A DNA stretch of 64,000 nt from positions 1 through 64,000 of the forward strand of contig JAHEZQ010000023.1 of assembly GCA_023250955.1 (NCBI GenBank), in the 5' to 3' direction. This DNA comes from Melioribacter sp. (lineage in GTDB: Bacteria; Bacteroidota; Ignavibacteria; Ignavibacteriales; Melioribacteraceae). The notes below the pieces were generated by a model. That model was not told where the DNA came from. It did no database searches and worked only from the letters and a program-made list of their open reading frames with translations. The translations under genes and the position numbers were made by a program. Below, piece after piece: positions 1 to 64,000 of this stretch (position 1 is the stretch's first letter; each line of letters opens with the position of its first letter).

Positions 1-174
1 AACATCTTTTTTCATTTCAATTTCTGAACGGGTAACACGTAAAAAACTTAAAGGATTTCCTTTTGCTAATTCAGCGGCTTCTTCACGATTTACAACATCA
101 TAAGGTACACTTGCTACAAGGTGAGCAACTTTTTCATTTGGCCTAACTGCTTTGAATGGGCGGATAATTGCCAT
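1..174 (-). CDS. DUF1015 family protein, 5' part only
   Basis: The reverse strand reads ATG at 174 and stays open for 58 codons to the window edge. The product begins MAIIRPFKAVRP and continues through VPYDVVNREEAAELAKGNP, the typical start of DUF1015 proteins, in which an RPFKAxRP opening and a PYDVV motif are followed by a GNP(L/Y)SFL segment, also visible here. The biochemical role of the family is not known to me. The rest of the gene lies outside the window. It may be co-directional with the thioredoxin-like gene at 338-2224, but 163 bases including an inverted repeat separate them. Confidence 0.75.
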   Translation of the reverse strand, partial: MAIIRPFKAVRPNEKVAHLVASVPYDVVNREEAAELAKGNPLSFLRVTRSEIEMKKDV

Positions 175-275
175 AATCACTCCATAGTTTCGAAATTTTT
201 ACTTATGAAAATTAGCACTTAAGGATATGATAGTAAAATATATTTGACGTGAATTGTTTATGGATACATGAATAG

Positions 276-332
276 TTGAGTGCCTTAGTGCCTAAGTTTT
301 AAACTCAGGCACTAAGAAACTTAGTCACTCAA
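276..332. repeat. Intergenic inverted repeat
   Basis: TTGAGTG (276-282) pairs with CACTCAA (326-332), and CTTAGTGCCT (285-294) pairs with AGGCACTAAG (307-316) across an AT-rich centre. The element sits just beyond the stop codon of the thioredoxin-like gene (which reads leftward). No T-run follows on the leftward side, so it looks more like a dispersed palindromic repeat than a simple terminator. Confidence 0.55.
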
Positions 333-337
333 GAACT

Positions 338-2224
338 TTACTTTAACATTGCAATCATTGTGGAGAGTTCTTCAACTAACCCATCTGTATTGCCGTCAAA
401 TCCAACGCTTTTGAATCTAATATTTCCATCTTTATCAATAATAAACTTTGTTGGTATCCCGCTCACTTTATAGCTGTCAATCACTTTGCTATCGTTATCC
501 AACAAAACATGGAAAGTATATTTGTTTTGTGTAATAAAGTCTTGAGCATTTTTCTTCTTATCATCAACATTATTTTCCCAAGTGTTTACAAATAAGAATT
601 TTACGTTTGGATCGTTTGCAAATCTTTCAACCGTTTTTTGCATTCCGGGAAAAGAAGCTTTGCATGGACCGCACCAAGTTGCCCAAAAATCAATAATAAC
701 AGTTTTTCCTTTTAATCCTTCAAGAGAAACTTTCTTCCCGTCTAAATCTACCAATGTAAATTTTGGAGCGGGTTCATTAATCATTTTCTTTTTTATTTCA
801 TCGATAGCAGATTTTTTCGCATCTGATTCTAAAGCTATGAGATAACTATCAAAGCCCGAATCGGATCCTTTTGATTTTACATAAGTCTGCTTGAGCATTT
901 CTTTCATTCCGGCAGTACCTTTTCCGCTTGCAATAAATTTCTCTAAGTTATTTTTTGCATCATCAATTTTTCCGTTTGATAATAATGCTTGAGCATATCT
1001 TTCATTAACATCTGCAGTTCTACCGCCGTCCATTTCATAAGCTTGAGACAAATATTTTAATGCTTCGGCATTTTCACCTAACTTTAATAGAATGGCGCCA
1101 TAAGTATCAATAATTGCATAACTGGAAGGCTTCATAAGTTTTTTCCATTGGCTTTCGCTGTAGTAAGGTGATCTTTTGGATAATGAGGCTTGTACCTCAG
1201 CATCAACTAATCCAATTCCTTTTGATGCAACTTCTTTTGCAAGAGGTAGATTAACATTTTTTTCAAACATTGCCCAAGCTAAGTTGTTATATAGACCGCT
1301 TGCAGCTTTGGGATTTTTTTTAATCGCATTGTAAGCTTCTTCGTATTTACCGGCTTGTATTAATGCTTGTGTAGGATCGGGAAATAAATAAGTAATGTAA
1401 ATCGAATTTGGAAATTGCTCTTTAAATTTATTAGCAAGTTCGGATTTCTTTACCGCATCCTTCATTCCATAAGCTTCTTGGAATTTGATCATCTCTGCTT
1501 GTTTGCCTGTGGGATATTTTTCAAGTATAAGTGCTTTTGTTTTATCAACCTTCTCTTTCATTTTTTGATTACTATAAAGCTGCATTAAAAATCCAAGATC
1601 TTCTTCGCTCTGAGAAAGTGTTTTTTCATAATTCTCAATTTCTTTTTTCATAAACTCCGCAGCTTTCTCTTTATCAACTTTTGTATAAGCATAATTATAT
1701 AGCATTAATAAATCTCTCATTGTGGAAGGGTTACTTTCAAACTCTTCCTGGAATAATTTCAATGCGGTTTCGGGATCAGAATCAATTTCGAACGCACCGA
1801 ACCAATTAACATATCCGGTTGCTAATCCGCCAGAAGCATATTTTACCAACTTTCCATCTTTACCATAAAATCGAACTGGAAAACACTTCGAACCATTGTT
1901 ATCGTATTCTGTTCCGTCTGTAAATCGTAAAACAACTCCTGCGCATGTATCAGCGGCTGTAAATGTTCCTTTCCAAACTTTGCCTTCTTTCTGCAAAACA
2001 ACTTCATCGCTGTAATAAATAATTTTTCCGTATGCGTGAATAAGCATTGTAACATTAGTTGCATTTGCAAGTTTACTTCCATCAGGATTATATGTTACTG
2101 TAATTTTTTCTCCTGCTTTTGGTTTTTCAGGTTTGAATGAAAAATTTTTGTTCGATTGAGCATTAGTTAAAGTAACACCAAAAAAGAAGACAAGAATTGC
2201 AACAAATGAAAGAATCTTTTTCAT
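338..2224 (-). CDS. Exported TlpA-like thioredoxin-fold protein
   Basis: A 628-residue protein with a Sec signal peptide (about residues 1-22) and a long helical, TPR-like middle (about 150-470). A C-terminal redoxin/TlpA domain spans about 485-628. Its WCGPC active site places the cysteines at C518 and C521, and the cis-proline motif GIPT is near residue 591. TlpA-type proteins reduce or isomerise disulfides outside the cytoplasm, often in cytochrome or envelope-protein maturation; the partner here is unknown. An SD-like GGAG lies about 8 bases before the ATG. The fusion of a long repeat region to a thioredoxin domain is common in Bacteroidota-type TlpA proteins. Confidence 0.85.
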   Translation of the reverse strand: MKKILSFVAILVFFFGVTLTNAQSNKNFSFKPEKPKAGEKITVTYNPDGSKLANATNVTMLIHAYGKIIYYSDEVVLQKEGKVWKGTFTAADTCAGVVLRFTDGTEYDNNGSKCFPVRFYGKDGKLVKYASGGLATGYVNWFGAFEIDSDPETALKLFQEEFESNPSTMRDLLMLYNYAYTKVDKEKAAEFMKKEIENYEKTLSQSEEDLGFLMQLYSNQKMKEKVDKTKALILEKYPTGKQAEMIKFQEAYGMKDAVKKSELANKFKEQFPNSIYITYLFPDPTQALIQAGKYEEAYNAIKKNPKAASGLYNNLAWAMFEKNVNLPLAKEVASKGIGLVDAEVQASLSKRSPYYSESQWKKLMKPSSYAIIDTYGAILLKLGENAEALKYLSQAYEMDGGRTADVNERYAQALLSNGKIDDAKNNLEKFIASGKGTAGMKEMLKQTYVKSKGSDSGFDSYLIALESDAKKSAIDEIKKKMINEPAPKFTLVDLDGKKVSLEGLKGKTVIIDFWATWCGPCKASFPGMQKTVERFANDPNVKFLFVNTWENNVDDKKKNAQDFITQNKYTFHVLLDNDSKVIDSYKVSGIPTKFIIDKDGNIRFKSVGFDGNTDGLVEELSTMIAMLK

Positions 2225-2310
2225 AATAAAAACTCCAAATTGATATTGTATGCGGGGATTAAAATATCAATCATTGACAGGAAAGACAATCCAATAATGT
2301 GTAAAATATG

Positions 2311-3018
2311 TTAAAATTCGAGAGTAATATCGAACAAAACAATCTTTGCGTTTTTTTTCGCTGTTAATTCTAGGTTCTTTTCGTCGGTAATTTTAAGTGC
2401 ATCTCCTTTTTCAATTTTGTTGCCGTTAACATTCAACATCCCATCAATCAACTGAATATAGACGCCGCGTTTATTTTTTACTTCATAATTAAGTTTAATT
2501 CCCTCGTCAAGATCAGAGAGAAATATTTCTGCATCTTGATTAATGAAAATTATTCCGTCTTCTTTTTTTCCGCTAACTACTTTTAGCAATTTGTTTCTCT
2601 TTTGTTCGTGAGAGAATTTCTTCTGCTCATATCCAGGTGTTAATCCTTGTTGGTTTGGAATAAACCAAATCTGTAAAAGTTTTAGAGTTTCTGTGTCCGA
2701 TGCGTTAAACTCGGAATGCATAATTCCTTTGCCGGCAGTCATTCTTTGAATTTCATTTACAGTAATAGTTCCTTCTCCGCCTGAACTGTCTTTGTGTGCA
2801 ACTGTTCCTTCAAGAATGATGGTAACAATTTCCATATCGCGATGAGGATGAGTTGGAAATCCTTCACCCGATTGAATGATATCATCATTTATAACACGCA
2901 AAGAACCAAAATGAATATTCTTTGGATCATAATATTCTCCAAATGAAAAACTGTGACGGCTATCTAGCCAATCTATTTTTGTATGACCGCGTTCATTGCT
3001 TTTTCTTACTTCAATCAT
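2311..3018 (-). CDS. Pirin family protein
   Basis: A 235-residue two-cupin protein of the pirin/YhhW family. The metal site is intact: H57 and H59 in FPTHPHRDME and H101 and E103 in GIMHSEF. The family includes quercetin 2,3-dioxygenases and redox-sensing regulators in the cytoplasm, and the substrate cannot be read from sequence. The gene lies 82 bases downstream of a MarR regulator on the same strand, suggesting that the regulator controls it, a frequent arrangement. Start context: an AAAGG-type ribosome-binding site 7-8 bases before the ATG. Confidence 0.88.
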   Translation of the reverse strand: MIEVRKSNERGHTKIDWLDSRHSFSFGEYYDPKNIHFGSLRVINDDIIQSGEGFPTHPHRDMEIVTIILEGTVAHKDSSGGEGTITVNEIQRMTAGKGIMHSEFNASDTETLKLLQIWFIPNQQGLTPGYEQKKFSHEQKRNKLLKVVSGKKEDGIIFINQDAEIFLSDLDEGIKLNYEVKNKRGVYIQLIDGMLNVNGNKIEKGDALKITDEKNLELTAKKNAKIVLFDITLEF

Positions 3019-3100
3019 ATAACTACCTTTCTGTGGATAATTTGTTCAATTATAAACCGATTTAGTAAATTACGAGTTAGTAATAATAACATAAAAATTT

Positions 3101-3559
3101 TTATTTTAGTTTCCCAACCTTCAATCCTAGTTTTTTCAAAAGTTCACCGAGTGTTTTTTGTTCTTCCACCGAAAGAACGGACATTAATTTTGTAACATGT
3201 TCGGCGTGGTTCTCAAAAACATTATCAAACAGATCTTTCCCCTTCTGTGTTAATTGAATCAATATTGCCCTTCTATCTTCTAAACTGTGTACTCTTTCAA
3301 TGTAACCCAACTTTGCAATATTATCCAAGACTAATGTCATGTTGCCGCCGCTTACCAACATTTTATTACAGATCTCGCCGACCTTCAATGGTCCCAAATG
3401 CCCGATAATTTCTATAACCGCAAACTGAGGTTGTGTTAAGCCGAATTTCCGAATGCCCTCTATTGATCTTTTGTTGAATGAGGAAAATGCACGGGCTAAC
3501 TTAACCCACGTTGTTAATGCCAGATCTGTTTTTTTCCCGTATTTCTTTGTTGTCTTCAT
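3101..3559 (-). CDS. MarR family transcriptional regulator
   Basis: A 152-residue winged-helix regulator. The helix-turn-helix region (about 50-85) and the wing with the motif LEDRRAILIQLTQKG (about 95-110) are typical of MarR proteins, which bind as dimers and usually repress a neighbouring gene until a phenolic or oxidant ligand appears. It is transcribed with the pirin gene downstream, so pirin is its likely target. The 139-base gap to the divergent DUF2203 gene (3560-3698) would hold the promoters for both directions; no operator palindrome was clear by eye. Confidence 0.85.
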   Translation of the reverse strand: MKTTKKYGKKTDLALTTWVKLARAFSSFNKRSIEGIRKFGLTQPQFAVIEIIGHLGPLKVGEICNKMLVSGGNMTLVLDNIAKLGYIERVHSLEDRRAILIQLTQKGKDLFDNVFENHAEHVTKLMSVLSVEEQKTLGELLKKLGLKVGKLK

Positions 3560-3698
3560 CTAATAATTAAACCAATAATAATTAGTTCGAGTTCAAAATA
3601 ATTTTTTTTATATGCCTTGTCAAGTCGCACATTTAATATTAAATTAGTCTGGAAATATAATTTGAACATAAAATCTTTCCGGAGAGAAAATAATTTTT

Positions 3699-4088
3699 AT
3701 GTCGCAAACAGAAGTCAAATATTTTACACCATACGAAGCTAAGCGCACATTGCCGCTGGTAAAACAGATCGTTCGTGATATTTTGAATAATGCATTTCAA
3801 ATAAAAACTATTGCAGAATCATTAGGCGGGAAAATAGAAGACAATCAGGAAATTCAGCAGCTAATTTCTGATATAGATTCTTTTATGAAAGAGCTTAATG
3901 ATATCGGCTGTACTTATAAAGATTGGAATTTTCAAATTGGCTTAGTTGATTTCCCCGCAGTTATTGATAATGAAGAAGTTCTTCTTTGCTGGCGTAGCGA
4001 TGAAGATGATATCCGGTTTTATCATGGTATTGAAGAAGGATTTGCCGGAAGAAAACCGATACCAGAAGAATATTTACAAAGAAACTAA
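3699..4088 (+). CDS. DUF2203 family protein
   Basis: A 129-residue soluble protein. The beginning YFTPYEAKRTLPLVKQIVRDIL and the C-terminal portion with GLVDFPA, LCWRSDEDDIRFYHGIEEGFAGRKPI match the DUF2203 pattern, where a final WRLGE.. / FxHxxxxGFxGRxPI region is conserved. Function is not known. It is divergent from the MarR gene and convergent with the OsmC gene, so it is probably transcribed alone. Confidence 0.8.
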   Translation: MSQTEVKYFTPYEAKRTLPLVKQIVRDILNNAFQIKTIAESLGGKIEDNQEIQQLISDIDSFMKELNDIGCTYKDWNFQIGLVDFPAVIDNEEVLLCWRSDEDDIRFYHGIEEGFAGRKPIPEEYLQRN

Positions 4089-4113
4089 TCTAAAAATTTC
4101 TCTTAGCTATTTT

Positions 4114-4539
4114 TCAGCTCTCAATAATTTTATAAGAATGATTTATCTCAACTGCCTTTTGCAGCATGGCTGTAACACTGCAATAAGTTTCCTGCGAAAG
4201 TTTTATAGCTCTTTCAACAGCATCTTTCGGAATATCTTTTCCATAAAAAACATATTCAAGATGAATCTTAGTATAAACTTGCGGATGAGTTTCTTGAACA
4301 TCGGCTGAGATATTCATTTCAAATCCATCTAGTTTAATTTTTTTCTTTTGAAGAATTGTTGCAACATCACTTCCGGTACATCCGCCAAGTGCAATAAGTA
4401 ATAATTCTTTTGGCCGCGTTCCGGCATTGCTTCCGCCAAATTCTTCAGGACCATCCATCGTTATCCAGTGATTTGAATCCGATTTCCCTAAAAATGTAAT
4501 TCCTTTAATATGCTTAACTAATGCTTTCTTTGTTGCCAT
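4114..4539 (-). CDS. OsmC family protein
   Basis: A 141-residue protein with the two redox cysteines expected of OsmC/Ohr proteins, C54 in LGGCTGSDVA and C120 in ETYCSV. OsmC-type enzymes reduce organic or fatty-acid hydroperoxides in the cytoplasm. The motif spacing and the FGG...RPKELLL segment favour the YhfA/OsmC-like subgroup over true Ohr, so the substrate is uncertain. GGAG sits about 6 bases before the ATG. It stands between two short intergenic repeat tracts. Confidence 0.85.
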   Translation of the reverse strand: MATKKALVKHIKGITFLGKSDSNHWITMDGPEEFGGSNAGTRPKELLLIALGGCTGSDVATILQKKKIKLDGFEMNISADVQETHPQVYTKIHLEYVFYGKDIPKDAVERAIKLSQETYCSVTAMLQKAVEINHSYKIIES

Positions 4540-4559
4540 TTTAACTCCATGTTATTTGC

Positions 4560-4674
4560 TTTCAACTTTCAGCTCTCTGCCTTCAGCTTTTCATATAGGA
4601 TAAGATGAAAATTGTTTAGAAAAGATTCTGTTTTTATTAAAGCTAATAGCTAAATGCTCACAGCTAATAGCTTT
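4560..4674. repeat. AGCTAATAGCT-type repeat tract
   Basis: The gap between the OsmC and deaminase genes contains two clusters of the same words: CTTTCAACTTTCAGCT...CTTCAGCTTTT and AAAGCTAATAGCTAAATGCTCACAGCTAATAGCTTTTTT. The second cluster runs to the deaminase stop codon. A related tract occurs at 10061-10198. No coding potential is seen. Confidence 0.55.
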
Positions 4675-4675
4675 T

Positions 4676-5116
4676 TTACTCTCCAATATCTTCATTCCAT
4701 AATTTTGGATTACCCGAAATAAAATCCTCCATCAGCTTTATACAGGTTGAATCATTTAATATTATCAACTCTACCCCGCGTGATCTAACGTATTCTTCCG
4801 GTCCTTGAAAAGTTTTGTTCTCGCCAATAACAATCTTGGGAATTTTATAAAGCAACGCTGTACCGCTGCACATATCACAAGGAGAAAGTGTAGAATATAA
4901 AATTGCTCTCTGATAATCTTTAGCGGTTAGTCTTCCGGCATTTTCAAAACAATCCATTTCTGCGTGAAGAATTGGGCTGCCATTTTGAACACGCCTGTTA
5001 TGTCCGTGTCCAACAATCTTTCCGTCAATCACTAAAACAGAGCCAATGGGAATTCCGCCTTCGCTTAATCCTTTTTTTGCTTCTTCAATTGCTGCTTGTA
5101 GAAATTGATCAATCAT
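4676..5116 (-). CDS. Cytosine deaminase, yeast FCY1-like
   Basis: A 146-residue member of the cytidine/deoxycytidylate deaminase fold with the full zinc site: H51 and E53 in LHAEMD, C80 and C83 in SPCDMC. The wider pattern resembles fungal cytosine deaminase Fcy1 more than tRNA adenosine deaminase: GGIPIG, GHGHNRR.Q.GSPILHAE, TLSPCDMCSG and a C terminus ending in EDIGE (comparison from memory). The expected reaction is hydrolysis of cytosine to uracil and ammonia. An NCS2 nucleobase permease lies about 450 bases upstream on the same strand, which supports a base-salvage role. GGAG precedes the ATG by about 6 bases. Confidence 0.82.
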   Translation of the reverse strand: MIDQFLQAAIEEAKKGLSEGGIPIGSVLVIDGKIVGHGHNRRVQNGSPILHAEMDCFENAGRLTAKDYQRAILYSTLSPCDMCSGTALLYKIPKIVIGENKTFQGPEEYVRSRGVELIILNDSTCIKLMEDFISGNPKLWNEDIGE

Positions 5117-5123
5117 AAAAACT

Positions 5124-5163
5124 CCGCAGTTTACAGTTCTCAGTTAACAGTAATCAGTTAATT
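5124..5163. repeat. AGTTAACAGT repeat, copy beside the four-helix gene
   Basis: The tract GCAGTTTACAGTTCTCAGTTAACAGTAATCAGTTAATTG overlaps the last codons and stop of the four-helix-bundle gene. A related tract with ACTGTTAACCG and ACTGTTAACT lies on the other side of that gene at 5539-5572. Confidence 0.5.
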
Positions 5164-5516
5164 GTTTTTTTGATAGATTTTAACAATCCGCCCAACATCT
5201 TTTTTACTTCTTCAATAAGAAGAACTATTTCCCGAAATGAATTTTCATTTATATAACCTAAGTCCTTCGAAAGCATAAACTCATATTCCAGCTCACTAGC
5301 TGAACCAAAAGAAATTTGGAGAAAGCGGCTAAAGTCTGCTTTACTTCCTCTACCTGAACCTTCTACAATGTTGGTTGGAATTGAAACCGCAGCCCTTCGT
5401 AATTGACTAACAAGTCCAAATAATTCCTCTCTAGGAAAATTACTTGTCGCTTTATACACATTTAAAACTAGTTGATGTGCTTTCTCCCAAACTTTTAATG
5501 ATCTATAATCTTGCAT
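5154..5516 (-). CDS. Four-helix bundle protein (23S rRNA IVS-type)
   Basis: A 120-residue protein of the four-helix bundle family first described from 23S rRNA intervening sequences. The MQDYRSLKVWEKAHQL start, the LRRAAVSIPTNIVEG motif and the SASELEYE segment are diagnostic. The ATG at 5516 is preferred over one at 5528 because GGAGGGG lies just ahead of 5516. No rRNA is near; free-standing copies are common. The function is unknown. The gene is bracketed by related AGTTAACAGT repeat tracts and separates a deaminase from its probable partner permease, so it may have inserted between them. Confidence 0.85.
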   Translation of the reverse strand: MQDYRSLKVWEKAHQLVLNVYKATSNFPREELFGLVSQLRRAAVSIPTNIVEGSGRGSKADFSRFLQISFGSASELEYEFMLSKDLGYINENSFREIVLLIEEVKKMLGGLLKSIKKTIN

Positions 5517-5538
5517 TTTCCCCTCCATAAATTTTTAA

Positions 5539-5572
5539 AACTGTTAACCGTTTACTGTATACTGTTAACTAA
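5539..5572. repeat. AGTTAACAGT repeat, second copy
   Basis: ACTGTTAACCG, TTTACTGTATACTGTTAACT run through the gap and into the stop codon (5569-5571) of the NCS2 permease. The words match the tract at 5124-5163, in the opposite orientation around the four-helix-bundle gene. Confidence 0.5.
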
Positions 5573-6870
5573 TAAGGATAAAAAATGTAAAACAAAATAG
5601 AAAAGAGAAACAAAATCCACATACCAAATGATACTTGTTTGATTTTGCCAACGCTGAGCATTGTTATTGGATAAATTAGAAAACCTGCGGTCATTCCTAT
5701 ACCCAAATTGTAAGTAAAACTCATCAATGCAATTGTTACAAAAGCCGGAAGCACTTCCGACATATCATTAAAATTAATTTTTGTAATTGGAGACATCATT
5801 AGCAATCCGACTATTATTAGCGAAGATCCATATGCATATGGTGGTACGGCTGTTAGAAACGGCTCAAAGAATAATGCAATTAAAAATAAAAATGCAGTTA
5901 CAACGGCAGTTAATCCGGATTTTCCTCCGGCTTCTATTCCGGTAGCAGACTCGATATACGCACCTGTAGTTGTTGTTCCCAACAAAGATGCAACAACTGT
6001 TGATAGTGCATCAACCAGTAATGGTTTTTCAATTCCCGGCAGTTGTCCTTTTTCATCAACAAGATTTGCTTTTATAGAAAGCCCAATCAATGTTCCCATC
6101 GTATCAACAAAATCCATAACAAATACAACTATCATTACAGCAAGAAAACCCCATGTAAAAGCTCCGGCGAAATCAATTTTAAATAATACTGGAGAAATAT
6201 CCGGCGGCAAACTAACCCACTGTTCCGGTAAAGGTGATATCTTAAAAATAAATCCGAGTACGGTTACAGTTATTATTCCAATTAGAATTGAACCATTAAT
6301 TTTTCTTATCATCAAGATGGCAATAATTAAAAATGAAAGTATTGCAAGCAGAACTGCCGGTTCTCTAAAATTTCCTACATGCACTGGCGCTCCCGGAATT
6401 CCAATTTTAACTATGCCCGTATCATTCAATCCAATGAACACCAAAAAGAAACCAATACCAACTGTGAACGCAATCTTAAGAGATTCCGGAATTGCATTAA
6501 TTAACCAGCTGCGAATATTTATTATCGTTAATATTGTGAATAAACAACCCGCAATAAAAATTGCAGCCAAAGCTGTTTGCCAGCTATAGCCCAATACTTT
6601 AACAAGTGTATATGCCACAAAAGCATTCTCACCCATATAAGGTGCGATTGCAAAAGGTCTTTTTGCATATACGCCCATTGTAATAGTGCCGAAAAAAGCT
6701 GTTAGTATTGTTGCAGCCATTGATGCTCCAAAAGGCATTCCTGCAGCTTCCAGAATTTTGGGGTTAACAATAATAATGTAAGCCATTGTTACAAAGGTCG
6801 TAGCCCCGGCAATAATTTCTTGTTTGATAGTTGTATTAAGTTCTTTCAGGTGGAAATATTTTGTAAGCAT
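5569..6870 (-). CDS. NCS2 nucleobase permease, AzgA/PbuG type
   Basis: A 433-residue integral membrane protein, the usual AzgA-family length, with about 12 hydrophobic segments. Motifs include TTFVTMAYIIIVNP near the N terminus, MGENAF in the position of the family's MGLNAF/Y, and GTTTTGAYIESATGIEAGG in the half holding the substrate site. It should import purines such as adenine, guanine or hypoxanthine by proton symport. The start at 6870 is chosen over 6957 because GAGGA precedes it and because the family begins here. The Glu for Leu in MGENAF may affect specificity. It is upstream of the cytosine deaminase on the same strand. Confidence 0.87.
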   Translation of the reverse strand: MLTKYFHLKELNTTIKQEIIAGATTFVTMAYIIIVNPKILEAAGMPFGASMAATILTAFFGTITMGVYAKRPFAIAPYMGENAFVAYTLVKVLGYSWQTALAAIFIAGCLFTILTIINIRSWLINAIPESLKIAFTVGIGFFLVFIGLNDTGIVKIGIPGAPVHVGNFREPAVLLAILSFLIIAILMIRKINGSILIGIITVTVLGFIFKISPLPEQWVSLPPDISPVLFKIDFAGAFTWGFLAVMIVVFVMDFVDTMGTLIGLSIKANLVDEKGQLPGIEKPLLVDALSTVVASLLGTTTTGAYIESATGIEAGGKSGLTAVVTAFLFLIALFFEPFLTAVPPYAYGSSLIIVGLLMMSPITKINFNDMSEVLPAFVTIALMSFTYNLGIGMTAGFLIYPITMLSVGKIKQVSFGMWILFLFSILFYIFYPY

Positions 6871-7084
6871 AGCTTCCTCGTTTTTTTCTAATTTATATTT
6901 GGTGCTATATAATTCTACATAAAACGTGAAGAATGGATTAGCAAATGCATGTATCAAAATATTGTTAGCATAAACATAATTTTATATATTCAAAAAGAAA
7001 ATTAATTTTATAATTGACGATGAATTTAACATTTAAAAATATTTCGAAGTTAATCTGATCGAACTGAACGAAAGCAAATCAAAC

Positions 7085-7789
7085 ATGGAAAATCAAAACG
7101 AATCTCTTCGCTCCGAAGAAAGACTTTTCGATAAAATGGATAACTCCCCGATTACACCTTCGCCTATGAAAAAATTTGCCCGTTCAAAAAACAATGTTGT
7201 TATCATGGGTGTCTGTGCCGGAATCGCTGCGTATATGAAAACAGAACCGGCAAACATTAGAGTTATTGCACTTTTAACCATTCTCTTCGGCGGGTGGAGT
7301 ATCGTTGCATATTTAATAGCCGCTTCACTAATTCCGGTTGATAAAAATTCCTTGCCTCTTTCTCAAACCGAAATAATTTCTTTAAGAAAAGAAAATTTCA
7401 AAACTGTTATCAGCGGATTATTAATAGTGTCCGGATTTTATTTCGCTTTTAAAATTATTGGAGTTGCCGGTGGTTCTAGAATTTTTATTCTGCCAAATGA
7501 TTTTATATTTCCTTTAGCTGCTTTTGCAGTCGGAATTTATTTTATAATAATTAAACCATCAAAAGACGAAATAATTTTATCTGCACCGCTGGAAAAATTA
7601 TTTAGATCACGAACAGATAGAAAATTAACCGGTGTAGGCGGAGGACTTGCAAAATATATTGAGATTGATGCAGCCGTATTACGTACAATTTTTATTCTTG
7701 CTACGTTATTAACATTAGGAATATTTGCTTTACTCTATCTCATTCTTGTTGTTTCAGTTCCTTACGAAGAAGGACAAAAATTTGAATAA
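7085..7789 (+). CDS. PspC-domain membrane protein, two PspC domains
   Basis: A 234-residue protein with two PspC-like domains. One is at about 25-88 (KKFARSKNNVVIMGVCAGIAAY followed by a membrane segment); the other is at about 170-230 (LFRSRTDRKLTGVGGGLAKY followed by a membrane segment). Two further hydrophobic segments lie between them. PspC proteins sense envelope stress in enterobacteria, and in other phyla they accompany sigma factors or two-component systems. It overlaps the next membrane-protein gene by 8 bases, implying translational coupling. Confidence 0.82.
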   Translation: MENQNESLRSEERLFDKMDNSPITPSPMKKFARSKNNVVIMGVCAGIAAYMKTEPANIRVIALLTILFGGWSIVAYLIAASLIPVDKNSLPLSQTEIISLRKENFKTVISGLLIVSGFYFAFKIIGVAGGSRIFILPNDFIFPLAAFAVGIYFIIIKPSKDEIILSAPLEKLFRSRTDRKLTGVGGGLAKYIEIDAAVLRTIFILATLLTLGIFALLYLILVVSVPYEEGQKFE

Positions 7790-8282
7790 TAAAATTATAC
7801 TTGGAATTAGTTTTTTGATTTTCGGTATACTCTCTATGCTCAGTAGCCGTAATATAATTTTACTAACTTTTGAAGATGTTGCTGGAATAGTTTTTATTTT
7901 TTATTCGGTACCAACAGTTTATTCGGCATTAAATAATGGTGAAAGGGGAAAATTAATTGTATCAACTATACTGTTTCTAGTCGGGGTAGTCTTCTTGGTA
8001 AAATCGTATTTTGAAATCCTTGATACACGGGGAATAGTTTTCTTTTCTATTCTATTTATAAGCGGATCTGTTTTAATAATTCTTTTCATTGAGAATATAA
8101 AAGAAAAAGTTTTCCTTTACGCCGGTATTTTCTTTCTTATGCTGAGTTATTTAAGCATCACCCAATTTAAAAGATGGGGATTGTTTATTTCTGCGAATAG
8201 AGTTGGAAATTTGTTAGAAGTATTCTGGCCAGTAATTTTGATTATGATGGGAATGATAATTTTCGTCAACAGGAAAAAGTAA
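7782..8282 (+). CDS. Multi-pass membrane protein, LiaI/LiaF-like
   Basis: About 166 residues, almost wholly hydrophobic with five or six predicted membrane segments and a basic FVNRKK tail. The first ATG of the frame (7725) would lie deep inside the PspC gene. A TTG at 7782 with GAAGGA ahead of it overlaps the PspC stop codon and gives a conventional start, so I place it there. The pairing with a PspC protein recalls LiaI/LiaF or DUF5668 envelope-stress modules, but no diagnostic motif is certain. Confidence 0.6.
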   Translation: MNNKIILGISFLIFGILSMLSSRNIILLTFEDVAGIVFIFYSVPTVYSALNNGERGKLIVSTILFLVGVVFLVKSYFEILDTRGIVFFSILFISGSVLIILFIENIKEKVFLYAGIFFLMLSYLSITQFKRWGLFISANRVGNLLEVFWPVILIMMGMIIFVNRKK

Positions 8283-8287
8283 TAATT

Positions 8288-9421
8288 TTATTTAACCCTT
8301 TTACCGCCCGCAGCACTCGACAAATAAATTACTGTTGAAGGAGTAGGTGATCCTTCTTTAGATTCAATTGTAACGTAGTATGATTCAATATTCTCTTTCG
8401 GGAGAAATGGAAAGGAACTTATTTTCAAATACTCACTTCCACTCGGTTGATACACGCCAAGTGAATAAGACTGGCCTTTACTTTGAACCCAAATCTGATA
8501 ACCTTGATTTGGTTGCAATGGTTTTACATTTTTGAATTGAATTAATCCTTCTTTTTGACTAAAAGACAAAAGAATTTGAGCTGAGCCTTTTTCTGTCGCA
8601 TCTAAACTGGATAAGCCTGTTACTAAAATATCTTTGTAATTAAAAAATTCAATTAATGATGTGTAATTGCTGATAAAATTATTTGCAGTGGAAACTTGGC
8701 TTTTTAGTGAGTTAACCTGCGTAGTTAAATCATCAATTGTTCCATTGAGCGATTTGATGGATGTAAAAGTAAAATATCCTAGAATTGAAAAAAGAACAAT
8801 AGATAATAATAAAGCAACTAATCCCATTAATCCCGATGAATTTTTTTCCGGGGTTGTTGGTTTTGGTCGTTCTGCAGTAGGTTGATTAATTAATTGTGAA
8901 GGCGTTATTATGGATTTCGGTTCAGTTGTTTTTTCGGGTGATTCAATTTTTTTAGATTCCATAGCCGGGGGTTTCGGTTCTTGTATTTGTGCTTTAGCTT
9001 TATTTTGCTTTGCCTGCAATGGATTTTGGGGTTCTTCATCCCCAAATTGAAAAGCAGATGTTGCTGTTGATGCTTTTTTATCAATAAAACTTATTGTTTT
9101 ATTTTTCGGCGAACTGATTGAAGATCTACTTAATTTGGTTGCTGCTACAGATGTTTTTTTCTTTCCCTCAATAATTTTTGTTTTGATCTCTTCTTTCATG
9201 CCAATCAATTTTTTTGCAACCAAATCTTTAATCGATGGATCCGGATTTTCTAAATCAAGAATAACAGGAATCATAGAAATAATATTTTGTAATTCTCCCA
9301 ATTCTCCTTTTGGCAAGAATCCGCCGTCATCCATATAGTCTTTGAACTGCATGTAATTATCTTTATCCATACAGCCGGCGGCAAAAGCAGCAATCATTTC
9401 ACTTAATGCTTTGTCTGCCAT
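8288..9421 (-). CDS. Membrane anti-sigma factor, RskA-like
   Basis: A 377-residue single-pass protein. The cytoplasmic N-terminal region (about 1-85) resembles an anti-sigma domain and is followed by a low-complexity, Pro/Lys-rich linker. One membrane segment (about 198-220) and a short coiled-coil-like stretch (222-250) come next, then a periplasmic RskA-type domain (about 270-370, with the Y.IWV and SLG motifs). It should hold the ECF sigma factor encoded just upstream inactive at the membrane. The genes overlap: GTGATGA contains the sigma stop and two possible starts (9424 GTG or 9421 ATG). Confidence 0.78.
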   Translation of the reverse strand: MADKALSEMIAAFAAGCMDKDNYMQFKDYMDDGGFLPKGELGELQNIISMIPVILDLENPDPSIKDLVAKKLIGMKEEIKTKIIEGKKKTSVAATKLSRSSISSPKNKTISFIDKKASTATSAFQFGDEEPQNPLQAKQNKAKAQIQEPKPPAMESKKIESPEKTTEPKSIITPSQLINQPTAERPKPTTPEKNSSGLMGLVALLLSIVLFSILGYFTFTSIKSLNGTIDDLTTQVNSLKSQVSTANNFISNYTSLIEFFNYKDILVTGLSSLDATEKGSAQILLSFSQKEGLIQFKNVKPLQPNQGYQIWVQSKGQSYSLGVYQPSGSEYLKISSFPFLPKENIESYYVTIESKEGSPTPSTVIYLSSAAGGKRVK

Positions 9422-9999
9422 CACTCACCTACCAGATAATCTCTAAGACTCGAAAGAGCCGTCATAATTTTTCCTCTTACAGTTTCAACGGGCACATTAA
9501 GCTTATCGGAAATCTCATCTATCGCGTATCCTTCATAATATGCTAAATGTAAAACATATTTCTGAGTGTCTGTTAATTTCGATAATGCTTGTTCGATCTT
9601 TGGTTTAATTGTGAAGGCCGTGTTAAAATCCAAACTATCCATGTCATTTGGGAACGATGGAAGAATAAAATAATCTTCATAATCATCGTCATAAAATTGA
9701 ACCGTCGCACCAGCAGATCGCTCTCTTCTTAAACTATCAACCGCTTTATTACGAGCAAGAGTTACCAGCCAGCTAAATACATTTCCGTTATTTAAATCGA
9801 ACTTGTTGATCTTACGCCAGATGATTACAAAGACTTCAATTAAAATTTGTTCTGATGTGGCCTGATCCGGAGAAATTTTCTTGATAACTGTATATAATAG
9901 TGATGAGTATCTTTCGTAAAGTTCTTCCAGCGCGCGCGATTCAAACTGGGCGATCTCCCGCATTAATTCTAAATCCGATAACTCTTTAAATTTACTCAC
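9421..9999 (-). CDS. ECF RNA polymerase sigma factor
   Basis: A 192-residue group 4 sigma factor. Region 2 is visible around ALEELYERYSSLLYTVIKKI and the NVFSWLVTLARNKAVDSLRR segment, and region 4 around LTDTQKYVLHLAYYEGYAIDEISDKLNVPVETVRGKI (helix-turn-helix). The anti-sigma partner is encoded immediately downstream with overlapping start and stop codons. The target regulon is unknown; a SigK/RskA-like pair would respond to redox or envelope stress. Confidence 0.88.
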   Translation of the reverse strand: MSKFKELSDLELMREIAQFESRALEELYERYSSLLYTVIKKISPDQATSEQILIEVFVIIWRKINKFDLNNGNVFSWLVTLARNKAVDSLRRERSAGATVQFYDDDYEDYFILPSFPNDMDSLDFNTAFTIKPKIEQALSKLTDTQKYVLHLAYYEGYAIDEISDKLNVPVETVRGKIMTALSSLRDYLVGE

Positions 10000-10060
10000 G
10001 CTTCTTCAATTTTGTTGAATGTTTACAATCAAAAGTATCATTACTATATCAAAATTGCAA

Positions 10061-10198
10061 TCGGAATAGCTATCGGCTGTCGGCAATTAGCTATCAGTTT
10101 AATGAACTGATTGATTGAAATAATCATTTCAGCTTTTTAAAAATTAAAAAAAACTGCTGAATGCCGACTGCTGATAGCAGATTGCTGTGAGCTATTTT
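10061..10198. repeat. AGCTATCAGC-type inverted repeat upstream of alaS
   Basis: ATAGCTATCGGCTGTCGGCAATTAGCTATCAG (starting near 10066) is echoed in reverse complement by GCCGACTGCTGATAGCAG...GTGAGCTATTTTT (ending near 10198). The family words match the tract at 4560-4674. The repeat fills most of the gap between the sigma-factor gene and alaS. Confidence 0.55.
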
Positions 10199-10234
10199 TA
10201 TTATATTTGTTCATTAAAAACTTTAGATTGACTT

Positions 10235-12973
10235 ATGACATCAAATGAAATACGGCAGCAATTTTTAGATTTCTTCAAAAGCAAAGATCACAGGATTGTG
10301 CCAAGTGCGCCTGTTGTTCCGCATGGTGATCCGACTCTTCTTTTTACTAATGCCGGAATGAATCAATTTAAAGATGTATTTCTAGGAACCGGTTCACGTG
10401 AATACAATCGCGCAGCCGATACACAAAAATGCATCCGAGTTTCCGGAAAACATAACGATCTTGAAGAAGTAGGTCGCGATACTTATCACCATACTTTTTT
10501 TGAAATGCTTGGCAATTGGAGTTTTGGCGATTATTATAAAAAAGAAGCGATCGGCTGGGCGTGGGAATTATTAACCGAAGTTTGGAAACTTCCGAAAGAA
10601 AGAATTTGGGCAACTGTTTACCGGACAGATGACGAAGCGTTAAAGTTTTGGAAGAGTGAGACTGATATTAATCCGAAACATATTTTAAAGTTTGATGAGA
10701 AGGATAATTTTTGGGAAATGGGCGAAACCGGTCCGTGCGGTCCATGCTCTGAAATTCATATTAACTTAAGTGATGATTATGATAATCCAAAATATGTAAA
10801 TGCAGGCGATCCAAAATGTATTGAGATTTGGAATTTGGTTTTCATTCAGTACAACCGCGATGAAAAAGGAACACTTCACGATCTTCCTGCAAAACATGTT
10901 GATACCGGAATGGGATTTGAACGTGTGTGTGCCGTCCTCCAAAATAAAAACTCTAACTATGATACCGACGTTTTCACACCTATTATAAAATTAGTTGAAA
11001 ACCTTTGCGGTGTAAGCTATAAAAAAGAAGAAGATATGATTGCCATGCGAGTTATTGCAGATCATATACGCACATTAACATTTGCTATTGCAGATGGTGC
11101 AACACCGAGTAATGAGGGACGCGGTTATGTTCTAAGAAGATTACTTCGCCGCGCTGCCCGTTATGGAAGAAAAATAAATTTGAAAGATCCGTTTCTTTAC
11201 AAACTTGTTTCTGTTGTTGTAGAAAATTTTTCACAAGTTTTTCCGGAAATAAAAACAAATCAATTCAACATTGAAAAAATTATTAAAGCGGAAGAAGAAA
11301 GTTTTAATGCAACTTTAGATAGAGGCATGGAAGAATATGCGGATATTATTTCAAATAGGGTTTGTCAAACATTAAACGAAAAATCGATTTACAGCATCTC
11401 CAGAGTATATAACGATATGAGAAAAGACTGGCAAATTGATATTTATGATAAGTCCGGAAATAATTTGGTTAGAAAAATTTATTCGAAAGATATAGACAAA
11501 GATTTTTTAAAGACATTTGCTATATCAAATGTATTCATAAGAGGTAGGGAAGTTTTTAAACTCTATGATACGTACGGTTTCCCGGTTGATCTAACTGCAG
11601 TAATGGCACGCGAACAAGGAATTATGATCGATGAAGAAAAATTTAACGAATTGATGAATGAACAAAAAGCGCGAGCAAGAAAATCTACAAAAGATAAGAT
11701 CAGAGAACAAAATGCTTATGCCACTCTCTTTGCATATCCGACACTTAAAATTATTGAACCCACTGTATTTACTGGTTATCATGAATTAAAATCAGAAGCG
11801 ACAATAATTGACATTAAAAAAGATGATGATAAAGAATTGATTATTCTTGATCGTACTCCTTTCTATTTTGAATCTGGCGGACAAGTAGATGATACTGGCA
11901 GTATTTTTATCGGCGACACACATCTTGGTGTGATGGATCTTGTCAAGATCAATAATCAAGTGGTTCACGTTTTAGATAATGAATCAAAAGTAAAACTTGA
12001 AATTGGAATGAAAGTAACAGCTGTGGTTGACGAAAACAGAAGATGGGACATTATGCGCAATCACTCTGCAACACATTTCTTACATAAAGCATTAAGACAA
12101 ATTCTTGGCCAGCATGTTCAGCAGTCAGGTTCATATGTCGGCCCAGATTATCTCCGTTTTGATTTTACACATTTCGAAAAATTAAAAGAATCGGAACTTG
12201 AAACTATAGAATTACTGGTTAATGAAAAGATAAGAGAAAATCTTCCGTTGATTCACCACCTAGATACTCCTTTTGAAGAAGCAAAAAAAATGGGTGCACT
12301 CATGTTCTTCGGTGATAAGTACGGCGATAAAGTAAACGTTGTTCAGTTCGGTGACTTTACAATGGAATTCTGCGGTGGAACGCATGTACAGAATAGTTCG
12401 CAGATCGGTTTGTTTAAAATAATGAGCGAGTCATCTATTGCCAGTGGAGTAAGAAGAATTGAAGCGGTTACCGGTGCGGGTGTTGAAAAATTTATTAAAG
12501 AGCAAGAAGAAAGAAATAAGAAATCAGAAATAAGAATTAATGAGTTGGCGGAAGAAAAGAAAAAGCTTGAAAAGGAAATTGCCTCGCTTCAATTAAAAGA
12601 AAAGCTTGGCGGAATTGATTCGATCATTTCGTCGCCTATTACTGTAAATGGAATAAAGTTATTTAAGGGAAAAGTTTCCGCTTCTAATATGGACGAATTA
12701 AAATCAATGGGTGATGAACTCCGCGAGAAAATGAAAAGCGGCGTTGGTGTGCTTATCTCTCAAATAGAAGATAAAGTCGGAATTGTTGCCGTAGTAAGTG
12801 ATGATCTAATCAAAGAGAAAAAAATTCTTGCGGGAAATATTGTTAAAGAGGTTGCTAAAATTGTTGGCGGAAGTGGAGGCGGGCGCCCTCACCTTGCAAC
12901 TGCCGGAGGAAAAGATGTAGAAAAAATTGATGAGGCGCTGGAATCGTTAGAGAAAATTGTTAAAGGTATTTAA
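10235..12973 (+). CDS. alaS: Alanine--tRNA ligase
   Basis: A 912-residue class II synthetase that charges tRNA(Ala) in the cytoplasm. The N-terminal catalytic domain begins with FLDFFKSKDHRIVPSAPVVP and contains GCGPCSEIH and TPSNEGRGYVLRRLLRRAARYG. The editing domain has the zinc motifs HSATHFLH (HxxxH) and CGGTH, and the C-terminal C-Ala domain has GGSGGGRPHLATAGGKD. About 50 extra residues (about 370-436) interrupt the segment before FKLYDTYGFPVDLT, where most bacterial enzymes have a short linker. The reading frame stays open, so the enzyme is probably functional. The stop codon overlaps the convergent LytTR gene by 4 bases. Confidence 0.97.
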   Translation: MTSNEIRQQFLDFFKSKDHRIVPSAPVVPHGDPTLLFTNAGMNQFKDVFLGTGSREYNRAADTQKCIRVSGKHNDLEEVGRDTYHHTFFEMLGNWSFGDYYKKEAIGWAWELLTEVWKLPKERIWATVYRTDDEALKFWKSETDINPKHILKFDEKDNFWEMGETGPCGPCSEIHINLSDDYDNPKYVNAGDPKCIEIWNLVFIQYNRDEKGTLHDLPAKHVDTGMGFERVCAVLQNKNSNYDTDVFTPIIKLVENLCGVSYKKEEDMIAMRVIADHIRTLTFAIADGATPSNEGRGYVLRRLLRRAARYGRKINLKDPFLYKLVSVVVENFSQVFPEIKTNQFNIEKIIKAEEESFNATLDRGMEEYADIISNRVCQTLNEKSIYSISRVYNDMRKDWQIDIYDKSGNNLVRKIYSKDIDKDFLKTFAISNVFIRGREVFKLYDTYGFPVDLTAVMAREQGIMIDEEKFNELMNEQKARARKSTKDKIREQNAYATLFAYPTLKIIEPTVFTGYHELKSEATIIDIKKDDDKELIILDRTPFYFESGGQVDDTGSIFIGDTHLGVMDLVKINNQVVHVLDNESKVKLEIGMKVTAVVDENRRWDIMRNHSATHFLHKALRQILGQHVQQSGSYVGPDYLRFDFTHFEKLKESELETIELLVNEKIRENLPLIHHLDTPFEEAKKMGALMFFGDKYGDKVNVVQFGDFTMEFCGGTHVQNSSQIGLFKIMSESSIASGVRRIEAVTGAGVEKFIKEQEERNKKSEIRINELAEEKKKLEKEIASLQLKEKLGGIDSIISSPITVNGIKLFKGKVSASNMDELKSMGDELREKMKSGVGVLISQIEDKVGIVAVVSDDLIKEKKILAGNIVKEVAKIVGGSGGGRPHLATAGGKDVEKIDEALESLEKIVKGI

Positions 12974-13734
12974 GTCGGAAAAGTATGCCGCATGATGTTG
13001 GCATACCTGTGGCTGAAATCAAAAGTCTCTTCTATGTACTTAAGATGGACTGTATAAGTTCTTTCGTTTGTCCGGACAATCTTATCAATACAATCCAGAT
13101 TAATAATTGTAGCACGGTGAATGCGTAGAAATAAATTCTTCGGTAATATTTTAGTCCAATTTCTTAATGATTTTCGTACGATAATCTTACAGTTGTCCTT
13201 GGTAATAATTTTGCTGTATTCTTTCATCGCAATAACACAAACCATCTCTGTAAATTTTACGAGCTTTAACTTAGTCCCGATCTTAACGAGAATGTGATCA
13301 TCATTTCGCGAACGTGACGTAAATTCATCAAAAGTATCAAGCTCTTTATTCAAACGGGTTTTCATATTAACTAACTTTTCAAATCTTTTTTTTACTGAAC
13401 TCAACAAGCTTTTTCCGAGTGTAAACAAGGGGAGATAGTCTTCTGCGCCTAATTCCATTACTGCTCGTTGTTGTTCGAAAGATGATTCGTTTGAAATAAC
13501 AATTAAAGGAAGATGCGAAGTAGTATCATCACCGCAAATTGTTTTTAGTAATTCAATATCGGTTTGACCGTCGGAAAAAAAGAAAAGAATTAAATCCGGT
13601 AAATACCGTGCGGCAATTTCCAGACCGTCTTTTTTGTTGTGTGACAAATAAATTTCGAAATCGGTTTGAGGAAGAAGTGATTCAATATGTTTTAATTCCT
13701 CGCTTGCGTTTTCGATCACAAGAACTTTTTTCAA
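12970..13734 (-). CDS. LytTR regulator with degenerate receiver domain
   Basis: A 254-residue protein with an N-terminal receiver-like domain (about 1-118) and a C-terminal LytTR DNA-binding domain (about 150-250; KIGTKLKLVKFTEMVCVIA...KNLFLRIHRATIINL). In the receiver, PDLILFFFSD puts F52 where the phosphorylated aspartate belongs. The acidic pair is EN, and the conserved lysine after the AEDY motif is missing (DYLPLFTLGK). Phosphorylation is therefore unlikely, and the domain may dimerise or bind a ligand. No histidine kinase lies adjacent. It is a possible regulator of the divergent porin-ammonium transporter genes. Confidence 0.83.
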   Translation of the reverse strand: MKKVLVIENASEELKHIESLLPQTDFEIYLSHNKKDGLEIAARYLPDLILFFFSDGQTDIELLKTICGDDTTSHLPLIVISNESSFEQQRAVMELGAEDYLPLFTLGKSLLSSVKKRFEKLVNMKTRLNKELDTFDEFTSRSRNDDHILVKIGTKLKLVKFTEMVCVIAMKEYSKIITKDNCKIIVRKSLRNWTKILPKNLFLRIHRATIINLDCIDKIVRTNERTYTVHLKYIEETFDFSHRYANIMRHTFPT

Positions 13735-13982
13735 GAAAGCACCAAATTTTAATATGAAAACTTAGAAAACAATTCCGAAAAATCCTTAATCAAACTCTTG
13801 TGATAGAGACTATTTTTCAATTAAGTCAATTTATCGCATTCAAATATTTACCCGTTTACGACAAAAATGCTGCACTTGTTGCATTTAGTTATTTGCTCTC
13901 AAAAATAAATTCAAACTTTGCATACGAAAATTTTATCTGAAATGATTAGCCAACAATGCACAAATCAATTAAGGAATAAATT

Positions 13983-14735
13983 ATGAAAGGAGAACGGAAT
14001 TACTTTTGTTTTTTTACTGCAATTATTCTTTTAGCTTTTAGTTACTCTGCATCCGCACAGAAATTATCTGTTAACTTAAATGCAGATCTTGTTAGCAGAT
14101 ATATTTGGCGTGGATTAAATGTTAATGATCAACCAAATGTTCAGCCGGCAATTACATTTAAGTTATCAAATTTACAATTTGGATTTTGGGGTTCGTACGG
14201 ACTTTCTCATACGAATACTACTGATGAATCACATTCGACAAGTCATGAAATTGATACATGGATAAGCTATTCGTTCGCAATAGAAAACTCCGTAAACATA
14301 ACCGCAATTGTAACCGATTACTACTATCCTAACGGAGCAGTAGGAATCGGAAACTTTAATAATTACGATAATAAGAATGGTCCCGGTGCTCATGTTATCG
14401 AAGCCGGTGTTTCAATCGGCGGACAGGAATCATTTCCGCTAACGTTTAGCAGCTACGTAAATGTTCATAACGATGCGGGAAGCAATGCATATTTTCAAAT
14501 TGACTATTTAACTAAGATTGAAGATTACGGATTGGGATTTTTTGTCGGCGCTGCAACCGGAAGCAAGAGTAACCCTTCTTGTTACGGAACAGAAAATTTT
14601 AATTTAATCAACATCGGTTTGAAAGCATCGAAGCAAATAAAAATAACAGAAAATTTTTCTTTACCGGTTTACTGCTCATATGTTCTCAATCCCAGAGCAG
14701 AGATTTCATATTTGATTTTTGGAATCTCCATTTAA
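13983..14735 (+). CDS. TorF-like outer-membrane porin
   Basis: A 250-residue protein with a signal peptide (cleavage likely after ASA near residue 25). The N-terminal strand pattern LNADLVSRYIWRGLNVNDQPNVQPAITFKL is typical of the TorF/Gcw_chp porin family. The remaining sequence alternates as expected for a beta barrel. It lies 32 bases upstream of amt, so it probably supplies the outer-membrane route for ammonium or small nitrogen compounds taken up by Amt. This coupling is an inference from position. Confidence 0.75.
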   Translation: MKGERNYFCFFTAIILLAFSYSASAQKLSVNLNADLVSRYIWRGLNVNDQPNVQPAITFKLSNLQFGFWGSYGLSHTNTTDESHSTSHEIDTWISYSFAIENSVNITAIVTDYYYPNGAVGIGNFNNYDNKNGPGAHVIEAGVSIGGQESFPLTFSSYVNVHNDAGSNAYFQIDYLTKIEDYGLGFFVGAATGSKSNPSCYGTENFNLINIGLKASKQIKITENFSLPVYCSYVLNPRAEISYLIFGISI

Positions 14736-14767
14736 CTAAAACTAAATTAAAATAATTAGAGGTAATT

Positions 14768-15988
14768 ATGTTCGATACCGGAAGTACTGGATTTATGCTT
14801 GTCGCATCCAGCTTAGTAATGCTTATGACACCGGGACTTGCATTTTTTTATGGCGGTCTTGTTGGAAGAAAAAATGTATTAGGAATTATGATTCAAAGTT
14901 TCGTTTCATTAGTCTGGACGACTGTTCTTTGGTTTGCGTTCGGATATTCACTTTGTTTCAGTGGAGGAGAAGGAGGAATAATTGGTAATCTTAACATGGC
15001 ATTTTTATCGGGAACAACTCTGAATTCTATATTCACGGGCAACAATCAAATTCCGCTTTATGTATTTGTTGCGTATCAAATGATGTTTGCAATTATTACT
15101 CCCGCTTTAATAACTGGTGCATTTACAAACAGAGTTCGTTTCCCTGCTTATTTTTTGTTTTTAACTTTTTGGTTAGTGCTAGTTTATTTTCCATTAGTTC
15201 ACATGATTTGGGGCGGCGGTTTACTAGCTCAATGGGGTGTTCTAGATTTCGCAGGCGGAATCGTTGTTCATGCAAGTGCGGGAATGGCGGCATTGGCTTC
15301 TGTTTTTTATGTCGGCAAACGAAATGTTGCCGAGCGTGGTCCGCATAGTATTCCACTTGTTGCATTAGGGACAGGCTTACTTTGGTTCGGTTGGTACGGA
15401 TTCAATGCCGGCAGCGAATTAAAAGTTGACACTATTACTGTAACGGCTTTTATTAATACAGACGTTGCTGCATCATTTGCGGGAGTTACATGGCTATTTC
15501 TTGCCTGGATTCTTGAAAAGAAACCTAAGTTTATTGGTTTGTTAACCGGGTCTGTCGCGGGACTTGCAACTATTACTCCGGCTGCAGGATTTATAACGGT
15601 TGGTAATGCAGCAATCATTGGTATTGTAGCGGGAATAGTTTGTTACTTTGCCGTTGCATTAAAAAATAAACTTAAATGGGATGATGCGTTAGATGTCTGG
15701 GGAGTTCACGGAGTTGGCGGAACAATAGGAATAATAATGCTCGGTTTATTTGCTACAAGAGCTGTTAATCCTATGGTGCAAGTTGATGGTCTTTTTATTG
15801 GCGGTTCGGCTGAATTCTTTTTGAAACAATTAATTTCTGTTGTTGCTGTTGGAGTTTACTGCTTCTTGTTTACTTATATAATGCTGAAAGTAATAAATTA
15901 TATAACACCGGTAAAAGTAACACAAGCAGAGGAAGAAGCCGGGTTGGATAGTTCGTTGCACGGAGAGATTGCATACGAACAAGATTAA
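14768..15988 (+). CDS. amt: Ammonium transporter
   Basis: A 406-residue Amt/Mep/Rh family channel of the inner membrane. The opening SSLVMLMTPGLAFFYGGLVGRKNV is diagnostic, and both pore histidines are present, H168 in GGIVVHASAG and H314 in WGVHGVGG. About 11 membrane segments are expected. AGAGG lies about 5 bases upstream of the ATG. No GlnK/PII gene follows, which is a departure from the usual amtB-glnK pair; it may be encoded elsewhere. A strong hairpin terminator follows. Confidence 0.95.
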   Translation: MFDTGSTGFMLVASSLVMLMTPGLAFFYGGLVGRKNVLGIMIQSFVSLVWTTVLWFAFGYSLCFSGGEGGIIGNLNMAFLSGTTLNSIFTGNNQIPLYVFVAYQMMFAIITPALITGAFTNRVRFPAYFLFLTFWLVLVYFPLVHMIWGGGLLAQWGVLDFAGGIVVHASAGMAALASVFYVGKRNVAERGPHSIPLVALGTGLLWFGWYGFNAGSELKVDTITVTAFINTDVAASFAGVTWLFLAWILEKKPKFIGLLTGSVAGLATITPAAGFITVGNAAIIGIVAGIVCYFAVALKNKLKWDDALDVWGVHGVGGTIGIIMLGLFATRAVNPMVQVDGLFIGGSAEFFLKQLISVVAVGVYCFLFTYIMLKVINYITPVKVTQAEEEAGLDSSLHGEIAYEQD

Positions 15989-16012
15989 TAAAAATAGATT
16001 TATGATTTACAG

Positions 16013-16042
16013 AAACTGCCCGTTTAACCGGGCAGTTTTATT
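16013..16042 (+). terminator. Intrinsic terminator after amt
   Basis: AAACTGCCCG (16013-16022) and CGGGCAGTTT (16029-16038) form a perfect 10-bp stem with a 6-base loop, followed by TATTTT. The convergent tag gene ends at 16043, and the upstream A-rich side gives a T-run in the other direction, so it may serve both genes. Confidence 0.85.
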
Positions 16043-16603
16043 TTAAAATATTTTGTAGCGATAACAATTTTCAACATGATCGTTCACCATTCCAACCGCC
16101 TGCATAAAAGCATAACAAATTGTAGAGCCGACAAACTTGAATCCGCGTTTTTTCAGATCTTTGCTCATTGCATCTGATTCTTTTGTCATTGGCGGAATAT
16201 CTTTAAGTGATTTACGATTGTTGATAATCGGTTTCCCATTCACAAATTGCCAAATGTATCTATCGAATGAACCGAATTCTTTTTGAATCTCAAGAAAACA
16301 TTTTGCATTCCGAATAGCTGCAGCGATTTTTAATCTGTTGCGGACAATTCCTTCGTTCTGCAAAAGCTGTTTAACTTTTTTTGAATCATATTTTGCAATT
16401 TTCCTTGCATCAAAATTATTGAATGCTTTGCGGTAGTTTTCCCGTTTGCGCAGAATTGTAATCCAGCTTAATCCCGCTTGTGCACCTTCAAGGATTAACA
16501 TTTCAAAAAGCTTTCTATCATCATGAACCGGCACTCCCCATTCTTCATCATGATATTTTATGTATAACGGATCATTTGTTGACCAGCCGCAGCGTGTTTT
16601 CAT
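16043..16603 (-). CDS. tag: DNA-3-methyladenine glycosylase I
   Basis: A 186-residue Tag enzyme that removes 3-methyladenine from alkylated DNA in the cytoplasm. The zinc ligands typical of Tag are present: C5 and H18 near the N terminus, H176 and C180 in VNDHVENCYRY. The motif YHDEEWGVPVHDD and the LILEGAQAGLSW segment are strongly conserved. An Ada protein with the same type of repair role is encoded about 8 kb away (23995-25062). It is separated by 10 bases from the upstream aldehyde dehydrogenase gene on the same strand and may share its promoter. Confidence 0.95.
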   Translation of the reverse strand: MKTRCGWSTNDPLYIKYHDEEWGVPVHDDRKLFEMLILEGAQAGLSWITILRKRENYRKAFNNFDARKIAKYDSKKVKQLLQNEGIVRNRLKIAAAIRNAKCFLEIQKEFGSFDRYIWQFVNGKPIINNRKSLKDIPPMTKESDAMSKDLKKRGFKFVGSTICYAFMQAVGMVNDHVENCYRYKIF

Positions 16604-16613
16604 TTAATCTCCA

Positions 16614-17978
16614 TTATTTTATCCAAACAGTTTTAATATTTACAAATTCTTTTATTCCATAATGAGAAAGTTCTCGTCCGTATCCGGAATTTTTTATTCC
16701 ACCAAAAGGTAATCGCGGATCGGATTTTACCATTCCGTTAATAAATACTGAACCGCTTTCTATTTTACTCGCAAGGGTCTTTGCCTTTGTAATATTAGAA
16801 GTCCATAAAGAGGCACCGAGTCCAAATGTAGAACTATTTGCGATCTTTATTGCATTGTCTTCATCCTTTGCCTTTATTAGTGATGCAACGGGACCAAATA
16901 TTTCATCGTCGTATGCAGGCATTCCTTTGGAGAGATTTGAAAGAATTGTCGGCTCATAATAAAATCCTTCTCGGTTAATTCTTTTACCTCCACATAGAAC
17001 CACCGCTCCTTTTTCTACAGACTGTTTTACTTGAGCATCTAATTCATTCAACAAATCTTCGCGTGCAATCGGCCCAAGCTCGGTTTCTTTATTCATCGGA
17101 TCGCCAACTTTTGTTTTATTCATCGCATCTACAAATTTCTTTTCAAATTCATTATAGACTTTCTCAACTACAATAAATCTTTTGGCGGCTATACAACTTT
17201 GTCCGTTATTGATTAATCGTGCAGTAACTGCTGTTTTAACTGCTTCATCAATGTTTGCATCATCAAGTACAATAAACGGATCGCTGCCGCCTAATTCTAA
17301 AACTGTTTTTTTCAATTTCGATCCGCATAATGATGCAACTTGCCTGCCTGCCGGTTCGCTTCCTGTTAATGTCACTGCTTTTACATGCGGATGATTTATT
17401 ATTTCTTTTACTTGCGTTGAATCTATTAGCAAAGTTTTAAAAGTGTTTTGTGGTAATCCAGCTTTAATAAATATCTCTTCGATAGCAAGTGCACTCATCG
17501 GAACATTTGAAGCATGTTTAAGCATACAAACATTCCCAGCCATTAAAGCCGGTGCAGCAAAACGGAATACTTGCCAAAATGGAAAATTCCATGGCATTAT
17601 TGCTAGAACAATTCCGATTGGATCGAAACGAACATAACTTTGCGAAGCATCTGTTTGAATAATTTCTTCGTCTAGAATTTTTTGTGCGTTATCAGCATAG
17701 TATTCGCAAACTAAAGCACACTTTTCAACTTCCGCCATTGCCTGTGTAATCGGTTTTCCCATTTCAAGCGTTAGAATTTTTCCGTAATGATCTTTTTTAT
17801 CGCGAAGTACCAGAGCAACTTTTTTAATCAGATTAGCTCGAAATGAAAAATCTGTTTTCCTCCATTCAAGAAATGCATCATTAACTTCTTCAATCATTAT
17901 CATTACTTGGCTGGAAGAATGTTCTTTGAATATTTTTTCGATCTTACCTGTTGCGGGGTTGATTGTTTGAATAGCCAT
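16614..17978 (-). CDS. NAD(P)-dependent succinate-semialdehyde dehydrogenase-type ALDH
   Basis: A 454-residue aldehyde dehydrogenase. The catalytic cysteine is C262 in NNGQSCIAAKRF, and the glutamate motif is VLELGGSDPFIVL. The short N terminus (IQTINPATGKIEK) and the EMGKPITQAMAEVEKCALVCEYYA segment match the Sad/YneI/GabD-type succinate-semialdehyde dehydrogenases, which convert succinate semialdehyde to succinate. No GABA transaminase is adjacent, so the physiological aldehyde is unproven. It is divergent from phoH with about 124 bases between starts. Confidence 0.85.
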   Translation of the reverse strand: MAIQTINPATGKIEKIFKEHSSSQVMIMIEEVNDAFLEWRKTDFSFRANLIKKVALVLRDKKDHYGKILTLEMGKPITQAMAEVEKCALVCEYYADNAQKILDEEIIQTDASQSYVRFDPIGIVLAIMPWNFPFWQVFRFAAPALMAGNVCMLKHASNVPMSALAIEEIFIKAGLPQNTFKTLLIDSTQVKEIINHPHVKAVTLTGSEPAGRQVASLCGSKLKKTVLELGGSDPFIVLDDANIDEAVKTAVTARLINNGQSCIAAKRFIVVEKVYNEFEKKFVDAMNKTKVGDPMNKETELGPIAREDLLNELDAQVKQSVEKGAVVLCGGKRINREGFYYEPTILSNLSKGMPAYDDEIFGPVASLIKAKDEDNAIKIANSSTFGLGASLWTSNITKAKTLASKIESGSVFINGMVKSDPRLPFGGIKNSGYGRELSHYGIKEFVNIKTVWIK

Positions 17979-18102
17979 GATTTATTTCCTACTTGTGCTA
18001 AATAACATTCTGAAAAATAAATTTTCGACAAAGAAAGAAAAAATTTATTATGTTCCATCTGAAATTACTCAGAAAATCTTTCACAATAAATTATTGTTCT
18101 TT

Positions 18103-19443
18103 ATGAAAAAACCCAGTCCTAAAAATTTTGTACTCGACACAAACGTAATCCTTCACGATCCAACTTGCATAAATCACTTCCAAGAAAATAATATAATCAT
18201 TCCACTTGTCGTAATAGAAGAATTGGATCATTTCAAGCGCGGTAATCAAGTGATTAATTTAAACGCGCGCGAATTTGCACGCACACTTGATTCAATTACG
18301 GGAAATGAGATTTTCAACGGCGGCGTATCTCTTGGAAAAGGAAAGGGTAAGGTAAGAATAGTTATAACACGCGGACTGGCTCAGGAGATTCATGATGTGT
18401 TCCGCGAAGATAATGTTGACCACAGAGTTTTAAGTGCCGCACTTGAAGCAAATAAATCCGGGAAAGAAAAAGGGAGAACCATTCTTGTAACGAAAGATGT
18501 AAATCTTCGAATGAAAGCAAAAGCTCTTGGTATTCCCGCAGAAGATTATACAACCGACTGGGTTACAAATGTTGAAGAACTTTACAGCGGCAAAACCATT
18601 ATTGAGGATTTTGATGATGATGTTCTACAGCGTCTTTATCAACCGCCTTTTGAAGTTCCCGCAAAACAAATTCTCAAGAAAATTAAAAATGAGGCTGTTC
18701 CGAATAAATACTTTATAATGCGCAACTCAAGCCGTTCTATACTTTCATGTTTAGATCAAGAGATGGAAAAATTTAAGCGCATTGATAAACAAGTTGCCTA
18801 TGGAATTAAACCAAGAAATGCAGAACAAACTTTTGCAGTTGATGCACTGATTAACTCCGATATACCGCTTGTCTCGATGACGGGAAAAGCCGGCACCGGA
18901 AAAACTTTGCTTGCACTTGCGTGCGCGCTTCAAGTAAGAAAAAATTATAGGCAGATATATATTGCACGTCCCGTTGTTCCTTTGAGCAATAAAGATATCG
19001 GCTACTTGCCGGGCGATGTTGAAAGTAAACTGGCGCCATACATGCAGCCGTTGTGGGATAATTTAAAAGTTATACAAGATCAATTCCCGGAAACTGACAA
19101 AAGTTATCAACTTATTAACGCCCTGATAAAAGATGAGAAACTTGTAATTGAACCTCTTAGTTACATCAGGGGAAGAAGTCTGCAAAGAATTTATTTTATC
19201 GTTGATGAAGCACAGAATCTTACTCCACATGAAATTAAAACTATCATAACACGCGCTGGAGAAGGTGCCAAGATTGTTTTAACGGGAGATATTTATCAAA
19301 TAGATCACCCCTATCTTGATGCTCAATCGAACGGGCTTTCTTATTTGATCGAGCATTTCAAAGGACAAAAACTTTACGCGCATGTAAATCTTGAGAAAGG
19401 TGAAAGATCTGAACTTGCAGAATTAGCAAGCAATCTGCTCTAA
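18103..19443 (+). CDS. PhoH family ATPase with N-terminal PIN domain
   Basis: A 446-residue PhoH2-type protein. The N-terminal PIN RNase domain starts FVLDTNVILHD (acidic D12), and the C-terminal PhoH P-loop domain has Walker A GKAGTGKT at 261-268 and Walker B VDEAQN. Such fusions are RNA-unwinding ribonucleases in the cytoplasm, linked to stress or toxin-antitoxin-like control. The ATG at 18103 is chosen because homologues begin with a short basic tail before FVLDTN; an earlier in-frame start at 17977 would overlap the divergent dehydrogenase start. Confidence 0.88.
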   Translation: MKKPSPKNFVLDTNVILHDPTCINHFQENNIIIPLVVIEELDHFKRGNQVINLNAREFARTLDSITGNEIFNGGVSLGKGKGKVRIVITRGLAQEIHDVFREDNVDHRVLSAALEANKSGKEKGRTILVTKDVNLRMKAKALGIPAEDYTTDWVTNVEELYSGKTIIEDFDDDVLQRLYQPPFEVPAKQILKKIKNEAVPNKYFIMRNSSRSILSCLDQEMEKFKRIDKQVAYGIKPRNAEQTFAVDALINSDIPLVSMTGKAGTGKTLLALACALQVRKNYRQIYIARPVVPLSNKDIGYLPGDVESKLAPYMQPLWDNLKVIQDQFPETDKSYQLINALIKDEKLVIEPLSYIRGRSLQRIYFIVDEAQNLTPHEIKTIITRAGEGAKIVLTGDIYQIDHPYLDAQSNGLSYLIEHFKGQKLYAHVNLEKGERSELAELASNLL

Positions 19444-19574
19444 TTCATAATTGAGATTTCCACGTTTGCTTCTTAAAACACCTCTCGCTAAGTTTTCATA
19501 AGCAAACAATATCTTTTAGTGCTTATGAATAACTTTTCACATCATTTATTCTCACCACGGAATCAGCATTAATA

Positions 19575-21485
19575 ATGAAAGAATTTCTATTTAAACCTTT
19601 TGAAGAAATGACCAACAAGGATTATGAAACGGTTGGTTTCAAATCCGGATTGGAAATTCATCAGCAGCTTTTCACTACAAAAAAACTTTTCTGCCGCTGC
19701 CCGGCAGGAAAATACAGCGAACATTACGATGCAGAAATTTTACGTCACATGCGTCCGACTCTGTCCGAGCTTGGCGAATACGACGGCACAGCTTTGATGG
19801 AATTTAAAACAAAGAAAGATATTCTCTACAGAATCAATCGCGAAAGTGTTTGTACTTACGAAATGGATGACACTCCCCCGTTTCTAATTAATGATGATGC
19901 ACTCGACATCGCTTTACAATGTGGAATGTTGTTTAATTGTTCAATCGTTGATGAATTACACATCGCAAGGAAACAATATCTTGATGGTAGTATTCCCACC
20001 GGGTTTCAGCGTACGGCAATTTTTGCTCTCGATGGAAAAATTCCTTACAAGAACCGAACTATAGATATTGTGCAGATGTCAATCGAAGAAGATTCTTGCA
20101 GAGAAGTTTCAGACGCAGGTCACTTGCGTGTTTACAGAGCTGATCGTCTCGGAATGCCGCTTATCGAAACAGTGACCGGACCGAATATGCGCACTCCGTT
20201 CGAGGTTGCAGAAGTAGCAGAGATTTGTGCTAACCTCGTTAGAAGTACAAATAAAGTTCGCCGTGGAATTGGATCTGCGCGTGAAGATGTTAACGTAAGT
20301 GTTGAAGGCGGGACAAGGGTTGAGATAAAAGGAGTGCCGAAGATCGGAAGAATTCCGCATCTAACATACAATGAAGCGATGCGTCAGTGGAATCTTTTAC
20401 GTTTGCGCGATGAACTTCATAAAAGAGGAATTACAAAAGAAACTTTTGAGGCAAAGTCCGATGATATTACCCGCATCGTAAAAAAAGCTCACTATCAGCC
20501 AATCCGAGCTGCGATAGAACAAGGAATGATTGTTAAGTGCGTTGTGTTGAGAAAATACACTGGACTTCTTCATTGGCAAACTCAAACCGATACTTATTTC
20601 TCAAAAGAAATTTCAGACCGTGTGCGCGTGATTGCCTGCCTAACAAATATTCCAAACATTATTCATTCTGATAGTAAGGGTGATACTTTAACTTCCGCGG
20701 ATTGGCAAAATATTAAACGCACAGTAGGCGCAACCGACAACGATACAATGGTACTGGTTTGGGGAAATGAACAAGACACTGAAATGGCTGTAAAAGAAAT
20801 TATAATTCGCGCAAAAGAAGCCACGGTTGGAGTTCCATCGGAAACACGACAAGCGATGCGTGACGGAACAAATGGTTTTGAGAGAATTTTACCCGGTGCT
20901 GATAGAATGTATCCCGATACCGATTTACCGCCAACAAGAATTACAGAAGAACGGTTGAAAATATTACAGACTAATCTTCCTGAACAATTTTGGAAAAGAG
21001 AAAAATGGTACCGTGAACTTGGAATCCCCGAAGATACAATCCGAGAATTATCAATTTCAAAATTCGCCCAGTTGTTCAAGTTCTTTGTGACTGAATGGAA
21101 AATTGATTCAACACTTGCTGCAGTTACACTTATCCAATATCCTAAACGGTTGAAGAAGAATGGTGCGGATATAAGTCTGTTAGATGAAGATATGATGAGA
21201 GAAATATTTCAATCATACAAAGACGGTTTGCTTTCTAGCGACGGAATATTGTTGGCTATGGAAAAATCAATGAAGAAAGGAAAGTTTTATTCCGAGCTAT
21301 TGCCAAAATCACTAACCACAAAAGAGTTGGAAGAAATTATAACCGGAACAAATAACGAATTAAGTAAAGTGCGGTTGATAAACAATGAAAACAGAAAAGA
21401 AGTTTTATTAGGATTAGTGATGAACAAAGTAAGAATGGGTGTAGAAGGGAAATTGGTCGCTGAAAAAATAAAGATTAATAAATAA
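19575..21485 (+). CDS. gatE: Glu-tRNA(Gln) amidotransferase subunit E, archaeal type
   Basis: A 636-residue GatE. The cradle domain (about 1-300) opens with GLEIHQQLFTTKKLFCRCP and includes the metal-site region CRCPAG, ETVTGP and GIGSAREDVNVSV. An AspRS-like GAD insertion (about 303-405) and a helical/YqeY tail (about 505-636) follow. This layout separates GatE from bacterial GatB, which lacks the GAD domain and is about 480 residues long. GatE activates Glu-tRNA(Gln) and with GatD converts it to Gln-tRNA(Gln). gatD lies 1 kb downstream on the same strand. GatDE is classically archaeal, so its presence here suggests lateral transfer. Confidence 0.93.
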   Translation: MKEFLFKPFEEMTNKDYETVGFKSGLEIHQQLFTTKKLFCRCPAGKYSEHYDAEILRHMRPTLSELGEYDGTALMEFKTKKDILYRINRESVCTYEMDDTPPFLINDDALDIALQCGMLFNCSIVDELHIARKQYLDGSIPTGFQRTAIFALDGKIPYKNRTIDIVQMSIEEDSCREVSDAGHLRVYRADRLGMPLIETVTGPNMRTPFEVAEVAEICANLVRSTNKVRRGIGSAREDVNVSVEGGTRVEIKGVPKIGRIPHLTYNEAMRQWNLLRLRDELHKRGITKETFEAKSDDITRIVKKAHYQPIRAAIEQGMIVKCVVLRKYTGLLHWQTQTDTYFSKEISDRVRVIACLTNIPNIIHSDSKGDTLTSADWQNIKRTVGATDNDTMVLVWGNEQDTEMAVKEIIIRAKEATVGVPSETRQAMRDGTNGFERILPGADRMYPDTDLPPTRITEERLKILQTNLPEQFWKREKWYRELGIPEDTIRELSISKFAQLFKFFVTEWKIDSTLAAVTLIQYPKRLKKNGADISLLDEDMMREIFQSYKDGLLSSDGILLAMEKSMKKGKFYSELLPKSLTTKELEEIITGTNNELSKVRLINNENRKEVLLGLVMNKVRMGVEGKLVAEKIKINK

Positions 21486-21496
21486 GGAGAATGGTG

Positions 21497-22357
21497 ATGA
21501 AAAAGATTGTTCTCTTTCTGTTATTAGCAAGTATAGCGCCTGCACAAAATATCAACAATTTTGCCGATGCTGTAAAATATTATTCCGTTTTGAAAGTGCG
21601 AGAATATTTAAAAAATGGTGCTGACCCTAATATTCTTGTAGATGGCGATCCGGCGATTTGTTATGTGGCTCGTGTTGAAGGTGTAACCACAAATGCAATT
21701 TTCGATGATCTACTTAATGATGGTGCCAATCCAAACTCAATAGGAAAAGATGGAAATTCTCTGCTATCTATATCAATGTCAAAATTTAATGCCAAACAAG
21801 CTACCGAACTTATCAAGCGCGGTGCCGATCTAAATTTTAAAAATAAAGGTACGCTTCCAGCTCCTTTAATTATGGCCGTTGCCGGAAAACGTAATTGGCC
21901 AAAGACTGACATTTTTCCAAACCTTATAAAATTTATGATCGATAATAAAGCAGATGTAAATATTCAAGATTCATATAAAACAACTCCTCTAATGATGGTA
22001 ATTGGTGCAAATGATTTTGAATCGGTAAAATTCTTTCTTGATAAAAAATCAGATCCAAACTTAAAAGATCTGGCCGGAGAAACACCTTTAATGATTGCAT
22101 CTGAACGCGGACAATTAGAAACTGTAAAAGCATTATTAGACCGTGGTGCAGATCCAAATATTCTGCCGGGTAATAAGGAAACTGCATTAATGAGAGCTGC
22201 ACAAAACGGGTATAAAGAAGTTGTGATTATGCTCTTAGAAAAAGGAGCCAAAACAAATTTCCAGAATACGTATCATGAAACTGCATTGCGGTTAGCTCAG
22301 CTTAAAGGTCATAAAGAGATTATAGAGATATTAAAAAAAGCTGGTGCAAAAAAATAA
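21497..22357 (+). CDS. Exported ankyrin-repeat protein
   Basis: About 286 residues, with a short signal peptide (MKKIVLFLLLASIAPAQN) and six or seven ankyrin repeats, seen as recurring G-A-D-x-N, TPLM and A-x-x-G motifs (for example DLAGETPLMIASERGQLE). Ankyrin arrays bind other proteins; the ligand is unknown. AAGGAG lies 7 bases before the ATG at 21497, so this start is preferred to the ATG at 21491. It begins 11 bases after the gatE stop and stands between gatE and gatD. The signal peptide puts the product outside the cytoplasm, so it is not expected to be part of the amidotransferase. Confidence 0.82.
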   Translation: MKKIVLFLLLASIAPAQNINNFADAVKYYSVLKVREYLKNGADPNILVDGDPAICYVARVEGVTTNAIFDDLLNDGANPNSIGKDGNSLLSISMSKFNAKQATELIKRGADLNFKNKGTLPAPLIMAVAGKRNWPKTDIFPNLIKFMIDNKADVNIQDSYKTTPLMMVIGANDFESVKFFLDKKSDPNLKDLAGETPLMIASERGQLETVKALLDRGADPNILPGNKETALMRAAQNGYKEVVIMLLEKGAKTNFQNTYHETALRLAQLKGHKEIIEILKKAGAKK

Positions 22358-22364
22358 ACAATAA

Positions 22365-22453
22365 TCTCTGCGTTCTCAGCGTCTTCTCTGCGCACTTTGC
22401 GTTAAAGCTTTTAACCGCAGAGGGCACAAAGAAATCCGCAGAATTCGCAAAGG
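22365..22453. repeat. CTCTGCG/CTTTGCG repeat before gatD
   Basis: TCTCTGCGTTCTCAGCG...CACTTTGCGTTAAAGC and TTTAACCGCAGAGGGCACAAAG...GAATTCGCAAAGG form an imperfect inverted pair. The last part, GCAAAGGA, ends 8 bases before the gatD ATG and appears to provide its ribosome-binding site. A related copy is at 54967-55038 and a degenerate one just before the GH92 gene (38337-38359). Confidence 0.6.
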
Positions 22454-22460
22454 AAAAATT

Positions 22461-23843
22461 ATGGCAGAAGATTACAAAGGTTATCGAGGGAAAGCACTTT
22501 CGGTTCTAAAAAATTTCAGCGCGCTTGTGTGGAGTGATGTTGAGATCACAACAACGAAAGGAAATTACAAAGGCATTATTCTTCCCCGTTCTGAAACTGC
22601 TGATCCTTTTCACATTGTAATAAAAATGCCGATCGGCTACAACATTGGCGTTGCTGCTGATCTTGTTACAGATATAAAAATTAGAGGGCGCAAAGAAGCG
22701 CATTATAAAATTCCCGAAAAAGATTTCCCTCGCGATCCGTTAAAACCAAATGTAAAACTTCTAGGCACGGGTGGAACAATTGCTTCGCGTCTTGATTACA
22801 GAACCGGTGCAGTTATTCCCGCATTTTCTCCGGGAGAACTTTACGGTTCGGTTCCTGAACTTGCCAACTATTGCAATCTCGAAACTGAAAAACTTTACGG
22901 CGTCTTTAGTGAGAACATGGGACCTGATCAATGGAAAGGAACAGCGGAAGCAATCGGAAGAGAAATTGAAAAAGGCGTTGACGGAATTGTGATTGGTCAC
23001 GGAACGGATACGATGCATCATACAGCGGCTGTTCTATCTTTTATGGTACAGAATTCTCCTGTTCCAATTGTAATGGTTGGTTCACAAAGATCGAGCGACC
23101 GTCCTTCTTCTGATGCAGCTCTTAATTTAATGCACAGTGTTAAGACTGCAGCGGAAAGCGATATTGCAGAAGTGATGGTCTGTATGTTCGGACCGACATC
23201 GGATTATTACGGATTACTTCACAGGGGAACTCGCGTACGAAAAATGCATTCGAGCTACCGTTCAACATTCAGAACTATCGGAGATATTCCAATTGCAAAA
23301 GTAAGCCGAGATGAAATCACTCCGCTAAGACAAGATTACAAACACCGCCGCAGAGACCGCAACGTAAAAATTAACACTGCATTTGAAGAGAAAGTCAGTA
23401 TTGTTTATTACTATCCAAATATGAAACCAGATATTATCGAATCACTTATTGATAACGACTACAAAGGAATTGTTATTGCGGGAACAGGGCTTGGACATGT
23501 AAACAAACCGCTCTATCCCGCACTAAAGCGTGCGCACGAAAAAGGAATTTCAATTTACATGACTGTTCAAACACTTTGGGGTTACGTACAAATGTACGTT
23601 TACGATACTGGTCGTGATATGATGGAGCTTGGTGTAATTCCCGGAGAAAATATGCTGCCCGAAGTTGCTTACATGAAATTATGCTGGGCTTTAGGACAAA
23701 CAACCGATCAGAAAAAAGTGAAAGAGATAATGCTTACATCAATTGCCGGAGAAATTACAGAACGTGAACCGAGCAACGGTTATTTAATTTACCAAGGCGG
23801 TTTGCCTGAAGTAGAAGAATTTATTTCGAAGTATGTTAAATAA
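22461..23843 (+). CDS. gatD: Glu-tRNA(Gln) amidotransferase subunit D, archaeal type
   Basis: A 460-residue GatD: an N-terminal small beta domain (about 1-85) and an L-asparaginase-like glutaminase domain. The catalytic threonines and aspartate are in place, T106 in GTGGTIASR and T182-D183 in GHGTDTMHHT, with further conserved SQRSSDRPSSDAA. It releases ammonia from glutamine or asparagine for GatE. The N-terminal domain (about 90 residues before the first catalytic motif) and the TGGTIASRLDYRTGAV run distinguish it from plain asparaginase. It is part of the gatE-ank-gatD cluster, and its ribosome-binding site falls in an intergenic repeat. Confidence 0.92.
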   Translation: MAEDYKGYRGKALSVLKNFSALVWSDVEITTTKGNYKGIILPRSETADPFHIVIKMPIGYNIGVAADLVTDIKIRGRKEAHYKIPEKDFPRDPLKPNVKLLGTGGTIASRLDYRTGAVIPAFSPGELYGSVPELANYCNLETEKLYGVFSENMGPDQWKGTAEAIGREIEKGVDGIVIGHGTDTMHHTAAVLSFMVQNSPVPIVMVGSQRSSDRPSSDAALNLMHSVKTAAESDIAEVMVCMFGPTSDYYGLLHRGTRVRKMHSSYRSTFRTIGDIPIAKVSRDEITPLRQDYKHRRRDRNVKINTAFEEKVSIVYYYPNMKPDIIESLIDNDYKGIVIAGTGLGHVNKPLYPALKRAHEKGISIYMTVQTLWGYVQMYVYDTGRDMMELGVIPGENMLPEVAYMKLCWALGQTTDQKKVKEIMLTSIAGEITEREPSNGYLIYQGGLPEVEEFISKYVK

Positions 23844-23849
23844 GAAATC

Positions 23850-23912
23850 AGAATTCAGAAATCAGCAGTAAGAAGGAATCTTTAACTGAGGGCTGATGGC
23901 TGACCGCAATAA
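23850..23912. repeat. Short repeat tract after gatD
   Basis: AATCAGAATTCAGAAATCAGCAGT followed by ACTGAGGGCTGATGGCTGACCGC, repeating CAG/CTGA words. It resembles the tracts at 4560 and 10061 in composition. No gene or tRNA is seen here. Confidence 0.35.
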
Positions 23913-23994
23913 AAAATATCCATGTTCAATTTTCGGTGGACTCAACTTTAGAATGATTGTATAATTGCTCAACGAAATTTGATGGAATTTATTT

Positions 23995-25062
23995 ATGAAC
24001 ACGGTTTCAAGTCAAAACACACTTCCTTCTTTGTTAGAGATGGAACAAGCATACAAAAAGAGCGACGGCTCTTACGATGGAATTTTTTATCTTGCCGTTC
24101 GCAGTACGGGAATATTTTGCAGGCCATCTTGTTCTGCAAGAAAACCATTGCCCAAAAATGTTGAATATTTTCCATCTGCACGTGAAGCAGTCTTTGCCGG
24201 CTATCGTCCGTGCAAACGCTGTCGCCCTCTCGAAGCACACGGAACTCCTCCTGAATGGGTAACTAAATTGCTAAATACAATTGATGCAAATCCAACAGCA
24301 CGTTACAACGATGCGTTTCTCCGTTCCATAAAAATTGATCCGGCACGCGCACGCAGATATTTTTTGAAAAATTACAACATGACATTTCAAGCATACTGCC
24401 GTGGAAGACGGCTTGGAATTTCTTTCGAACAAATTAAAAATGGAAAAGATCTTGATGATGTTGCTCTTGGACATGGTTATGAATCTCACAGCGGTTTTCG
24501 CGATGCATTTGTAAAAACTTTCGGCACACCGCCAGGAAAAAGCAAATCAAAAGATTGTATTGTTACTGCGTGGATCGAGAGTCCGATGGGACCGTTGGTT
24601 GCCGCTGCAACTGAAAAAGGAATTTGTTTGTTAGAATTTTCTGATCGAAGAATGCTTGATGCACAGTTTACAACTTTACGGAAATTATTTAAGAGCCCGG
24701 TTGTTCCCGGAGAGAATAAACACATTGAGCTTCTCAAGAAGGAATTGAAAAAATATTTTGAAGGATCTCTTAAAGAATTCACAGTACCAATTGTATATCC
24801 AGGCAGTCAGTTCCAACAGAAAGTCTGGAATGGTTTGTTAAAAATTCCATTCGGAAAAACTGTTTCTTATGAAGAGATGGCAATAAAAGTCGGGACTCCG
24901 AAAGCACAGCGAGCAGTTGGACATGCTAACGGATTGAACAGAATCGCAATTGTAATCCCGTGTCACCGCGTAATTAACAAGAATGGAAATCTTGGTGGCT
25001 ATGGTGGAGGACTTTGGAGAAAACAGCGATTGTTAGAGCTTGAACAAAGAATTCAAAAGTGA
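23995..25062 (+). CDS. ada: Bifunctional Ada regulator / O6-methylguanine-DNA methyltransferase
   Basis: A 355-residue three-domain Ada protein. The N-terminal zinc/methyl-acceptor domain carries C42, C46, C73 and C76 (FCRPSC...RPCKRC). An AraC-type DNA-binding domain follows (about 90-170), and the C-terminal methyltransferase domain has C323 in IPCHRVI. It repairs alkylated bases and phosphotriesters by irreversible methyl transfer to its own cysteines and then activates repair genes. The tag glycosylase in the same window could be a target. The stop codon lies in the stem of a hairpin shared with the convergent downstream gene. Confidence 0.94.
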   Translation: MNTVSSQNTLPSLLEMEQAYKKSDGSYDGIFYLAVRSTGIFCRPSCSARKPLPKNVEYFPSAREAVFAGYRPCKRCRPLEAHGTPPEWVTKLLNTIDANPTARYNDAFLRSIKIDPARARRYFLKNYNMTFQAYCRGRRLGISFEQIKNGKDLDDVALGHGYESHSGFRDAFVKTFGTPPGKSKSKDCIVTAWIESPMGPLVAAATEKGICLLEFSDRRMLDAQFTTLRKLFKSPVVPGENKHIELLKKELKKYFEGSLKEFTVPIVYPGSQFQQKVWNGLLKIPFGKTVSYEEMAIKVGTPKAQRAVGHANGLNRIAIVIPCHRVINKNGNLGGYGGGLWRKQRLLELEQRIQK

Positions 25063-25089
25063 TTGGCGATTAAAAAAATCACCAATCAC
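25059..25089. terminator. Hairpin between convergent genes
   Basis: GTGATTGGCGATT (25059-25071) and AATCACCAATCAC (25077-25089) pair with one C-A mismatch around a 5-base A loop. It sits between ada (+) and the outer-membrane protein gene (-). It is terminator-like, but no clean T-run follows on the + side. Confidence 0.5.
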
Positions 25090-25095
25090 CACTAA

Positions 25096-26517
25096 CTAAA
25101 ACTTCCATCTTGAATCAAACGCAAATGTAATTCTCTTTGCAGTGTTTGGACTTATGACGGATTGAAAATCCGGTGTTCCCAAATTCATTTCCAGAAATCC
25201 AAAATCAAAACCACATCCCATTCCCCAATTGAATTTATCAAACCCGCCGAATGAAAATCCTGTTCTCAATGCAATAAATCCAAACATCCAATCTGCACCA
25301 ATCGAAAATCTTGGTTTTTTAGAATTACCAGGCTGATCATTAAATCCTTGATTGTAATCGAATGCCAATAACAATTTGTTATTAAAATTCATTGATGCGC
25401 CAATACCAAGCGCTGTTGCTAATGGAGTGGTAAATTCGCTGATATATTTACCACCATCTTTTCCGGTAAGAGCTTTCACCAAAGAATCGCGCTGGCTCTG
25501 ATTTGTAAGATCATCTAAATAGATCGGCATGTTAGAAGAATATTGAGCAGCATTTTTATTCCAGGTTACACTTCCAATATTTGTAACAGCAATCCCGAAA
25601 GACCAAACATCATTTAATTTTGCTTTCACACCAAAATCAAAACCGAAACCATTCCCTGCGGGAGTTGGAAACGGTGAAACATCAAAATCTTTTTTTGCTG
25701 TTGTTCTTTTATCAAAATCGTATTTAACATTAAAATCCGGCGAGAAAGCCGCGTACGCTAGAAAATCTCCTCTACCATTAATTACACTTCCATCACCAGT
25801 AGTTAATTGTGTACCAACGTGATCAAGTCCTACGTAAGCAAATCCCTGTATTATATTAAATGAAACACCTATAGAAATTTGTTGAAATATTGGAAGTATA
25901 TTCAGACTGCGTGCATATGATAAAGAATATTTACGGAGCAACCACGCTTTCATTTTTGTATCATTAAAATTATAAACTTGATTAACGGGATTTCCATCCA
26001 ACGCTATACTTACAATTCCTTGTGGAAAAGTTACATTAGAGGAAATGACGTCTCCCATTGAAAACGCAAATGTTCCGAAATCATTATTTGGTTTAATGGA
26101 GATTGCGAAATATTGAATTTGGACATCGCCAGTTATAGCACCGCCGTCTGCAAACAAATTTTTTAATCTGCTTTTATCGGAATCAGTTAAATATCGGCCG
26201 ACAGTTTTTCCGTTTATGTCTATTGTTTTATAACCAAAGAAATAATTGTATTCATCCATTGACATGAAATTCGTACCTATGCTTCCGGATAGACTTGGTA
26301 GCGGCAATGGAATTATAAATTCTACATGTTTTAATGAGTCGTTATACAAATTAGCCGGATTGTTACCAAGCGCACGAAGACCAAACGATGATGTTACTTT
26401 GGTTTTTCCCATAGCATCGGAACGCGCATCACTCATTCCTATTGATCCGCCGGATTGTGAATAAGCGTTTGCTGAAAAGATAAAAACCAAAACGAATAAT
26501 AATTTGTATGATTTCAT
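25096..26517 (-). CDS. Outer-membrane beta-barrel protein (DUF5723-like)
   Basis: A 473-residue protein with a signal peptide (cleavage near SANAYSQ) and an alternating-strand pattern ending in the aromatic FAFDSRWKF terminus typical of outer-membrane barrels. The N-terminal SIGMSDARSDAMGKTKVTSSFGLRALGNNPAN resembles PorV/FadL-like and DUF5723 proteins of Bacteroidota. The function is unknown. It lies 1 base after the preceding lipoprotein gene on the same strand, so the two are very probably co-translated and may work together at the outer membrane. Confidence 0.68.
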   Translation of the reverse strand: MKSYKLLFVLVFIFSANAYSQSGGSIGMSDARSDAMGKTKVTSSFGLRALGNNPANLYNDSLKHVEFIIPLPLPSLSGSIGTNFMSMDEYNYFFGYKTIDINGKTVGRYLTDSDKSRLKNLFADGGAITGDVQIQYFAISIKPNNDFGTFAFSMGDVISSNVTFPQGIVSIALDGNPVNQVYNFNDTKMKAWLLRKYSLSYARSLNILPIFQQISIGVSFNIIQGFAYVGLDHVGTQLTTGDGSVINGRGDFLAYAAFSPDFNVKYDFDKRTTAKKDFDVSPFPTPAGNGFGFDFGVKAKLNDVWSFGIAVTNIGSVTWNKNAAQYSSNMPIYLDDLTNQSQRDSLVKALTGKDGGKYISEFTTPLATALGIGASMNFNNKLLLAFDYNQGFNDQPGNSKKPRFSIGADWMFGFIALRTGFSFGGFDKFNWGMGCGFDFGFLEMNLGTPDFQSVISPNTAKRITFAFDSRWKF

Positions 26518-26518
26518 T

Positions 26519-28177
26519 TTAGTTCCCCTTCGGATTAATGTGGTAATTAGTTGAACCCGAAGCGAGGAATTTGATCACATTATCAGTTTTAAATTTTACA
26601 GCTTGATTTCCAGTCCCCGATGTACTTAACCTAACCTTAACTCGCATATAGGCTGCATTAGAGATTTTATCAATCTCACTCTTTAAGGTTTTAACAGTTA
26701 CATTTTGAATTGTGTTTGAAGTAACATTCCCATTTGCATCAACAACTGCCCCGTTTACACTAACAACCGTATCTTGATCTGAATACTTAGGCGGGAAATA
26801 CATTAAAAAATTATTGTATTGATCGTAAAGTTTAGCTGTAAAACTAAATGATGCAGGAATACCATTTGTAATTTTTAATCCGGCGCCGAGAGAATTAACA
26901 TCTTTTATTTGTGTTCGGTCATCATTTGACAGATCAACTTTAACTGAATCGCTAAACTCACCACCGCTTAAACCAAACTCAAGCGGAAACTCCATTTTAC
27001 TATTTATTGTTACTTGATCATTCTTGTTTAGGCTTATTGTTTTATGATTTGGATTAACTGTTCCACCGATATATACTATAATTGAATCCGGGAATTGAGA
27101 AAATTTATTAAAGAAATTACTAACGCTGTCTGCGTTGAATGTAATGATCGAATCAACTTGTGAAATAATTACTCTATTCAGAGTTCTTGAGCTTAGAGAC
27201 ATCATGCTTCGCTGTCCTATTGTGTTTCGTGCTTCAATACTTCCGTCAATACTAAATTCAACATTTGCAGTTGATCTAAACCTGAGTTCTATTTTAGGAT
27301 TTTTCAAATTGATTTGCTGAAACTGCAATTTCTTTTGAATGTCTTTAACATCAAGAGAAACGGCGCTTCTGGTTTTTTCCAACACGGTTGGTTCTAATTG
27401 TCCTGTATATTCAGAGACCATAAGTTTACGGTATCTTGTTTTTATTCTTAATGATTTATCCGGCAATGTAATCTGTTGTCCGTTGCTTCCGGTTGAAGAA
27501 ATTTTAGATTCTAAACTCAACTGATTTTTTACTTTTACACCGGGTGAAATTGGAATTGAATTTACTTTAACAGTTTGCAAAGGTAAAATTTCAATTGACG
27601 TTGATAGTTGAGCAATGATTTCTCCCGATCCAGTATTTTTCAGAATTAAATTTCTAAGAGTTATTTTAACAGGCGATGGGAAATAGTTTGTAATCTCTAG
27701 ATCAATCAAACCCGATTCGATTTTTATGGATTCAAACTGACCTGCTAGACTAAAATTACCCGTTACATTTGTTTCAGGTACAGGCGGAAGAACAACTTGC
27801 ATACCGGGGCTTACTGGCGGACTGATCCACGAAAAATCAATATCGGAAGTAACTGAATCGGAATTGATGCTAATCGCTCCATTAATTCCGGGAGAATCTG
27901 ATTTCAATTTATTGCTTAATACTATCTTATCCATCTGCTTTGTATTTGAATAATAAAGCAAATTTCCGTTTGTAATATCCGTGTAATGTTGGATTGTAGA
28001 TGATTTGTTTTCGAGAATATCAAACATCGTATAACTTTTGTTAGCGATCGGAACATTTAACGAAACATCCCAATTCGGCGCTGTTGGTTCTTTTATATCG
28101 CATGATTGGATAAACGCGAAGAGTAACAGAAAAATGATCACACTATAAGTTCTTGAATGCCGTTGAAATAATTTCAT
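26519..28177 (-). CDS. Putative large lipoprotein of unknown function
   Basis: A 552-residue protein with a lipoprotein signal (hydrophobic stretch followed by lipobox FIQSC, Cys about residue 26). The mature part is rich in beta-strand-forming, Ser/Thr-rich sequence (PSVDV, SLDVKD and LKNPKIELRFRSTANVEFSIDGSI-like stretches) and shows no enzyme motif I recognise. It forms a tight pair with the barrel protein downstream. A surface or periplasmic structural role is possible, but no family is assigned. Confidence 0.65.
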   Translation of the reverse strand: MKLFQRHSRTYSVIIFLLLFAFIQSCDIKEPTAPNWDVSLNVPIANKSYTMFDILENKSSTIQHYTDITNGNLLYYSNTKQMDKIVLSNKLKSDSPGINGAISINSDSVTSDIDFSWISPPVSPGMQVVLPPVPETNVTGNFSLAGQFESIKIESGLIDLEITNYFPSPVKITLRNLILKNTGSGEIIAQLSTSIEILPLQTVKVNSIPISPGVKVKNQLSLESKISSTGSNGQQITLPDKSLRIKTRYRKLMVSEYTGQLEPTVLEKTRSAVSLDVKDIQKKLQFQQINLKNPKIELRFRSTANVEFSIDGSIEARNTIGQRSMMSLSSRTLNRVIISQVDSIITFNADSVSNFFNKFSQFPDSIIVYIGGTVNPNHKTISLNKNDQVTINSKMEFPLEFGLSGGEFSDSVKVDLSNDDRTQIKDVNSLGAGLKITNGIPASFSFTAKLYDQYNNFLMYFPPKYSDQDTVVSVNGAVVDANGNVTSNTIQNVTVKTLKSEIDKISNAAYMRVKVRLSTSGTGNQAVKFKTDNVIKFLASGSTNYHINPKGN

Positions 28178-28211
28178 TTATAATCCTTTTTGAATTAGTC
28201 AGTTAACTACT

Positions 28212-28598
28212 TTGGAAAAGTTAGATATTAATTTCTGTTTGAGCAAGGATGAAGAACACAATTCCAATCCTTCGATTGTACTTAGTAATGAGAACAGTTA
28301 TTCTAAAGCAGAAATTTTTTCTCATGCACATAAAACCTTGGGAATTGGAAAGCTGGTTGGTTATCCCACTAATGGTTCTGTTATTTCAACCGGCGGCAAA
28401 GGATTGATAGATGGTTCGTTTGTTCGTCTTCCTCTCCGGGGTTGGTTTGTAAAAGCAACAGACAAAAACGAAGAACTTGGGCCCGCGATTCCGGATATAG
28501 TTGTTGAGAATTCTGTGAACTGGATTGCAAAAGGTGTTGATGAACAACTTAAAGCGGCTTGTGATGAATTACTAAAAGAGATTGAAGCAAAGAAATAA
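28212..28598 (+). pseudogene. Remnant of an S41 (tricorn/CTP-type) protease
   Basis: A 128-codon open frame matching only the C-terminal part of S41 peptidases: SNENSYSKAEIF (the Ser-containing motif), then KTLGIGKLVGYPTNGSVISTGG, RLPLRGWF and the ending PDIVVENSVNWIAKGVDEQL. A stop (28191-28193) closes the frame upstream, and the only available start is a TTG. The preceding PDZ and first half of the protease are absent, because the divergent lipoprotein gene starts only 35 bases away. It is most likely a truncated fragment, not an active protease. Confidence 0.75.
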
Positions 28599-28720
28599 TT
28601 TAATCGGACATTTAGTCTGTGTCGAAATATTTTTCTTTCTGGATTACTCTGTATTGAAAAGAATTGATTATTTTTGACGAGCATTTTTACAAATATATTT
28701 TTCATCCGGAGGAAATACTC

Positions 28721-29020
28721 ATGGCAATTATGATTACTGATGAATGCATTTCTTGCAACGCTTGCGAAGCTGAATGTCCTAACACTGCTATCTATTCACC
28801 AGGATTGGCATACAACGTAGGTGGACAAGAATTCGCAGCTTTATCAGAAGAACACACATACATCGTTCCAGAAAAATGTACCGAGTGTGTTGGTTTTTAT
28901 GATGAACCGCAATGCATTCCTGCTTGCCCAACAGAAGCAATCGCCCCAGATCCAAATCATGTAGAAACAAAAGATCAATTAGCTGCGAAGAAAGAACATT
29001 TGGATAAAGTTGGAAGATAA
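28721..29020 (+). CDS. fdx: 2[4Fe-4S] ferredoxin, chlorobial type
   Basis: A 99-residue ferredoxin with two cluster motifs: C-x2-C-x2-C-x3-C in CISCNACEAECP and C-x2-C-x8-C-x3-C in CTECVGFYDEPQCIPACP. The longer x8 spacing in the second motif and the C-terminal extension are typical of Chlorobi-type and YfhL-type ferredoxins, which serve low-potential reactions. GGAGG lies ahead of the ATG at 28721, which also gives the family's MAIMITDECISC start. A strong terminator follows the gene, so it is likely monocistronic. Confidence 0.93.
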   Translation: MAIMITDECISCNACEAECPNTAIYSPGLAYNVGGQEFAALSEEHTYIVPEKCTECVGFYDEPQCIPACPTEAIAPDPNHVETKDQLAAKKEHLDKVGR

Positions 29021-29038
29021 CTTTTCTGTTTTTTATTT

Positions 29039-29070
29039 AAGAGGCTATCTCAAAAAGATAGCCTCTTTTT
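29039..29070 (+). terminator. Intrinsic terminator after the ferredoxin gene
   Basis: AAGAGGCTATCT (29039-29050) and AGATAGCCTCTT (29056-29067) form a 12-bp stem with a CAAAA loop, followed by TTT within a T-run to 29070. Confidence 0.9.
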
Positions 29071-29130
29071 ATTTTAAACGGAACTTAGCTTGATACACTC
29101 CTTTATAAGAATTAGCATATTTGGTTTTCA

Positions 29131-29574
29131 ATGAAACAAATAGTAATTAGTTCGCTGCTGATTCTTTTACGTATTAATTTAATTGCTCAGCAAGATTCCA
29201 CCATTCTAAAAGCAAATGAAAAAAATAAAATGGAGATTAAAGACAGTTTGAATAAAAAAACACAAATCGTACAGCAGCTTCCGCCAAGATCTCTAATTAT
29301 AAAAATGAAAGACCTTCAAAAGATTAAAGACTTAAAAGAAAATCCTTTTATTGTAATTGACGATACTTCAAATTTTTCCGCTGAAGAATTAGAAAGTGGT
29401 TTATCGGATAAAGAATTGGCGCGCTATAAGAAAAACAAAGAAGCTGTTAAACAGTTGATAAAAGCACCGCCTCCTGAAGAGGAAACTTATCCTACACTTG
29501 CTAAAATTAGAACCATATTAGGAGTAGCAAAAACAATTGGAGTTATAATTATTTTATTGTTGAGCATTCTATGA
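29131..29574 (+). CDS. Small exported protein, first of a related pair
   Basis: A 147-residue protein with a signal peptide (about 1-20) and a C-terminal hydrophobic helix (about 127-147), suggesting membrane anchoring. The middle is charged and helical. Residues 84-110 (AEELESGLSDKELARYKKNKE...) align without gaps to residues 90-116 of the next protein (QEDLNSGLSNNALMIFEQNKS...), so the two are probably diverged duplicates. I do not recognise the family. The next gene starts 4 bases before this stop (ATGA-type overlap). Confidence 0.65.
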   Translation: MKQIVISSLLILLRINLIAQQDSTILKANEKNKMEIKDSLNKKTQIVQQLPPRSLIIKMKDLQKIKDLKENPFIVIDDTSNFSAEELESGLSDKELARYKKNKEAVKQLIKAPPPEEETYPTLAKIRTILGVAKTIGVIIILLLSIL

Positions 29575-30044
29575 AGTTTTTCCTGAAGATGTTTTTTCTC
29601 GTCATTCTAACCATAGCTCAATTGTTTTCACAAACAGAACATGATACCAGTAAAATTTTAAGTAATAAAAAAATTACGACAAGCGATAAGAAACAATTAA
29701 ATGCTAAGTCTAATATTTTTGATATAGAAAGACTCAATCGTCTTGAAATTCGTCAAGATAATTTTAAGATCCCTCTAAATCTGAAAATTTATCAGAAAAT
29801 ATTTGCTGATGAAAAATTTGAGTTCTACAACTTTCAGCAGGAAGATCTTAATAGCGGACTTAGCAACAATGCGTTAATGATTTTCGAACAGAATAAATCG
29901 TTAACTAAAAGAATGCTGTCTGATATTTATGGTGAAGATATTATTGATCTTAAAAAAATATTAGAGAAATTGGGAATTACAAAAGATCAGATAGTATTGG
30001 CAGCGGCTATTCTAAAGTTCTTTTTATATACACCAATTCTTTAA
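29571..30044 (+). CDS. Small exported protein, second of a related pair
   Basis: A 157-residue protein with a signal peptide (about 1-21) and a moderately hydrophobic C-terminal helix. It shares the SGLS(D/N)xxL....NK motif region with the previous protein. ATG overlaps the TGA of the upstream gene, so the pair is translationally coupled. The PAP2 phosphatase follows after about 190 bases. Function is unknown. Such short coupled genes could encode a two-component envelope complex. Confidence 0.62.
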   Translation: MKFFLKMFFLVILTIAQLFSQTEHDTSKILSNKKITTSDKKQLNAKSNIFDIERLNRLEIRQDNFKIPLNLKIYQKIFADEKFEFYNFQQEDLNSGLSNNALMIFEQNKSLTKRMLSDIYGEDIIDLKKILEKLGITKDQIVLAAAILKFFLYTPIL

Positions 30045-30235
30045 GAAATTATTTCTAATAATTGACAACCAATACAAGATAAATATTTCTTTTTTATATA
30101 GAGTATTTATCGGATTAAATTTGCTATGCGATTCCTTTTAGAAATTCCAAAAATCTTATTGTGTAAATAACTTTTTTAGTTATATTGCCATTAATTCTTT
30201 CCGAATGGGTCTGTAAAACTATTAATAATTTAAAA

Positions 30236-31168
30236 ATGAAGCAGAAGCTTAGAGCTATATATATACTTTTTTTTATAGGTACGGTTTATCTTGTTAATTT
30301 ATCTGCACAAGAAGACCCCAGTCTATTTCTTTTCCAACTTGAAAATCATCCAATTACTCTTCAACAAAACCGATCAGTTTTAAAAATAGAAAACATGAAT
30401 ACATCTAATTGGCATGATCCTATTACAAAACTTCCTAATGATTTTTATTCTCTAGGTCAAAATGCTTTCAGTACAAATAGTATTAGAACAATTGGAGAGT
30501 TAACTATTTTGACCGGCCTTCTTATTTCAATTGATCATGAAACTATTGAACCGTTTAGATCCAACTATAAAACCTCCCCAACAATACATGAGTGGAGTAA
30601 AAACATTTCTTGGCTCGGCGGTGGTGAATTTCATTTAATCATGGCCTCAGCTTTTGGCGGAGTCGGTTTAGTCCTTGGTGATAATCGAGCAGTAAGAACT
30701 GCTTTACAAATTGTTGAAGCGGAATTGGCAACTGGAGTTACTGTTCAAATTCTAAAACGCATAAGCGGCAGAGAAAGCCCTCAATCGGCTTCACACTTTC
30801 ACGGGTTGTTTAGGCCATTTCCAAACATGAACGATTATTCAAACAATGAAACTAAATATTATTCTTTTCCTTCAGGGCACGTTTCAACTTCTGTTGCTGT
30901 GCTAACTGTAATTGCAGATAATTATCCCGAAATTTCTTGGATCAAACCTGTTGGTTACTCTGCAATTGGTTTGATAGGAATTAGTTTAGTCGCAAGAGGA
31001 TGGCATTGGTTCAGCGATTATCCTTTAGCGGTAGCTATAGGATATATGTTTGGAAAGGTTATCTCGGGCAGAAATACATTAATACAAGACGATGAGGGTA
31101 ATTCTTCCTGGTCAATTTATCCGGATTATAAAAATGGCTTGGGGGTTGGTTTCGCCTATCAGTTTTGA
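30236..31168 (+). CDS. PAP2-family phosphatase
   Basis: A 310-residue exported or membrane-linked acid phosphatase of the PAP2 superfamily. Motif 1 is KRISGRESP, the GRESP variant common in Bacteroidota. Motif 2 is FPSGHVSTS and motif 3 is ARGWHWFSDY, with the catalytic histidines in place. A signal-like segment occupies residues 1-25 of the ATG at 30236; an earlier in-frame ATG at 30185 gives an implausible leader. Likely substrates are lipid phosphates such as undecaprenyl pyrophosphate or phosphatidate. Confidence 0.82.
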   Translation: MKQKLRAIYILFFIGTVYLVNLSAQEDPSLFLFQLENHPITLQQNRSVLKIENMNTSNWHDPITKLPNDFYSLGQNAFSTNSIRTIGELTILTGLLISIDHETIEPFRSNYKTSPTIHEWSKNISWLGGGEFHLIMASAFGGVGLVLGDNRAVRTALQIVEAELATGVTVQILKRISGRESPQSASHFHGLFRPFPNMNDYSNNETKYYSFPSGHVSTSVAVLTVIADNYPEISWIKPVGYSAIGLIGISLVARGWHWFSDYPLAVAIGYMFGKVISGRNTLIQDDEGNSSWSIYPDYKNGLGVGFAYQF

Positions 31169-31480
31169 TTATTCTACTTTAAATTTCTTTTATAAAAAGT
31201 CACCGCAGTTTTAGACTTTTGTCAAAAAAAGCTAACCCTTTCTCACACTTGTGATTTATAGCTCCGACTCATTTAGAGTCACCGCAGTGACTGGGATAAT
31301 ACTCGCAAATTATAGTTGAAAATTAAAGTCAATAATTTTTGTATGTAAAAATTTAGTATCTATTTTCAATATTATTTAAAATTTTTTATTATCTCATAAA
31401 GTCTATTAAAATAATTTCACACATAAAACAGATAATCCTTATAATTGTACAAACCTTTTCAACCATAATTGAGATTTGAA
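31169..31480. other. Gene-free stretch with short direct and inverted repeats
   Basis: No open frame or RNA gene was recognised over 312 bases. The word AGTCACCGCAGT occurs twice (31198-31209 and 31277-31288). The second copy continues into the perfect palindrome AGTCAC-CGCA-GTGACT (31277-31292), and GACTC-ATTTA-GAGTC lies immediately before it. The remainder is very AT-rich and would include the promoter of the gene at 31481. Confidence 0.5.
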
Positions 31481-31975
31481 ATGCGGCTTATAGTTGCAAC
31501 TTTGATGGTTCTTATTCTGATCACTTCTTGCACGAAAGATGTTCCTGAGACAGAAAAAAAAATAAACAAAACAGCCGATGAAGATAACGCAAGAAAGACT
31601 ATCCAGAATTTTGTTGGTGCATACAATGTTAATGACTTAGAGAAAGCCATGTCATTTTTCGATTCGGACTATAAAGGTGTTATTGCCGATTCCGACAATC
31701 TTGCCGGGGCAGAGGCACTTCGTCAAGAATTAGTAAATTCACAAAAGAAATTCCCTGAAGGAAAATGGGAAATAATAATTGATGAAATAAACATTTCCGG
31801 AGAGTTTACGTACCTCATTTGCAGTGGTTCCTTTTTAATGCCTGATGTTATAGAAAAGAAGTTGAACCCGGTTTATTCAGAAAAAAGCATTAGAATATTA
31901 AAAAAACAAAAAGATGGTTCTTGGAAGATTTATAGATATGTTTCTACACCAATTTTTACTTACGATCAGAAATAA
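31481..31975 (+). CDS. NTF2/SnoaL-like lipoprotein
   Basis: A 164-residue lipoprotein with a signal and lipobox (LITSC, Cys about residue 17) followed by a charged tail and an NTF2-like/DUF4440 domain: VGAYNVNDLEKAMSFFDSDYKGVIAD, ending in GSWKIYRYVSTPIF. Such domains bind small ligands or act as non-catalytic partners. The ATG at 31481 has a GA-rich leader; an in-frame TTG at 31469 is possible. It overlaps the convergent anti-sigma gene by 20 bases, which may matter for expression. Confidence 0.75.
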   Translation: MRLIVATLMVLILITSCTKDVPETEKKINKTADEDNARKTIQNFVGAYNVNDLEKAMSFFDSDYKGVIADSDNLAGAEALRQELVNSQKKFPEGKWEIIIDEINISGEFTYLICSGSFLMPDVIEKKLNPVYSEKSIRILKKQKDGSWKIYRYVSTPIFTYDQK

Positions 31976-33191
31976 ATTTTAACTGTTCTCTGATTTCTTC
32001 CCACCATACACGAAGCATTTTTTTATCAGCTTTTAGTATATCCATTCTCGTAATATTTTCCGGCGGTGGAAAATGATTTGTTATTGTTTGGAACAATGTT
32101 TCTCTTTTTGCTTGAGAAACCTGTGGAATTATAGCAAGAAGTGTTAACATGTCCGGCTTCTGTGCAATTGCAATAATGTTATTTATAGAATAGTCGCCGC
32201 CATTATTGTAATCAAAATTTTTGATTTCCTTTATTAATGTATCCGGTGCATCAGAGCGATAAGGAGTTCCGGGTTTTTCCCCGTTTATAATATCGCAGCT
32301 ATATTTTTCACTAAGAAAATAGCTTTCATTGTTTTTTAATATCTCAGTAAAGCCGAGATCTACTGAGATTTTAGCATTCTCAAATTCATCAACAGATACA
32401 GTGAATTCTCCTCCCCGGTCAATTATAAAACCATTCTTTAGACCAATCGCAAAATCAGGTTCTAGAGAAACATTTTTGATTTTAACTAACCCCTTTTCTA
32501 ACGTAATTCTATTATCGCCATCCTTAGCTTTTTTCAAAATTATAATTGAATTCTGATATACAACAATACTTCCGATGCGTGGTATAAGGATCTCTGTTTT
32601 TGAAGAATCGCCACTTAATAAACTTTCACCTTCAGAAATTGTCCCGATGTTATTTTCCTTTCCATTAATAAGTATTCTGCCCTCTGAAGTTTTTATTTTC
32701 CACGGGGAATTATTTTTCTGTAAATCATATACCAAGTAAGCTATCGCAAGCAAAGCAAATGGAAGAAGAATTAAAATTACTCTAGACCAATTTATTCTGG
32801 ACGGAGAAGGCATTGCTTTCGAAATATCCGAAGCTATTAAAGTCATTGATAATACGCTTTTACGAAGTGCGCCGCTTGATTCCTGCATGCTTCTTTCAAG
32901 ATTTATTTGCTCTTGTTTAATTTTTTCGGGATCGGAAATAATCTTTTCTTTTAAATCTTCCTTTATGCTTCTTTCCAAAAGTTTTGACGAAAAGGCCTGG
33001 ATTATTCCATCGGGAGGTTCTACTGTATTAGTAAGATCTTTTAGTTTATCAAAAAAATTTTTCAGCTTCTTGTATTCATTAAAACATTTATCGCAAGTGC
33101 GTAAATGAATTTCAATCTCCCGTTTCATAAAGTTGTCGGAAAGTTCATCTACAAAATCATGGAGACCAATTTTTACTTCTTCGCAATTCAT
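31956..33191 (-). CDS. Zinc-finger anti-sigma factor with FecR-like periplasmic domain
   Basis: A 411-residue single-pass membrane protein. The N-terminal zf-HC2 anti-sigma domain carries C3, H29, C33 and C36 (EIHLRTCDKC). One membrane segment occupies about 137-156. The periplasmic half resembles FecR (ILINGKENNIGTISEGESLLS..., GSIVVYQNS). It should bind the ECF sigma factor encoded upstream; its start overlaps the sigma stop by 4 bases. The FecR-like half suggests control by a periplasmic or outer-membrane signal. No TonB receptor is nearby. Confidence 0.8.
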   Translation of the reverse strand: MNCEEVKIGLHDFVDELSDNFMKREIEIHLRTCDKCFNEYKKLKNFFDKLKDLTNTVEPPDGIIQAFSSKLLERSIKEDLKEKIISDPEKIKQEQINLERSMQESSGALRKSVLSMTLIASDISKAMPSPSRINWSRVILILLPFALLAIAYLVYDLQKNNSPWKIKTSEGRILINGKENNIGTISEGESLLSGDSSKTEILIPRIGSIVVYQNSIIILKKAKDGDNRITLEKGLVKIKNVSLEPDFAIGLKNGFIIDRGGEFTVSVDEFENAKISVDLGFTEILKNNESYFLSEKYSCDIINGEKPGTPYRSDAPDTLIKEIKNFDYNNGGDYSINNIIAIAQKPDMLTLLAIIPQVSQAKRETLFQTITNHFPPPENITRMDILKADKKMLRVWWEEIREQLKFISDRK

Positions 33192-33697
33192 ACTGAAATC
33201 TTATTTATCAAATATTCTCGAGTGTTAATTAACTTACTTTTTATTTCGTCTATTTCTAGATTTTCAAAAAAATTTTGAATCTCTTTGTAACTGTATCCCT
33301 CGATATCATGAAGTATAATAATAATTCTATCGTTTTTAGGAAGAGATAATATGTGGCTTTCTAAAAACTCCTGCTCCGAAGAAATTTTTATCGGTCTTTT
33401 CTTTTCTGCATAATCCGGATCTCTGTTATTTAGCATTCTAATGGAATATTCAATTGCCGTGTTTTTCATCCAAATTGAGAAAGGAATTTTCCCATTATAT
33501 TCTTTAATTCTTTCCCATGATTTTACAAATGTATGAAGTGTAACTTTTCGTGCTTCATCTACATTGGAGAGGAGGCGGTAAGAAATAGTGTATACATTCC
33601 TAAGATTAATTTCACATAAATCAATAAACGATCGTTTTCTTCCCGTTTTGGCAAGTTCGATCAGATACTCAACATAGTTTGTGTTATCAACAGTCAA
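33188..33697 (-). CDS. ECF RNA polymerase sigma factor
   Basis: A 169-residue group 4 sigma factor, a second such gene in the window and only distantly like the one at 9421-9999. Region 2 is represented by VYTISYRLLSNVDEARKVTLHTFVKSWERI and region 4 by LPKNDRIIIILHDIEGYSYKEIQNFF. The sequence is more diverged than usual (for example VDEARKVTL rather than EDAEDLTQ). The zinc-finger anti-sigma gene follows with overlapping codons, so the two form an operon. Confidence 0.85.
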   Translation of the reverse strand: MTVDNTNYVEYLIELAKTGRKRSFIDLCEINLRNVYTISYRLLSNVDEARKVTLHTFVKSWERIKEYNGKIPFSIWMKNTAIEYSIRMLNNRDPDYAEKKRPIKISSEQEFLESHILSLPKNDRIIIILHDIEGYSYKEIQNFFENLEIDEIKSKLINTREYLINKISV

Positions 33698-33984
33698 AGC
33701 GTCATCTTTTATATTATTTAATTACCATTAAAAAAACAGTTTTGTCTTGGTAAAGACAATCTTTAATTATTATACAAATATGATATAAATAAAATGACTT
33801 TCCATCAAGCGAAAATTAATATCTTATCTACAATAATCCACACAGTTTTATTTTCTAACTAAATTATAAGACGCTGTCTCTTAGTAGAATTGACTAAGTC
33901 ATTTTAGCTTATTACGTTGAAGAAACGAGTTGTTTTTTTCTTGTATTTTTTAAGTTATTTCTAAATTAAAAGAGGTTTAAAAAT

Positions 33985-34950
33985 ATGTTGAGACGGGAAA
34001 AAGATTTTAAATATTCCGACAAGCCTGAACCTCATAAAGAGCGAACACGTGAGATTTTAAGAACACACCCCGAAGTGAGAGAATTTATTGGCCGTAATCC
34101 AAAGAGTATTTATTTTATAATTTTTGTTGTCGCTTTACAAATTACAATAGCAGTTTTACTCAACGATCAAGAATGGTGGCTTGCATTAATTATTGCTTAC
34201 TTAATCGGTGCGTTTGCTAATCATGCTTTGTTTGTTTTAATACATGAATCTTCTCACAATTTAATTTTTAAAAGTAGAGCTGCCAATATGATTGCCGGAA
34301 TTATCTGCGATTTGCCGATGAGCATTCCCACTTCTATATCGTTCAGAAGTTATCATCTGAAACATCACTCGTTTCAGGGCAATTATTATCTTGATGCCGA
34401 TCTTGCAAGCAAATGGGAAGCAAAACTTATAGGAAATTCTTTTATAGGAAAGGGATTATGGCTTTTACTTTTTCCTGTATTTCAAGGATTGCGTCCGCCA
34501 AGATTAAAAGAGATTGAATTCATAAATAAGTGGACAATAGTTAATTGGATCGTTGTTTTTGGATTTGATGTCTTGCTGATTTATTTCTTTGGATGGGTTT
34601 CATTTTTATATATGATTGCTTCCCTTTTCTTTTCTATCGGTCTTCATCCGCTTGGAGCGCGCTGGATTCAAGAACATTTTTTAACTTATCCGCCGCAAGA
34701 AACATACAGTTACTATGGTCCGCTAAATGTGGTTGCTCTTAATGTCGGTTATCATAACGAACATCATGATTTTCCATCCGTTCCTTGGAATAAACTTCCT
34801 AAATTGAAAAGCACTGCACCAGAATTTTATGATACATTAATTTCACATAAATCATGGATGAAGTTGTGGCTAAAATTTTTATTCGATCCTAGTCTTTCAC
34901 TTTATTCCAGAATGGTTCGAGAAAACAGAGGAAGTATTCTTATAACTTAA
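33985..34950 (+). CDS. Membrane fatty-acid desaturase, dihydroceramide delta-4 desaturase-like
   Basis: A 321-residue di-iron membrane desaturase. The three histidine boxes are HESSH (H87, H91), HLKHH (H124, H127, H128) and HNEHH (H257, H260, H261). The N-terminal tail and the C-terminal segment with ETYSYYGPLN, NVGYHNEHHDFP and SLYSRM match, from memory, eukaryotic DEGS sphingolipid delta-4 desaturases and their N-terminal Lipid_DES region much more than typical bacterial acyl-lipid desaturases. The substrate may be a ceramide-like or other amide-linked lipid, but no sphingolipid-synthesis gene is visible here. Confidence 0.87.
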   Translation: MLRREKDFKYSDKPEPHKERTREILRTHPEVREFIGRNPKSIYFIIFVVALQITIAVLLNDQEWWLALIIAYLIGAFANHALFVLIHESSHNLIFKSRAANMIAGIICDLPMSIPTSISFRSYHLKHHSFQGNYYLDADLASKWEAKLIGNSFIGKGLWLLLFPVFQGLRPPRLKEIEFINKWTIVNWIVVFGFDVLLIYFFGWVSFLYMIASLFFSIGLHPLGARWIQEHFLTYPPQETYSYYGPLNVVALNVGYHNEHHDFPSVPWNKLPKLKSTAPEFYDTLISHKSWMKLWLKFLFDPSLSLYSRMVRENRGSILIT

Positions 34951-34977
34951 GAATAACAATACTTAGAAAGGATTAAT

Positions 34978-35427
34978 TTGAATAGATCGCTTTTAAGAAA
35001 ACTGGAATCTCTAGACAGACTACATACCGATACCAAACAGCTGTGGGGAAAAATGTCGGCTCAACATATGATTGAGCATTTAATTCTTGCAGCTAGAACT
35101 AGCAACGGTAAACTAAGTATCGGCTGCTTTAATCCGCCGGAAAAATGGCCGACATTAAAAAGATTTTTGATGAGCAGCAGACAATTACCGAAAGGATTTA
35201 TTAATCCGCTTATTGGTGAGGAGTTAATGCCTTTAGAATATGAAAATCTGGAAGAAGCAAAAATAATTTTGAAGAAAGAAGTTGAAGATTATTACAAATA
35301 CTTCGAAGAGCATCCGGACGCTTCCTTAGTTAATCCAACCTTTGGCGAACTCAATAAAAATGAATGGGATGTCTTTCATGAGAAACATTTTACGCATCAT
35401 TTCGGACAATTTGGAATAAATCAGTAA
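34978..35427 (+). CDS. DUF1569/DinB-like protein
   Basis: A 149-residue helical protein. LWGKMSAQHMIEHLILAAR and the terminal EWDVFHEKHFTHHFGQFG place it with DUF1569, a DinB-like four-helix fold with metal-binding histidines (H30 and H34 area, H at the C-terminal HFTHH). The start is a TTG at 34978 with AAGGA about 8 bases ahead; no ATG is suitably placed. It follows the desaturase by 27 bases and may share its transcript. Function is not established. Confidence 0.72.
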   Translation: MNRSLLRKLESLDRLHTDTKQLWGKMSAQHMIEHLILAARTSNGKLSIGCFNPPEKWPTLKRFLMSSRQLPKGFINPLIGEELMPLEYENLEEAKIILKKEVEDYYKYFEEHPDASLVNPTFGELNKNEWDVFHEKHFTHHFGQFGINQ

Positions 35428-35539
35428 AATAATATTGTCTTTACAAGTTCTCTTAACATTAAAGCTTAAACTTTGTTTAATAATCCTCTTTTCTCTCTCC
35501 TAATTTTTACGGATTTTGTTACTAAAATTTCAGCTTTCA

Positions 35540-36049
35540 ATGTCAAATTTAAGGTACCCGGCAATAATCTTTTTTGCAGTTGTTACTTTGTCGTTTGTTC
35601 TGCCGGTATTTTACTATCCGCGTCTTCCTGAAATTATTGCATCACATTATAATTTTAAGAATGAACCTAACGCATGGATGAGTAAACAATCAGCCATTAT
35701 TATTCATTATGCTGTTGTAGCTTTTCTCACAATAATGTTTTCTTGCTTTATTTATTTTATACCAAAACTGCCCAAGTCAATGATTAATCTTCCTAATAAA
35801 GATTATTGGTTGAACGAAAATAATCGCGAAGAAACATTTCTTGTTTTCCGCAGATTCATGTTTTGGCTTGGAAGCATTACAATTGGATTTCTATCATTTA
35901 TAATTCAGGAAGTTTATAACACAAATATTACCGGCAAAAGTAAATTAACATTTGCTGTATGGATCTATCTTGCAATTATGCTTATTACAATATCATTTCT
36001 AATAATAAAAATGATAATTTATTTTTCTAAAATTGATAAACAAACCTAA
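35540..36049 (+). CDS. DUF1648-type membrane protein
   Basis: A protein of about 169 residues with four or five membrane segments. The N-terminal segment FYYPRLPEIIASHYNFKNEPNAWMSK matches the DUF1648 pattern (PxxIPxHxxxxG.PdxwxsK). The ATG at 35540 is used; a TTG at 35516 is an alternative. No function is established. The GH20 gene starts 13 bases beyond its stop, so the glycosidase cluster may be transcribed through from here. Confidence 0.7.
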   Translation: MSNLRYPAIIFFAVVTLSFVLPVFYYPRLPEIIASHYNFKNEPNAWMSKQSAIIIHYAVVAFLTIMFSCFIYFIPKLPKSMINLPNKDYWLNENNREETFLVFRRFMFWLGSITIGFLSFIIQEVYNTNITGKSKLTFAVWIYLAIMLITISFLIIKMIIYFSKIDKQT

Positions 36050-36062
36050 TGCGAGCTCAATA

Positions 36063-38294
36063 ATGAAAAAGACTTCTGCAATTATTTTTTCCTTGATATT
36101 TTTATTTACTTCAATTCATGCCTATCAAAAAGAAATTGTTTCTGTGATTCCCAAACCTGTTAAAATGGAAATATCCAACGGTGTATTTAAGTTTTCAAAT
36201 CAAACAAAAATTTGGATTAATGAACCGTCGGATGAACTTCAAAAATTAGGTGATCTGATTGCTTCGAGCGTTAACCAATCAACCGGGTTGAAATTATTTG
36301 CAACCGCAAAAATGACTCGTAATATTCCGCGAAGTCTTGTACTGCTTCAGTTGAAGAAGGATTTTCAATCAAAAGAAGCTTACACACTTGATATCAATCA
36401 GAATAAAATTACAATTTCTGCTGGAAGCGGTGCCGGAATTTTTTATGCTGTTCAATCTCTGTTGCAATTAATGCCGGTTAATCCTGATAAATATAATTTT
36501 TCTGTTCCGTGTTTATTAATCGAAGACTCGCCAAGATTTCAGTGGCGAGGAATTCATCTTGATGTTTGCAGACATTTTTTCCCCGTTGAGTTCATAAAAA
36601 AATATATTGATGTTCTTGCAACATATAAGATGAATACATTCCATTGGCACTTAACCGAAGATCAAGGATGGAGAATTGAAATAAAAAAATATCCAAAGCT
36701 GACTGAGATCGGAGCTTGGAGAAAAGAAGCCGATGGGAAAAAATACGGCGGATTCTACACGCAAGATCAAGTCCGAGATATTGTTCAATATGCGAAAGAC
36801 AGATATATAAATGTTGTTCCTGAAATTGAAATGCCCGGACATTCACTTGCCGCACTTGCGTCTTATCCCGAATTGTCCTGCACTGGCGGACCATTTGAGG
36901 TTGGAAATCTTTGGGGTGTTATTGAAGACGTTTACTGTGCAGGTAACGACAAAGTTTTTGATTTCTTACAAGATGTTTTAACTGAGGTATTAAATCTTTT
37001 TCCAAGTGAATACATCCATATCGGCGGCGATGAGGTTCCTAAAGATCGATGGAAGGTTTGTCCAAAATGCCAAGCAAGAATTAAATCAGAAGGATTGAAG
37101 GATGAAGCAGAGCTGCAAAGTTATTTCATTCAAAGAATTGAAAAATATTTAAATTTAAAAGACAGAAAGATTATTGGCTGGGACGAAATTCTTGAGGGCG
37201 GGCTTGCACCGAATGCTGCCGTAATGAGTTGGCGTGGTGTTGAAGGTGGAATTGCTGCAGCTAAAGCAAATCATAATGTGGTTATGAGTCCGGGCACACA
37301 TTGTTACTTCGATCATTACCAAGGATTGAACGGAGAACCAAAGGCAATCGGTGGGTATACAAATTTAGAAAAAGTTTATTCTTACGAGCCGGTGCCGGAT
37401 GCTTTAACTGGCAACGAAGCAAAATATATAATGGGCGCTCAGGCAAATGTTTGGACTGAATATATCGAAACGACAAATCATGTTGAATATATGCTGCTAC
37501 CTAGAATGCTCGCTCTTAGCGAAGTTGTGTGGTCACCGAAAGAATCAAGAGATTATAATGACTTCTCAAAAAGAATTGAAAAACATTATGACATCCTTTC
37601 GAAGAAGAATTATAATTTCCGTGTTCCAGCTCCGATTGAAGAAAGCGGAGAATTTTTATTAACAGGCAAGAAGTCGATCGAGCTAAAAAAACCAATTAAG
37701 AATTCCATTGTTCGTTATACTCTCGATGGAAGCGAGCCGATTGAAAAATCAAAAGCTTACATTAAACCTTTTAAAATTTCTAAAGCATCACTGCTTAAAG
37801 CAAAAACATTTCTAAAAAACGACAGGACAAGTGTTACTGCATCACTAACAATCAGTATTATCGATACCACCACAAACGGATTGAATTATAATTATTATGA
37901 GGGAGATTGGACTGGACTTCCAAATTTTGAATCGTTGACGCCGACCAAAAGCGGAAAGATTTACAAAATTTCTCTGAAAGAAATAAAACCGAGAGAAGAC
38001 CATTTTGGAATTTCACTATATGGATTTATTAAAATTGAAAAGGATGGTGAATACACTTTTTACTTGAATTCAGATGATGGAAGTAAACTCTACTTAAACA
38101 ATTCTATATTAATAGATAACGATGGTCTTCACGGCAGTAAAGAGGCTAGCGCAAAAACAATTCTTAAAGCAGGAAAGTATCCTATAAAAATCTTGTACTT
38201 TGAAGGTAATGGTGATCAATCATTAAAACTGGAATATGAGTCTCTGGGGATTAGCATGAGAATAATTCCGGCAAATTTGTTTTTTAACAAATAG
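36063..38294 (+). CDS. GH20 beta-N-acetylhexosaminidase with PA14 domain
   Basis: A 743-residue exported enzyme that releases terminal GlcNAc or GalNAc from glycans. It has a signal peptide (about 1-20), an N-terminal GH20b domain and a GH20 barrel with the catalytic pair D323-E324 in HIGGDEVPKDRW. A chitobiase-type C-terminal module (about 530-595, RYTLDGSEP) and a PA14 module (about 612-740, YYEGDW...FYLNSDDGSKLYL) follow. The same pair of extra modules occurs in the GH29 enzyme at 43910. The start at 36063 fits the signal peptide; a longer frame begins inside the upstream gene. It opens the run of glycosidase genes. Confidence 0.95.
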   Translation: MKKTSAIIFSLIFLFTSIHAYQKEIVSVIPKPVKMEISNGVFKFSNQTKIWINEPSDELQKLGDLIASSVNQSTGLKLFATAKMTRNIPRSLVLLQLKKDFQSKEAYTLDINQNKITISAGSGAGIFYAVQSLLQLMPVNPDKYNFSVPCLLIEDSPRFQWRGIHLDVCRHFFPVEFIKKYIDVLATYKMNTFHWHLTEDQGWRIEIKKYPKLTEIGAWRKEADGKKYGGFYTQDQVRDIVQYAKDRYINVVPEIEMPGHSLAALASYPELSCTGGPFEVGNLWGVIEDVYCAGNDKVFDFLQDVLTEVLNLFPSEYIHIGGDEVPKDRWKVCPKCQARIKSEGLKDEAELQSYFIQRIEKYLNLKDRKIIGWDEILEGGLAPNAAVMSWRGVEGGIAAAKANHNVVMSPGTHCYFDHYQGLNGEPKAIGGYTNLEKVYSYEPVPDALTGNEAKYIMGAQANVWTEYIETTNHVEYMLLPRMLALSEVVWSPKESRDYNDFSKRIEKHYDILSKKNYNFRVPAPIEESGEFLLTGKKSIELKKPIKNSIVRYTLDGSEPIEKSKAYIKPFKISKASLLKAKTFLKNDRTSVTASLTISIIDTTTNGLNYNYYEGDWTGLPNFESLTPTKSGKIYKISLKEIKPREDHFGISLYGFIKIEKDGEYTFYLNSDDGSKLYLNNSILIDNDGLHGSKEASAKTILKAGKYPIKILYFEGNGDQSLKLEYESLGISMRIIPANLFFNK

Positions 38295-38336
38295 TCTTGC
38301 TGGGTTTAGTAATTAAAAGTATAACATAAAGAACAC

Positions 38337-38359
38337 TTAGAAATTCGCAAAAGAAAAAG
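38337..38359. repeat. Degenerate CTTTGCG-family repeat before the GH92 gene
   Basis: GAAATTCGCAAAAGAAAAAGG resembles the end of the repeats at 22365-22453 and 54967-55038 (GAATTCGCAAAGGA). It ends just ahead of the GH92 ATG and probably contributes its ribosome-binding site. Confidence 0.4.
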
Positions 38360-38367
38360 GTGTTATC

Positions 38368-41316
38368 ATGAATAAAAAAATTTTTCTAATAACTGTTTTC
38401 ATTTTCTCATTAAACTTATTTGCCCAAAACAAAAAACTAATCGATTATGTTGATCCGTTTATTGGAACGGGCGGACATGGACATACTTATCCAGGCGCAA
38501 CTCTTCCGTTCGGTATGATGCAGCTCTCTCCTGATACTGGAATAGAAGGCTGGGATTGGTGTTCTGGTTATCATTACTCAGATAATTCAATCATGGGTTT
38601 TAGTCATACACATTTAAGCGGTACCGGTGCAACAGATTTAGCAGATATATTATTTATGCCGACTGTAGGCGAGTTAAAATTTATTCCTGGTAGAAAAGAC
38701 CATCCGGGCGAAGGATACCGCTCCCGTTTTAAACATGAAAATGAAATTGCTTCACCGGGTTACTACAGCGTTTATCTTGATGATTATAAAGTAAAAGCCG
38801 AACTAACGGTTTCATTACGCGCAGGTCTACACAAATACACTTTTCCAAAAAGTTACAGTTCGAATATAATTATTGATCTCAAACATGGTCTCGATTCAGA
38901 CAGAGAGGCATATATTAAGCTTGTAAGTAGTAACAGAATTGAAGGAATGAGAAAATCACGCGGTTGGGCTCAAGAACACTATGTTTATTTTGTTGCTGAA
39001 TTTTCAAAAAACATTACTCAATTCGGAACTGTTAGGGATGGTATTGTTAAAGATGGAAACCGGGAAGCATCAGGCAAAAATATCAAAGCTTATATACGAT
39101 TTACTACAAGCGAGGGAGAGACAATATTTATACGTGTGGGAATTTCTGCAGTAAGCATACGTGGTGCAAGAAAAAATCTTGAAAAAGAAATTCCTGATTT
39201 CGATTTTGATAAAGTTAAGACTCAAGCTGAAAAGATTTGGGAAAAAGAATTAAATCGGATTCAAGTTGAAAGTCAGAATGAAGATCAGAAAAAAATTTTT
39301 TATACCGCGCTCTATCATACAATGCTAACTCCAAATTTATTTACAGATGTTGACAAAAAATATTTTGGTATGGATCATAAAATTCACACTGCGAAAGAGT
39401 ATGATCATTATACTGTTTTTTCTTTGTGGGATACTTTCCGCGCCGAACATCCTTTATTTACAATAATAGACAAAAAGCGGGCGGGTGATTTTGTAAAATC
39501 AATCTTAGCTAAATATAATGATGGTGGATTACTTCCTGTATGGGAACTCGACGGAAATGAAACATGGTGTATGATCGGTTATCATTCTATTCCCGTTATC
39601 TTCGATGCTTATATGAAAGGTCTGGATGGATTCAATGCAAAGAACGCTCTTGAGGCAATGAAGGTTAGCGCTGAACGTGATCAGAATGGACAAAAGCTTT
39701 ATAGGGAACGCGGATATATTCCGGCAGACAAAGAGAATGAATCCGTTTCTAAAACTCTTGAATATTGTTATGACGATTGGTGCATTTCACAACTTGCAAA
39801 AGAACTTGGCGAAAAAGATGATTATAAAAAATACAATCAGCGGTCACTCTTTTATAAAAACCTTTTTGATAATACAAGCGGCTTTATGCGTGGAAGGATG
39901 TCTGATGGTTCATGGATTACACCGTTTGAACCGAAGGCGGTTACACAGCAATATACTGAAGCAAATGCATGGCAGTATAGTTTCTTCGTTCCGCACGATC
40001 TTAAAGGACTGATAGATCTTTATGGAGGTAATGAAAATTTTGTTAATAAACTTGATGGTTTATTTGCTGAGTCTGACAAACTTGAAGGAAGATTTCAACC
40101 GGATATTTCTGGTTTGATTGGACAATACGCTCACGGAAACGAACCATCGCACAATTTTGCTTATCTATATAATTATGCCGGCGCATCATGGAAAACTCAA
40201 GAACGTGTACATGACATAATGAAAAAATTGTACACATCAAAACCAGATGGACTTTGCGGAAATGATGATTGCGGACAAATGTCAGCATGGTATGTTTTCT
40301 CAGCTATGGGTTTTTATCCAGTAACACCCGGGCAAAATACCTATGCTATTGGATCGCCAATCTTTGATAAAGTTACAATCAATTTAGAAAACGGGAAAAA
40401 ATTTATAATTAATACTTTGTACGCTTCAGAACAAAATAAATATATACAGTTTGCCGCATCTAACCGTAGAGTTTATAATCACGCATTTTTTACACATGAA
40501 CAAATTATGAATGGCGGTGAATCACTTTTTATAATGGGCGACACTCCAAATAAAACGTGGGGCAATGAAAATTCCGAATTGTTTTCCATGCGTCCTGTAG
40601 AACAAGGTGTTATAATGCCGTATGTTTTTTCTAATGGAGAAACTTTTTACGACACTCTTTCAGTTAGATTAATGTGTAGAACGGAAGATGCAAAGATTCG
40701 CTATACAACGGACGGAAGCGAACCCACTATGGATTCTCCGCGTTATAGCGATCCAATCATTATCCAGCAATCAACTACTATCAAAGCTTTTACTTACACA
40801 AGTGCAGATGATCGAAGTTTTACAATGAGTTCAAAATTCACCAAATCAAAATATCCACCCGCTAAATACACATTTAAATTTCATGAAAGATATAACGGTG
40901 GTGGTGCAATGGCACTTACCGACGGCAGGTTAGGAACAACAAATTTTCAAAATGGAGAATGGCAGGGATTTGAAGGTAATGATCTTGAAGCGGTAATTGA
41001 TTTAACAAAACCAACACAATTAAACACTTTGTCCGTCGGCTTCTTGAACGACCCAAATGTTTGGATATTTCTTCCAACTGAAGTTGTGTTCTCTGTTTCG
41101 GATGACGGAATAAATTTTACACAAATTGCTAATGTTGTGAATGATATTCCTGGTACAAGTCAAGAATTGTTGATCAAGAGATTCTCGGCCACTGTTGATA
41201 ATATTAAAGCTCTTTACTTAAAAGTTTTTGCCAAGAATATTGGTGTTTGTCCGGATTGGCATAAAGGTGCAGGAAGTAAGGCTTGGATCTTCGCTGATGA
41301 AGTAGCGATAGAATAA
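38368..41316 (+). CDS. GH92 alpha-mannosidase with chitobiase-C and F5/8C-like modules
   Basis: A 982-residue exported exo-alpha-mannosidase of family GH92, calcium-dependent enzymes that act on alpha-1,2, -1,3, -1,4 or -1,6 mannose. The signal peptide (about 1-19) precedes YVDPFIGTGGHGHTYPGA. E398 in DGNETW is the likely acid, and GNDDCGQMSAW (from 631) carries the base. A chitobiase-type module (about 760-825, RYTTDGSEP) and a galactose-binding-like module (about 835-982) follow. Linkage specificity cannot be read with certainty. With GH47 and GH125 in the same cluster it fits high-mannose glycan trimming. Confidence 0.95.
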   Translation: MNKKIFLITVFIFSLNLFAQNKKLIDYVDPFIGTGGHGHTYPGATLPFGMMQLSPDTGIEGWDWCSGYHYSDNSIMGFSHTHLSGTGATDLADILFMPTVGELKFIPGRKDHPGEGYRSRFKHENEIASPGYYSVYLDDYKVKAELTVSLRAGLHKYTFPKSYSSNIIIDLKHGLDSDREAYIKLVSSNRIEGMRKSRGWAQEHYVYFVAEFSKNITQFGTVRDGIVKDGNREASGKNIKAYIRFTTSEGETIFIRVGISAVSIRGARKNLEKEIPDFDFDKVKTQAEKIWEKELNRIQVESQNEDQKKIFYTALYHTMLTPNLFTDVDKKYFGMDHKIHTAKEYDHYTVFSLWDTFRAEHPLFTIIDKKRAGDFVKSILAKYNDGGLLPVWELDGNETWCMIGYHSIPVIFDAYMKGLDGFNAKNALEAMKVSAERDQNGQKLYRERGYIPADKENESVSKTLEYCYDDWCISQLAKELGEKDDYKKYNQRSLFYKNLFDNTSGFMRGRMSDGSWITPFEPKAVTQQYTEANAWQYSFFVPHDLKGLIDLYGGNENFVNKLDGLFAESDKLEGRFQPDISGLIGQYAHGNEPSHNFAYLYNYAGASWKTQERVHDIMKKLYTSKPDGLCGNDDCGQMSAWYVFSAMGFYPVTPGQNTYAIGSPIFDKVTINLENGKKFIINTLYASEQNKYIQFAASNRRVYNHAFFTHEQIMNGGESLFIMGDTPNKTWGNENSELFSMRPVEQGVIMPYVFSNGETFYDTLSVRLMCRTEDAKIRYTTDGSEPTMDSPRYSDPIIIQQSTTIKAFTYTSADDRSFTMSSKFTKSKYPPAKYTFKFHERYNGGGAMALTDGRLGTTNFQNGEWQGFEGNDLEAVIDLTKPTQLNTLSVGFLNDPNVWIFLPTEVVFSVSDDGINFTQIANVVNDIPGTSQELLIKRFSATVDNIKALYLKVFAKNIGVCPDWHKGAGSKAWIFADEVAIE

Positions 41317-41366
41317 TATTTTTCGTTCTGATAAGAATTTTTTATTTAGAAAAAAATGAGTCTGTT

Positions 41367-43856
41367 ATGAAAAAAATATTTTGTTCTGTTTTCTTTTTGA
41401 TTTTTGTCTTATTCACAGTTCAGGCAACCGAGACAATTGCTTTTCAAAATAACATTAAATCGTCTCCTCGTGAAAAACTTTTGATGGATTTCGGATGGAA
41501 ATTTCATCTTGGAAATGCATCAAATCCGAAAGATGATTTTGGTTACGGTACAGAAGCAATTTTTGCAAAAGCAGGAGATGGAGCCGGTGCAATGCGTCCC
41601 GAGTTTAAGGATAGCACTTGGCGCATAATAAATCTTCCTCACGATTGGGCAATCGAACATGATTTTGTAAATGTAAACGATGGCGATGTTACGGCGCATG
41701 GATACAGGCCGGTCGGAAGACAATTTCCCGAGACAACAATCGGTTGGTACAGAAAATCTTTTGAGATTCCGAATGCGGATTTAGGAAAAAGAATCACGAT
41801 AAAGTTCGATGGTGTTTCCCGTGACTGCAATGTATGGCTGAACGGTCATTTCATCGGAAGAAATCTTAGCGGTTATAGCGAATTCTTTTTTGATGTTACC
41901 GATTACATAAACTACGGCAAGAAAAATGTTCTTGTTGTGCGTGCTGATGTTTCTAATTATGAAGGATGGTTTTACGAAGGTGCCGGAATCTACCGCCACG
42001 TTTGGCTGATCAAAACGGATCCACTCCACATTCCCGTTTACGGTGTATTCGTAAAAAGCGATGTAAAAGAAAAATTTGCAACATTAGAAGTTGATACAAA
42101 AATCTTCAATCAATATGATGAAAGCAAAAAGTTCGATCTGTTAACAACAATTTTCGATAAAAACGGAAAAGAAATCACTTCTTCAGTAAAGAAGTTAAAT
42201 CAAGCTGCATCTTTCGAAGAAAAACTATTTACACAAAAGTTGAATGTTGCTAATCCTAAACTTTGGTCAATTGAAGAACCGAATCTTTACAAACTCGTTT
42301 CTGTAATTAAAGCGGGAAATAAAATTCTTGATAAAGTTGAGACAGAATTTGGAATTAGAACAATCCGCTGGGATAAAGACAAAGGATTTTTCTTAAACGG
42401 AAAACGTGTTGAGATAAAGGGAATGTGTAATCATCAAGATCATGCCGGAGTAGGCTCCGCTTTGCCTGATCGTTTGCAATATTATAGGATTGAAAAATTG
42501 AAAGAGATGGGCGTTAACGCTTACCGAACAAGCCATAATCCCCCTACAATAGAATTGCTTGAAGCGTGTGACCGTCTTGGAATGATAGTAATGGATGAAA
42601 ACAGATTAATGGGAAGTACGCCGGAATTTACAGATCAATTTGAGCATTTAATTCTCCGCGACAGAAATCATCCTTCCATTTTTGTCTGGTCAATTGGAAA
42701 TGAAGAATGGAAAATTCAAAACAACGATGTTGGAAAACGAATCGCACAATCTTTGATTAGAATTCAGAAGCAGTTAGATCCGACACGTCTTGTAACCTAT
42801 GCCGCGAATAATGGAAATCAATTTAATGGAATCAACAGTGTTCTTCCGATTCGCGGATTTAATTACATGAACATCAGTGATATTGATAAATACCGGAAAG
42901 AACATCCCGATCAAATTTTATTTGGAAGCGAGGAAGCGAGCACACTTTGCACTCGCGGAATATATGCGAACGATTCTACAAAAGGGTACGTGGATGATTA
43001 CGATCATAATAAACCTGGATGGGGCGCTCTTGCAGAACCATGGTGGAAATTTTTTGCCGCACGTGAATGGCTCGCCGGAGCTTTTGTGTGGACTGGTTTC
43101 GATTACCGCGGTGAACCAACACCTTACAAATGGCCTTGCATAAATTCTCATTTTGGAGTTATGGATGTGTGCGGTTTTCCAAAAAATAATTTTTATTACT
43201 ATCAAGCCTGGTGGACTAACAAAGATGTACTACATATTTATCCTCATTGGAACTGGAAAGGAAAAGAGGGTCAACCGATTAATGTTTGGGTACAAAGTAA
43301 TTGTGGGACAGTAGAATTATTCTTAAACGGAAAAAGTCTTGGCAAAAAAACGATGGAGAAAAATTCCCATCTTGAATGGAACGTTGTTTACGTGCCGGGT
43401 GTAATTGAAGCAAAAGGAATTAAGAATGGAAAAATTATTTCTGCAAAAATTGAAACAACAAATGAAGCCGCATCAATAAAACTTACTCCGAATAGATTTT
43501 CTATTAATGCAGATGGAGAGGACGTTTCTGTCATCACTGTTACAGCTTTGGATTCACAAGGAAGAGAAGTCCCTATTGCAGATAATTTAATTAAGTTCGA
43601 GATTGCCGGCAACGGAAAAATAATTGGCGTTGGCAACGGTGATCCAAGTAGTCATGAAGCGGATAAATATCTTAACGGAAATTATCAGCGGAGTTTATTC
43701 AACGGAAAATGCCAGGTAATTGTTCAATCGAATAAAGAGAAAGGAATAATTACACTTAGAGCAACTTCCGAAAAGTTAAAAGGCGGCGAAGTTGTAATAC
43801 AAACTTCTGAAGTCTCTCTAAGACCGATTGTGTTGAGTGATATTACTGGCAAATAA
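41367..43856 (+). CDS. GH2 beta-galactosidase-like glycosidase
   Basis: An 829-residue exported GH2 enzyme. It has a signal peptide, then a sugar-binding domain (LPHDWAIEHDF, YRKSFEIP) and an immunoglobulin-like domain. The catalytic barrel carries the acid/base E446 in SIGNEEW and the nucleophile E522 in FGSEEAS, and a C-terminal DUF4982/invasin-like region follows. The likely reaction is removal of beta-linked galactose, although GH2 also covers mannosidases and glucuronidases. The motif YRTSHNPPTIELLEACDRLGM is typical of the galactosidase side. It is 50 bases after the GH92 gene. Confidence 0.9.
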   Translation: MKKIFCSVFFLIFVLFTVQATETIAFQNNIKSSPREKLLMDFGWKFHLGNASNPKDDFGYGTEAIFAKAGDGAGAMRPEFKDSTWRIINLPHDWAIEHDFVNVNDGDVTAHGYRPVGRQFPETTIGWYRKSFEIPNADLGKRITIKFDGVSRDCNVWLNGHFIGRNLSGYSEFFFDVTDYINYGKKNVLVVRADVSNYEGWFYEGAGIYRHVWLIKTDPLHIPVYGVFVKSDVKEKFATLEVDTKIFNQYDESKKFDLLTTIFDKNGKEITSSVKKLNQAASFEEKLFTQKLNVANPKLWSIEEPNLYKLVSVIKAGNKILDKVETEFGIRTIRWDKDKGFFLNGKRVEIKGMCNHQDHAGVGSALPDRLQYYRIEKLKEMGVNAYRTSHNPPTIELLEACDRLGMIVMDENRLMGSTPEFTDQFEHLILRDRNHPSIFVWSIGNEEWKIQNNDVGKRIAQSLIRIQKQLDPTRLVTYAANNGNQFNGINSVLPIRGFNYMNISDIDKYRKEHPDQILFGSEEASTLCTRGIYANDSTKGYVDDYDHNKPGWGALAEPWWKFFAAREWLAGAFVWTGFDYRGEPTPYKWPCINSHFGVMDVCGFPKNNFYYYQAWWTNKDVLHIYPHWNWKGKEGQPINVWVQSNCGTVELFLNGKSLGKKTMEKNSHLEWNVVYVPGVIEAKGIKNGKIISAKIETTNEAASIKLTPNRFSINADGEDVSVITVTALDSQGREVPIADNLIKFEIAGNGKIIGVGNGDPSSHEADKYLNGNYQRSLFNGKCQVIVQSNKEKGIITLRATSEKLKGGEVVIQTSEVSLRPIVLSDITGK

Positions 43857-43909
43857 AGTTCGAAAATTTTTGTTATAAAAATATATAGCTGAAATTATAT
43901 CGAGGAAAA

Positions 43910-45952
43910 ATGAAAAAGGTTCTATTTTTTTTGTTGTTCATCGTCATTACCCTCCACGCACAAGATTTTACAAAAGAAACCAAACAGCAGCGCGATACAA
44001 GAATAAAATGGTGGCGCGACGCAAGATTTGGACTGTTCATTCATTGGGGATTATATGCAATTCCAGCGGGTGAATGGAAAGATAAAACCGATTATGGGGA
44101 ATGGATTAGAACATCGGCACAAATACCTCTTGAGGAGTACGATAAATTTGTTAATCAATTCAATCCTGTAAAATTTAATGCTGAGGATTGGGTTAAGATG
44201 GCAAAAGATGCCGGGATGAAATATATCGTTATCACTTCGAAGCATCACGACGGATTCAATTTGTTCGATTCCAAAGAAACGAATTTTGATGTGATGTCCA
44301 CTCCATTCCACCGAGATATTCTTAAAGAACTTTCTGATGCGTGCCGTAAATACGGAATGAAAATGTGTTGGTATCATTCAATTATGGATTGGCATCATCC
44401 GGATTACTTACCGCGAAGGGAATGGGAAAAGACCCGATCATCAGAAGGCGCGGATTATAATCGTTACTTCCAATATCTGAAAGCCGAGCTGAAAGAACTT
44501 CTAACAAATTATGGTGAGATAGGAGTTCTCTGGTTTGATGGTGAATGGGAAAATACATGGAATACAAAATACGGAATTGAACTATACAACTATGTAAGAA
44601 GTTTACAGCCGAACATTATTATCAATAATAGAGTTGGTGCCGGAAGAAACGATATGGAAGGATCAACGAAAGAAGGGGAATTCGGCGGAGATTTTGGAAC
44701 ACCTGAACAGCAAATTCCTGCAACAGGATTACCCGGAGTTGATTGGGAAACATGCATGACGATGAACGATCACTGGGGTTATAATAAGAATGATAAAAAT
44801 TGGAAATCAACAAAAGAAATTTTACAGATGCTTGCGGATATTGCCTCGAAAGGCGGAAATTATTTATTGAACATTGGTCCGACTTCTGAAGGAGTTTTTC
44901 CACAAGAAAGCATTGATCGTCTAAAGGCAATTGGTGAATGGATGAAAGTAAATGGTGAATCTATTTACGGAACGCAGGCAAGTCCATTCTTAAAACTCGA
45001 TTGGGGGCGATGTACAAAAAAATCGTTGGGGAAAAATACTCGTCTTTATCTTCATGTTTTTAATTGGCCCAATGATGGTAAGTTGATTGTCCCAGGAATT
45101 TTTAACAAGGTGAAGAAATCATATCTTTTGTCTAATCCGAAGAAAAAACTACTAACCGAGAGAAAAGAAGATGCTGTTGTTATTAGCGTTCCGGCACAAG
45201 CACCAGATATAATTAACAGCGTTATTGTTTTAGATGTTACGGGTAAAGAAGATATAAACAATCCTCCGGTAATAGATAATTCGTTAGATCAATTTATAGA
45301 CAAAATAAATGTGCCGATAAAAACAGATCGCAAAAATGTTGTAATCCGCTATACGTTAGACGGATCAACGCCAACTATTAAATCGCAAATCGTAAAAAGT
45401 TCTATACAATTAACAGATTGCGCCCTGGTTTCTGCAAGATGTTTTAGAAATGGAGTGCCCGTTAGCGGGACCGTTCAAGCAACATTTACAAAAGTATTTC
45501 CTATCAAATCAGAAAAAGTTGAAAATCTTTCAAACGGAATTAAATATTTCTACTATGAAGGAAATTGGGATTCGCTTCCGGATTTTTCTTCACTAACACC
45601 TAAAAAAGAAGGAACGCTCTCTAATTATTCTCTGTCACAAAAAGTTGAAAATGAATATTTCGGATTTGAATTTGTTGGTTATATCAAAATTCCGGAAGAT
45701 GAAGTATATGCATTCTACACAGATTCCGATGACGGAAGTAAATTGTTCATTGGAGATCAATTAGTTGTTGATAATAATGGGCTGCATGGCGTTGTTCAAA
45801 AGAAAGGATTAATTCCTCTTGCAACAGGATATCACCCTATTCGTATAAGTTATTTTAACAAAACCGGCGGATTGGAGTTAAAAGTATTTATCGAAAGCAA
45901 CAGCATGAAAAAACAATTAATCACTGATGAAATGTTGTTCTATGTAAAATAA
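43910..45952 (+). CDS. GH29 alpha-L-fucosidase with chitobiase-C and PA14 modules
   Basis: A 680-residue exported fucosidase. The signal peptide is about 1-18. The GH29 barrel begins RFGLFIHWGLYAIPAGEW, with KHHDGFNLFDSK and the nucleophile D210 in LWFDGEW. A chitobiase-type module (about 467-520, RYTLDGSTP) and a PA14 module (about 547-675) follow, matching those of the GH20 enzyme. It hydrolyses terminal alpha-L-fucose, common on N-glycans, mucins and milk sugars. It is the first of three GH29 genes in the cluster. Confidence 0.93.
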   Translation: MKKVLFFLLFIVITLHAQDFTKETKQQRDTRIKWWRDARFGLFIHWGLYAIPAGEWKDKTDYGEWIRTSAQIPLEEYDKFVNQFNPVKFNAEDWVKMAKDAGMKYIVITSKHHDGFNLFDSKETNFDVMSTPFHRDILKELSDACRKYGMKMCWYHSIMDWHHPDYLPRREWEKTRSSEGADYNRYFQYLKAELKELLTNYGEIGVLWFDGEWENTWNTKYGIELYNYVRSLQPNIIINNRVGAGRNDMEGSTKEGEFGGDFGTPEQQIPATGLPGVDWETCMTMNDHWGYNKNDKNWKSTKEILQMLADIASKGGNYLLNIGPTSEGVFPQESIDRLKAIGEWMKVNGESIYGTQASPFLKLDWGRCTKKSLGKNTRLYLHVFNWPNDGKLIVPGIFNKVKKSYLLSNPKKKLLTERKEDAVVISVPAQAPDIINSVIVLDVTGKEDINNPPVIDNSLDQFIDKINVPIKTDRKNVVIRYTLDGSTPTIKSQIVKSSIQLTDCALVSARCFRNGVPVSGTVQATFTKVFPIKSEKVENLSNGIKYFYYEGNWDSLPDFSSLTPKKEGTLSNYSLSQKVENEYFGFEFVGYIKIPEDEVYAFYTDSDDGSKLFIGDQLVVDNNGLHGVVQKKGLIPLATGYHPIRISYFNKTGGLELKVFIESNSMKKQLITDEMLFYVK

Positions 45953-45970
45953 ATTAATTGGAAAATAATA

Positions 45971-46858
45971 ATGAAAAAACTTTTTCTAGTCTTTCTACTT
46001 TTTCTCAGCTGCTGCTACTTTCAGCCCAAAGAAAATTCTAATCTAACAATCGGAATTGTTACAGACGTTCAGTATTGTGCGTGCGAACCAAATGATGTTC
46101 GTTACTATAATAATTCTGCGGTAAAACTTGATAGCTGCATTAATTATTTCAATTCCCAGAAACTTGATTTTGTTGCCCATCTTGGAGATGCAATTGATCG
46201 TGACTTCAATAGCTTTGACGTGATATTGCCTCATTTCAGAAGATCAAAAGCACCGGTTTATTTTGTTCTTGGCAATCATGAGTTTAATGTGCAAGAAGAA
46301 TTTAAAACGAGTGTGCTTTCTAAAATGAATTTAAAAAATGATTACTACTCTATTTCTAAAGATGACTGGAAATTTATTTTTCTAAATGGAAATGATTTAA
46401 GCTTTAGAGTACCGCAAGACTCTATAAAAAAAGCCGAGAGAGATTCTTTGTATGCAAAATTAATAAGAACCGGAAGATGCAATACCGGTAAAGCTAACGG
46501 CGGATTGAGCTCTAAGCAATTTACATGGTTAAAAAATCAGCTTGAAGATGCTGTAAGAGCAAACAAAAAAGTAATTGTGATGTGTCACTTTCCAATTTAT
46601 CCCGTTGCGTGTCATAGTTTATTTAATGACGAAGAACTTACTGCAATGTTAACAGATTATAAATGTGTTAAAGCATATTTCTGCGGACATAATCATCCTG
46701 GTGGTTATGCTCTGAAAGATGGAGTACATTTCATAAACTTTAAGGGAATGGTTGATACTCCCGATAGTGCTTCTTTTGCAAAGGTTACATTAACTTCAGA
46801 TAGCATTTTTGTTATTGGACGGGGAAGAGAAATTACAAGAAGATTAAAAATTTTCTAA
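45971..46858 (+). CDS. Metallophosphoesterase, ADP-ribose/CDP-alcohol diphosphatase-like
   Basis: A 295-residue calcineurin-like phosphoesterase with a lipoprotein-like signal (LLFLSC). The metal motifs are IVTDVQYC (D-x-Q in place of D-x-H), HLGDAID, LGNHEF, CHFPIYP and GHNHPGG. The D-x-Q form and the preference for NDVRYYNNS resemble the ADPRibase-Mn subfamily. The substrate within a glycan cluster is unclear; a phosphodiester-linked sugar or nucleotide sugar is possible. It lies 18 bases after the fucosidase gene, on the same transcript. Confidence 0.78.
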   Translation: MKKLFLVFLLFLSCCYFQPKENSNLTIGIVTDVQYCACEPNDVRYYNNSAVKLDSCINYFNSQKLDFVAHLGDAIDRDFNSFDVILPHFRRSKAPVYFVLGNHEFNVQEEFKTSVLSKMNLKNDYYSISKDDWKFIFLNGNDLSFRVPQDSIKKAERDSLYAKLIRTGRCNTGKANGGLSSKQFTWLKNQLEDAVRANKKVIVMCHFPIYPVACHSLFNDEELTAMLTDYKCVKAYFCGHNHPGGYALKDGVHFINFKGMVDTPDSASFAKVTLTSDSIFVIGRGREITRRLKIF

Positions 46859-46880
46859 ATAAGATTAAAAGGATACAACA

Positions 46881-48230
46881 ATGAGCGAAGAATTAAATCG
46901 AAGAGACTTTATTAAAAAAAGTGCAATGGCTGGAGTTGGAATTGCTGTAAGTAGTGTTGCGCTAGCAGAAGAGCTACAGCAGAAATTAAAAAGTCCCGCG
47001 AAAGTTGCACCAACTACAAAGTCGATGGAAAAAGTACGTATTGGTTATGTTGGTGTGGGTTTACAAGGAACAGATCATGTTTCCAATCTACTTAAGATTA
47101 AAGGTGCCGAGATTGTGGCAGTGTGCGATATTGTTGAAGCTCATGCAACGAGAGCTCAAGATATGATCGTTAAAGCCGGTTTCAAAAAACCGGAGGCATA
47201 TACAAAAAGCGAAACTGATTTTAAACGCCTGTGCCAGCGTGATGATGTAGATCTTGTTTATAACGCTACTCCTTGGGAATGGCACGTGCCCGTTTGCATT
47301 GAAGCAATGAAAAACGGAAAACATGCAGCGACTGAAGTACCTGCCGCTTACACGATTGAAGACTGCTGGAAATTGGTTGAGGCTTCGGAGAAAACAGGAA
47401 AGTATTGCATCATGATGGAAAACTGCAATTATGATAAAACAGAAATGATGATTTTAAATATGGTGAAGAAAGGATTATTTGGTGAGCTTCTTCATGCAGA
47501 GTGCGGTTATTTGCATGATCTGCGCGGAGTAAAACACGATATGGAAGGTGAAGGTCTTTGGCGCAGAGCGCACTCGATGAAACGTAACGGCGACCTTTAT
47601 CCTACACACGGACTTGGGCCTGTTGCACAATGTTTAGATATAAACCGAGGAAATTATTTTGATTATTTAGTTTCGTTCGGAACAAAAACTCGGGGGCTTC
47701 ATTTATATGCAGAAAAAAGATTCGGTGCTGATAGTCCTCAAGCAAAAGAGAAATTTGTTTTAAGCGATGTTGTTACAACCGTTCTTAAAACTATGAATGG
47801 AGAGACAATCGTCCTTACGCATGATACAAGCTCTCCCCGTCCTTACAGCAGAAATATTTATGTACAGGGAACAAAAGGACTTGTAAGAAAATATCCCGAA
47901 CAAAAAATTTATATAGAACAGGAAGGTAAACCGGACGCTTGGGAAAAGATTGATGAGTATATGAAAAAATATGAACACCCAATCTGGGTTGATCTTGAAG
48001 AACAAAGCAAAGGTGCTGGACATGGCGGAATGGATTTTATCGAAGATTACAGATTGGTTAATTCGCTTCTTAAAGGTGTTGAGCCGGATATGGATGTTTA
48101 TGATGCAGCCGTTATAAGTGCAGTTTGTGAGCTGAGCGAGAAATCAATCAAACAAAAAAGCGCACCACAAAAATTTCCGGATTTTACACGAGGTATGTGG
48201 AAGAAGAAAAAAGAATTGATGGTAATGTAA
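46881..48230 (+). CDS. GH109-like NAD-dependent glycosidase (Gfo/Idh/MocA family)
   Basis: A 449-residue protein with a twin-arginine signal (R7-R8 in NRRDFIKK) followed by a Rossmann domain with VGVGLQGTDH and the motifs ECGYLHDLRG and RNGDLYPTHGLGPVAQ, typical of GH109. GH109 enzymes remove alpha-linked GalNAc by an NAD-dependent elimination route. Export by Tat fits, because the NAD-loaded protein would have to fold before transport. AAAGGA precedes the ATG. Other Gfo/Idh/MocA activities are possible, but the location among glycosidases favours GH109. Confidence 0.88.
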   Translation: MSEELNRRDFIKKSAMAGVGIAVSSVALAEELQQKLKSPAKVAPTTKSMEKVRIGYVGVGLQGTDHVSNLLKIKGAEIVAVCDIVEAHATRAQDMIVKAGFKKPEAYTKSETDFKRLCQRDDVDLVYNATPWEWHVPVCIEAMKNGKHAATEVPAAYTIEDCWKLVEASEKTGKYCIMMENCNYDKTEMMILNMVKKGLFGELLHAECGYLHDLRGVKHDMEGEGLWRRAHSMKRNGDLYPTHGLGPVAQCLDINRGNYFDYLVSFGTKTRGLHLYAEKRFGADSPQAKEKFVLSDVVTTVLKTMNGETIVLTHDTSSPRPYSRNIYVQGTKGLVRKYPEQKIYIEQEGKPDAWEKIDEYMKKYEHPIWVDLEEQSKGAGHGGMDFIEDYRLVNSLLKGVEPDMDVYDAAVISAVCELSEKSIKQKSAPQKFPDFTRGMWKKKKELMVM

Positions 48231-48284
48231 ATTAAAACTGTTGTAGGGAAAATCTTTTTTCAGAATTAATATTTGAGGATTAAG

Positions 48285-49388
48285 ATGGAAGAAATAAAAT
48301 CTAACCGTTTACTCTCCCTTGATGCTTTAAGAGGTTTTGATATGTTCTGGATAATTGGCGGTGAAGAAATATTTCACGTGTTAAAAAAATACACCGGCTT
48401 TCCCCTTTTCGTCTGGATGTCGGCGCAGCTTGAACATTCTGAATGGAACGGATTTAGTTTTTACGATCTCATCTTTCCTTTGTTTCTTTTTCTCTCCGGT
48501 GTTGCTATGCCATTCTCTCTTTCACGACAAATAGAAAAAGGGGTTCCAAAGAATAAGATTTATTTGAAAATCTTTCGAAGAGCTGCGTTATTAGTTCTAT
48601 TCGGTGTGTTTTACAATGGTCAACGCGATTGGAATCTTCAAAACATCAGATATGCAAGTGTACTTGGACAGATCGGCATTGCATATTTTCTTGCCGCAAT
48701 TATTTTCCTGAACACAAATTGGAAACAACAGCTCTATTGGGTTGGTGGAATTTTAATCGGCTATTGGGCAATTCAAAATTTTATTCCTGTTCCGGGATTT
48801 GGAGCGGGGGTGTTGACAAAAGAAGGAAGCATAAACGGTTTCATTGATAGAATGTTTATGCCGGGAAGGCTTTATCTTGGCATTCACGATCCCGAAGGAT
48901 GGCTTGTAAAAATTTCTGCAACTGCAACAGCTTTGATGGGTGCACTTACCGGTTCATATATAAAAAACGAAAAGGTAACCGGTTTTACTAAAATTGGCTA
49001 TTTGCTAATTGCTGCCGGTTCACTTCTAATTTTAGCTTTACTCATAAATTTTGTTTACCCGATAAATAAAAATCTTTGGACGAGTTCATTTGCCTTGTAT
49101 ACAGCGGGCTGGTCTATTCTTCTCTTAACCATATTTTATTTTGTGATAGATGTACTTGATTTTAAAAAATGGTCATTCTTTTTTGTCGTAATCGGAATGA
49201 ACTCAATCACGGTTTATCTTGCTTCGTCTTTATTTGATTATTCTCATACAGTCAAAAAGATCTTTGGGGGCTTAATCCCATTGTTTGATAAAGGATTACA
49301 ACCGGCAATCTTTGCTTGCTGTGTTATTGCTATTGAGTGGATACTTCTCTATTTCTTATATAAGAAAAAAATATTTATGAGAGTGTAA
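48285..49388 (+). CDS. DUF5009/HGSNAT-like membrane protein
   Basis: A 367-residue inner-membrane protein with about 10-11 membrane segments. The opening RLLSLDALRGFDMFWIIGGE is the signature of the DUF5009/heparan-alpha-glucosaminide acetyltransferase-like family, also called NagX in GlcNAc-use clusters. It may transport or acetylate amino sugars. The ATG at 48285 is preceded by GAGGATTAAG and is preferred over a TTG at 48273. Its place between the GH109 and a GH29 gene suggests a role in handling HexNAc products. Confidence 0.83.
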   Translation: MEEIKSNRLLSLDALRGFDMFWIIGGEEIFHVLKKYTGFPLFVWMSAQLEHSEWNGFSFYDLIFPLFLFLSGVAMPFSLSRQIEKGVPKNKIYLKIFRRAALLVLFGVFYNGQRDWNLQNIRYASVLGQIGIAYFLAAIIFLNTNWKQQLYWVGGILIGYWAIQNFIPVPGFGAGVLTKEGSINGFIDRMFMPGRLYLGIHDPEGWLVKISATATALMGALTGSYIKNEKVTGFTKIGYLLIAAGSLLILALLINFVYPINKNLWTSSFALYTAGWSILLLTIFYFVIDVLDFKKWSFFFVVIGMNSITVYLASSLFDYSHTVKKIFGGLIPLFDKGLQPAIFACCVIAIEWILLYFLYKKKIFMRV

Positions 49389-49420
49389 TTAAACCACAAA
49401 AGACTTTTTCGGAAACACTA

Positions 49421-50950
49421 ATGACAAAAATAATTGCCTTTGTTTTTTTATTCGCATTTATAACAACTATCTATTCACAACAAACAATTGACAACAGACA
49501 AAAAAATTTTGCATTCATAAAACCAACTGACACACCCGAACAAATAATTACAAAAGTAGCAAATGTTGTTCCAACAAAGCAACAGTATGAGTGGCAGAAG
49601 TTGGAATTTATCGCGTTCGCACATTTCGGAATGAACACATTTACAAATAACGAATGGGGCGCAGGAAAAGAAGATGAGAAACTTTTTAATCCCTCAAGTC
49701 TTGATGCTCGGCAATGGGCGCGTGTTTATAAAAAAGCCGGAATGAAGTTGGCAATATTAACCGTGAAGCATCATGGCGGATTTTGTCTTTGGCCAAGCAA
49801 ATATACAGAACACAGCGTAAAAAATTCTCTGTGGAAAAACGGCAAAGGTGATGTTGTTAAAGAATTTGTAAATGCATGTAGAGAATACGGATTGAACGTC
49901 GGGCTCTATCTTTCTCCTTGGGATAGAAATAATCCGGACTACGGCGACTCACCGAAATACAACGAATATTTCTGCAATCAACTGCGCGAGCTTCTAACAA
50001 ATTACGGGGAGATAACCGAGGTCTGGTTTGACGGTGCTAACGTTGAGGGACCGAACGGGAAAAAGCAAGTTTATGATTGGCAAGCATATTATAAAGTCAT
50101 ACGCGAGCTTCAACCGAATGCTGTTATATTCGGCATGGCACCGGATATTCGGTGGGTTGGAACTGAATCGGGTTACGGCAGAGAAACCGAATGGAATGTT
50201 ATTCCGATTGATCTTTCTAAATTAAATGAAACGTCAGCGGCCTCCATGAAAAATCCTCTTGATAAAATTTATCAGCCGAAAGATTTAATGGGTGATGATC
50301 TCGGGGGCAGAGAAAAAATTAAAACTGCAAATGGTCTGTTCTGGTATCCGGCAGAGACAGATGTTTCAATCAGACCCGGATGGTTTTACCGCGCTTCTGA
50401 AGATACAGTGGTTAAATCGCCGGAGAAATTAGTTGATATATATTTCAGCTCGGTTGGTCGCAATAGCGTTCTGCTTCTTAATGTTCCTCCCGATAAACGC
50501 GGATTGATTTCAGATTACGATATAAAAAGTCTAACCGGAATGAAAAAGATTCTGGATAAAACATTTAAGAACAATCTCGTTGTTGATGCAAAAATAAAAT
50601 CGTTTGGAATGAAAAAAGTTTTTGCAAAAAATTTATTAAATAATAATACATATTGGACAACCGATTCAACAAAAACTGATGCCGAATTGGAGTTTACATT
50701 AAGCGGCACCAAAACTTTTGATGTCGTTATGCTTCAAGAGGAAATTAGAGTGGGACAACGCATTGAAAAATTTCATCTTGAGTATTGGGATGGAAAGAAC
50801 TGGAATAATTTTGTTGATGGAACTACTGTTGGATATAAACGATTACTCCATTTCCAGCCTGTGAAAACTAATCGAGTAAAACTTGTGATCGAACAATCGC
50901 GTTCGAATCCCATTTTTGCAAACTTCGGATTGTTCAAAATGCCAAGGTGA
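49421..50950 (+). CDS. GH29 alpha-L-fucosidase with F5/8C-like tail
   Basis: A 509-residue exported fucosidase, the second GH29 in the cluster. The signal peptide is about 1-20. The barrel motifs are AHFGMNTF, KHHGGFCLWPS and the nucleophile D204 in VWFDGAN, and a discoidin-like region lies at about 380-507. The different motif wording (HFGMNTF versus HWGLYAI) suggests a different subfamily from the enzyme at 43910. It starts 32 bases after the membrane-protein gene. Confidence 0.9.
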   Translation: MTKIIAFVFLFAFITTIYSQQTIDNRQKNFAFIKPTDTPEQIITKVANVVPTKQQYEWQKLEFIAFAHFGMNTFTNNEWGAGKEDEKLFNPSSLDARQWARVYKKAGMKLAILTVKHHGGFCLWPSKYTEHSVKNSLWKNGKGDVVKEFVNACREYGLNVGLYLSPWDRNNPDYGDSPKYNEYFCNQLRELLTNYGEITEVWFDGANVEGPNGKKQVYDWQAYYKVIRELQPNAVIFGMAPDIRWVGTESGYGRETEWNVIPIDLSKLNETSAASMKNPLDKIYQPKDLMGDDLGGREKIKTANGLFWYPAETDVSIRPGWFYRASEDTVVKSPEKLVDIYFSSVGRNSVLLLNVPPDKRGLISDYDIKSLTGMKKILDKTFKNNLVVDAKIKSFGMKKVFAKNLLNNNTYWTTDSTKTDAELEFTLSGTKTFDVVMLQEEIRVGQRIEKFHLEYWDGKNWNNFVDGTTVGYKRLLHFQPVKTNRVKLVIEQSRSNPIFANFGLFKMPR

Positions 50951-50967
50951 CAATAAAGGAATTTATC

Positions 50968-52395
50968 ATGAAAAAATTTTTCTTATTCTTTCTCTTAATC
51001 TTACTCTCAAAAACTTCCGCTCAAGAGTATCTTCAAAAATATTATCCTGAAACCGATCCGCTTGTGCTTAAACAATTGGAAAAATGGCAGGACATTAAAT
51101 TCGGTTTGCTTATGCACTGGGGCCCGTATTCTCAATGGGGGGTTGTTGAATCATGGTCTATCTGTTCTGAAGATGAAGGATGGGAAAAAAGAAATAATGA
51201 TAACTATGTTGAATACAAAAAAAGGTACGAGGATCTAAAGAAAACTTTTAATCCTACAAAATTTGATCCGGGCAGGTGGGCAAAAGCCGCAAAAGATGCC
51301 GGGATGAAATATGTAGTCTTCACCACAAAACACCACGATGGTTTTTCGATGTTCGACACAAAACAAACCGATTATAAAATCACCGATCCTGACTGCGCAT
51401 TCAGTACAAATCCGAAAGCAAATATTGCAAAAGAAATATTTAGCGCATTCCGCAATGAAGGATTTATGACGGGCGCATATTTTTCCAAACCAGATTGGCA
51501 CAATGAAAATTATTGGTGGTCGAATTTTGCAACGCCAGACCGGAATGTAAATTATAATATTCCGACTTATCCCGATCGCTGGAAAAAGTTCGTCGAGTTC
51601 ACACATAATCAAATTATGGAATTGATGACCAACTACGGAAGAATGGACATTCTATGGCTCGATGGCGGATGGGTACGCATCAAAACGGACGAAGAGGTAA
51701 AAGAACAAATGCTCTCTGCAAAATATGCAACGCGGCCTCAGAGCCAGGATATAAATATGCCGGAGCTAGTTAGAAAAGCACGGGAGAAACAACCGGGATT
51801 AATTGTTGTTGACCGTGCTGTAGAGGGACCTTATCAAAATTATCTTACTCCTGAAAATCAAATTCCGGGAAGGCTACTTCCCTACCCATGGGAATCTTGC
51901 ATCATAATGGGCGGAGGATGGAGTTACGCATTCAATGCAAAATACAAAAGCACGCACGAGCTGATAAATATTCTTGTTGATATTGTTTCGAAAGGCGGAA
52001 ATCTTCTTCTTAACATTGCACCATCACCCGAAGGAACTTGGGATGATGAAGCTTATTTGAGGTTGAAAGAAATTGGTGTCTGGATGAAGATTAATGGCGA
52101 AGCGATTTATAATACCCGTCCCCTTGCACCTTACAGGGAAGGAAAAATTTGTTTTACTCAGTTGAAGGACGGAACTTCATGTGCAATTTACCTTGCTGAT
52201 GAAAATGAAAAAACAATTCCCACCGAAATAAATTTGCCTTCTTCAGTTGTGGGAAGTAAATCAACAGTTTCGTTACTCGGCTCAAAAGTAAAATTGAACT
52301 TGAAAAAGGCGGGACAAAATTTTACAGTTCATATACCGCAAGCATTACAAAATAATCCGCCATGTGAAAATGCATGGGTGTTGAAGATTAAATAA
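50968..52395 (+). CDS. GH29 alpha-L-fucosidase
   Basis: A 475-residue exported enzyme, the third GH29 gene. The signal peptide is followed by KFGLLMHWGPYSQWG, TKHHDGFSMFDTKQTDY and the likely nucleophile D232 in LWLDGGW. The ATG at 50968 has AAAGGA 8 bases ahead; a GTG at 50947 overlaps the previous stop. No PA14 or chitobiase module is attached. Three fucosidases in one cluster point to varied fucosyl linkages or acceptors. Confidence 0.9.
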   Translation: MKKFFLFFLLILLSKTSAQEYLQKYYPETDPLVLKQLEKWQDIKFGLLMHWGPYSQWGVVESWSICSEDEGWEKRNNDNYVEYKKRYEDLKKTFNPTKFDPGRWAKAAKDAGMKYVVFTTKHHDGFSMFDTKQTDYKITDPDCAFSTNPKANIAKEIFSAFRNEGFMTGAYFSKPDWHNENYWWSNFATPDRNVNYNIPTYPDRWKKFVEFTHNQIMELMTNYGRMDILWLDGGWVRIKTDEEVKEQMLSAKYATRPQSQDINMPELVRKAREKQPGLIVVDRAVEGPYQNYLTPENQIPGRLLPYPWESCIIMGGGWSYAFNAKYKSTHELINILVDIVSKGGNLLLNIAPSPEGTWDDEAYLRLKEIGVWMKINGEAIYNTRPLAPYREGKICFTQLKDGTSCAIYLADENEKTIPTEINLPSSVVGSKSTVSLLGSKVKLNLKKAGQNFTVHIPQALQNNPPCENAWVLKIK

Positions 52396-52413
52396 TCATA
52401 TCAGAGAATGTTT

Positions 52414-54201
52414 ATGAAAAAAATCGTTTTATTTTTATTTGTACTTATTGGTGTTTGTTCAGCACAAAAACATACGTTCACACTTTCTCCGGATAATTTT
52501 CTTCTCGATGGAAAACCGTTTCAGATAATAAGCGGAGAATTACATCCCGCACGGATACCAAAAGAATATTGGCGACATAGAATCCAAATGGCAAAAGCGA
52601 TGGGATGCAATACAATTGCCGTATACATATTTTGGAATTATCACGAATTATCTCCCGACAAATTCGATTTCAAATCCGAGAACCGGGACATAGCTCAATT
52701 CATTAAGATTGCACAAGAAGAAAATATGTGGGTGTTGTTCCGTCCCGGTCCTTATGTTTGTGCCGAGTGGGATTTCGGCGGATTGCCTCCTTATCTCTTG
52801 AAAATTCCCGATATCAAAGTTAGGTGCATTGATCCGCGCTACATGAAAGCGGTTGAGAATTATCTAACTCACATTTCAAAAATTATTAAACCGCTCCTTA
52901 TTACCAACGGTGGACCGATTTTAATGGTGCAGATTGAAAACGAATATGGAAGTTACGGCAACGATAAAAATTATCTTGAGGAACTAAGAAAGATTTGGTT
53001 GAAGAATGGTATTGATGTTCCGTTCTATACTGCGGACGGACCAACTCCATACATGCTCGAAGCCGGGAACATTGACGGTGCCGCAATCGGCTTAGACAGC
53101 GGATCGAACGAAAAAGATTTTGAACAGGCAAAGAAAAGAAATCCGAATGTTCCTTCATTCAGCAGTGAAACTTACCCCGGCTGGTTTACTCCGTGGGGAG
53201 GTAATTGGGGACGCGCTGATACCGCAAGTCTTTTTAAGGAAATAAAATTTTTATTAGAAAACAACAAATCGTTTAACCTGTATGTGGTTCATGGCGGAAC
53301 AAATTTTGGTTTTACTGCGGGGGCTAATTCCGGCAACAAACCTTTTGAACCCGACATAACAAGTTATGATTATGATGCACCAATTAATGAACAAGGATTG
53401 CCAACGCCTAAATATTTTGCGTTGAGAAATTTAATCTCAAAATATGTTAAGAACATTTCCAATTTACCGAAACCGGTTCCGTCAATTGAAATCCCTGAAA
53501 TCAAAATGCAATTGTTCTCAAGCGTGTGGAATAATCTTCCTCAGCCAAAACAAGTAGTACAGCCGAAACCGATGGAAATGTTCGATCAATATGAAGGATT
53601 TATTTTGTACAAAACAAAATTGATCGGACACAAGAGCGGCAAGCTAACAATTACCGATCTTCATGATTATGCAACAATTTTTTTGAATGGAAAATATATC
53701 GGCAAGCTCGACAGACGTGAAGGAGAAAAAATAATTGATTTACCCAAAAGTGATGTAAAAGATCCGGTTCTTGAAATTTTTGTTGAGGCGATGGGAAGAA
53801 TAAATTATGGACAAAACTTGATTGACAGAAAGGGAATTACCGACCGTGTTACTTTAAACGGAATGACATTGATGAACTGGGAAGTTTGCAACTTGCCGTT
53901 CGATACGAAATATATTCAATCGGTAAAGCAATCAAACATCTCTCGGGATCGAAGAGGATTTTTCTTCAAAGGAACATTTGATTTAAATGAAATTGCAGAT
54001 ACGTACATTGACATGAGTAATTACAAAAAAGGTGTTGTATACATTAACAGAAAAAATCTCGGCCGATATTGGGATATTGGTCCACAAAAAAGATTATACT
54101 GTCCCGCACCTTGGTTAAAGAAAGGAAAAAATGAAATTATTATTTTTGATCTGATTGAAGCGGAAGCAAAGCCCGTGATAGGAGTTAAAACCCTTGAATA
54201 A
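52414..54201 (+). CDS. GH35 beta-galactosidase
   Basis: A 595-residue exported GH35 enzyme: signal peptide about 1-17, then ISGELHPARIPKEYWRHRI, AEWDFGGLP, the acid/base glutamate E177 in QIENEYGSYG and the nucleophile E252 in SSETYPGW. C-terminal jelly-roll domains follow. It should cleave terminal beta-galactose, for example from Gal-beta-1,3- or 1,4-linked antennae. The ATG at 52414 gives better spacing to AGAGA than the in-frame ATG at 52408, but either could be used. Confidence 0.92.
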   Translation: MKKIVLFLFVLIGVCSAQKHTFTLSPDNFLLDGKPFQIISGELHPARIPKEYWRHRIQMAKAMGCNTIAVYIFWNYHELSPDKFDFKSENRDIAQFIKIAQEENMWVLFRPGPYVCAEWDFGGLPPYLLKIPDIKVRCIDPRYMKAVENYLTHISKIIKPLLITNGGPILMVQIENEYGSYGNDKNYLEELRKIWLKNGIDVPFYTADGPTPYMLEAGNIDGAAIGLDSGSNEKDFEQAKKRNPNVPSFSSETYPGWFTPWGGNWGRADTASLFKEIKFLLENNKSFNLYVVHGGTNFGFTAGANSGNKPFEPDITSYDYDAPINEQGLPTPKYFALRNLISKYVKNISNLPKPVPSIEIPEIKMQLFSSVWNNLPQPKQVVQPKPMEMFDQYEGFILYKTKLIGHKSGKLTITDLHDYATIFLNGKYIGKLDRREGEKIIDLPKSDVKDPVLEIFVEAMGRINYGQNLIDRKGITDRVTLNGMTLMNWEVCNLPFDTKYIQSVKQSNISRDRRGFFFKGTFDLNEIADTYIDMSNYKKGVVYINRKNLGRYWDIGPQKRLYCPAPWLKKGKNEIIIFDLIEAEAKPVIGVKTLE

Positions 54202-54207
54202 AATTAA

Positions 54208-54240
54208 TTTGTCATATTGAGCGAAGCGAAATATCTATCA
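54208..54240. repeat. GTCATATTGAGCGAAGCGAAATATCT repeat
   Basis: The sequence ATTTGTCATATTGAGCGAAGCGAAATATCTATC fits the widespread bacterial intergenic consensus GTCATxxTGAGCGAAGCGAAxxATCT. It lies between the GH35 and SGNH genes. It is the only copy of this family that I see in the window. Confidence 0.6.
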
Positions 54241-54261
54241 ACTTATAAATAGAAAAATGCT

Positions 54262-54951
54262 ATGAAATCTCTTTCAAAAAAATTATCGAAGATGTTTTTT
54301 CTTTTCTTTTTTACTTTATCGTTCGTTTCTTTTGCTCAAGAAGCAAAGCAAATTACGTCAACAAAAGTTGCATGCATTGGAAATAGTATAACATTTGGTT
54401 CGGGCATCGAAGACAAAGTAAAAGATTCTTACCCCTCCGTGTTAGGAAGATTATTGGGAGACACTTACGAAGTAAAAAATTTTGGTTTAAGCGGAAGAAC
54501 AATGTTGAGAAAAGGAAACCGTCCTTACTGGAACGAACCTACATTTCAAGAGGCACTTACATATAATCCCGATATAGTTATTATCAAACTCGGCACGAAC
54601 GATTCGAAACCGATGAACTGGCAATTCAAAGAGAATTTCGAAAAAGATTACGGAGATTTTGTTGATGTATTTAAGAATCTGCCGTCTAAACCGAAAATAT
54701 TTATTTGCAAACCCGTTCCGGCATTTAAAGTTAATTTTGATATTCGCGATTCTATAATTGTAAATGATATAATCCCTATGGTTGAAAAGATTAGCAAAGA
54801 TAAAAATGTTGAGATTATTGACTTGTACAAACCATTCGAAGGAAAAGAGATTCTTCTTCCCGATGGTATTCATCCCAACGAAGCAGGTGCAGCATTAATG
54901 GCAAAAGTAATTTATAAAGCAATCATAGAAAAAGAAGCTGCTGAGAAATAA
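54262..54951 (+). CDS. Exported SGNH/GDSL hydrolase
   Basis: A 229-residue esterase with a signal peptide (about 1-25) and the SGNH blocks: S42 in IGNSITFG, the GLSG block, LGTND, and D201/H204 in DGIHPNEAG. Enzymes of this group deacetylate sugars or xylan, or act as sialate O-acetylesterases or lysophospholipases. Its location at the end of the glycosidase run suggests removal of O-acetyl groups from glycans. It lies 60 bases from GH35, across a short repeat. Confidence 0.85.
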   Translation: MKSLSKKLSKMFFLFFFTLSFVSFAQEAKQITSTKVACIGNSITFGSGIEDKVKDSYPSVLGRLLGDTYEVKNFGLSGRTMLRKGNRPYWNEPTFQEALTYNPDIVIIKLGTNDSKPMNWQFKENFEKDYGDFVDVFKNLPSKPKIFICKPVPAFKVNFDIRDSIIVNDIIPMVEKISKDKNVEIIDLYKPFEGKEILLPDGIHPNEAGAALMAKVIYKAIIEKEAAEK

Positions 54952-54966
54952 TATTCTAAAAATATT

Positions 54967-55038
54967 CTTTGCGCCCTTCGTGTGGTTAAAAGATTTAAAC
55001 GCGGAGCTCACAGAGAATTCGCAAAGGACGCAGAGAAA
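54967..55038. repeat. CTTTGCG/CGCAGAG repeat
   Basis: CTTTGCGCCCTTCGTGTGGTTAAA and TTTAAACGCGGAG...AGAATTCGCAAAGGACGCAGAG. It shares most words with the repeat before gatD (22365-22453). It sits between the convergent SGNH and membrane-protein genes. Confidence 0.6.
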
Positions 55039-55041
55039 AAT

Positions 55042-55611
55042 TTACATGCTTATTCTAGGCCACAACCAGCCGAATACTCCGGCAGTTAGAAGAGCATAAA
55101 GCAACCCATCAATTGTTGCTTTTATTGTTGTACTCCAAGACCGCCCGTACCAAATAGAAAATTGCCAAAGCGCAAAAGTGTATCCCATAAAAGCAGTGGC
55201 TCCTACAAAACGAAAAACTGATAAATACGTTGCACCAACTTGAAGTGCGTGACCTGCAATGTATGCGGCAAAAAATCCCACTACTACTGAGTAAAGAAAC
55301 CAAAGACCCAAAGTTGGCCCCATCTTCCACATTTCATTTGGTCTTACGGTGAAAATAACTACCGGACCTTTTTTAATTCTCTCGGCAAAAGCAGGCGATT
55401 TCATATCATCCATGCCTGATGCTAAAGGCGCCATATAATCGCCAGTCGGAATATTGAATGGACGAAGTGCATCCAGCACTTTGCCTTCATCCGGAATTTT
55501 TTTGTAATCTTTTTTATGCCATGGTGTTACCATGTGTATGATTGAACTAACGATAAAGACAACTACTGCCGATAAAAGGATGGGTAACCAGAGTGAAGTT
55601 AATTCTACCAT
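55042..55611 (-). CDS. Conserved membrane protein, function unknown
   Basis: A 189-residue protein with four or five predicted membrane segments and a cytoplasmic-type stretch (about 30-95, [27 protein letters not shown]). I recognise it as a widely seen hypothetical but do not know a function. AAGGAGAAC precedes the ATG. It is the only gene on the opposite strand within the glycosidase cluster and may be a later insertion. Confidence 0.7.
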
Positions 55612-55827
55612 GTTGTTCTCCTTTTTTATTGTTTATGAACAGGGGAAAATTTATCTGTCCATTTATTTATTTTTTTTATGAGAAAGTGAATCTGCCAGAT
55701 GAGTTGCTTGCAACATAGCAAATAGACATTTATGGCTCAAGAAAAATCTTTCTTACTTTTCATTTCATTACTTATTTTACAATCAATTATTAAATAATAG
55801 TTTTCATTATTAAGATTTAGGTTTAGC

Positions 55828-57285
55828 ATGGCATCTAGAAGAGATTTTATAAAGAGCGGCGGACTTGCACTTGCGGGTATTACATTAGGCAAAGATTTAA
55901 TTGCAAATGAATCCGGATATTTAGAAAGATCAATTTTTAATAAAAATAATTTTGTAAGTAAGCGTCCGAAATTAAGCTACCGCAATTTTATTAGTGATGC
56001 TGTAGAATCAAAAATAGCCGAGATAAAGGAAAATATTGTTGGTGAAGAACTTGCGTGGCTTTTCGAAAATTGTTATCCGAATACACTCGACACAACCGTT
56101 ACATATCAAATTATAAATGGAAAACCGGATACATTTGTAATAACCGGCGATATAAATGCAATGTGGCTTCGCGATTCGACCGCACAAGTCTGGCCTTATT
56201 TGCCGTTGATAAATGATGATAAAAAAATACTTGATCTGATTGCTGGCGTAATCAACCGTCAAACAAAATGTATTCTGATAGATCCTTATGCAAACGCTTT
56301 TAATAACGGACCAACGGGAAGTTATTGGGACAAAGATGAAACCGAAATGAAACCGGAGCTTCATGAACGTAAATGGGAAATTGATTCTCTATGCTATCCA
56401 GTTCGCCTTGCTCACGGGTATTGGAAAACCACAAAAGATGTTTCTGTTTTTGATGAAGACTGGAAGCGTGCTGCAAAGTTGATTTACAAAACATTTAGAG
56501 AGCAGCAGAGAAAAGAAAATTTAGGTCCCTACAAATTCGGAAGAAAAACTTCTTGGCAGTTGGATACTCTTGCCGGAGGGGGTTACGGCAATCCAGTTAA
56601 ACCTGTTGGATTGATTTGTTCAATGTTTCGTCCTTCCGATGATGCAACGACTTTTCCTTTTTTAGTGCCGTCAAACTTTTTTGCGGTTACTGCACTAAAT
56701 AATCTTGCAGAAATTTTTGATGTTGTAATAAATGATAAACTTTTCGCCGATGATTGCAGAAATTTTGCCCTCGAAGTAAAAACCGCATTAAAAAAATATT
56801 GCATTGCAGATCATCTTGGTTTCGGTAAAATCTATCCATATGAAGTTGACGGATTCGGCAATAAACTTTTTATGGATGATGCGAACGTCCCAAGTTTACT
56901 TGCGCTTCCATATCTCGGTTCGGTTGGAATAGAAGATGAAATTTATCATAACACAAGAAATTTTTTATTTAGTGAAAACAATCCGTACTTCTTCAAAGGA
57001 AAAGCTGGAGAAGGGATTGGAGGGCCGCATGCTGGATTTGGTAAAATCTGGAATCTGAGCATTATTATGCGTGGATTAACCAGTAATAACGAGGATGAAA
57101 TAAGAGCATGTATTAAAACTTTGAAGAATACTCACGCAGGAACTGGTTTTATGCACGAATCATTTGACAAAGACGATGCATCAAAGTTTTCCCGTTTATG
57201 GTTTGCATGGGCAAATACATTATTCGGCGAGTTTATAATCAAAGTAAAGAATGAACGGCCTCAATTACTAAAAACTATTTACTAA
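55828..57285 (+). CDS. GH125 exo-alpha-1,6-mannosidase
   Basis: A 485-residue (alpha/alpha)6-barrel enzyme with a twin-arginine start (R4-R5 in SRRDFIKS). The GH125 motifs are NAMWLRDSTAQVWPYLPL, WQLDTLAGGGYGNP, MFRPSDDATTFPFLVPSN and GEGIGGPHAGFGKIWNLSI. The known activity of the family is release of alpha-1,6-linked mannose from N-glycans. It stands 21 bases ahead of the GH47 gene, so the pair is presumably co-expressed for sequential mannose removal. Confidence 0.94.
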   Translation: MASRRDFIKSGGLALAGITLGKDLIANESGYLERSIFNKNNFVSKRPKLSYRNFISDAVESKIAEIKENIVGEELAWLFENCYPNTLDTTVTYQIINGKPDTFVITGDINAMWLRDSTAQVWPYLPLINDDKKILDLIAGVINRQTKCILIDPYANAFNNGPTGSYWDKDETEMKPELHERKWEIDSLCYPVRLAHGYWKTTKDVSVFDEDWKRAAKLIYKTFREQQRKENLGPYKFGRKTSWQLDTLAGGGYGNPVKPVGLICSMFRPSDDATTFPFLVPSNFFAVTALNNLAEIFDVVINDKLFADDCRNFALEVKTALKKYCIADHLGFGKIYPYEVDGFGNKLFMDDANVPSLLALPYLGSVGIEDEIYHNTRNFLFSENNPYFFKGKAGEGIGGPHAGFGKIWNLSIIMRGLTSNNEDEIRACIKTLKNTHAGTGFMHESFDKDDASKFSRLWFAWANTLFGEFIIKVKNERPQLLKTIY

Positions 57286-57306
57286 TTACATACAACGGAT
57301 CTAATA

Positions 57307-58677
57307 ATGAAAACAAGATTAATTTTATTAATTGCTATAACAATTTTTTTCGCCAGTCATTCAATCGCAGCTGAAAAAAAATCTAAAGATGATAATTCTC
57401 TCTATGCAGAAAAAGTTAAACAGGAATTCCTTCATGCATGGAATGCTTATAAAAAATATGCATGGGGACATGATCAGCTTAAACCATTAAGCAAAACATA
57501 TCGCGATTGGTATGGTCAGTCACTGCTAATGACCCCGATTGATGCATTTGATACAATGCTGTTAATGGGTTTAACAAAAGAAGCCGATGAGGCAAAACAA
57601 TTGATCTTGGAAAAGCTATCTTTTGATAAAAATTTATTTGTTCAAAATTTTGAAATCACCATTCGTTTACTCGGGGGATTAATCTCCGCTTACCAGCTTG
57701 GTGGTGATAAAAAATTTTTGACGCTGGCGGAAGATCTGGGAAAAAGATTGCTTCCCGTTTTCAGTTCTCCGACCGGAATGCCGTATGTAAATGTTAATCT
57801 CAAAACCGGAGAGACTAAAGGAAAGATAAATAATCCCGCAGAGATTGGAACGTTAATGTTAGAGTTTGGAACATTAAGCAAATTAACAGGCAACCAAGTC
57901 TATTATGATAAAGCCAAGAAAGGAATTGTAGAATTATTTAATCGCAGATCTAAGATCGGGCTTGTTGGAACAACGATAGATGTTGAAACCGGCGAATGGA
58001 AAAATACTGAAAGCCATATTAGCGGAATGATTGATTCATATTATGAATATCTTTTGAAGTCGTGGTATTTATTTGGCGATAAAGATTTTAAGAAAATGTA
58101 TGATGAGAGTATCTCCGCCGTAAATAAATATTTACCGGAAAAAACAGAAACGGGTCTGTGGTATGGCCAGGTTGATATGAATACAAGAAAACAGATTTCT
58201 TCAACATTCGGCGCGCTTGATGCTTTTCTTCCGGCTGTACTTGCTTATGGCGGTGATCTAAAACGTGCCTTTCAACTTCAGGAATCTTGTTATTATATGT
58301 GGACACATTTTGATATTGAGCCGGAACAGTTTGATTATAAAACAAATAAAATTTTATATGCTAATTATGTTTTGCGTCCGGAGATCGTTGAGTCGGCATA
58401 CTATCTATACTATTACACCAAGGATCAAAAGTACATTGAGATGGGTAAAATTTTCTTTGATAGTATTATTAAGTATTGCAAAACAGATGAAGGTTATGCT
58501 GCATTAAAAAGTGTTGTAACAAAAGAGAAAAGTGATTCGATGGAAAGTTTTTTCTTTGCTGAGACACTTAAATATTTTTATTTGCTTTTTTCAACTGATG
58601 GAACTAAGGCTTTAGATAAATATGTTTTTAATACTGAAGCCCATCCATTAAAAAAACTTATCACTAATGAAAAATAA
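57307..58677 (+). CDS. GH47 alpha-1,2-mannosidase (class I type)
   Basis: A 456-residue exported protein with a signal peptide (about 1-21) and a GH47 barrel. Motifs are AFDTMLLMGL, NFEITIRLLGGLISAY, DSMESFFFAETLKYFYLLF and the terminal FNTEAHPL, whose T443 is the calcium-binding threonine. In eukaryotes these enzymes trim Man9 glycans in the ER and Golgi; bacterial members are few. It should remove alpha-1,2 mannose from high-mannose N-glycans. Its last 11 bases overlap the SDR gene. Confidence 0.95.
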   Translation: MKTRLILLIAITIFFASHSIAAEKKSKDDNSLYAEKVKQEFLHAWNAYKKYAWGHDQLKPLSKTYRDWYGQSLLMTPIDAFDTMLLMGLTKEADEAKQLILEKLSFDKNLFVQNFEITIRLLGGLISAYQLGGDKKFLTLAEDLGKRLLPVFSSPTGMPYVNVNLKTGETKGKINNPAEIGTLMLEFGTLSKLTGNQVYYDKAKKGIVELFNRRSKIGLVGTTIDVETGEWKNTESHISGMIDSYYEYLLKSWYLFGDKDFKKMYDESISAVNKYLPEKTETGLWYGQVDMNTRKQISSTFGALDAFLPAVLAYGGDLKRAFQLQESCYYMWTHFDIEPEQFDYKTNKILYANYVLRPEIVESAYYLYYYTKDQKYIEMGKIFFDSIIKYCKTDEGYAALKSVVTKEKSDSMESFFFAETLKYFYLLFSTDGTKALDKYVFNTEAHPLKKLITNEK

Positions 58678-59497
58678 ACTCGTATTAATTACAGGCGCAA
58701 CTGATGGTATCGGGAAGCAGACGGCCCGTGATTTAGCTCTACTAGGAGCTCAAGTTATAGTTCACGGAAGAAACAAAGAGCGCGTTGAAGAAACGGTAAG
58801 GCGATTGAGAACCTTGCCTGTTGGTGGGCAGGTTAAGAATGGTGAATTGAGAATTGACGGTGTTACATTCGATTTATCTTCTCTTAAACAAGTAAAAGAA
58901 TTTGCAGAAACGATAAAATCAAAATATGATAGGATTGATGTTCTAATTAATAATGCCGGCATTTACATGAAAGATCGGGAATTAACTGAAGACGGATTTG
59001 AAATGACTTTTGCGGTTAATCATCTTTCTCATTTTCTTTTAACTAATGAACTCCTTCCGTTAATCAAAAAAAGTCCGGAAGGAAGAATTGTTACTGTTAG
59101 TTCAATCGCTCATCAGAATACGTCGCTCGATTTTGATAACTTGAACGCAGAAAAAAAATTTAATGCTTATGGTGCGTATTCGCTTTCTAAATTAGCAAAT
59201 GTACTTTTCTCTAAAGAACTTGCCGAAAGATTAACGGGGATTAGTGTTGCTTCAAACTCTCTTCATCCAGGAGTAATTTCCACTAAACTTTTATCTGCAG
59301 GATTCAATATAAGCGGGACTTCAGTAAAGAAAGGTGCCGAGACCTCTGTTTATCTTGCTTCATCATCAGAAGCTAAAAATATAAGCGGAGAATATTTTAT
59401 AGATAAAAAAATCTCTCGCTCTCACTCAGTGGTTAATGATTTAATTGTAAGAAAGAAATTCTGGGATGTAAGTTTAGAGATGGTAAGGGGAATTTAA
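58667..59497 (+). CDS. Short-chain dehydrogenase/reductase
   Basis: A 276-residue SDR enzyme: TGATDGIG at 9-16, NNAG, and Y171/K175 in YSLSK. It resembles retinol-dehydrogenase-like SDRs. Residues about 48-62 (TLPVGGQVKNGEL) form an extra segment compared with close SDRs, encoded by an imperfect palindrome (58811-58834). The substrate is unknown. It overlaps the end of the GH47 gene and ends in a 4-base overlap with convergent kup. Confidence 0.85.
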   Translation: MKNKLVLITGATDGIGKQTARDLALLGAQVIVHGRNKERVEETVRRLRTLPVGGQVKNGELRIDGVTFDLSSLKQVKEFAETIKSKYDRIDVLINNAGIYMKDRELTEDGFEMTFAVNHLSHFLLTNELLPLIKKSPEGRIVTVSSIAHQNTSLDFDNLNAEKKFNAYGAYSLSKLANVLFSKELAERLTGISVASNSLHPGVISTKLLSAGFNISGTSVKKGAETSVYLASSSEAKNISGEYFIDKKISRSHSVVNDLIVRKKFWDVSLEMVRGI

Positions 59498-61329
59498 ATT
59501 TCAATTTTTGTAATCACGCCGTGCAGTTTTTGATAAGGAAGCTCTAAAAATTGAACAAAGTTTGGAGTAATTCGCTTTATGAAAGAAAAAAGTTTTAAGA
59601 ACGGTCTCTTTGCATATATATCATCAACTCCATAAAACATAACTTTAGGATCAATATCGGCTTCTTTTAAAATTTTTGATACATCCATTCTTTCCATATA
59701 TCCGACTTGAATTTCAAGTCCCGAAAGACCATCTGTAATTTCCGGAACGTATAATTTTTGGACACCGAATGGTTTATCCATTGTAATTATAGATGCGAGA
59801 ATATTCTCCTCGTAAATAATACTGCCGCGGATTGTGCTGTGAACCATGTATGGCGGAATCATATCAAGACTTTTAGTAAAGAATAATGCCGTACCCGGTA
59901 AATATTTTCCCGTTTCATAAAGCTGATTAAAACTTTCCAGATAAGTATCGATTGGCAACGATCGGAATGAACGATATATCGCTTTATTACCCAATGTCCA
60001 CAAATAAATAGTGGCGAATGGAACTGCTGCAATTACTATTGACCAATAACCGCCGTGTGGTAGTTTCGTAAAAACAGAGATTAAAAATATTATGTTTATT
60101 ACAAACACAAATAGAGAAATAAGCAAGAGCAGTTTATTTTTTCTTCTTTTAAATATCCAAATCATAAATAAAGTGCTTGATGCCATTGTAGCTGTAACTG
60201 CAAATCCGTATGCAGCGGCTAGATTTTGAGAGCCTTTAAAGATTATGATCATTAGTATTACTGAAAATAACAGTCCCCAATTTACAGCATTAACATAAAT
60301 TTGAGATTTTATGTGGCTCGATGTGTACTCCACTTTCATTAACGGAAAAATATGTGTTCGTATTCCTTGATAGACCAAAGAAAAAACTGCACTGATCATA
60401 GCCTGTGAAGCAATTATTGTCGCAAGTAATGTTAAGATTAAGAACGGCACATATAAAAATTCGGCTTGATGTTTTATCATTGCAAACAAAATATTAATTT
60501 GTTCTTCGCTACGTTCACCTTGTGATAAAAGGAATGCCCCTTGACCAAAATAATTTATAACAAGAGCAAAGAATACAAAATACCAAGCTCGCCTGATTGG
60601 TTCTCTACCAAGATGACCCATATCTGCATAAAGCGCTTCGCCGCCCGTAGCACATAAAATTACTTCCGATAAAACAATAAACCCGCTGTAACCATTATGA
60701 ATTAAAAAATTAATTCCATAATAAGGATTAATGGCGATGCCGATCTGAGGATTATGAATTAAAGATATTAATCCAGCAATAAAAAGAGATGAAAACCATA
60801 AAATCATTATCGGTCCGAATGAAGAGGCAACTTTATTCGAACCCCGAGACTGAACCGAGAAAAGAAGAATTGTAATTACTATGGTTATCAATATAATTGT
60901 GTCTTGAGAAATGTGCCCGATTCCGGGAATCAATTCCAATCCTTCAACCGCCGAAAGAATACTAATAGCAGGAGTTATTACGCCGTCTCCCATTAACAAA
61001 GAGACACCTACATAGCCCAGAAATGTAACAAACAACATTGATCTTCCGGATTTAAGTGTACTATGTAAAATGTTTTTTAAAACTATTGTTCCGCCTTCAC
61101 CTTTTGAACTAAGACTCATAGCAAGAAAAGTGTATTGAACAGTAACAAGAATAATAAGTGTCCAGAAAATCAAGGAGAGAATTCCAATAATGTTTTGTTG
61201 AGTGGCGGGAGTTAATATAAAAATTACAGTGAGAGTATAGATAGGACTCGTGCCGATATCTCCAAATACAAGCCCCATTGCTTTAATTATTTCACCAAAA
61301 GGATTTGGGGAAATATCTTGGGATTTCAT
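59494..61329 (-). CDS. kup: Kup family potassium transporter
   Basis: A 611-residue integral membrane protein with about 12 membrane segments and a soluble C-terminal tail. Motifs are GLVFGDIGTSPIYTL, SLSSKGEGGTIVL and GDGVITPAISILSAVEGL. It imports potassium with protons and is normally used at acidic pH or low potassium. A 40-codon membrane peptide gene lies 38 bases upstream on the same strand. The stop codon overlaps the SDR gene. Confidence 0.95.
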   Translation of the reverse strand: MKSQDISPNPFGEIIKAMGLVFGDIGTSPIYTLTVIFILTPATQQNIIGILSLIFWTLIILVTVQYTFLAMSLSSKGEGGTIVLKNILHSTLKSGRSMLFVTFLGYVGVSLLMGDGVITPAISILSAVEGLELIPGIGHISQDTIILITIVITILLFSVQSRGSNKVASSFGPIMILWFSSLFIAGLISLIHNPQIGIAINPYYGINFLIHNGYSGFIVLSEVILCATGGEALYADMGHLGREPIRRAWYFVFFALVINYFGQGAFLLSQGERSEEQINILFAMIKHQAEFLYVPFLILTLLATIIASQAMISAVFSLVYQGIRTHIFPLMKVEYTSSHIKSQIYVNAVNWGLLFSVILMIIIFKGSQNLAAAYGFAVTATMASSTLFMIWIFKRRKNKLLLLISLFVFVINIIFLISVFTKLPHGGYWSIVIAAVPFATIYLWTLGNKAIYRSFRSLPIDTYLESFNQLYETGKYLPGTALFFTKSLDMIPPYMVHSTIRGSIIYEENILASIITMDKPFGVQKLYVPEITDGLSGLEIQVGYMERMDVSKILKEADIDPKVMFYGVDDIYAKRPFLKLFSFIKRITPNFVQFLELPYQKLHGVITKIEI

Positions 61330-61367
61330 TTATCTTGAAGAAGAGATAAAATTTACACGAAGTATCA

Positions 61368-61490
61368 TCAACCGAAAAGTACTGTATATAGTAGATAAGC
61401 AACCGTAAATACAATAGAGAATCCAAGAATTCCCATTAAAAAGTAAAAAGGAATATCGCTTAATTTGCTCTTATTACTTACATTTTCCAT
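61368..61490 (-). CDS. Small 40-residue membrane peptide upstream of kup
   Basis: The reverse strand reads an ATG at 61490, 40 codons and a TGA, giving MENVSNKSKLSDIPFYFLM then a hydrophobic helix to YTVLFG. GAGGACTTA precedes the ATG, a good ribosome-binding site. Residues 14-38 form one membrane segment, with the charged residues (Lys7, Lys9, Asp12) confined to the N terminus. It is too short for ordinary ORF calling. Position suggests an accessory peptide of Kup, by loose analogy to KdpF; no homologue is known to me. Confidence 0.6.
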   Translation of the reverse strand: MENVSNKSKLSDIPFYFLMGILGFSIVFTVAYLLYTVLFG

Positions 61491-61619
61491 TAAGTCCTCA
61501 TTATTTTTCAAAAAGTATTAAAACATAAAATGCACATTGCCAAGATAGTTATTATTTTTATTTCATAAAAATTTTGAGCTAATTAATTACTCATAACACT
61601 CATTTAAGATTAATAATAA

Positions 61620-62492
61620 ATGGCTCTATTTAAATTAATCAAAGAACATAAGAGAGGTATTTCGCTAATTGCTTTTCTTATTTTAGTCGAAAATGTTGCA
61701 TGGATTCTAGAGCCAACTTTGTTTGGAAACTTAATTGATGCATTTCTTCAAAGATCTAACCCAAGTGTTCCTTCGGATAAATTTGCTCACATTATACCAT
61801 TAATTTTTTGGATAACTGCATATTTAATCAATTCAGCTTCAGGCACTTTTCGCAGAAGATTTGAACCGAGAGTTTTTCAAAAAATGTATGTTCAGCTTGT
61901 TACCAAGATTGCCGAGGCCGGCAATAAACTGGGGCATGATACTTCTAAAACTGTTGCGCGCGCTCACCTCTCACAAGAATATGTAACATTTGTCCAGTAT
62001 AGAATTCCTGAAATCGCAGAACAGATTATTGCTATTCTTGGTGCAGTTATAGCTTTAACTTTTTTTGATTTAAGAATTTCTTTGGTTTGTTTGTTAATCT
62101 CTTTTCCGCTAATAATTCTGAGCAGTCTCTACAGTAAAAATGTTGTAAAACTGCATTCTGAACTTCATGATACTTACGAAACAATTTATGATACATTTTC
62201 AAAGAGAAAACCGGAACAGGTAACTACAATTTATAATACGATGGCAAAACTTCAAGAAAAAATTGCTACTTGGGGTGCTGCTAATTTCGGAATTATGAGA
62301 TTTGTTCTGTTAATAATTTTTCTATTTGTTCTTTATATTGCAATTGATCTGGATGATTTTTCACTTGGAAGTATTTACTCTATAGTCGCTTATTTGTGGA
62401 CGTTTGTTACCTCTGTTGAATATATACCGGAATTGCTTGAAAGCAAAACATCATTACAAGACCTATCAAAAAGAATTGAAACAGATTTATAA
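61620..62492 (+). CDS. Orphan ABC-transporter transmembrane domain protein
   Basis: A 290-residue protein with six predicted membrane segments resembling the transmembrane domain of ABC exporters (IAFLILVENVAWILEPTLFGNLIDAF..., ending DLSKRIETDL). No Walker or signature motif is present, and no ATP-binding gene is adjacent. It fits the family annotated as ABC transporter six-transmembrane-domain protein (ABC_membrane_3), where the nucleotide-binding half is missing as a rule. Function is unknown. Confidence 0.7.
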   Translation: MALFKLIKEHKRGISLIAFLILVENVAWILEPTLFGNLIDAFLQRSNPSVPSDKFAHIIPLIFWITAYLINSASGTFRRRFEPRVFQKMYVQLVTKIAEAGNKLGHDTSKTVARAHLSQEYVTFVQYRIPEIAEQIIAILGAVIALTFFDLRISLVCLLISFPLIILSSLYSKNVVKLHSELHDTYETIYDTFSKRKPEQVTTIYNTMAKLQEKIATWGAANFGIMRFVLLIIFLFVLYIAIDLDDFSLGSIYSIVAYLWTFVTSVEYIPELLESKTSLQDLSKRIETDL

Positions 62493-62548
62493 TTCCATTG
62501 GACTTTTCTTAACACTTAACTATTTTGTGCCAACTTTTACGGGTGATA

Positions 62549-63976
62549 ATGGAAGAGAAAAATAAAAAGACTGAACTAGTTCGGGGACTAACATTAACAG
62601 CAACCATAATGATTGTTGCCGGTTCTATGATCGGGTCAGGAATATTTCGCAAACCATCATCAATGGCCCAACAACTCGGTTCCCCTGAACTACTTATTAT
62701 TATTTGGATAGCTGCTGGAATTATTACATTTATTGGCGCGCTTATTAATGCTGAAATTGCCGGAATGATTGATGCGACAGGCGGGCAGTATGTTTATTTC
62801 AGAAAAATGTACGGCGATTTTACTGCATATCTTTACGGCTGGTCTATTCTTTCAGTAATTCAAACTGGAAGCCAAGCTGCAATAGCATATGTTTTTGCCG
62901 AATATCTCGGTTACTTTATTAAGTATCCGCAGCTTCCACAGCATATACAGGATTTTGCAATATATATGCCTCTTGTTGGAAACATTCATCCATTTTTGGA
63001 TTTTGGAACTAAGGCTGTTGCAATTCTCTGCATTTTTTTCTTAACGAGTGTAAATTATATCGGTGTTATCTTCGGCGGGGTTGTTCAAACAATAGTAACT
63101 TATATAAAAATTATTTCCATCATTTTAATTTCAGTATTTCTACTTCTACTTGGGAATGGAAGCTTTTCAAATGTTTACACCGGATTTTCAATTCCACAAT
63201 CTACTTCTAATAATTTAATAGCTATGGTTGGTCTCGCTTTTGCCGGTGCATTTTGGGCATATGATGCATGGAACAGTGTTACTTATGTTGCGGGTGAAGT
63301 AATTAACCCGAAAAGGAATATTCCTCTCAGTCTGTTGTGGGGAACGTTGATTGTAATAGGTGTATACGTTTTAATAAATGTTGCTTATCTCTATGTATTA
63401 CCGATTAACGAGATGGCAAAATCTCCGCTTGTTGCTGCTACCGCTGCAGAAAAAATTTTCGGAACTAAAGGTGGATCATTAATTGCTATTGCTGTTATAA
63501 TCTCCACATTTGGCGCCCTTAACGGCAGTATACTTGCAACGGCGCGGGTTCCATATGCAATGGCGCGAACAAATTTATTTTTCAGAGGTCTTGGTAAAGT
63601 TCATCCCCGGTTTGGAACACCGCATGTTTCATTAGTAGTTCAAGGAATTTGGTCGTGTGTATTAGTAATGTCCGGTTCGTTTGATACAATTACAGATTAT
63701 GTCATATTCGGTGCATATTTATTTTATATGCTGGGCGCCTACGGTGTATTCGTCTTACGCAAAAAAATGCCCGATGCTGTGCGTCCGTATAAAGTTTGGG
63801 GTTATCCATATACTCCAATAATATTCATTGTCTTTTCATTTTTATTTCTTGCAAACACTATTATTTCCGATACCTCCAACGCAATGATGGGATTAATATT
63901 AATCGCGGCAGGTTTACCAATGTACTTTTTTTGGAAATACAGGCAAAAGAAGTATCACATAAAAGATAATTTTTAA
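62549..63976 (+). CDS. APC-family amino-acid permease
   Basis: A 475-residue secondary transporter with about 12 membrane segments. The first helix carries MIVAGSMIGSGIFRKPSSMAQQLG, typical of the APC superfamily (GSMIGSGIF). The substrate is unknown; the Leu-Ala-Ser type motif in helix 1 is like L-type amino-acid exchangers. The ATG at 62549 follows GGTGAT; an in-frame TTG at 62525 is less likely. A short palindrome (ACGCG-GTAA-CGCGT, 63987-64000) at the window end may start a terminator. Confidence 0.88.
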   Translation: MEEKNKKTELVRGLTLTATIMIVAGSMIGSGIFRKPSSMAQQLGSPELLIIIWIAAGIITFIGALINAEIAGMIDATGGQYVYFRKMYGDFTAYLYGWSILSVIQTGSQAAIAYVFAEYLGYFIKYPQLPQHIQDFAIYMPLVGNIHPFLDFGTKAVAILCIFFLTSVNYIGVIFGGVVQTIVTYIKIISIILISVFLLLLGNGSFSNVYTGFSIPQSTSNNLIAMVGLAFAGAFWAYDAWNSVTYVAGEVINPKRNIPLSLLWGTLIVIGVYVLINVAYLYVLPINEMAKSPLVAATAAEKIFGTKGGSLIAIAVIISTFGALNGSILATARVPYAMARTNLFFRGLGKVHPRFGTPHVSLVVQGIWSCVLVMSGSFDTITDYVIFGAYLFYMLGAYGVFVLRKKMPDAVRPYKVWGYPYTPIIFIVFSFLFLANTIISDTSNAMMGLILIAAGLPMYFFWKYRQKKYHIKDNF

Positions 63977-64000
63977 AAAAAGAAAGACGCGGTAACGCGT

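Follow-up and report, generated by a model that had tools for sequence, protein, structure and literature searches.

The window, as we call the whole stretch of 64,000 nucleotides from a Melioribacter genome (class Ignavibacteria) analyzed here, carries on its forward strand the genes for both subunits of a tRNA-dependent amidotransferase of the GatDE type. Full-length gatE (positions 19,575 to 21,485; 636 amino acids) is followed by full-length gatD (positions 22,461 to 23,843; 460 amino acids), and between them lies a gene on the same strand for an ankyrin-repeat protein (positions 21,491 to 22,357; Pfam Ank) whose product has a hydrophobic, signal-like N-terminus as judged by eye. GatE was assigned from NCBIfam and Pfam profiles, PDB relatives, trees, and an AlphaFold2 model, and GatD from profiles of the same two databases, PDB relatives, active-site residues, and a tree. 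Both subunits score above curated cut-offs and have their catalytic residues intact, which bears out the preliminary description of the locus as a gatE-ank-gatD arrangement encoding a real GatDE in a bacterium.

Among 28 relative loci of the class, gatE and gatD adjoin on the same strand in 26 and are linked in 27; one locus (L052 of genome G082) has the ankyrin gene between them like the window, and in one other (L049) the contig ends directly after gatE. The ankyrin gene is an insert between gatE and gatD, and since it is absent from this place in 26 other relative loci, the protein that it encodes is probably not part of the enzyme proper. Among named loci, 69 of 80 contain a GatD match. 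No dedicated tRNA gene lies beside gatDE within the window, aragorn made eight scattered tRNA calls across 108 gatE loci (two of them tRNA-Glu, at L088 and L090), and an Rfam scan of the window returned no family at threshold. An apparent in-frame TAA inside the gatE genes of two same-genus relatives was dismissed as an effect of where the match ends, as these open reading frames run for 633 and 635 amino acids to their stop codons. As clues to function, gene-neighbor clusters were set aside, being common to related loci only; family searches on these neighbors covered the window. The patchy occurrence of GatE, present in 29 of the 98 class genomes that were sampled, is what a dispensable, horizontally acquired relic or an assembly contamination might look like, an explanation that we consider extremely improbable. 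Contamination is unlikely because the gatE-gatD pair recurs in relative loci and its flanking genes are common to two same-genus assemblies of few contigs (5 and 8), and dN/dS values of 0.02 to 0.07 (0.046–0.068 for gatE, 0.017–0.022 for gatD) speak against a relic: both genes are under strong purifying selection.

The window GatE matches NCBIfam model NF003107 over residues 13 to 633 (541.8 bits, cut-off 456) and the equivalog model TIGR00134 over residues 16 to 633 (478.3 bits, cut-off 319.55), and it scores 133.5 bits against the best GatB model, under the cut-off of 338. With the same profile, GatE passes in only 4 of 14 control genomes, all four of them archaea, so that the match is not a chance one. 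Its PDB relatives are 1zq1_C and 2d6f_C, and the structures nearest to its AlphaFold2 model are likewise 1zq1 and 2d6f (E 2.4e-39), with GatB as the second-best kind of structural match. The GAD insertion described earlier is weaker than had been claimed (Pfam PF02938, 20.5 bits against a cut-off of 23.4), but the full-length profile matches and the predicted fold support its identity as GatE all the same. Its partner exceeds the GatD equivalog model TIGR02153 (517.9 bits, cut-off 324) and the Pfam cut-off for the GatD_N domain PF18195 (45.4 bits against 25.7), and has 2d6f_A and 1zq1_A as PDB relatives. It also passes the model of the wider type I asparaginase subfamily (401.8 bits against 260.5), and an ordinary type I asparaginase was ruled out by the equivalog match, the GatD_N domain, and the linked gatE. 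T106, T182, and D183 are indeed found where the preliminary description had located them and are joined by K261; we take these four, with the lysine as a member of the quartet, to be a Thr-Thr-Asp-Lys active site. The quartet is present in 96 of 97 rows of the clade B set (for clade B, see below), and the remaining row is truncated there. GatD is thus predicted from its sequence to be an asparaginase-type amidohydrolase subunit that supplies ammonia, and GatE to act as kinase and transamidase in an amidotransferase of the Glu-tRNA(Gln) type.

In GatE trees rooted with GatB, the window protein falls into a separate clade (clade B) that is sister to the canonical archaeal GatE (clade A), which includes both GatE of solved structure. 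Support was 100/99 for clade B and 100/96 for clade A, each formed a single group in 200 of 200 bootstrap trees, and the split was unchanged after adding one Halobacteria row (the intermediate row L189 was omitted both from the bootstrap tree and from the tree with this addition). The GatD tree agrees with the split, and these trees, which contain archaeal sequences, place the two proteins neither inside GatB nor inside ordinary asparaginases. Clade B takes in all 59 bacterial rows of the tree, from 13 named phyla, so that the suspected wider distribution of GatDE than usually described is real. The proposed transfer from archaea fared less evenly: the idea that the canonical archaeal enzyme had moved in does not agree with the position of the window in a sister clade, but archaea may be the ultimate source of clade B, because its deepest branches are Thermoplasmatota. 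Two archaeal genomes encode GatE of both clades.

The two subunits evolve under different constraint. Across the class, identity to the window is 69–98% for GatD and 44–89% for GatE, with dN/dS of about 0.02 versus about 0.06, and upstream of gatE there is an ammonium transporter gene, with its end about 3.6 kb away in the window and at a distance of 5–8 kb (midpoints) in four relatives. Both observations could be explained if GatD were a tRNA- or GatE-regulated asparaginase or glutaminase for nitrogen supply with transamidation as a secondary activity, which we consider improbable: the transporter adjoins in close relatives only, and the catalytic part of GatE has a mean identity of 0.64 in clade B versus 0.52 in clade A (under unequal sampling), which argues that transamidation itself is under selection. 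It is the C-terminal part of clade B GatE that is poorly conserved and fast-evolving, with the catalytic core retained.

At the level of residues, 72 columns (E27, H29, E171, and E198 among them) are conserved in 90% or more of the rows of either GatE clade, and 16 positions differ consistently between clades A and B. Seven of the latter fall within two segments that contain many invariant residues (residues 94–100 and 135–141 of the window GatE), both with pLDDT below 50 in the AlphaFold2 model. Compared to the GatB of this one genome, clade B has the GatB residue at T72, Y135, P141, and D448, and clade A agrees with it at one of the 16 positions. The C-terminal tail motif G..M...[RK]G[KR] occurs in 20 of 23 clade A rows. 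In clade B it is present in 26 of 94 rows, with 13 of 29 for the class, 3 of 11 for archaea, and none of 13 for a Bacteroidales set, and the tail of the window GatE does not fit it. Both tRNA-Gln genes of the window genome are of the bacterial U1-A72 type and not of the archaeal A1-U72 type; a 2022 review (PMC9499178) reports that archaeal GatDE interacts with A1:U72 and the D-loop of the tRNA. The host's U1-A72 tRNA-Gln and the tail motif that is so often lost in clade B both count against the role in Gln-tRNA formation that we favor below.

Besides gatDE, the window genome encodes GlnRS (736.9 bits), AsnRS, and a separate gatB. The earlier suggestion to search the genome for glnS and gatCAB thus led to GlnRS and GatB (the one GatCAB subunit that was sought), and the supposition that GatDE acts in place of GatCAB or GlnRS has to be abandoned. 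In the class, GlnRS accompanies GatE in 26 of 29 genomes, with GatB in the other three, compared to 35 of 69 genomes without GatE (the 35 include one partial match below the cut-off); this difference has a Fisher p of 0.0002, uncorrected for kinship. GlnRS is likewise present in 68 of the 79 named bacteria whose GatE is of the B type. These counts reject GatDE as a replacement of GlnRS. The transfer of a canonical archaeal GatDE into this bacterium, taking over Gln-tRNA formation from GlnRS or GatCAB, would agree with the clear homology to GatDE profiles and with the archaeal deepest branches of clade B; it is very unlikely given the same counts, the joint presence of GlnRS, AsnRS, and GatB in the genome, and the bootstrap trees that keep clades A and B apart.

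Of 49 named bacterial metagenome-assembled genomes (MAGs) in which GlnRS and GatB were both sought, 5 have clade B as the sole detected Gln route (two of the 5 are sister Fermentibacteria), as does the Thermoplasmatota MAG G490; 9 of 11 archaeal clade B carriers have no clade A copy (threshold 1e-60, with GlnRS tested in G490 only). Genomes with clade B alone may be incomplete, and in one of them (G482) no GluRS candidate was found either. The 1.4-Mb genome of a rumen Bacteroidales (L105) was discarded as a candidate GatDE-only bacterium: its relative L106 has GlnRS, so the L105 genome is more likely incomplete.

The clade-specific residues and their partial likeness to GatB, the lost tail motif, the bacterial-type tRNA-Gln, the coexistence of a Gln route with GatE in 29 of 29 class genomes and of GlnRS in most named bacteria, and the retention of clade A beside clade B in two archaea would all fit an enzyme that performs the same chemistry on another substrate, be it Asp-tRNA(Asn), a dual range like that of GatCAB, or a special tRNA pool, and that consequently does not compete with GlnRS. 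We regard this as possible but doubtful, since AsnRS exceeds its cut-off in 27 of the 29 class genomes with GatE, so that Asn-tRNA is not missing either, and since the five named bacterial and several archaeal MAGs have clade B as their sole detected GatE- or GatB-type amidotransferase; moreover, the residue comparison used the GatB of one genome, and both segments are modeled with low confidence.

The reading that we prefer, with about even confidence and judging from sequence, is that the locus encodes a working two-subunit clade B tRNA-dependent amidotransferase which most likely serves Gln-tRNA formation as a second or corrective pathway. GatD would hydrolyze glutamine or asparagine to release ammonia, and GatE would bind the misacylated tRNA and use ATP to phosphorylate the carboxyl group in the side chain of its amino acid before ammonia displaces the phosphate to give the amidated aminoacyl-tRNA. 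Imperfect discrimination by GluRS would produce Glu-tRNA(Gln), which clade B GatDE would convert to Gln-tRNA(Gln). We infer this chemistry from the solved GatDE homologues and the conserved residues, and the tRNA substrate and physiological role are inferred likewise. With GlnRS in the same cell, clade B GatDE probably does not supply most of the Gln-tRNA(Gln), the frequency of GlnRS among class genomes and named bacteria with GatE indicates a parallel route, and the genomes with clade B as only detected Gln route suggest that it can amidate Glu-tRNA(Gln). More tentatively, clade B GatDE could be an unrecognized system, found in bacteria and some Thermoplasmatota, that operates alongside GlnRS with a substrate or purpose different from bulk Gln-tRNA(Gln) synthesis; it might be dedicated to the repair of misacylated Glu-tRNA(Gln), act as a second route that can be switched on and off, or amidate another aminoacyl-tRNA. 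The specificity of GluRS could not be read from the position of Thermus Arg358, since all 21 GluRS of the class in the alignment have arginine there, whether or not their genome encodes GlnRS; a 2014 paper (PMC3927822) describes this residue as important in Thermus and not in Helicobacter.

The window enzyme resembles archaeal GatDE (Pyrococcus abyssi, 1ZQ1; Methanothermobacter thermautotrophicus, 2D6F) in its two subunits with full-length profile matches, the GatD quartet, the conserved GatE core, and its best structural match. It differs in belonging to a sister clade with 16 residue differences, a degenerate tail, and a fast C-terminus, in a host with GlnRS and U1-A72 tRNA-Gln, and in gene order, as gatE precedes gatD whereas gatD comes first in canonical Thermoplasmatota loci with both genes visible. 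With bacterial GatCAB it shares a homologous subunit (GatB, whose residue clade B has at 4 of the 16 positions) and the ability to coexist with GlnRS and AsnRS; unlike GatCAB, it matches the GatE profile and has an asparaginase-type GatD partner instead of GatA and GatC, with gatB encoded separately. The retention of an amidotransferase beside both direct synthetases has a parallel in the GatCAB of Bdellovibrio, Deinococcus, and Thermus, attributed to tRNA-dependent Asn formation in a 2014 paper (PMC4206432), but this explanation concerns GatCAB, whereas the substrate described for GatDE is Glu-tRNA(Gln).

PMC4206432 also states that in 2014 no bacterium was known with both routes to Gln-tRNA(Gln), although PMC3927822 reports genomes with GlnRS and GluRS2, the maker of Glu-tRNA(Gln). 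According to the 2022 review (PMC9499178), GatDE is now confined to archaea and GlnRS is found in no archaeon, a distribution from which it discusses how glutamine coding diverged between bacteria and archaea. Two of these papers, the review among them, assign GatDE to archaea alone. We found no report of GatDE in bacteria in titles and abstract openings of the open-access PMC literature. The presence of GatDE in 13 named bacterial phyla, mostly together with GlnRS and in a clade apart from the solved enzymes, alters the evidence from which the origin of both amidotransferases is judged and makes two simultaneous bacterial routes to Gln-tRNA testable. Carriers among named strains include Marinifilum flexuosum, Labilibaculum euxinus, and Perlabentimonas gracilis; GatB was not detected in their records, and all three have GlnRS.

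The gatE and gatD genes of the window (19575-21485 and 22461-23843, both on the + strand) are intact, and their products score over the cut-offs of the curated NCBIfam equivalog profiles, with 541.8 bits (cut-off 456) and 478.3 bits (cut-off 319.55) for GatE, the GatB homologue, and 517.9 bits (cut-off 324) for the asparaginase-type subunit GatD. GatB models score window GatE far under their cut-offs, and the nearest solved chains to both proteins are those of the archaeal GatDE enzymes 1zq1 and 2d6f, which are also the best structural matches of the GatE model predicted with AlphaFold2 (mean pLDDT 82; TM-score 0.59-0.63 by query length), with GatB next. On 14 control genomes, the GatE profile was over cut-off in 4, all of them archaea. 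The GAD insertion of window GatE reaches 20.5 bits at a Pfam cut-off of 23.4. The GatD residues T106, T182, and D183 named in the preliminary description are indeed present at those positions, and Lys261 is the fourth member of the quartet. Purifying selection acts on both genes: dN/dS was 0.046-0.068 in five comparisons of gatE and 0.017-0.022 in four of gatD. The pair is thus real, intact, selected, and by profile a member of the GatDE family, but it belongs to a separate clade.

Archaeal GatE copies form two score groups of 640-798 and 264-486 bits with the profile of the class Ignavibacteria (50 loci fetched out of 102 genomes). In a GatE tree of 95 rows, 24 canonical archaeal rows including those of Pyrococcus abyssi and Methanothermobacter thermautotrophicus form clade A (support 100), while all 59 bacterial rows together with 11 Thermoplasmatota rows form clade B (SH-aLRT 99), in which Ignavibacteriaceae rows lie near the window. 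The remaining Thermoplasmatota row (L189) joins clade B as its sister on a long branch. When the tree was rooted with eight GatB rows and L189 was left out, clade A (22 rows, sampled from Thermoplasmatota and three other archaea only) received support of 100/96 and clade B (37 rows) of 100/99, each being a single group in 200 of 200 bootstrap trees, and the split was unchanged after a partial Halobacteria row had been added. The deepest branches of clade B are Thermoplasmatota, and its 27 bacterial rows form one group (94/86). A quick GatD tree with one outgroup row and some very long branches agreed on the split and on L189 as the sister of clade B, although its canonical rows are not one group. 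L189, which has the gatE-gatD order of clade B, is possibly a third or intermediate lineage. Transfer from archaea, which the preliminary description had offered as one possibility next to a wider distribution, does not describe this arrangement: window GatE sits in clade B, a separate clade of the GatDE family apart from the canonical archaeal one.

Both clades are represented, by one copy each, in the archaeal genomes G549 and G558, and no clade A copy was found in the other 9 of the 11 archaeal genomes with clade B at a threshold of 1e-60. The canonical GatD of two Thermoplasmatota loci from genomes with both GatE clades (L177, 2678-4069; L179, 7622-9028) is extremely divergent, with branches of about 3 and an intact catalytic quartet. 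In L190 and L191, clade B gatD is adjacent to gatE but divergently oriented on the other strand, and in L192 it is found 1.6 kb downstream of gatE, likewise on the opposite strand. Within the class, the GatE proteins of L061 and L063 are only 39-48% identical to that of the window, with differing measures, and L063 GatE groups with Bacteroidales GatE; gatDE has thus moved between groups.

A column comparison of 23 clade A and 94 clade B GatE rows revealed 72 columns with at least 90% conservation in each clade and 16 set differently between the clades (minimum 80% of A and 85% of B), 7 of which fall into two segments rich in invariant residues (window GatE 94-100 and 135-141). At T72, Y135, P141, and D448, the clade B residue is that of the window genome's own GatB, and clade A agrees with GatB at one position. 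Clade B exceeds clade A in mean pairwise identity over the first 300 residues (0.64 versus 0.52) but falls below it over the C-terminal part 463-636 (0.243 versus 0.324), with differently sampled sets. The tail motif G..M...[RK]G[KR] occurs in 20/23 clade A and 26/94 clade B rows (13/29 of the class, 0/13 of the Bacteroidales set, and 3/11 archaeal) and is absent from window GatE. Clade B thus holds its catalytic part, while its C-terminal end, presumed to bind tRNA from work on GatB and GatE, is drifting.

GatE is over cut-off in 29 of 395 genomes of the phylum sample, all among the 98 of the class, and in 102 of 116 Thermoplasmatota genomes. The window comes from an assembly of 67 contigs totaling 3.26 Mb, with a listed completeness of 100%. 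Among named genomes, the best 80 of at least 577 matches comprise, by title, 79 bacterial records and one of Thermoplasmatota, but they were ranked by similarity to the divergent class member L061 and are therefore uninformative on the frequency of archaeal hits. All 80 score at least 700 bits with the profile of class GatE, and 69 have a GatD match, mostly just downstream of gatE. Their bacterial titles cover Ignavibacteria, Bacteroidales and other Bacteroidota, Kapaibacterium, Caldithrix, Cloacimonetes, Aminicenantes, Planctomycetota, Krumholzibacteriota, Fermentibacteria/Aegiribacteria, Gemmatimonadetes, Myxococcales, Acidobacteria, KSB1, Zixibacteria, WOR-3, Coatesbacteria, or plain "bacterium"; most are metagenome-assembled genomes (MAGs), and some phyla are represented by a single MAG that may be misbinned. 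Named strains among these best 80 are Marinifilum flexuosum, two Labilibaculum, and Perlabentimonas gracilis. In the record of a 987 kb plasmid from Natrinema thermotolerans strain A29, a canonical gatE (L267, 2501-4365) is split across two frames and lacks an annotated feature. A 2022 review describes GatDE as now restricted to archaea (PMC9499178), and we found no report of GatDE in bacteria among the titles and abstract openings listed by searches of the open-access literature, which is not proof of novelty.

Following the proposal in the preliminary description to look for glnS and gatCAB, searches for glnS and, from gatCAB, for gatB turned up both GlnRS (736.9 bits, cut-off 425.8) and GatB (606.3 bits) in the window genome, besides AsnRS (506.7 bits). 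GlnRS is present in 26 of the 29 GatE-carrying genomes of the class and GatB in the remaining three (G247, G283, and G310); AsnRS occurs in 27 of the 29, and seven combine GlnRS and AsnRS with no GatB. GlnRS occurs in 35 of 69 class genomes without GatE, one of these (G306) being a partial match under cut-off (Fisher p 0.0002 for the association, kinship ignored). Named bacterial carriers have GlnRS over cut-off in 40/49 + 28/30 = 68/79 cases, the named and unnamed sets overlapping, and GatB in 21 of the 49 tested for it. According to a 2014 paper, a bacterium with both routes to Gln-tRNA(Gln) was not known (PMC4206432), though genomes with GlnRS and GluRS2, reported in another 2014 paper (PMC3927822), already hint at two routes in another form.

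Nine of the 49 named genomes are without GlnRS; four of them have GatB, and five show neither (G469, G472, G482, G492, and G495). These five are MAGs, 1.4-2.4 Mb in size and lacking completeness figures; G482 and G472 also gave no GluRS-like match, and GlnRS is present in the genome of a G495 relative. Chance loss is somewhat less probable for G469 and G472, as these are sister MAGs of Fermentibacteria type. Clade B is also carried by the Thermoplasmatota MAG G490, in which clade A, GatB, and GlnRS were not detected over cut-off. Because some genomes show no other route to Gln-tRNA and the core is conserved, we favor Glu-tRNA(Gln) as the substrate, the enzyme then serving alongside GlnRS as a second or corrective route. 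By ordinary GatDE chemistry, GatD would free ammonia, and GatE would use ATP to activate the carboxyl of the tRNA-bound amino acid before amidating it. A different substrate is a serious rival. Archaeal GatDE contacts the D-loop and A1:U72 of tRNA-Gln according to the 2022 review (PMC9499178), whereas both tRNA-Gln genes of the window genome (TTG and CTG, among 43 tRNA matches) have U1 paired with A72, so that clade B would either read bacterial tRNA-Gln differently or act elsewhere.

Among the 28 relative loci of the class, the ankyrin gene between gatE and gatD recurs only in one from the same genus (L052), and in 26 the two genes are directly adjacent on the same strand; in L049, the contig stops after gatE. 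We regard the ankyrin gene, whose product has a signal-sequence-like N-terminus by eye, as inserted here rather than as encoding a subunit of the enzyme. Directly upstream of gatE lies a gene for a PIN-PhoH type protein (17977-19443), relatives of which also neighbor gatE at 11 further loci, each of them from a near relative. Further upstream is an ammonium transporter gene (14768-15988), also found 5-8 kb upstream of gatE by midpoint distance in four close relatives. A run of glycosidase genes mostly on one strand (36033-58677; GH20, GH92, GH2, three alpha-L-fucosidases, GH109-like, GH35, GH125, and GH47) looks like a locus degrading N-glycans or mucin-type glycans.
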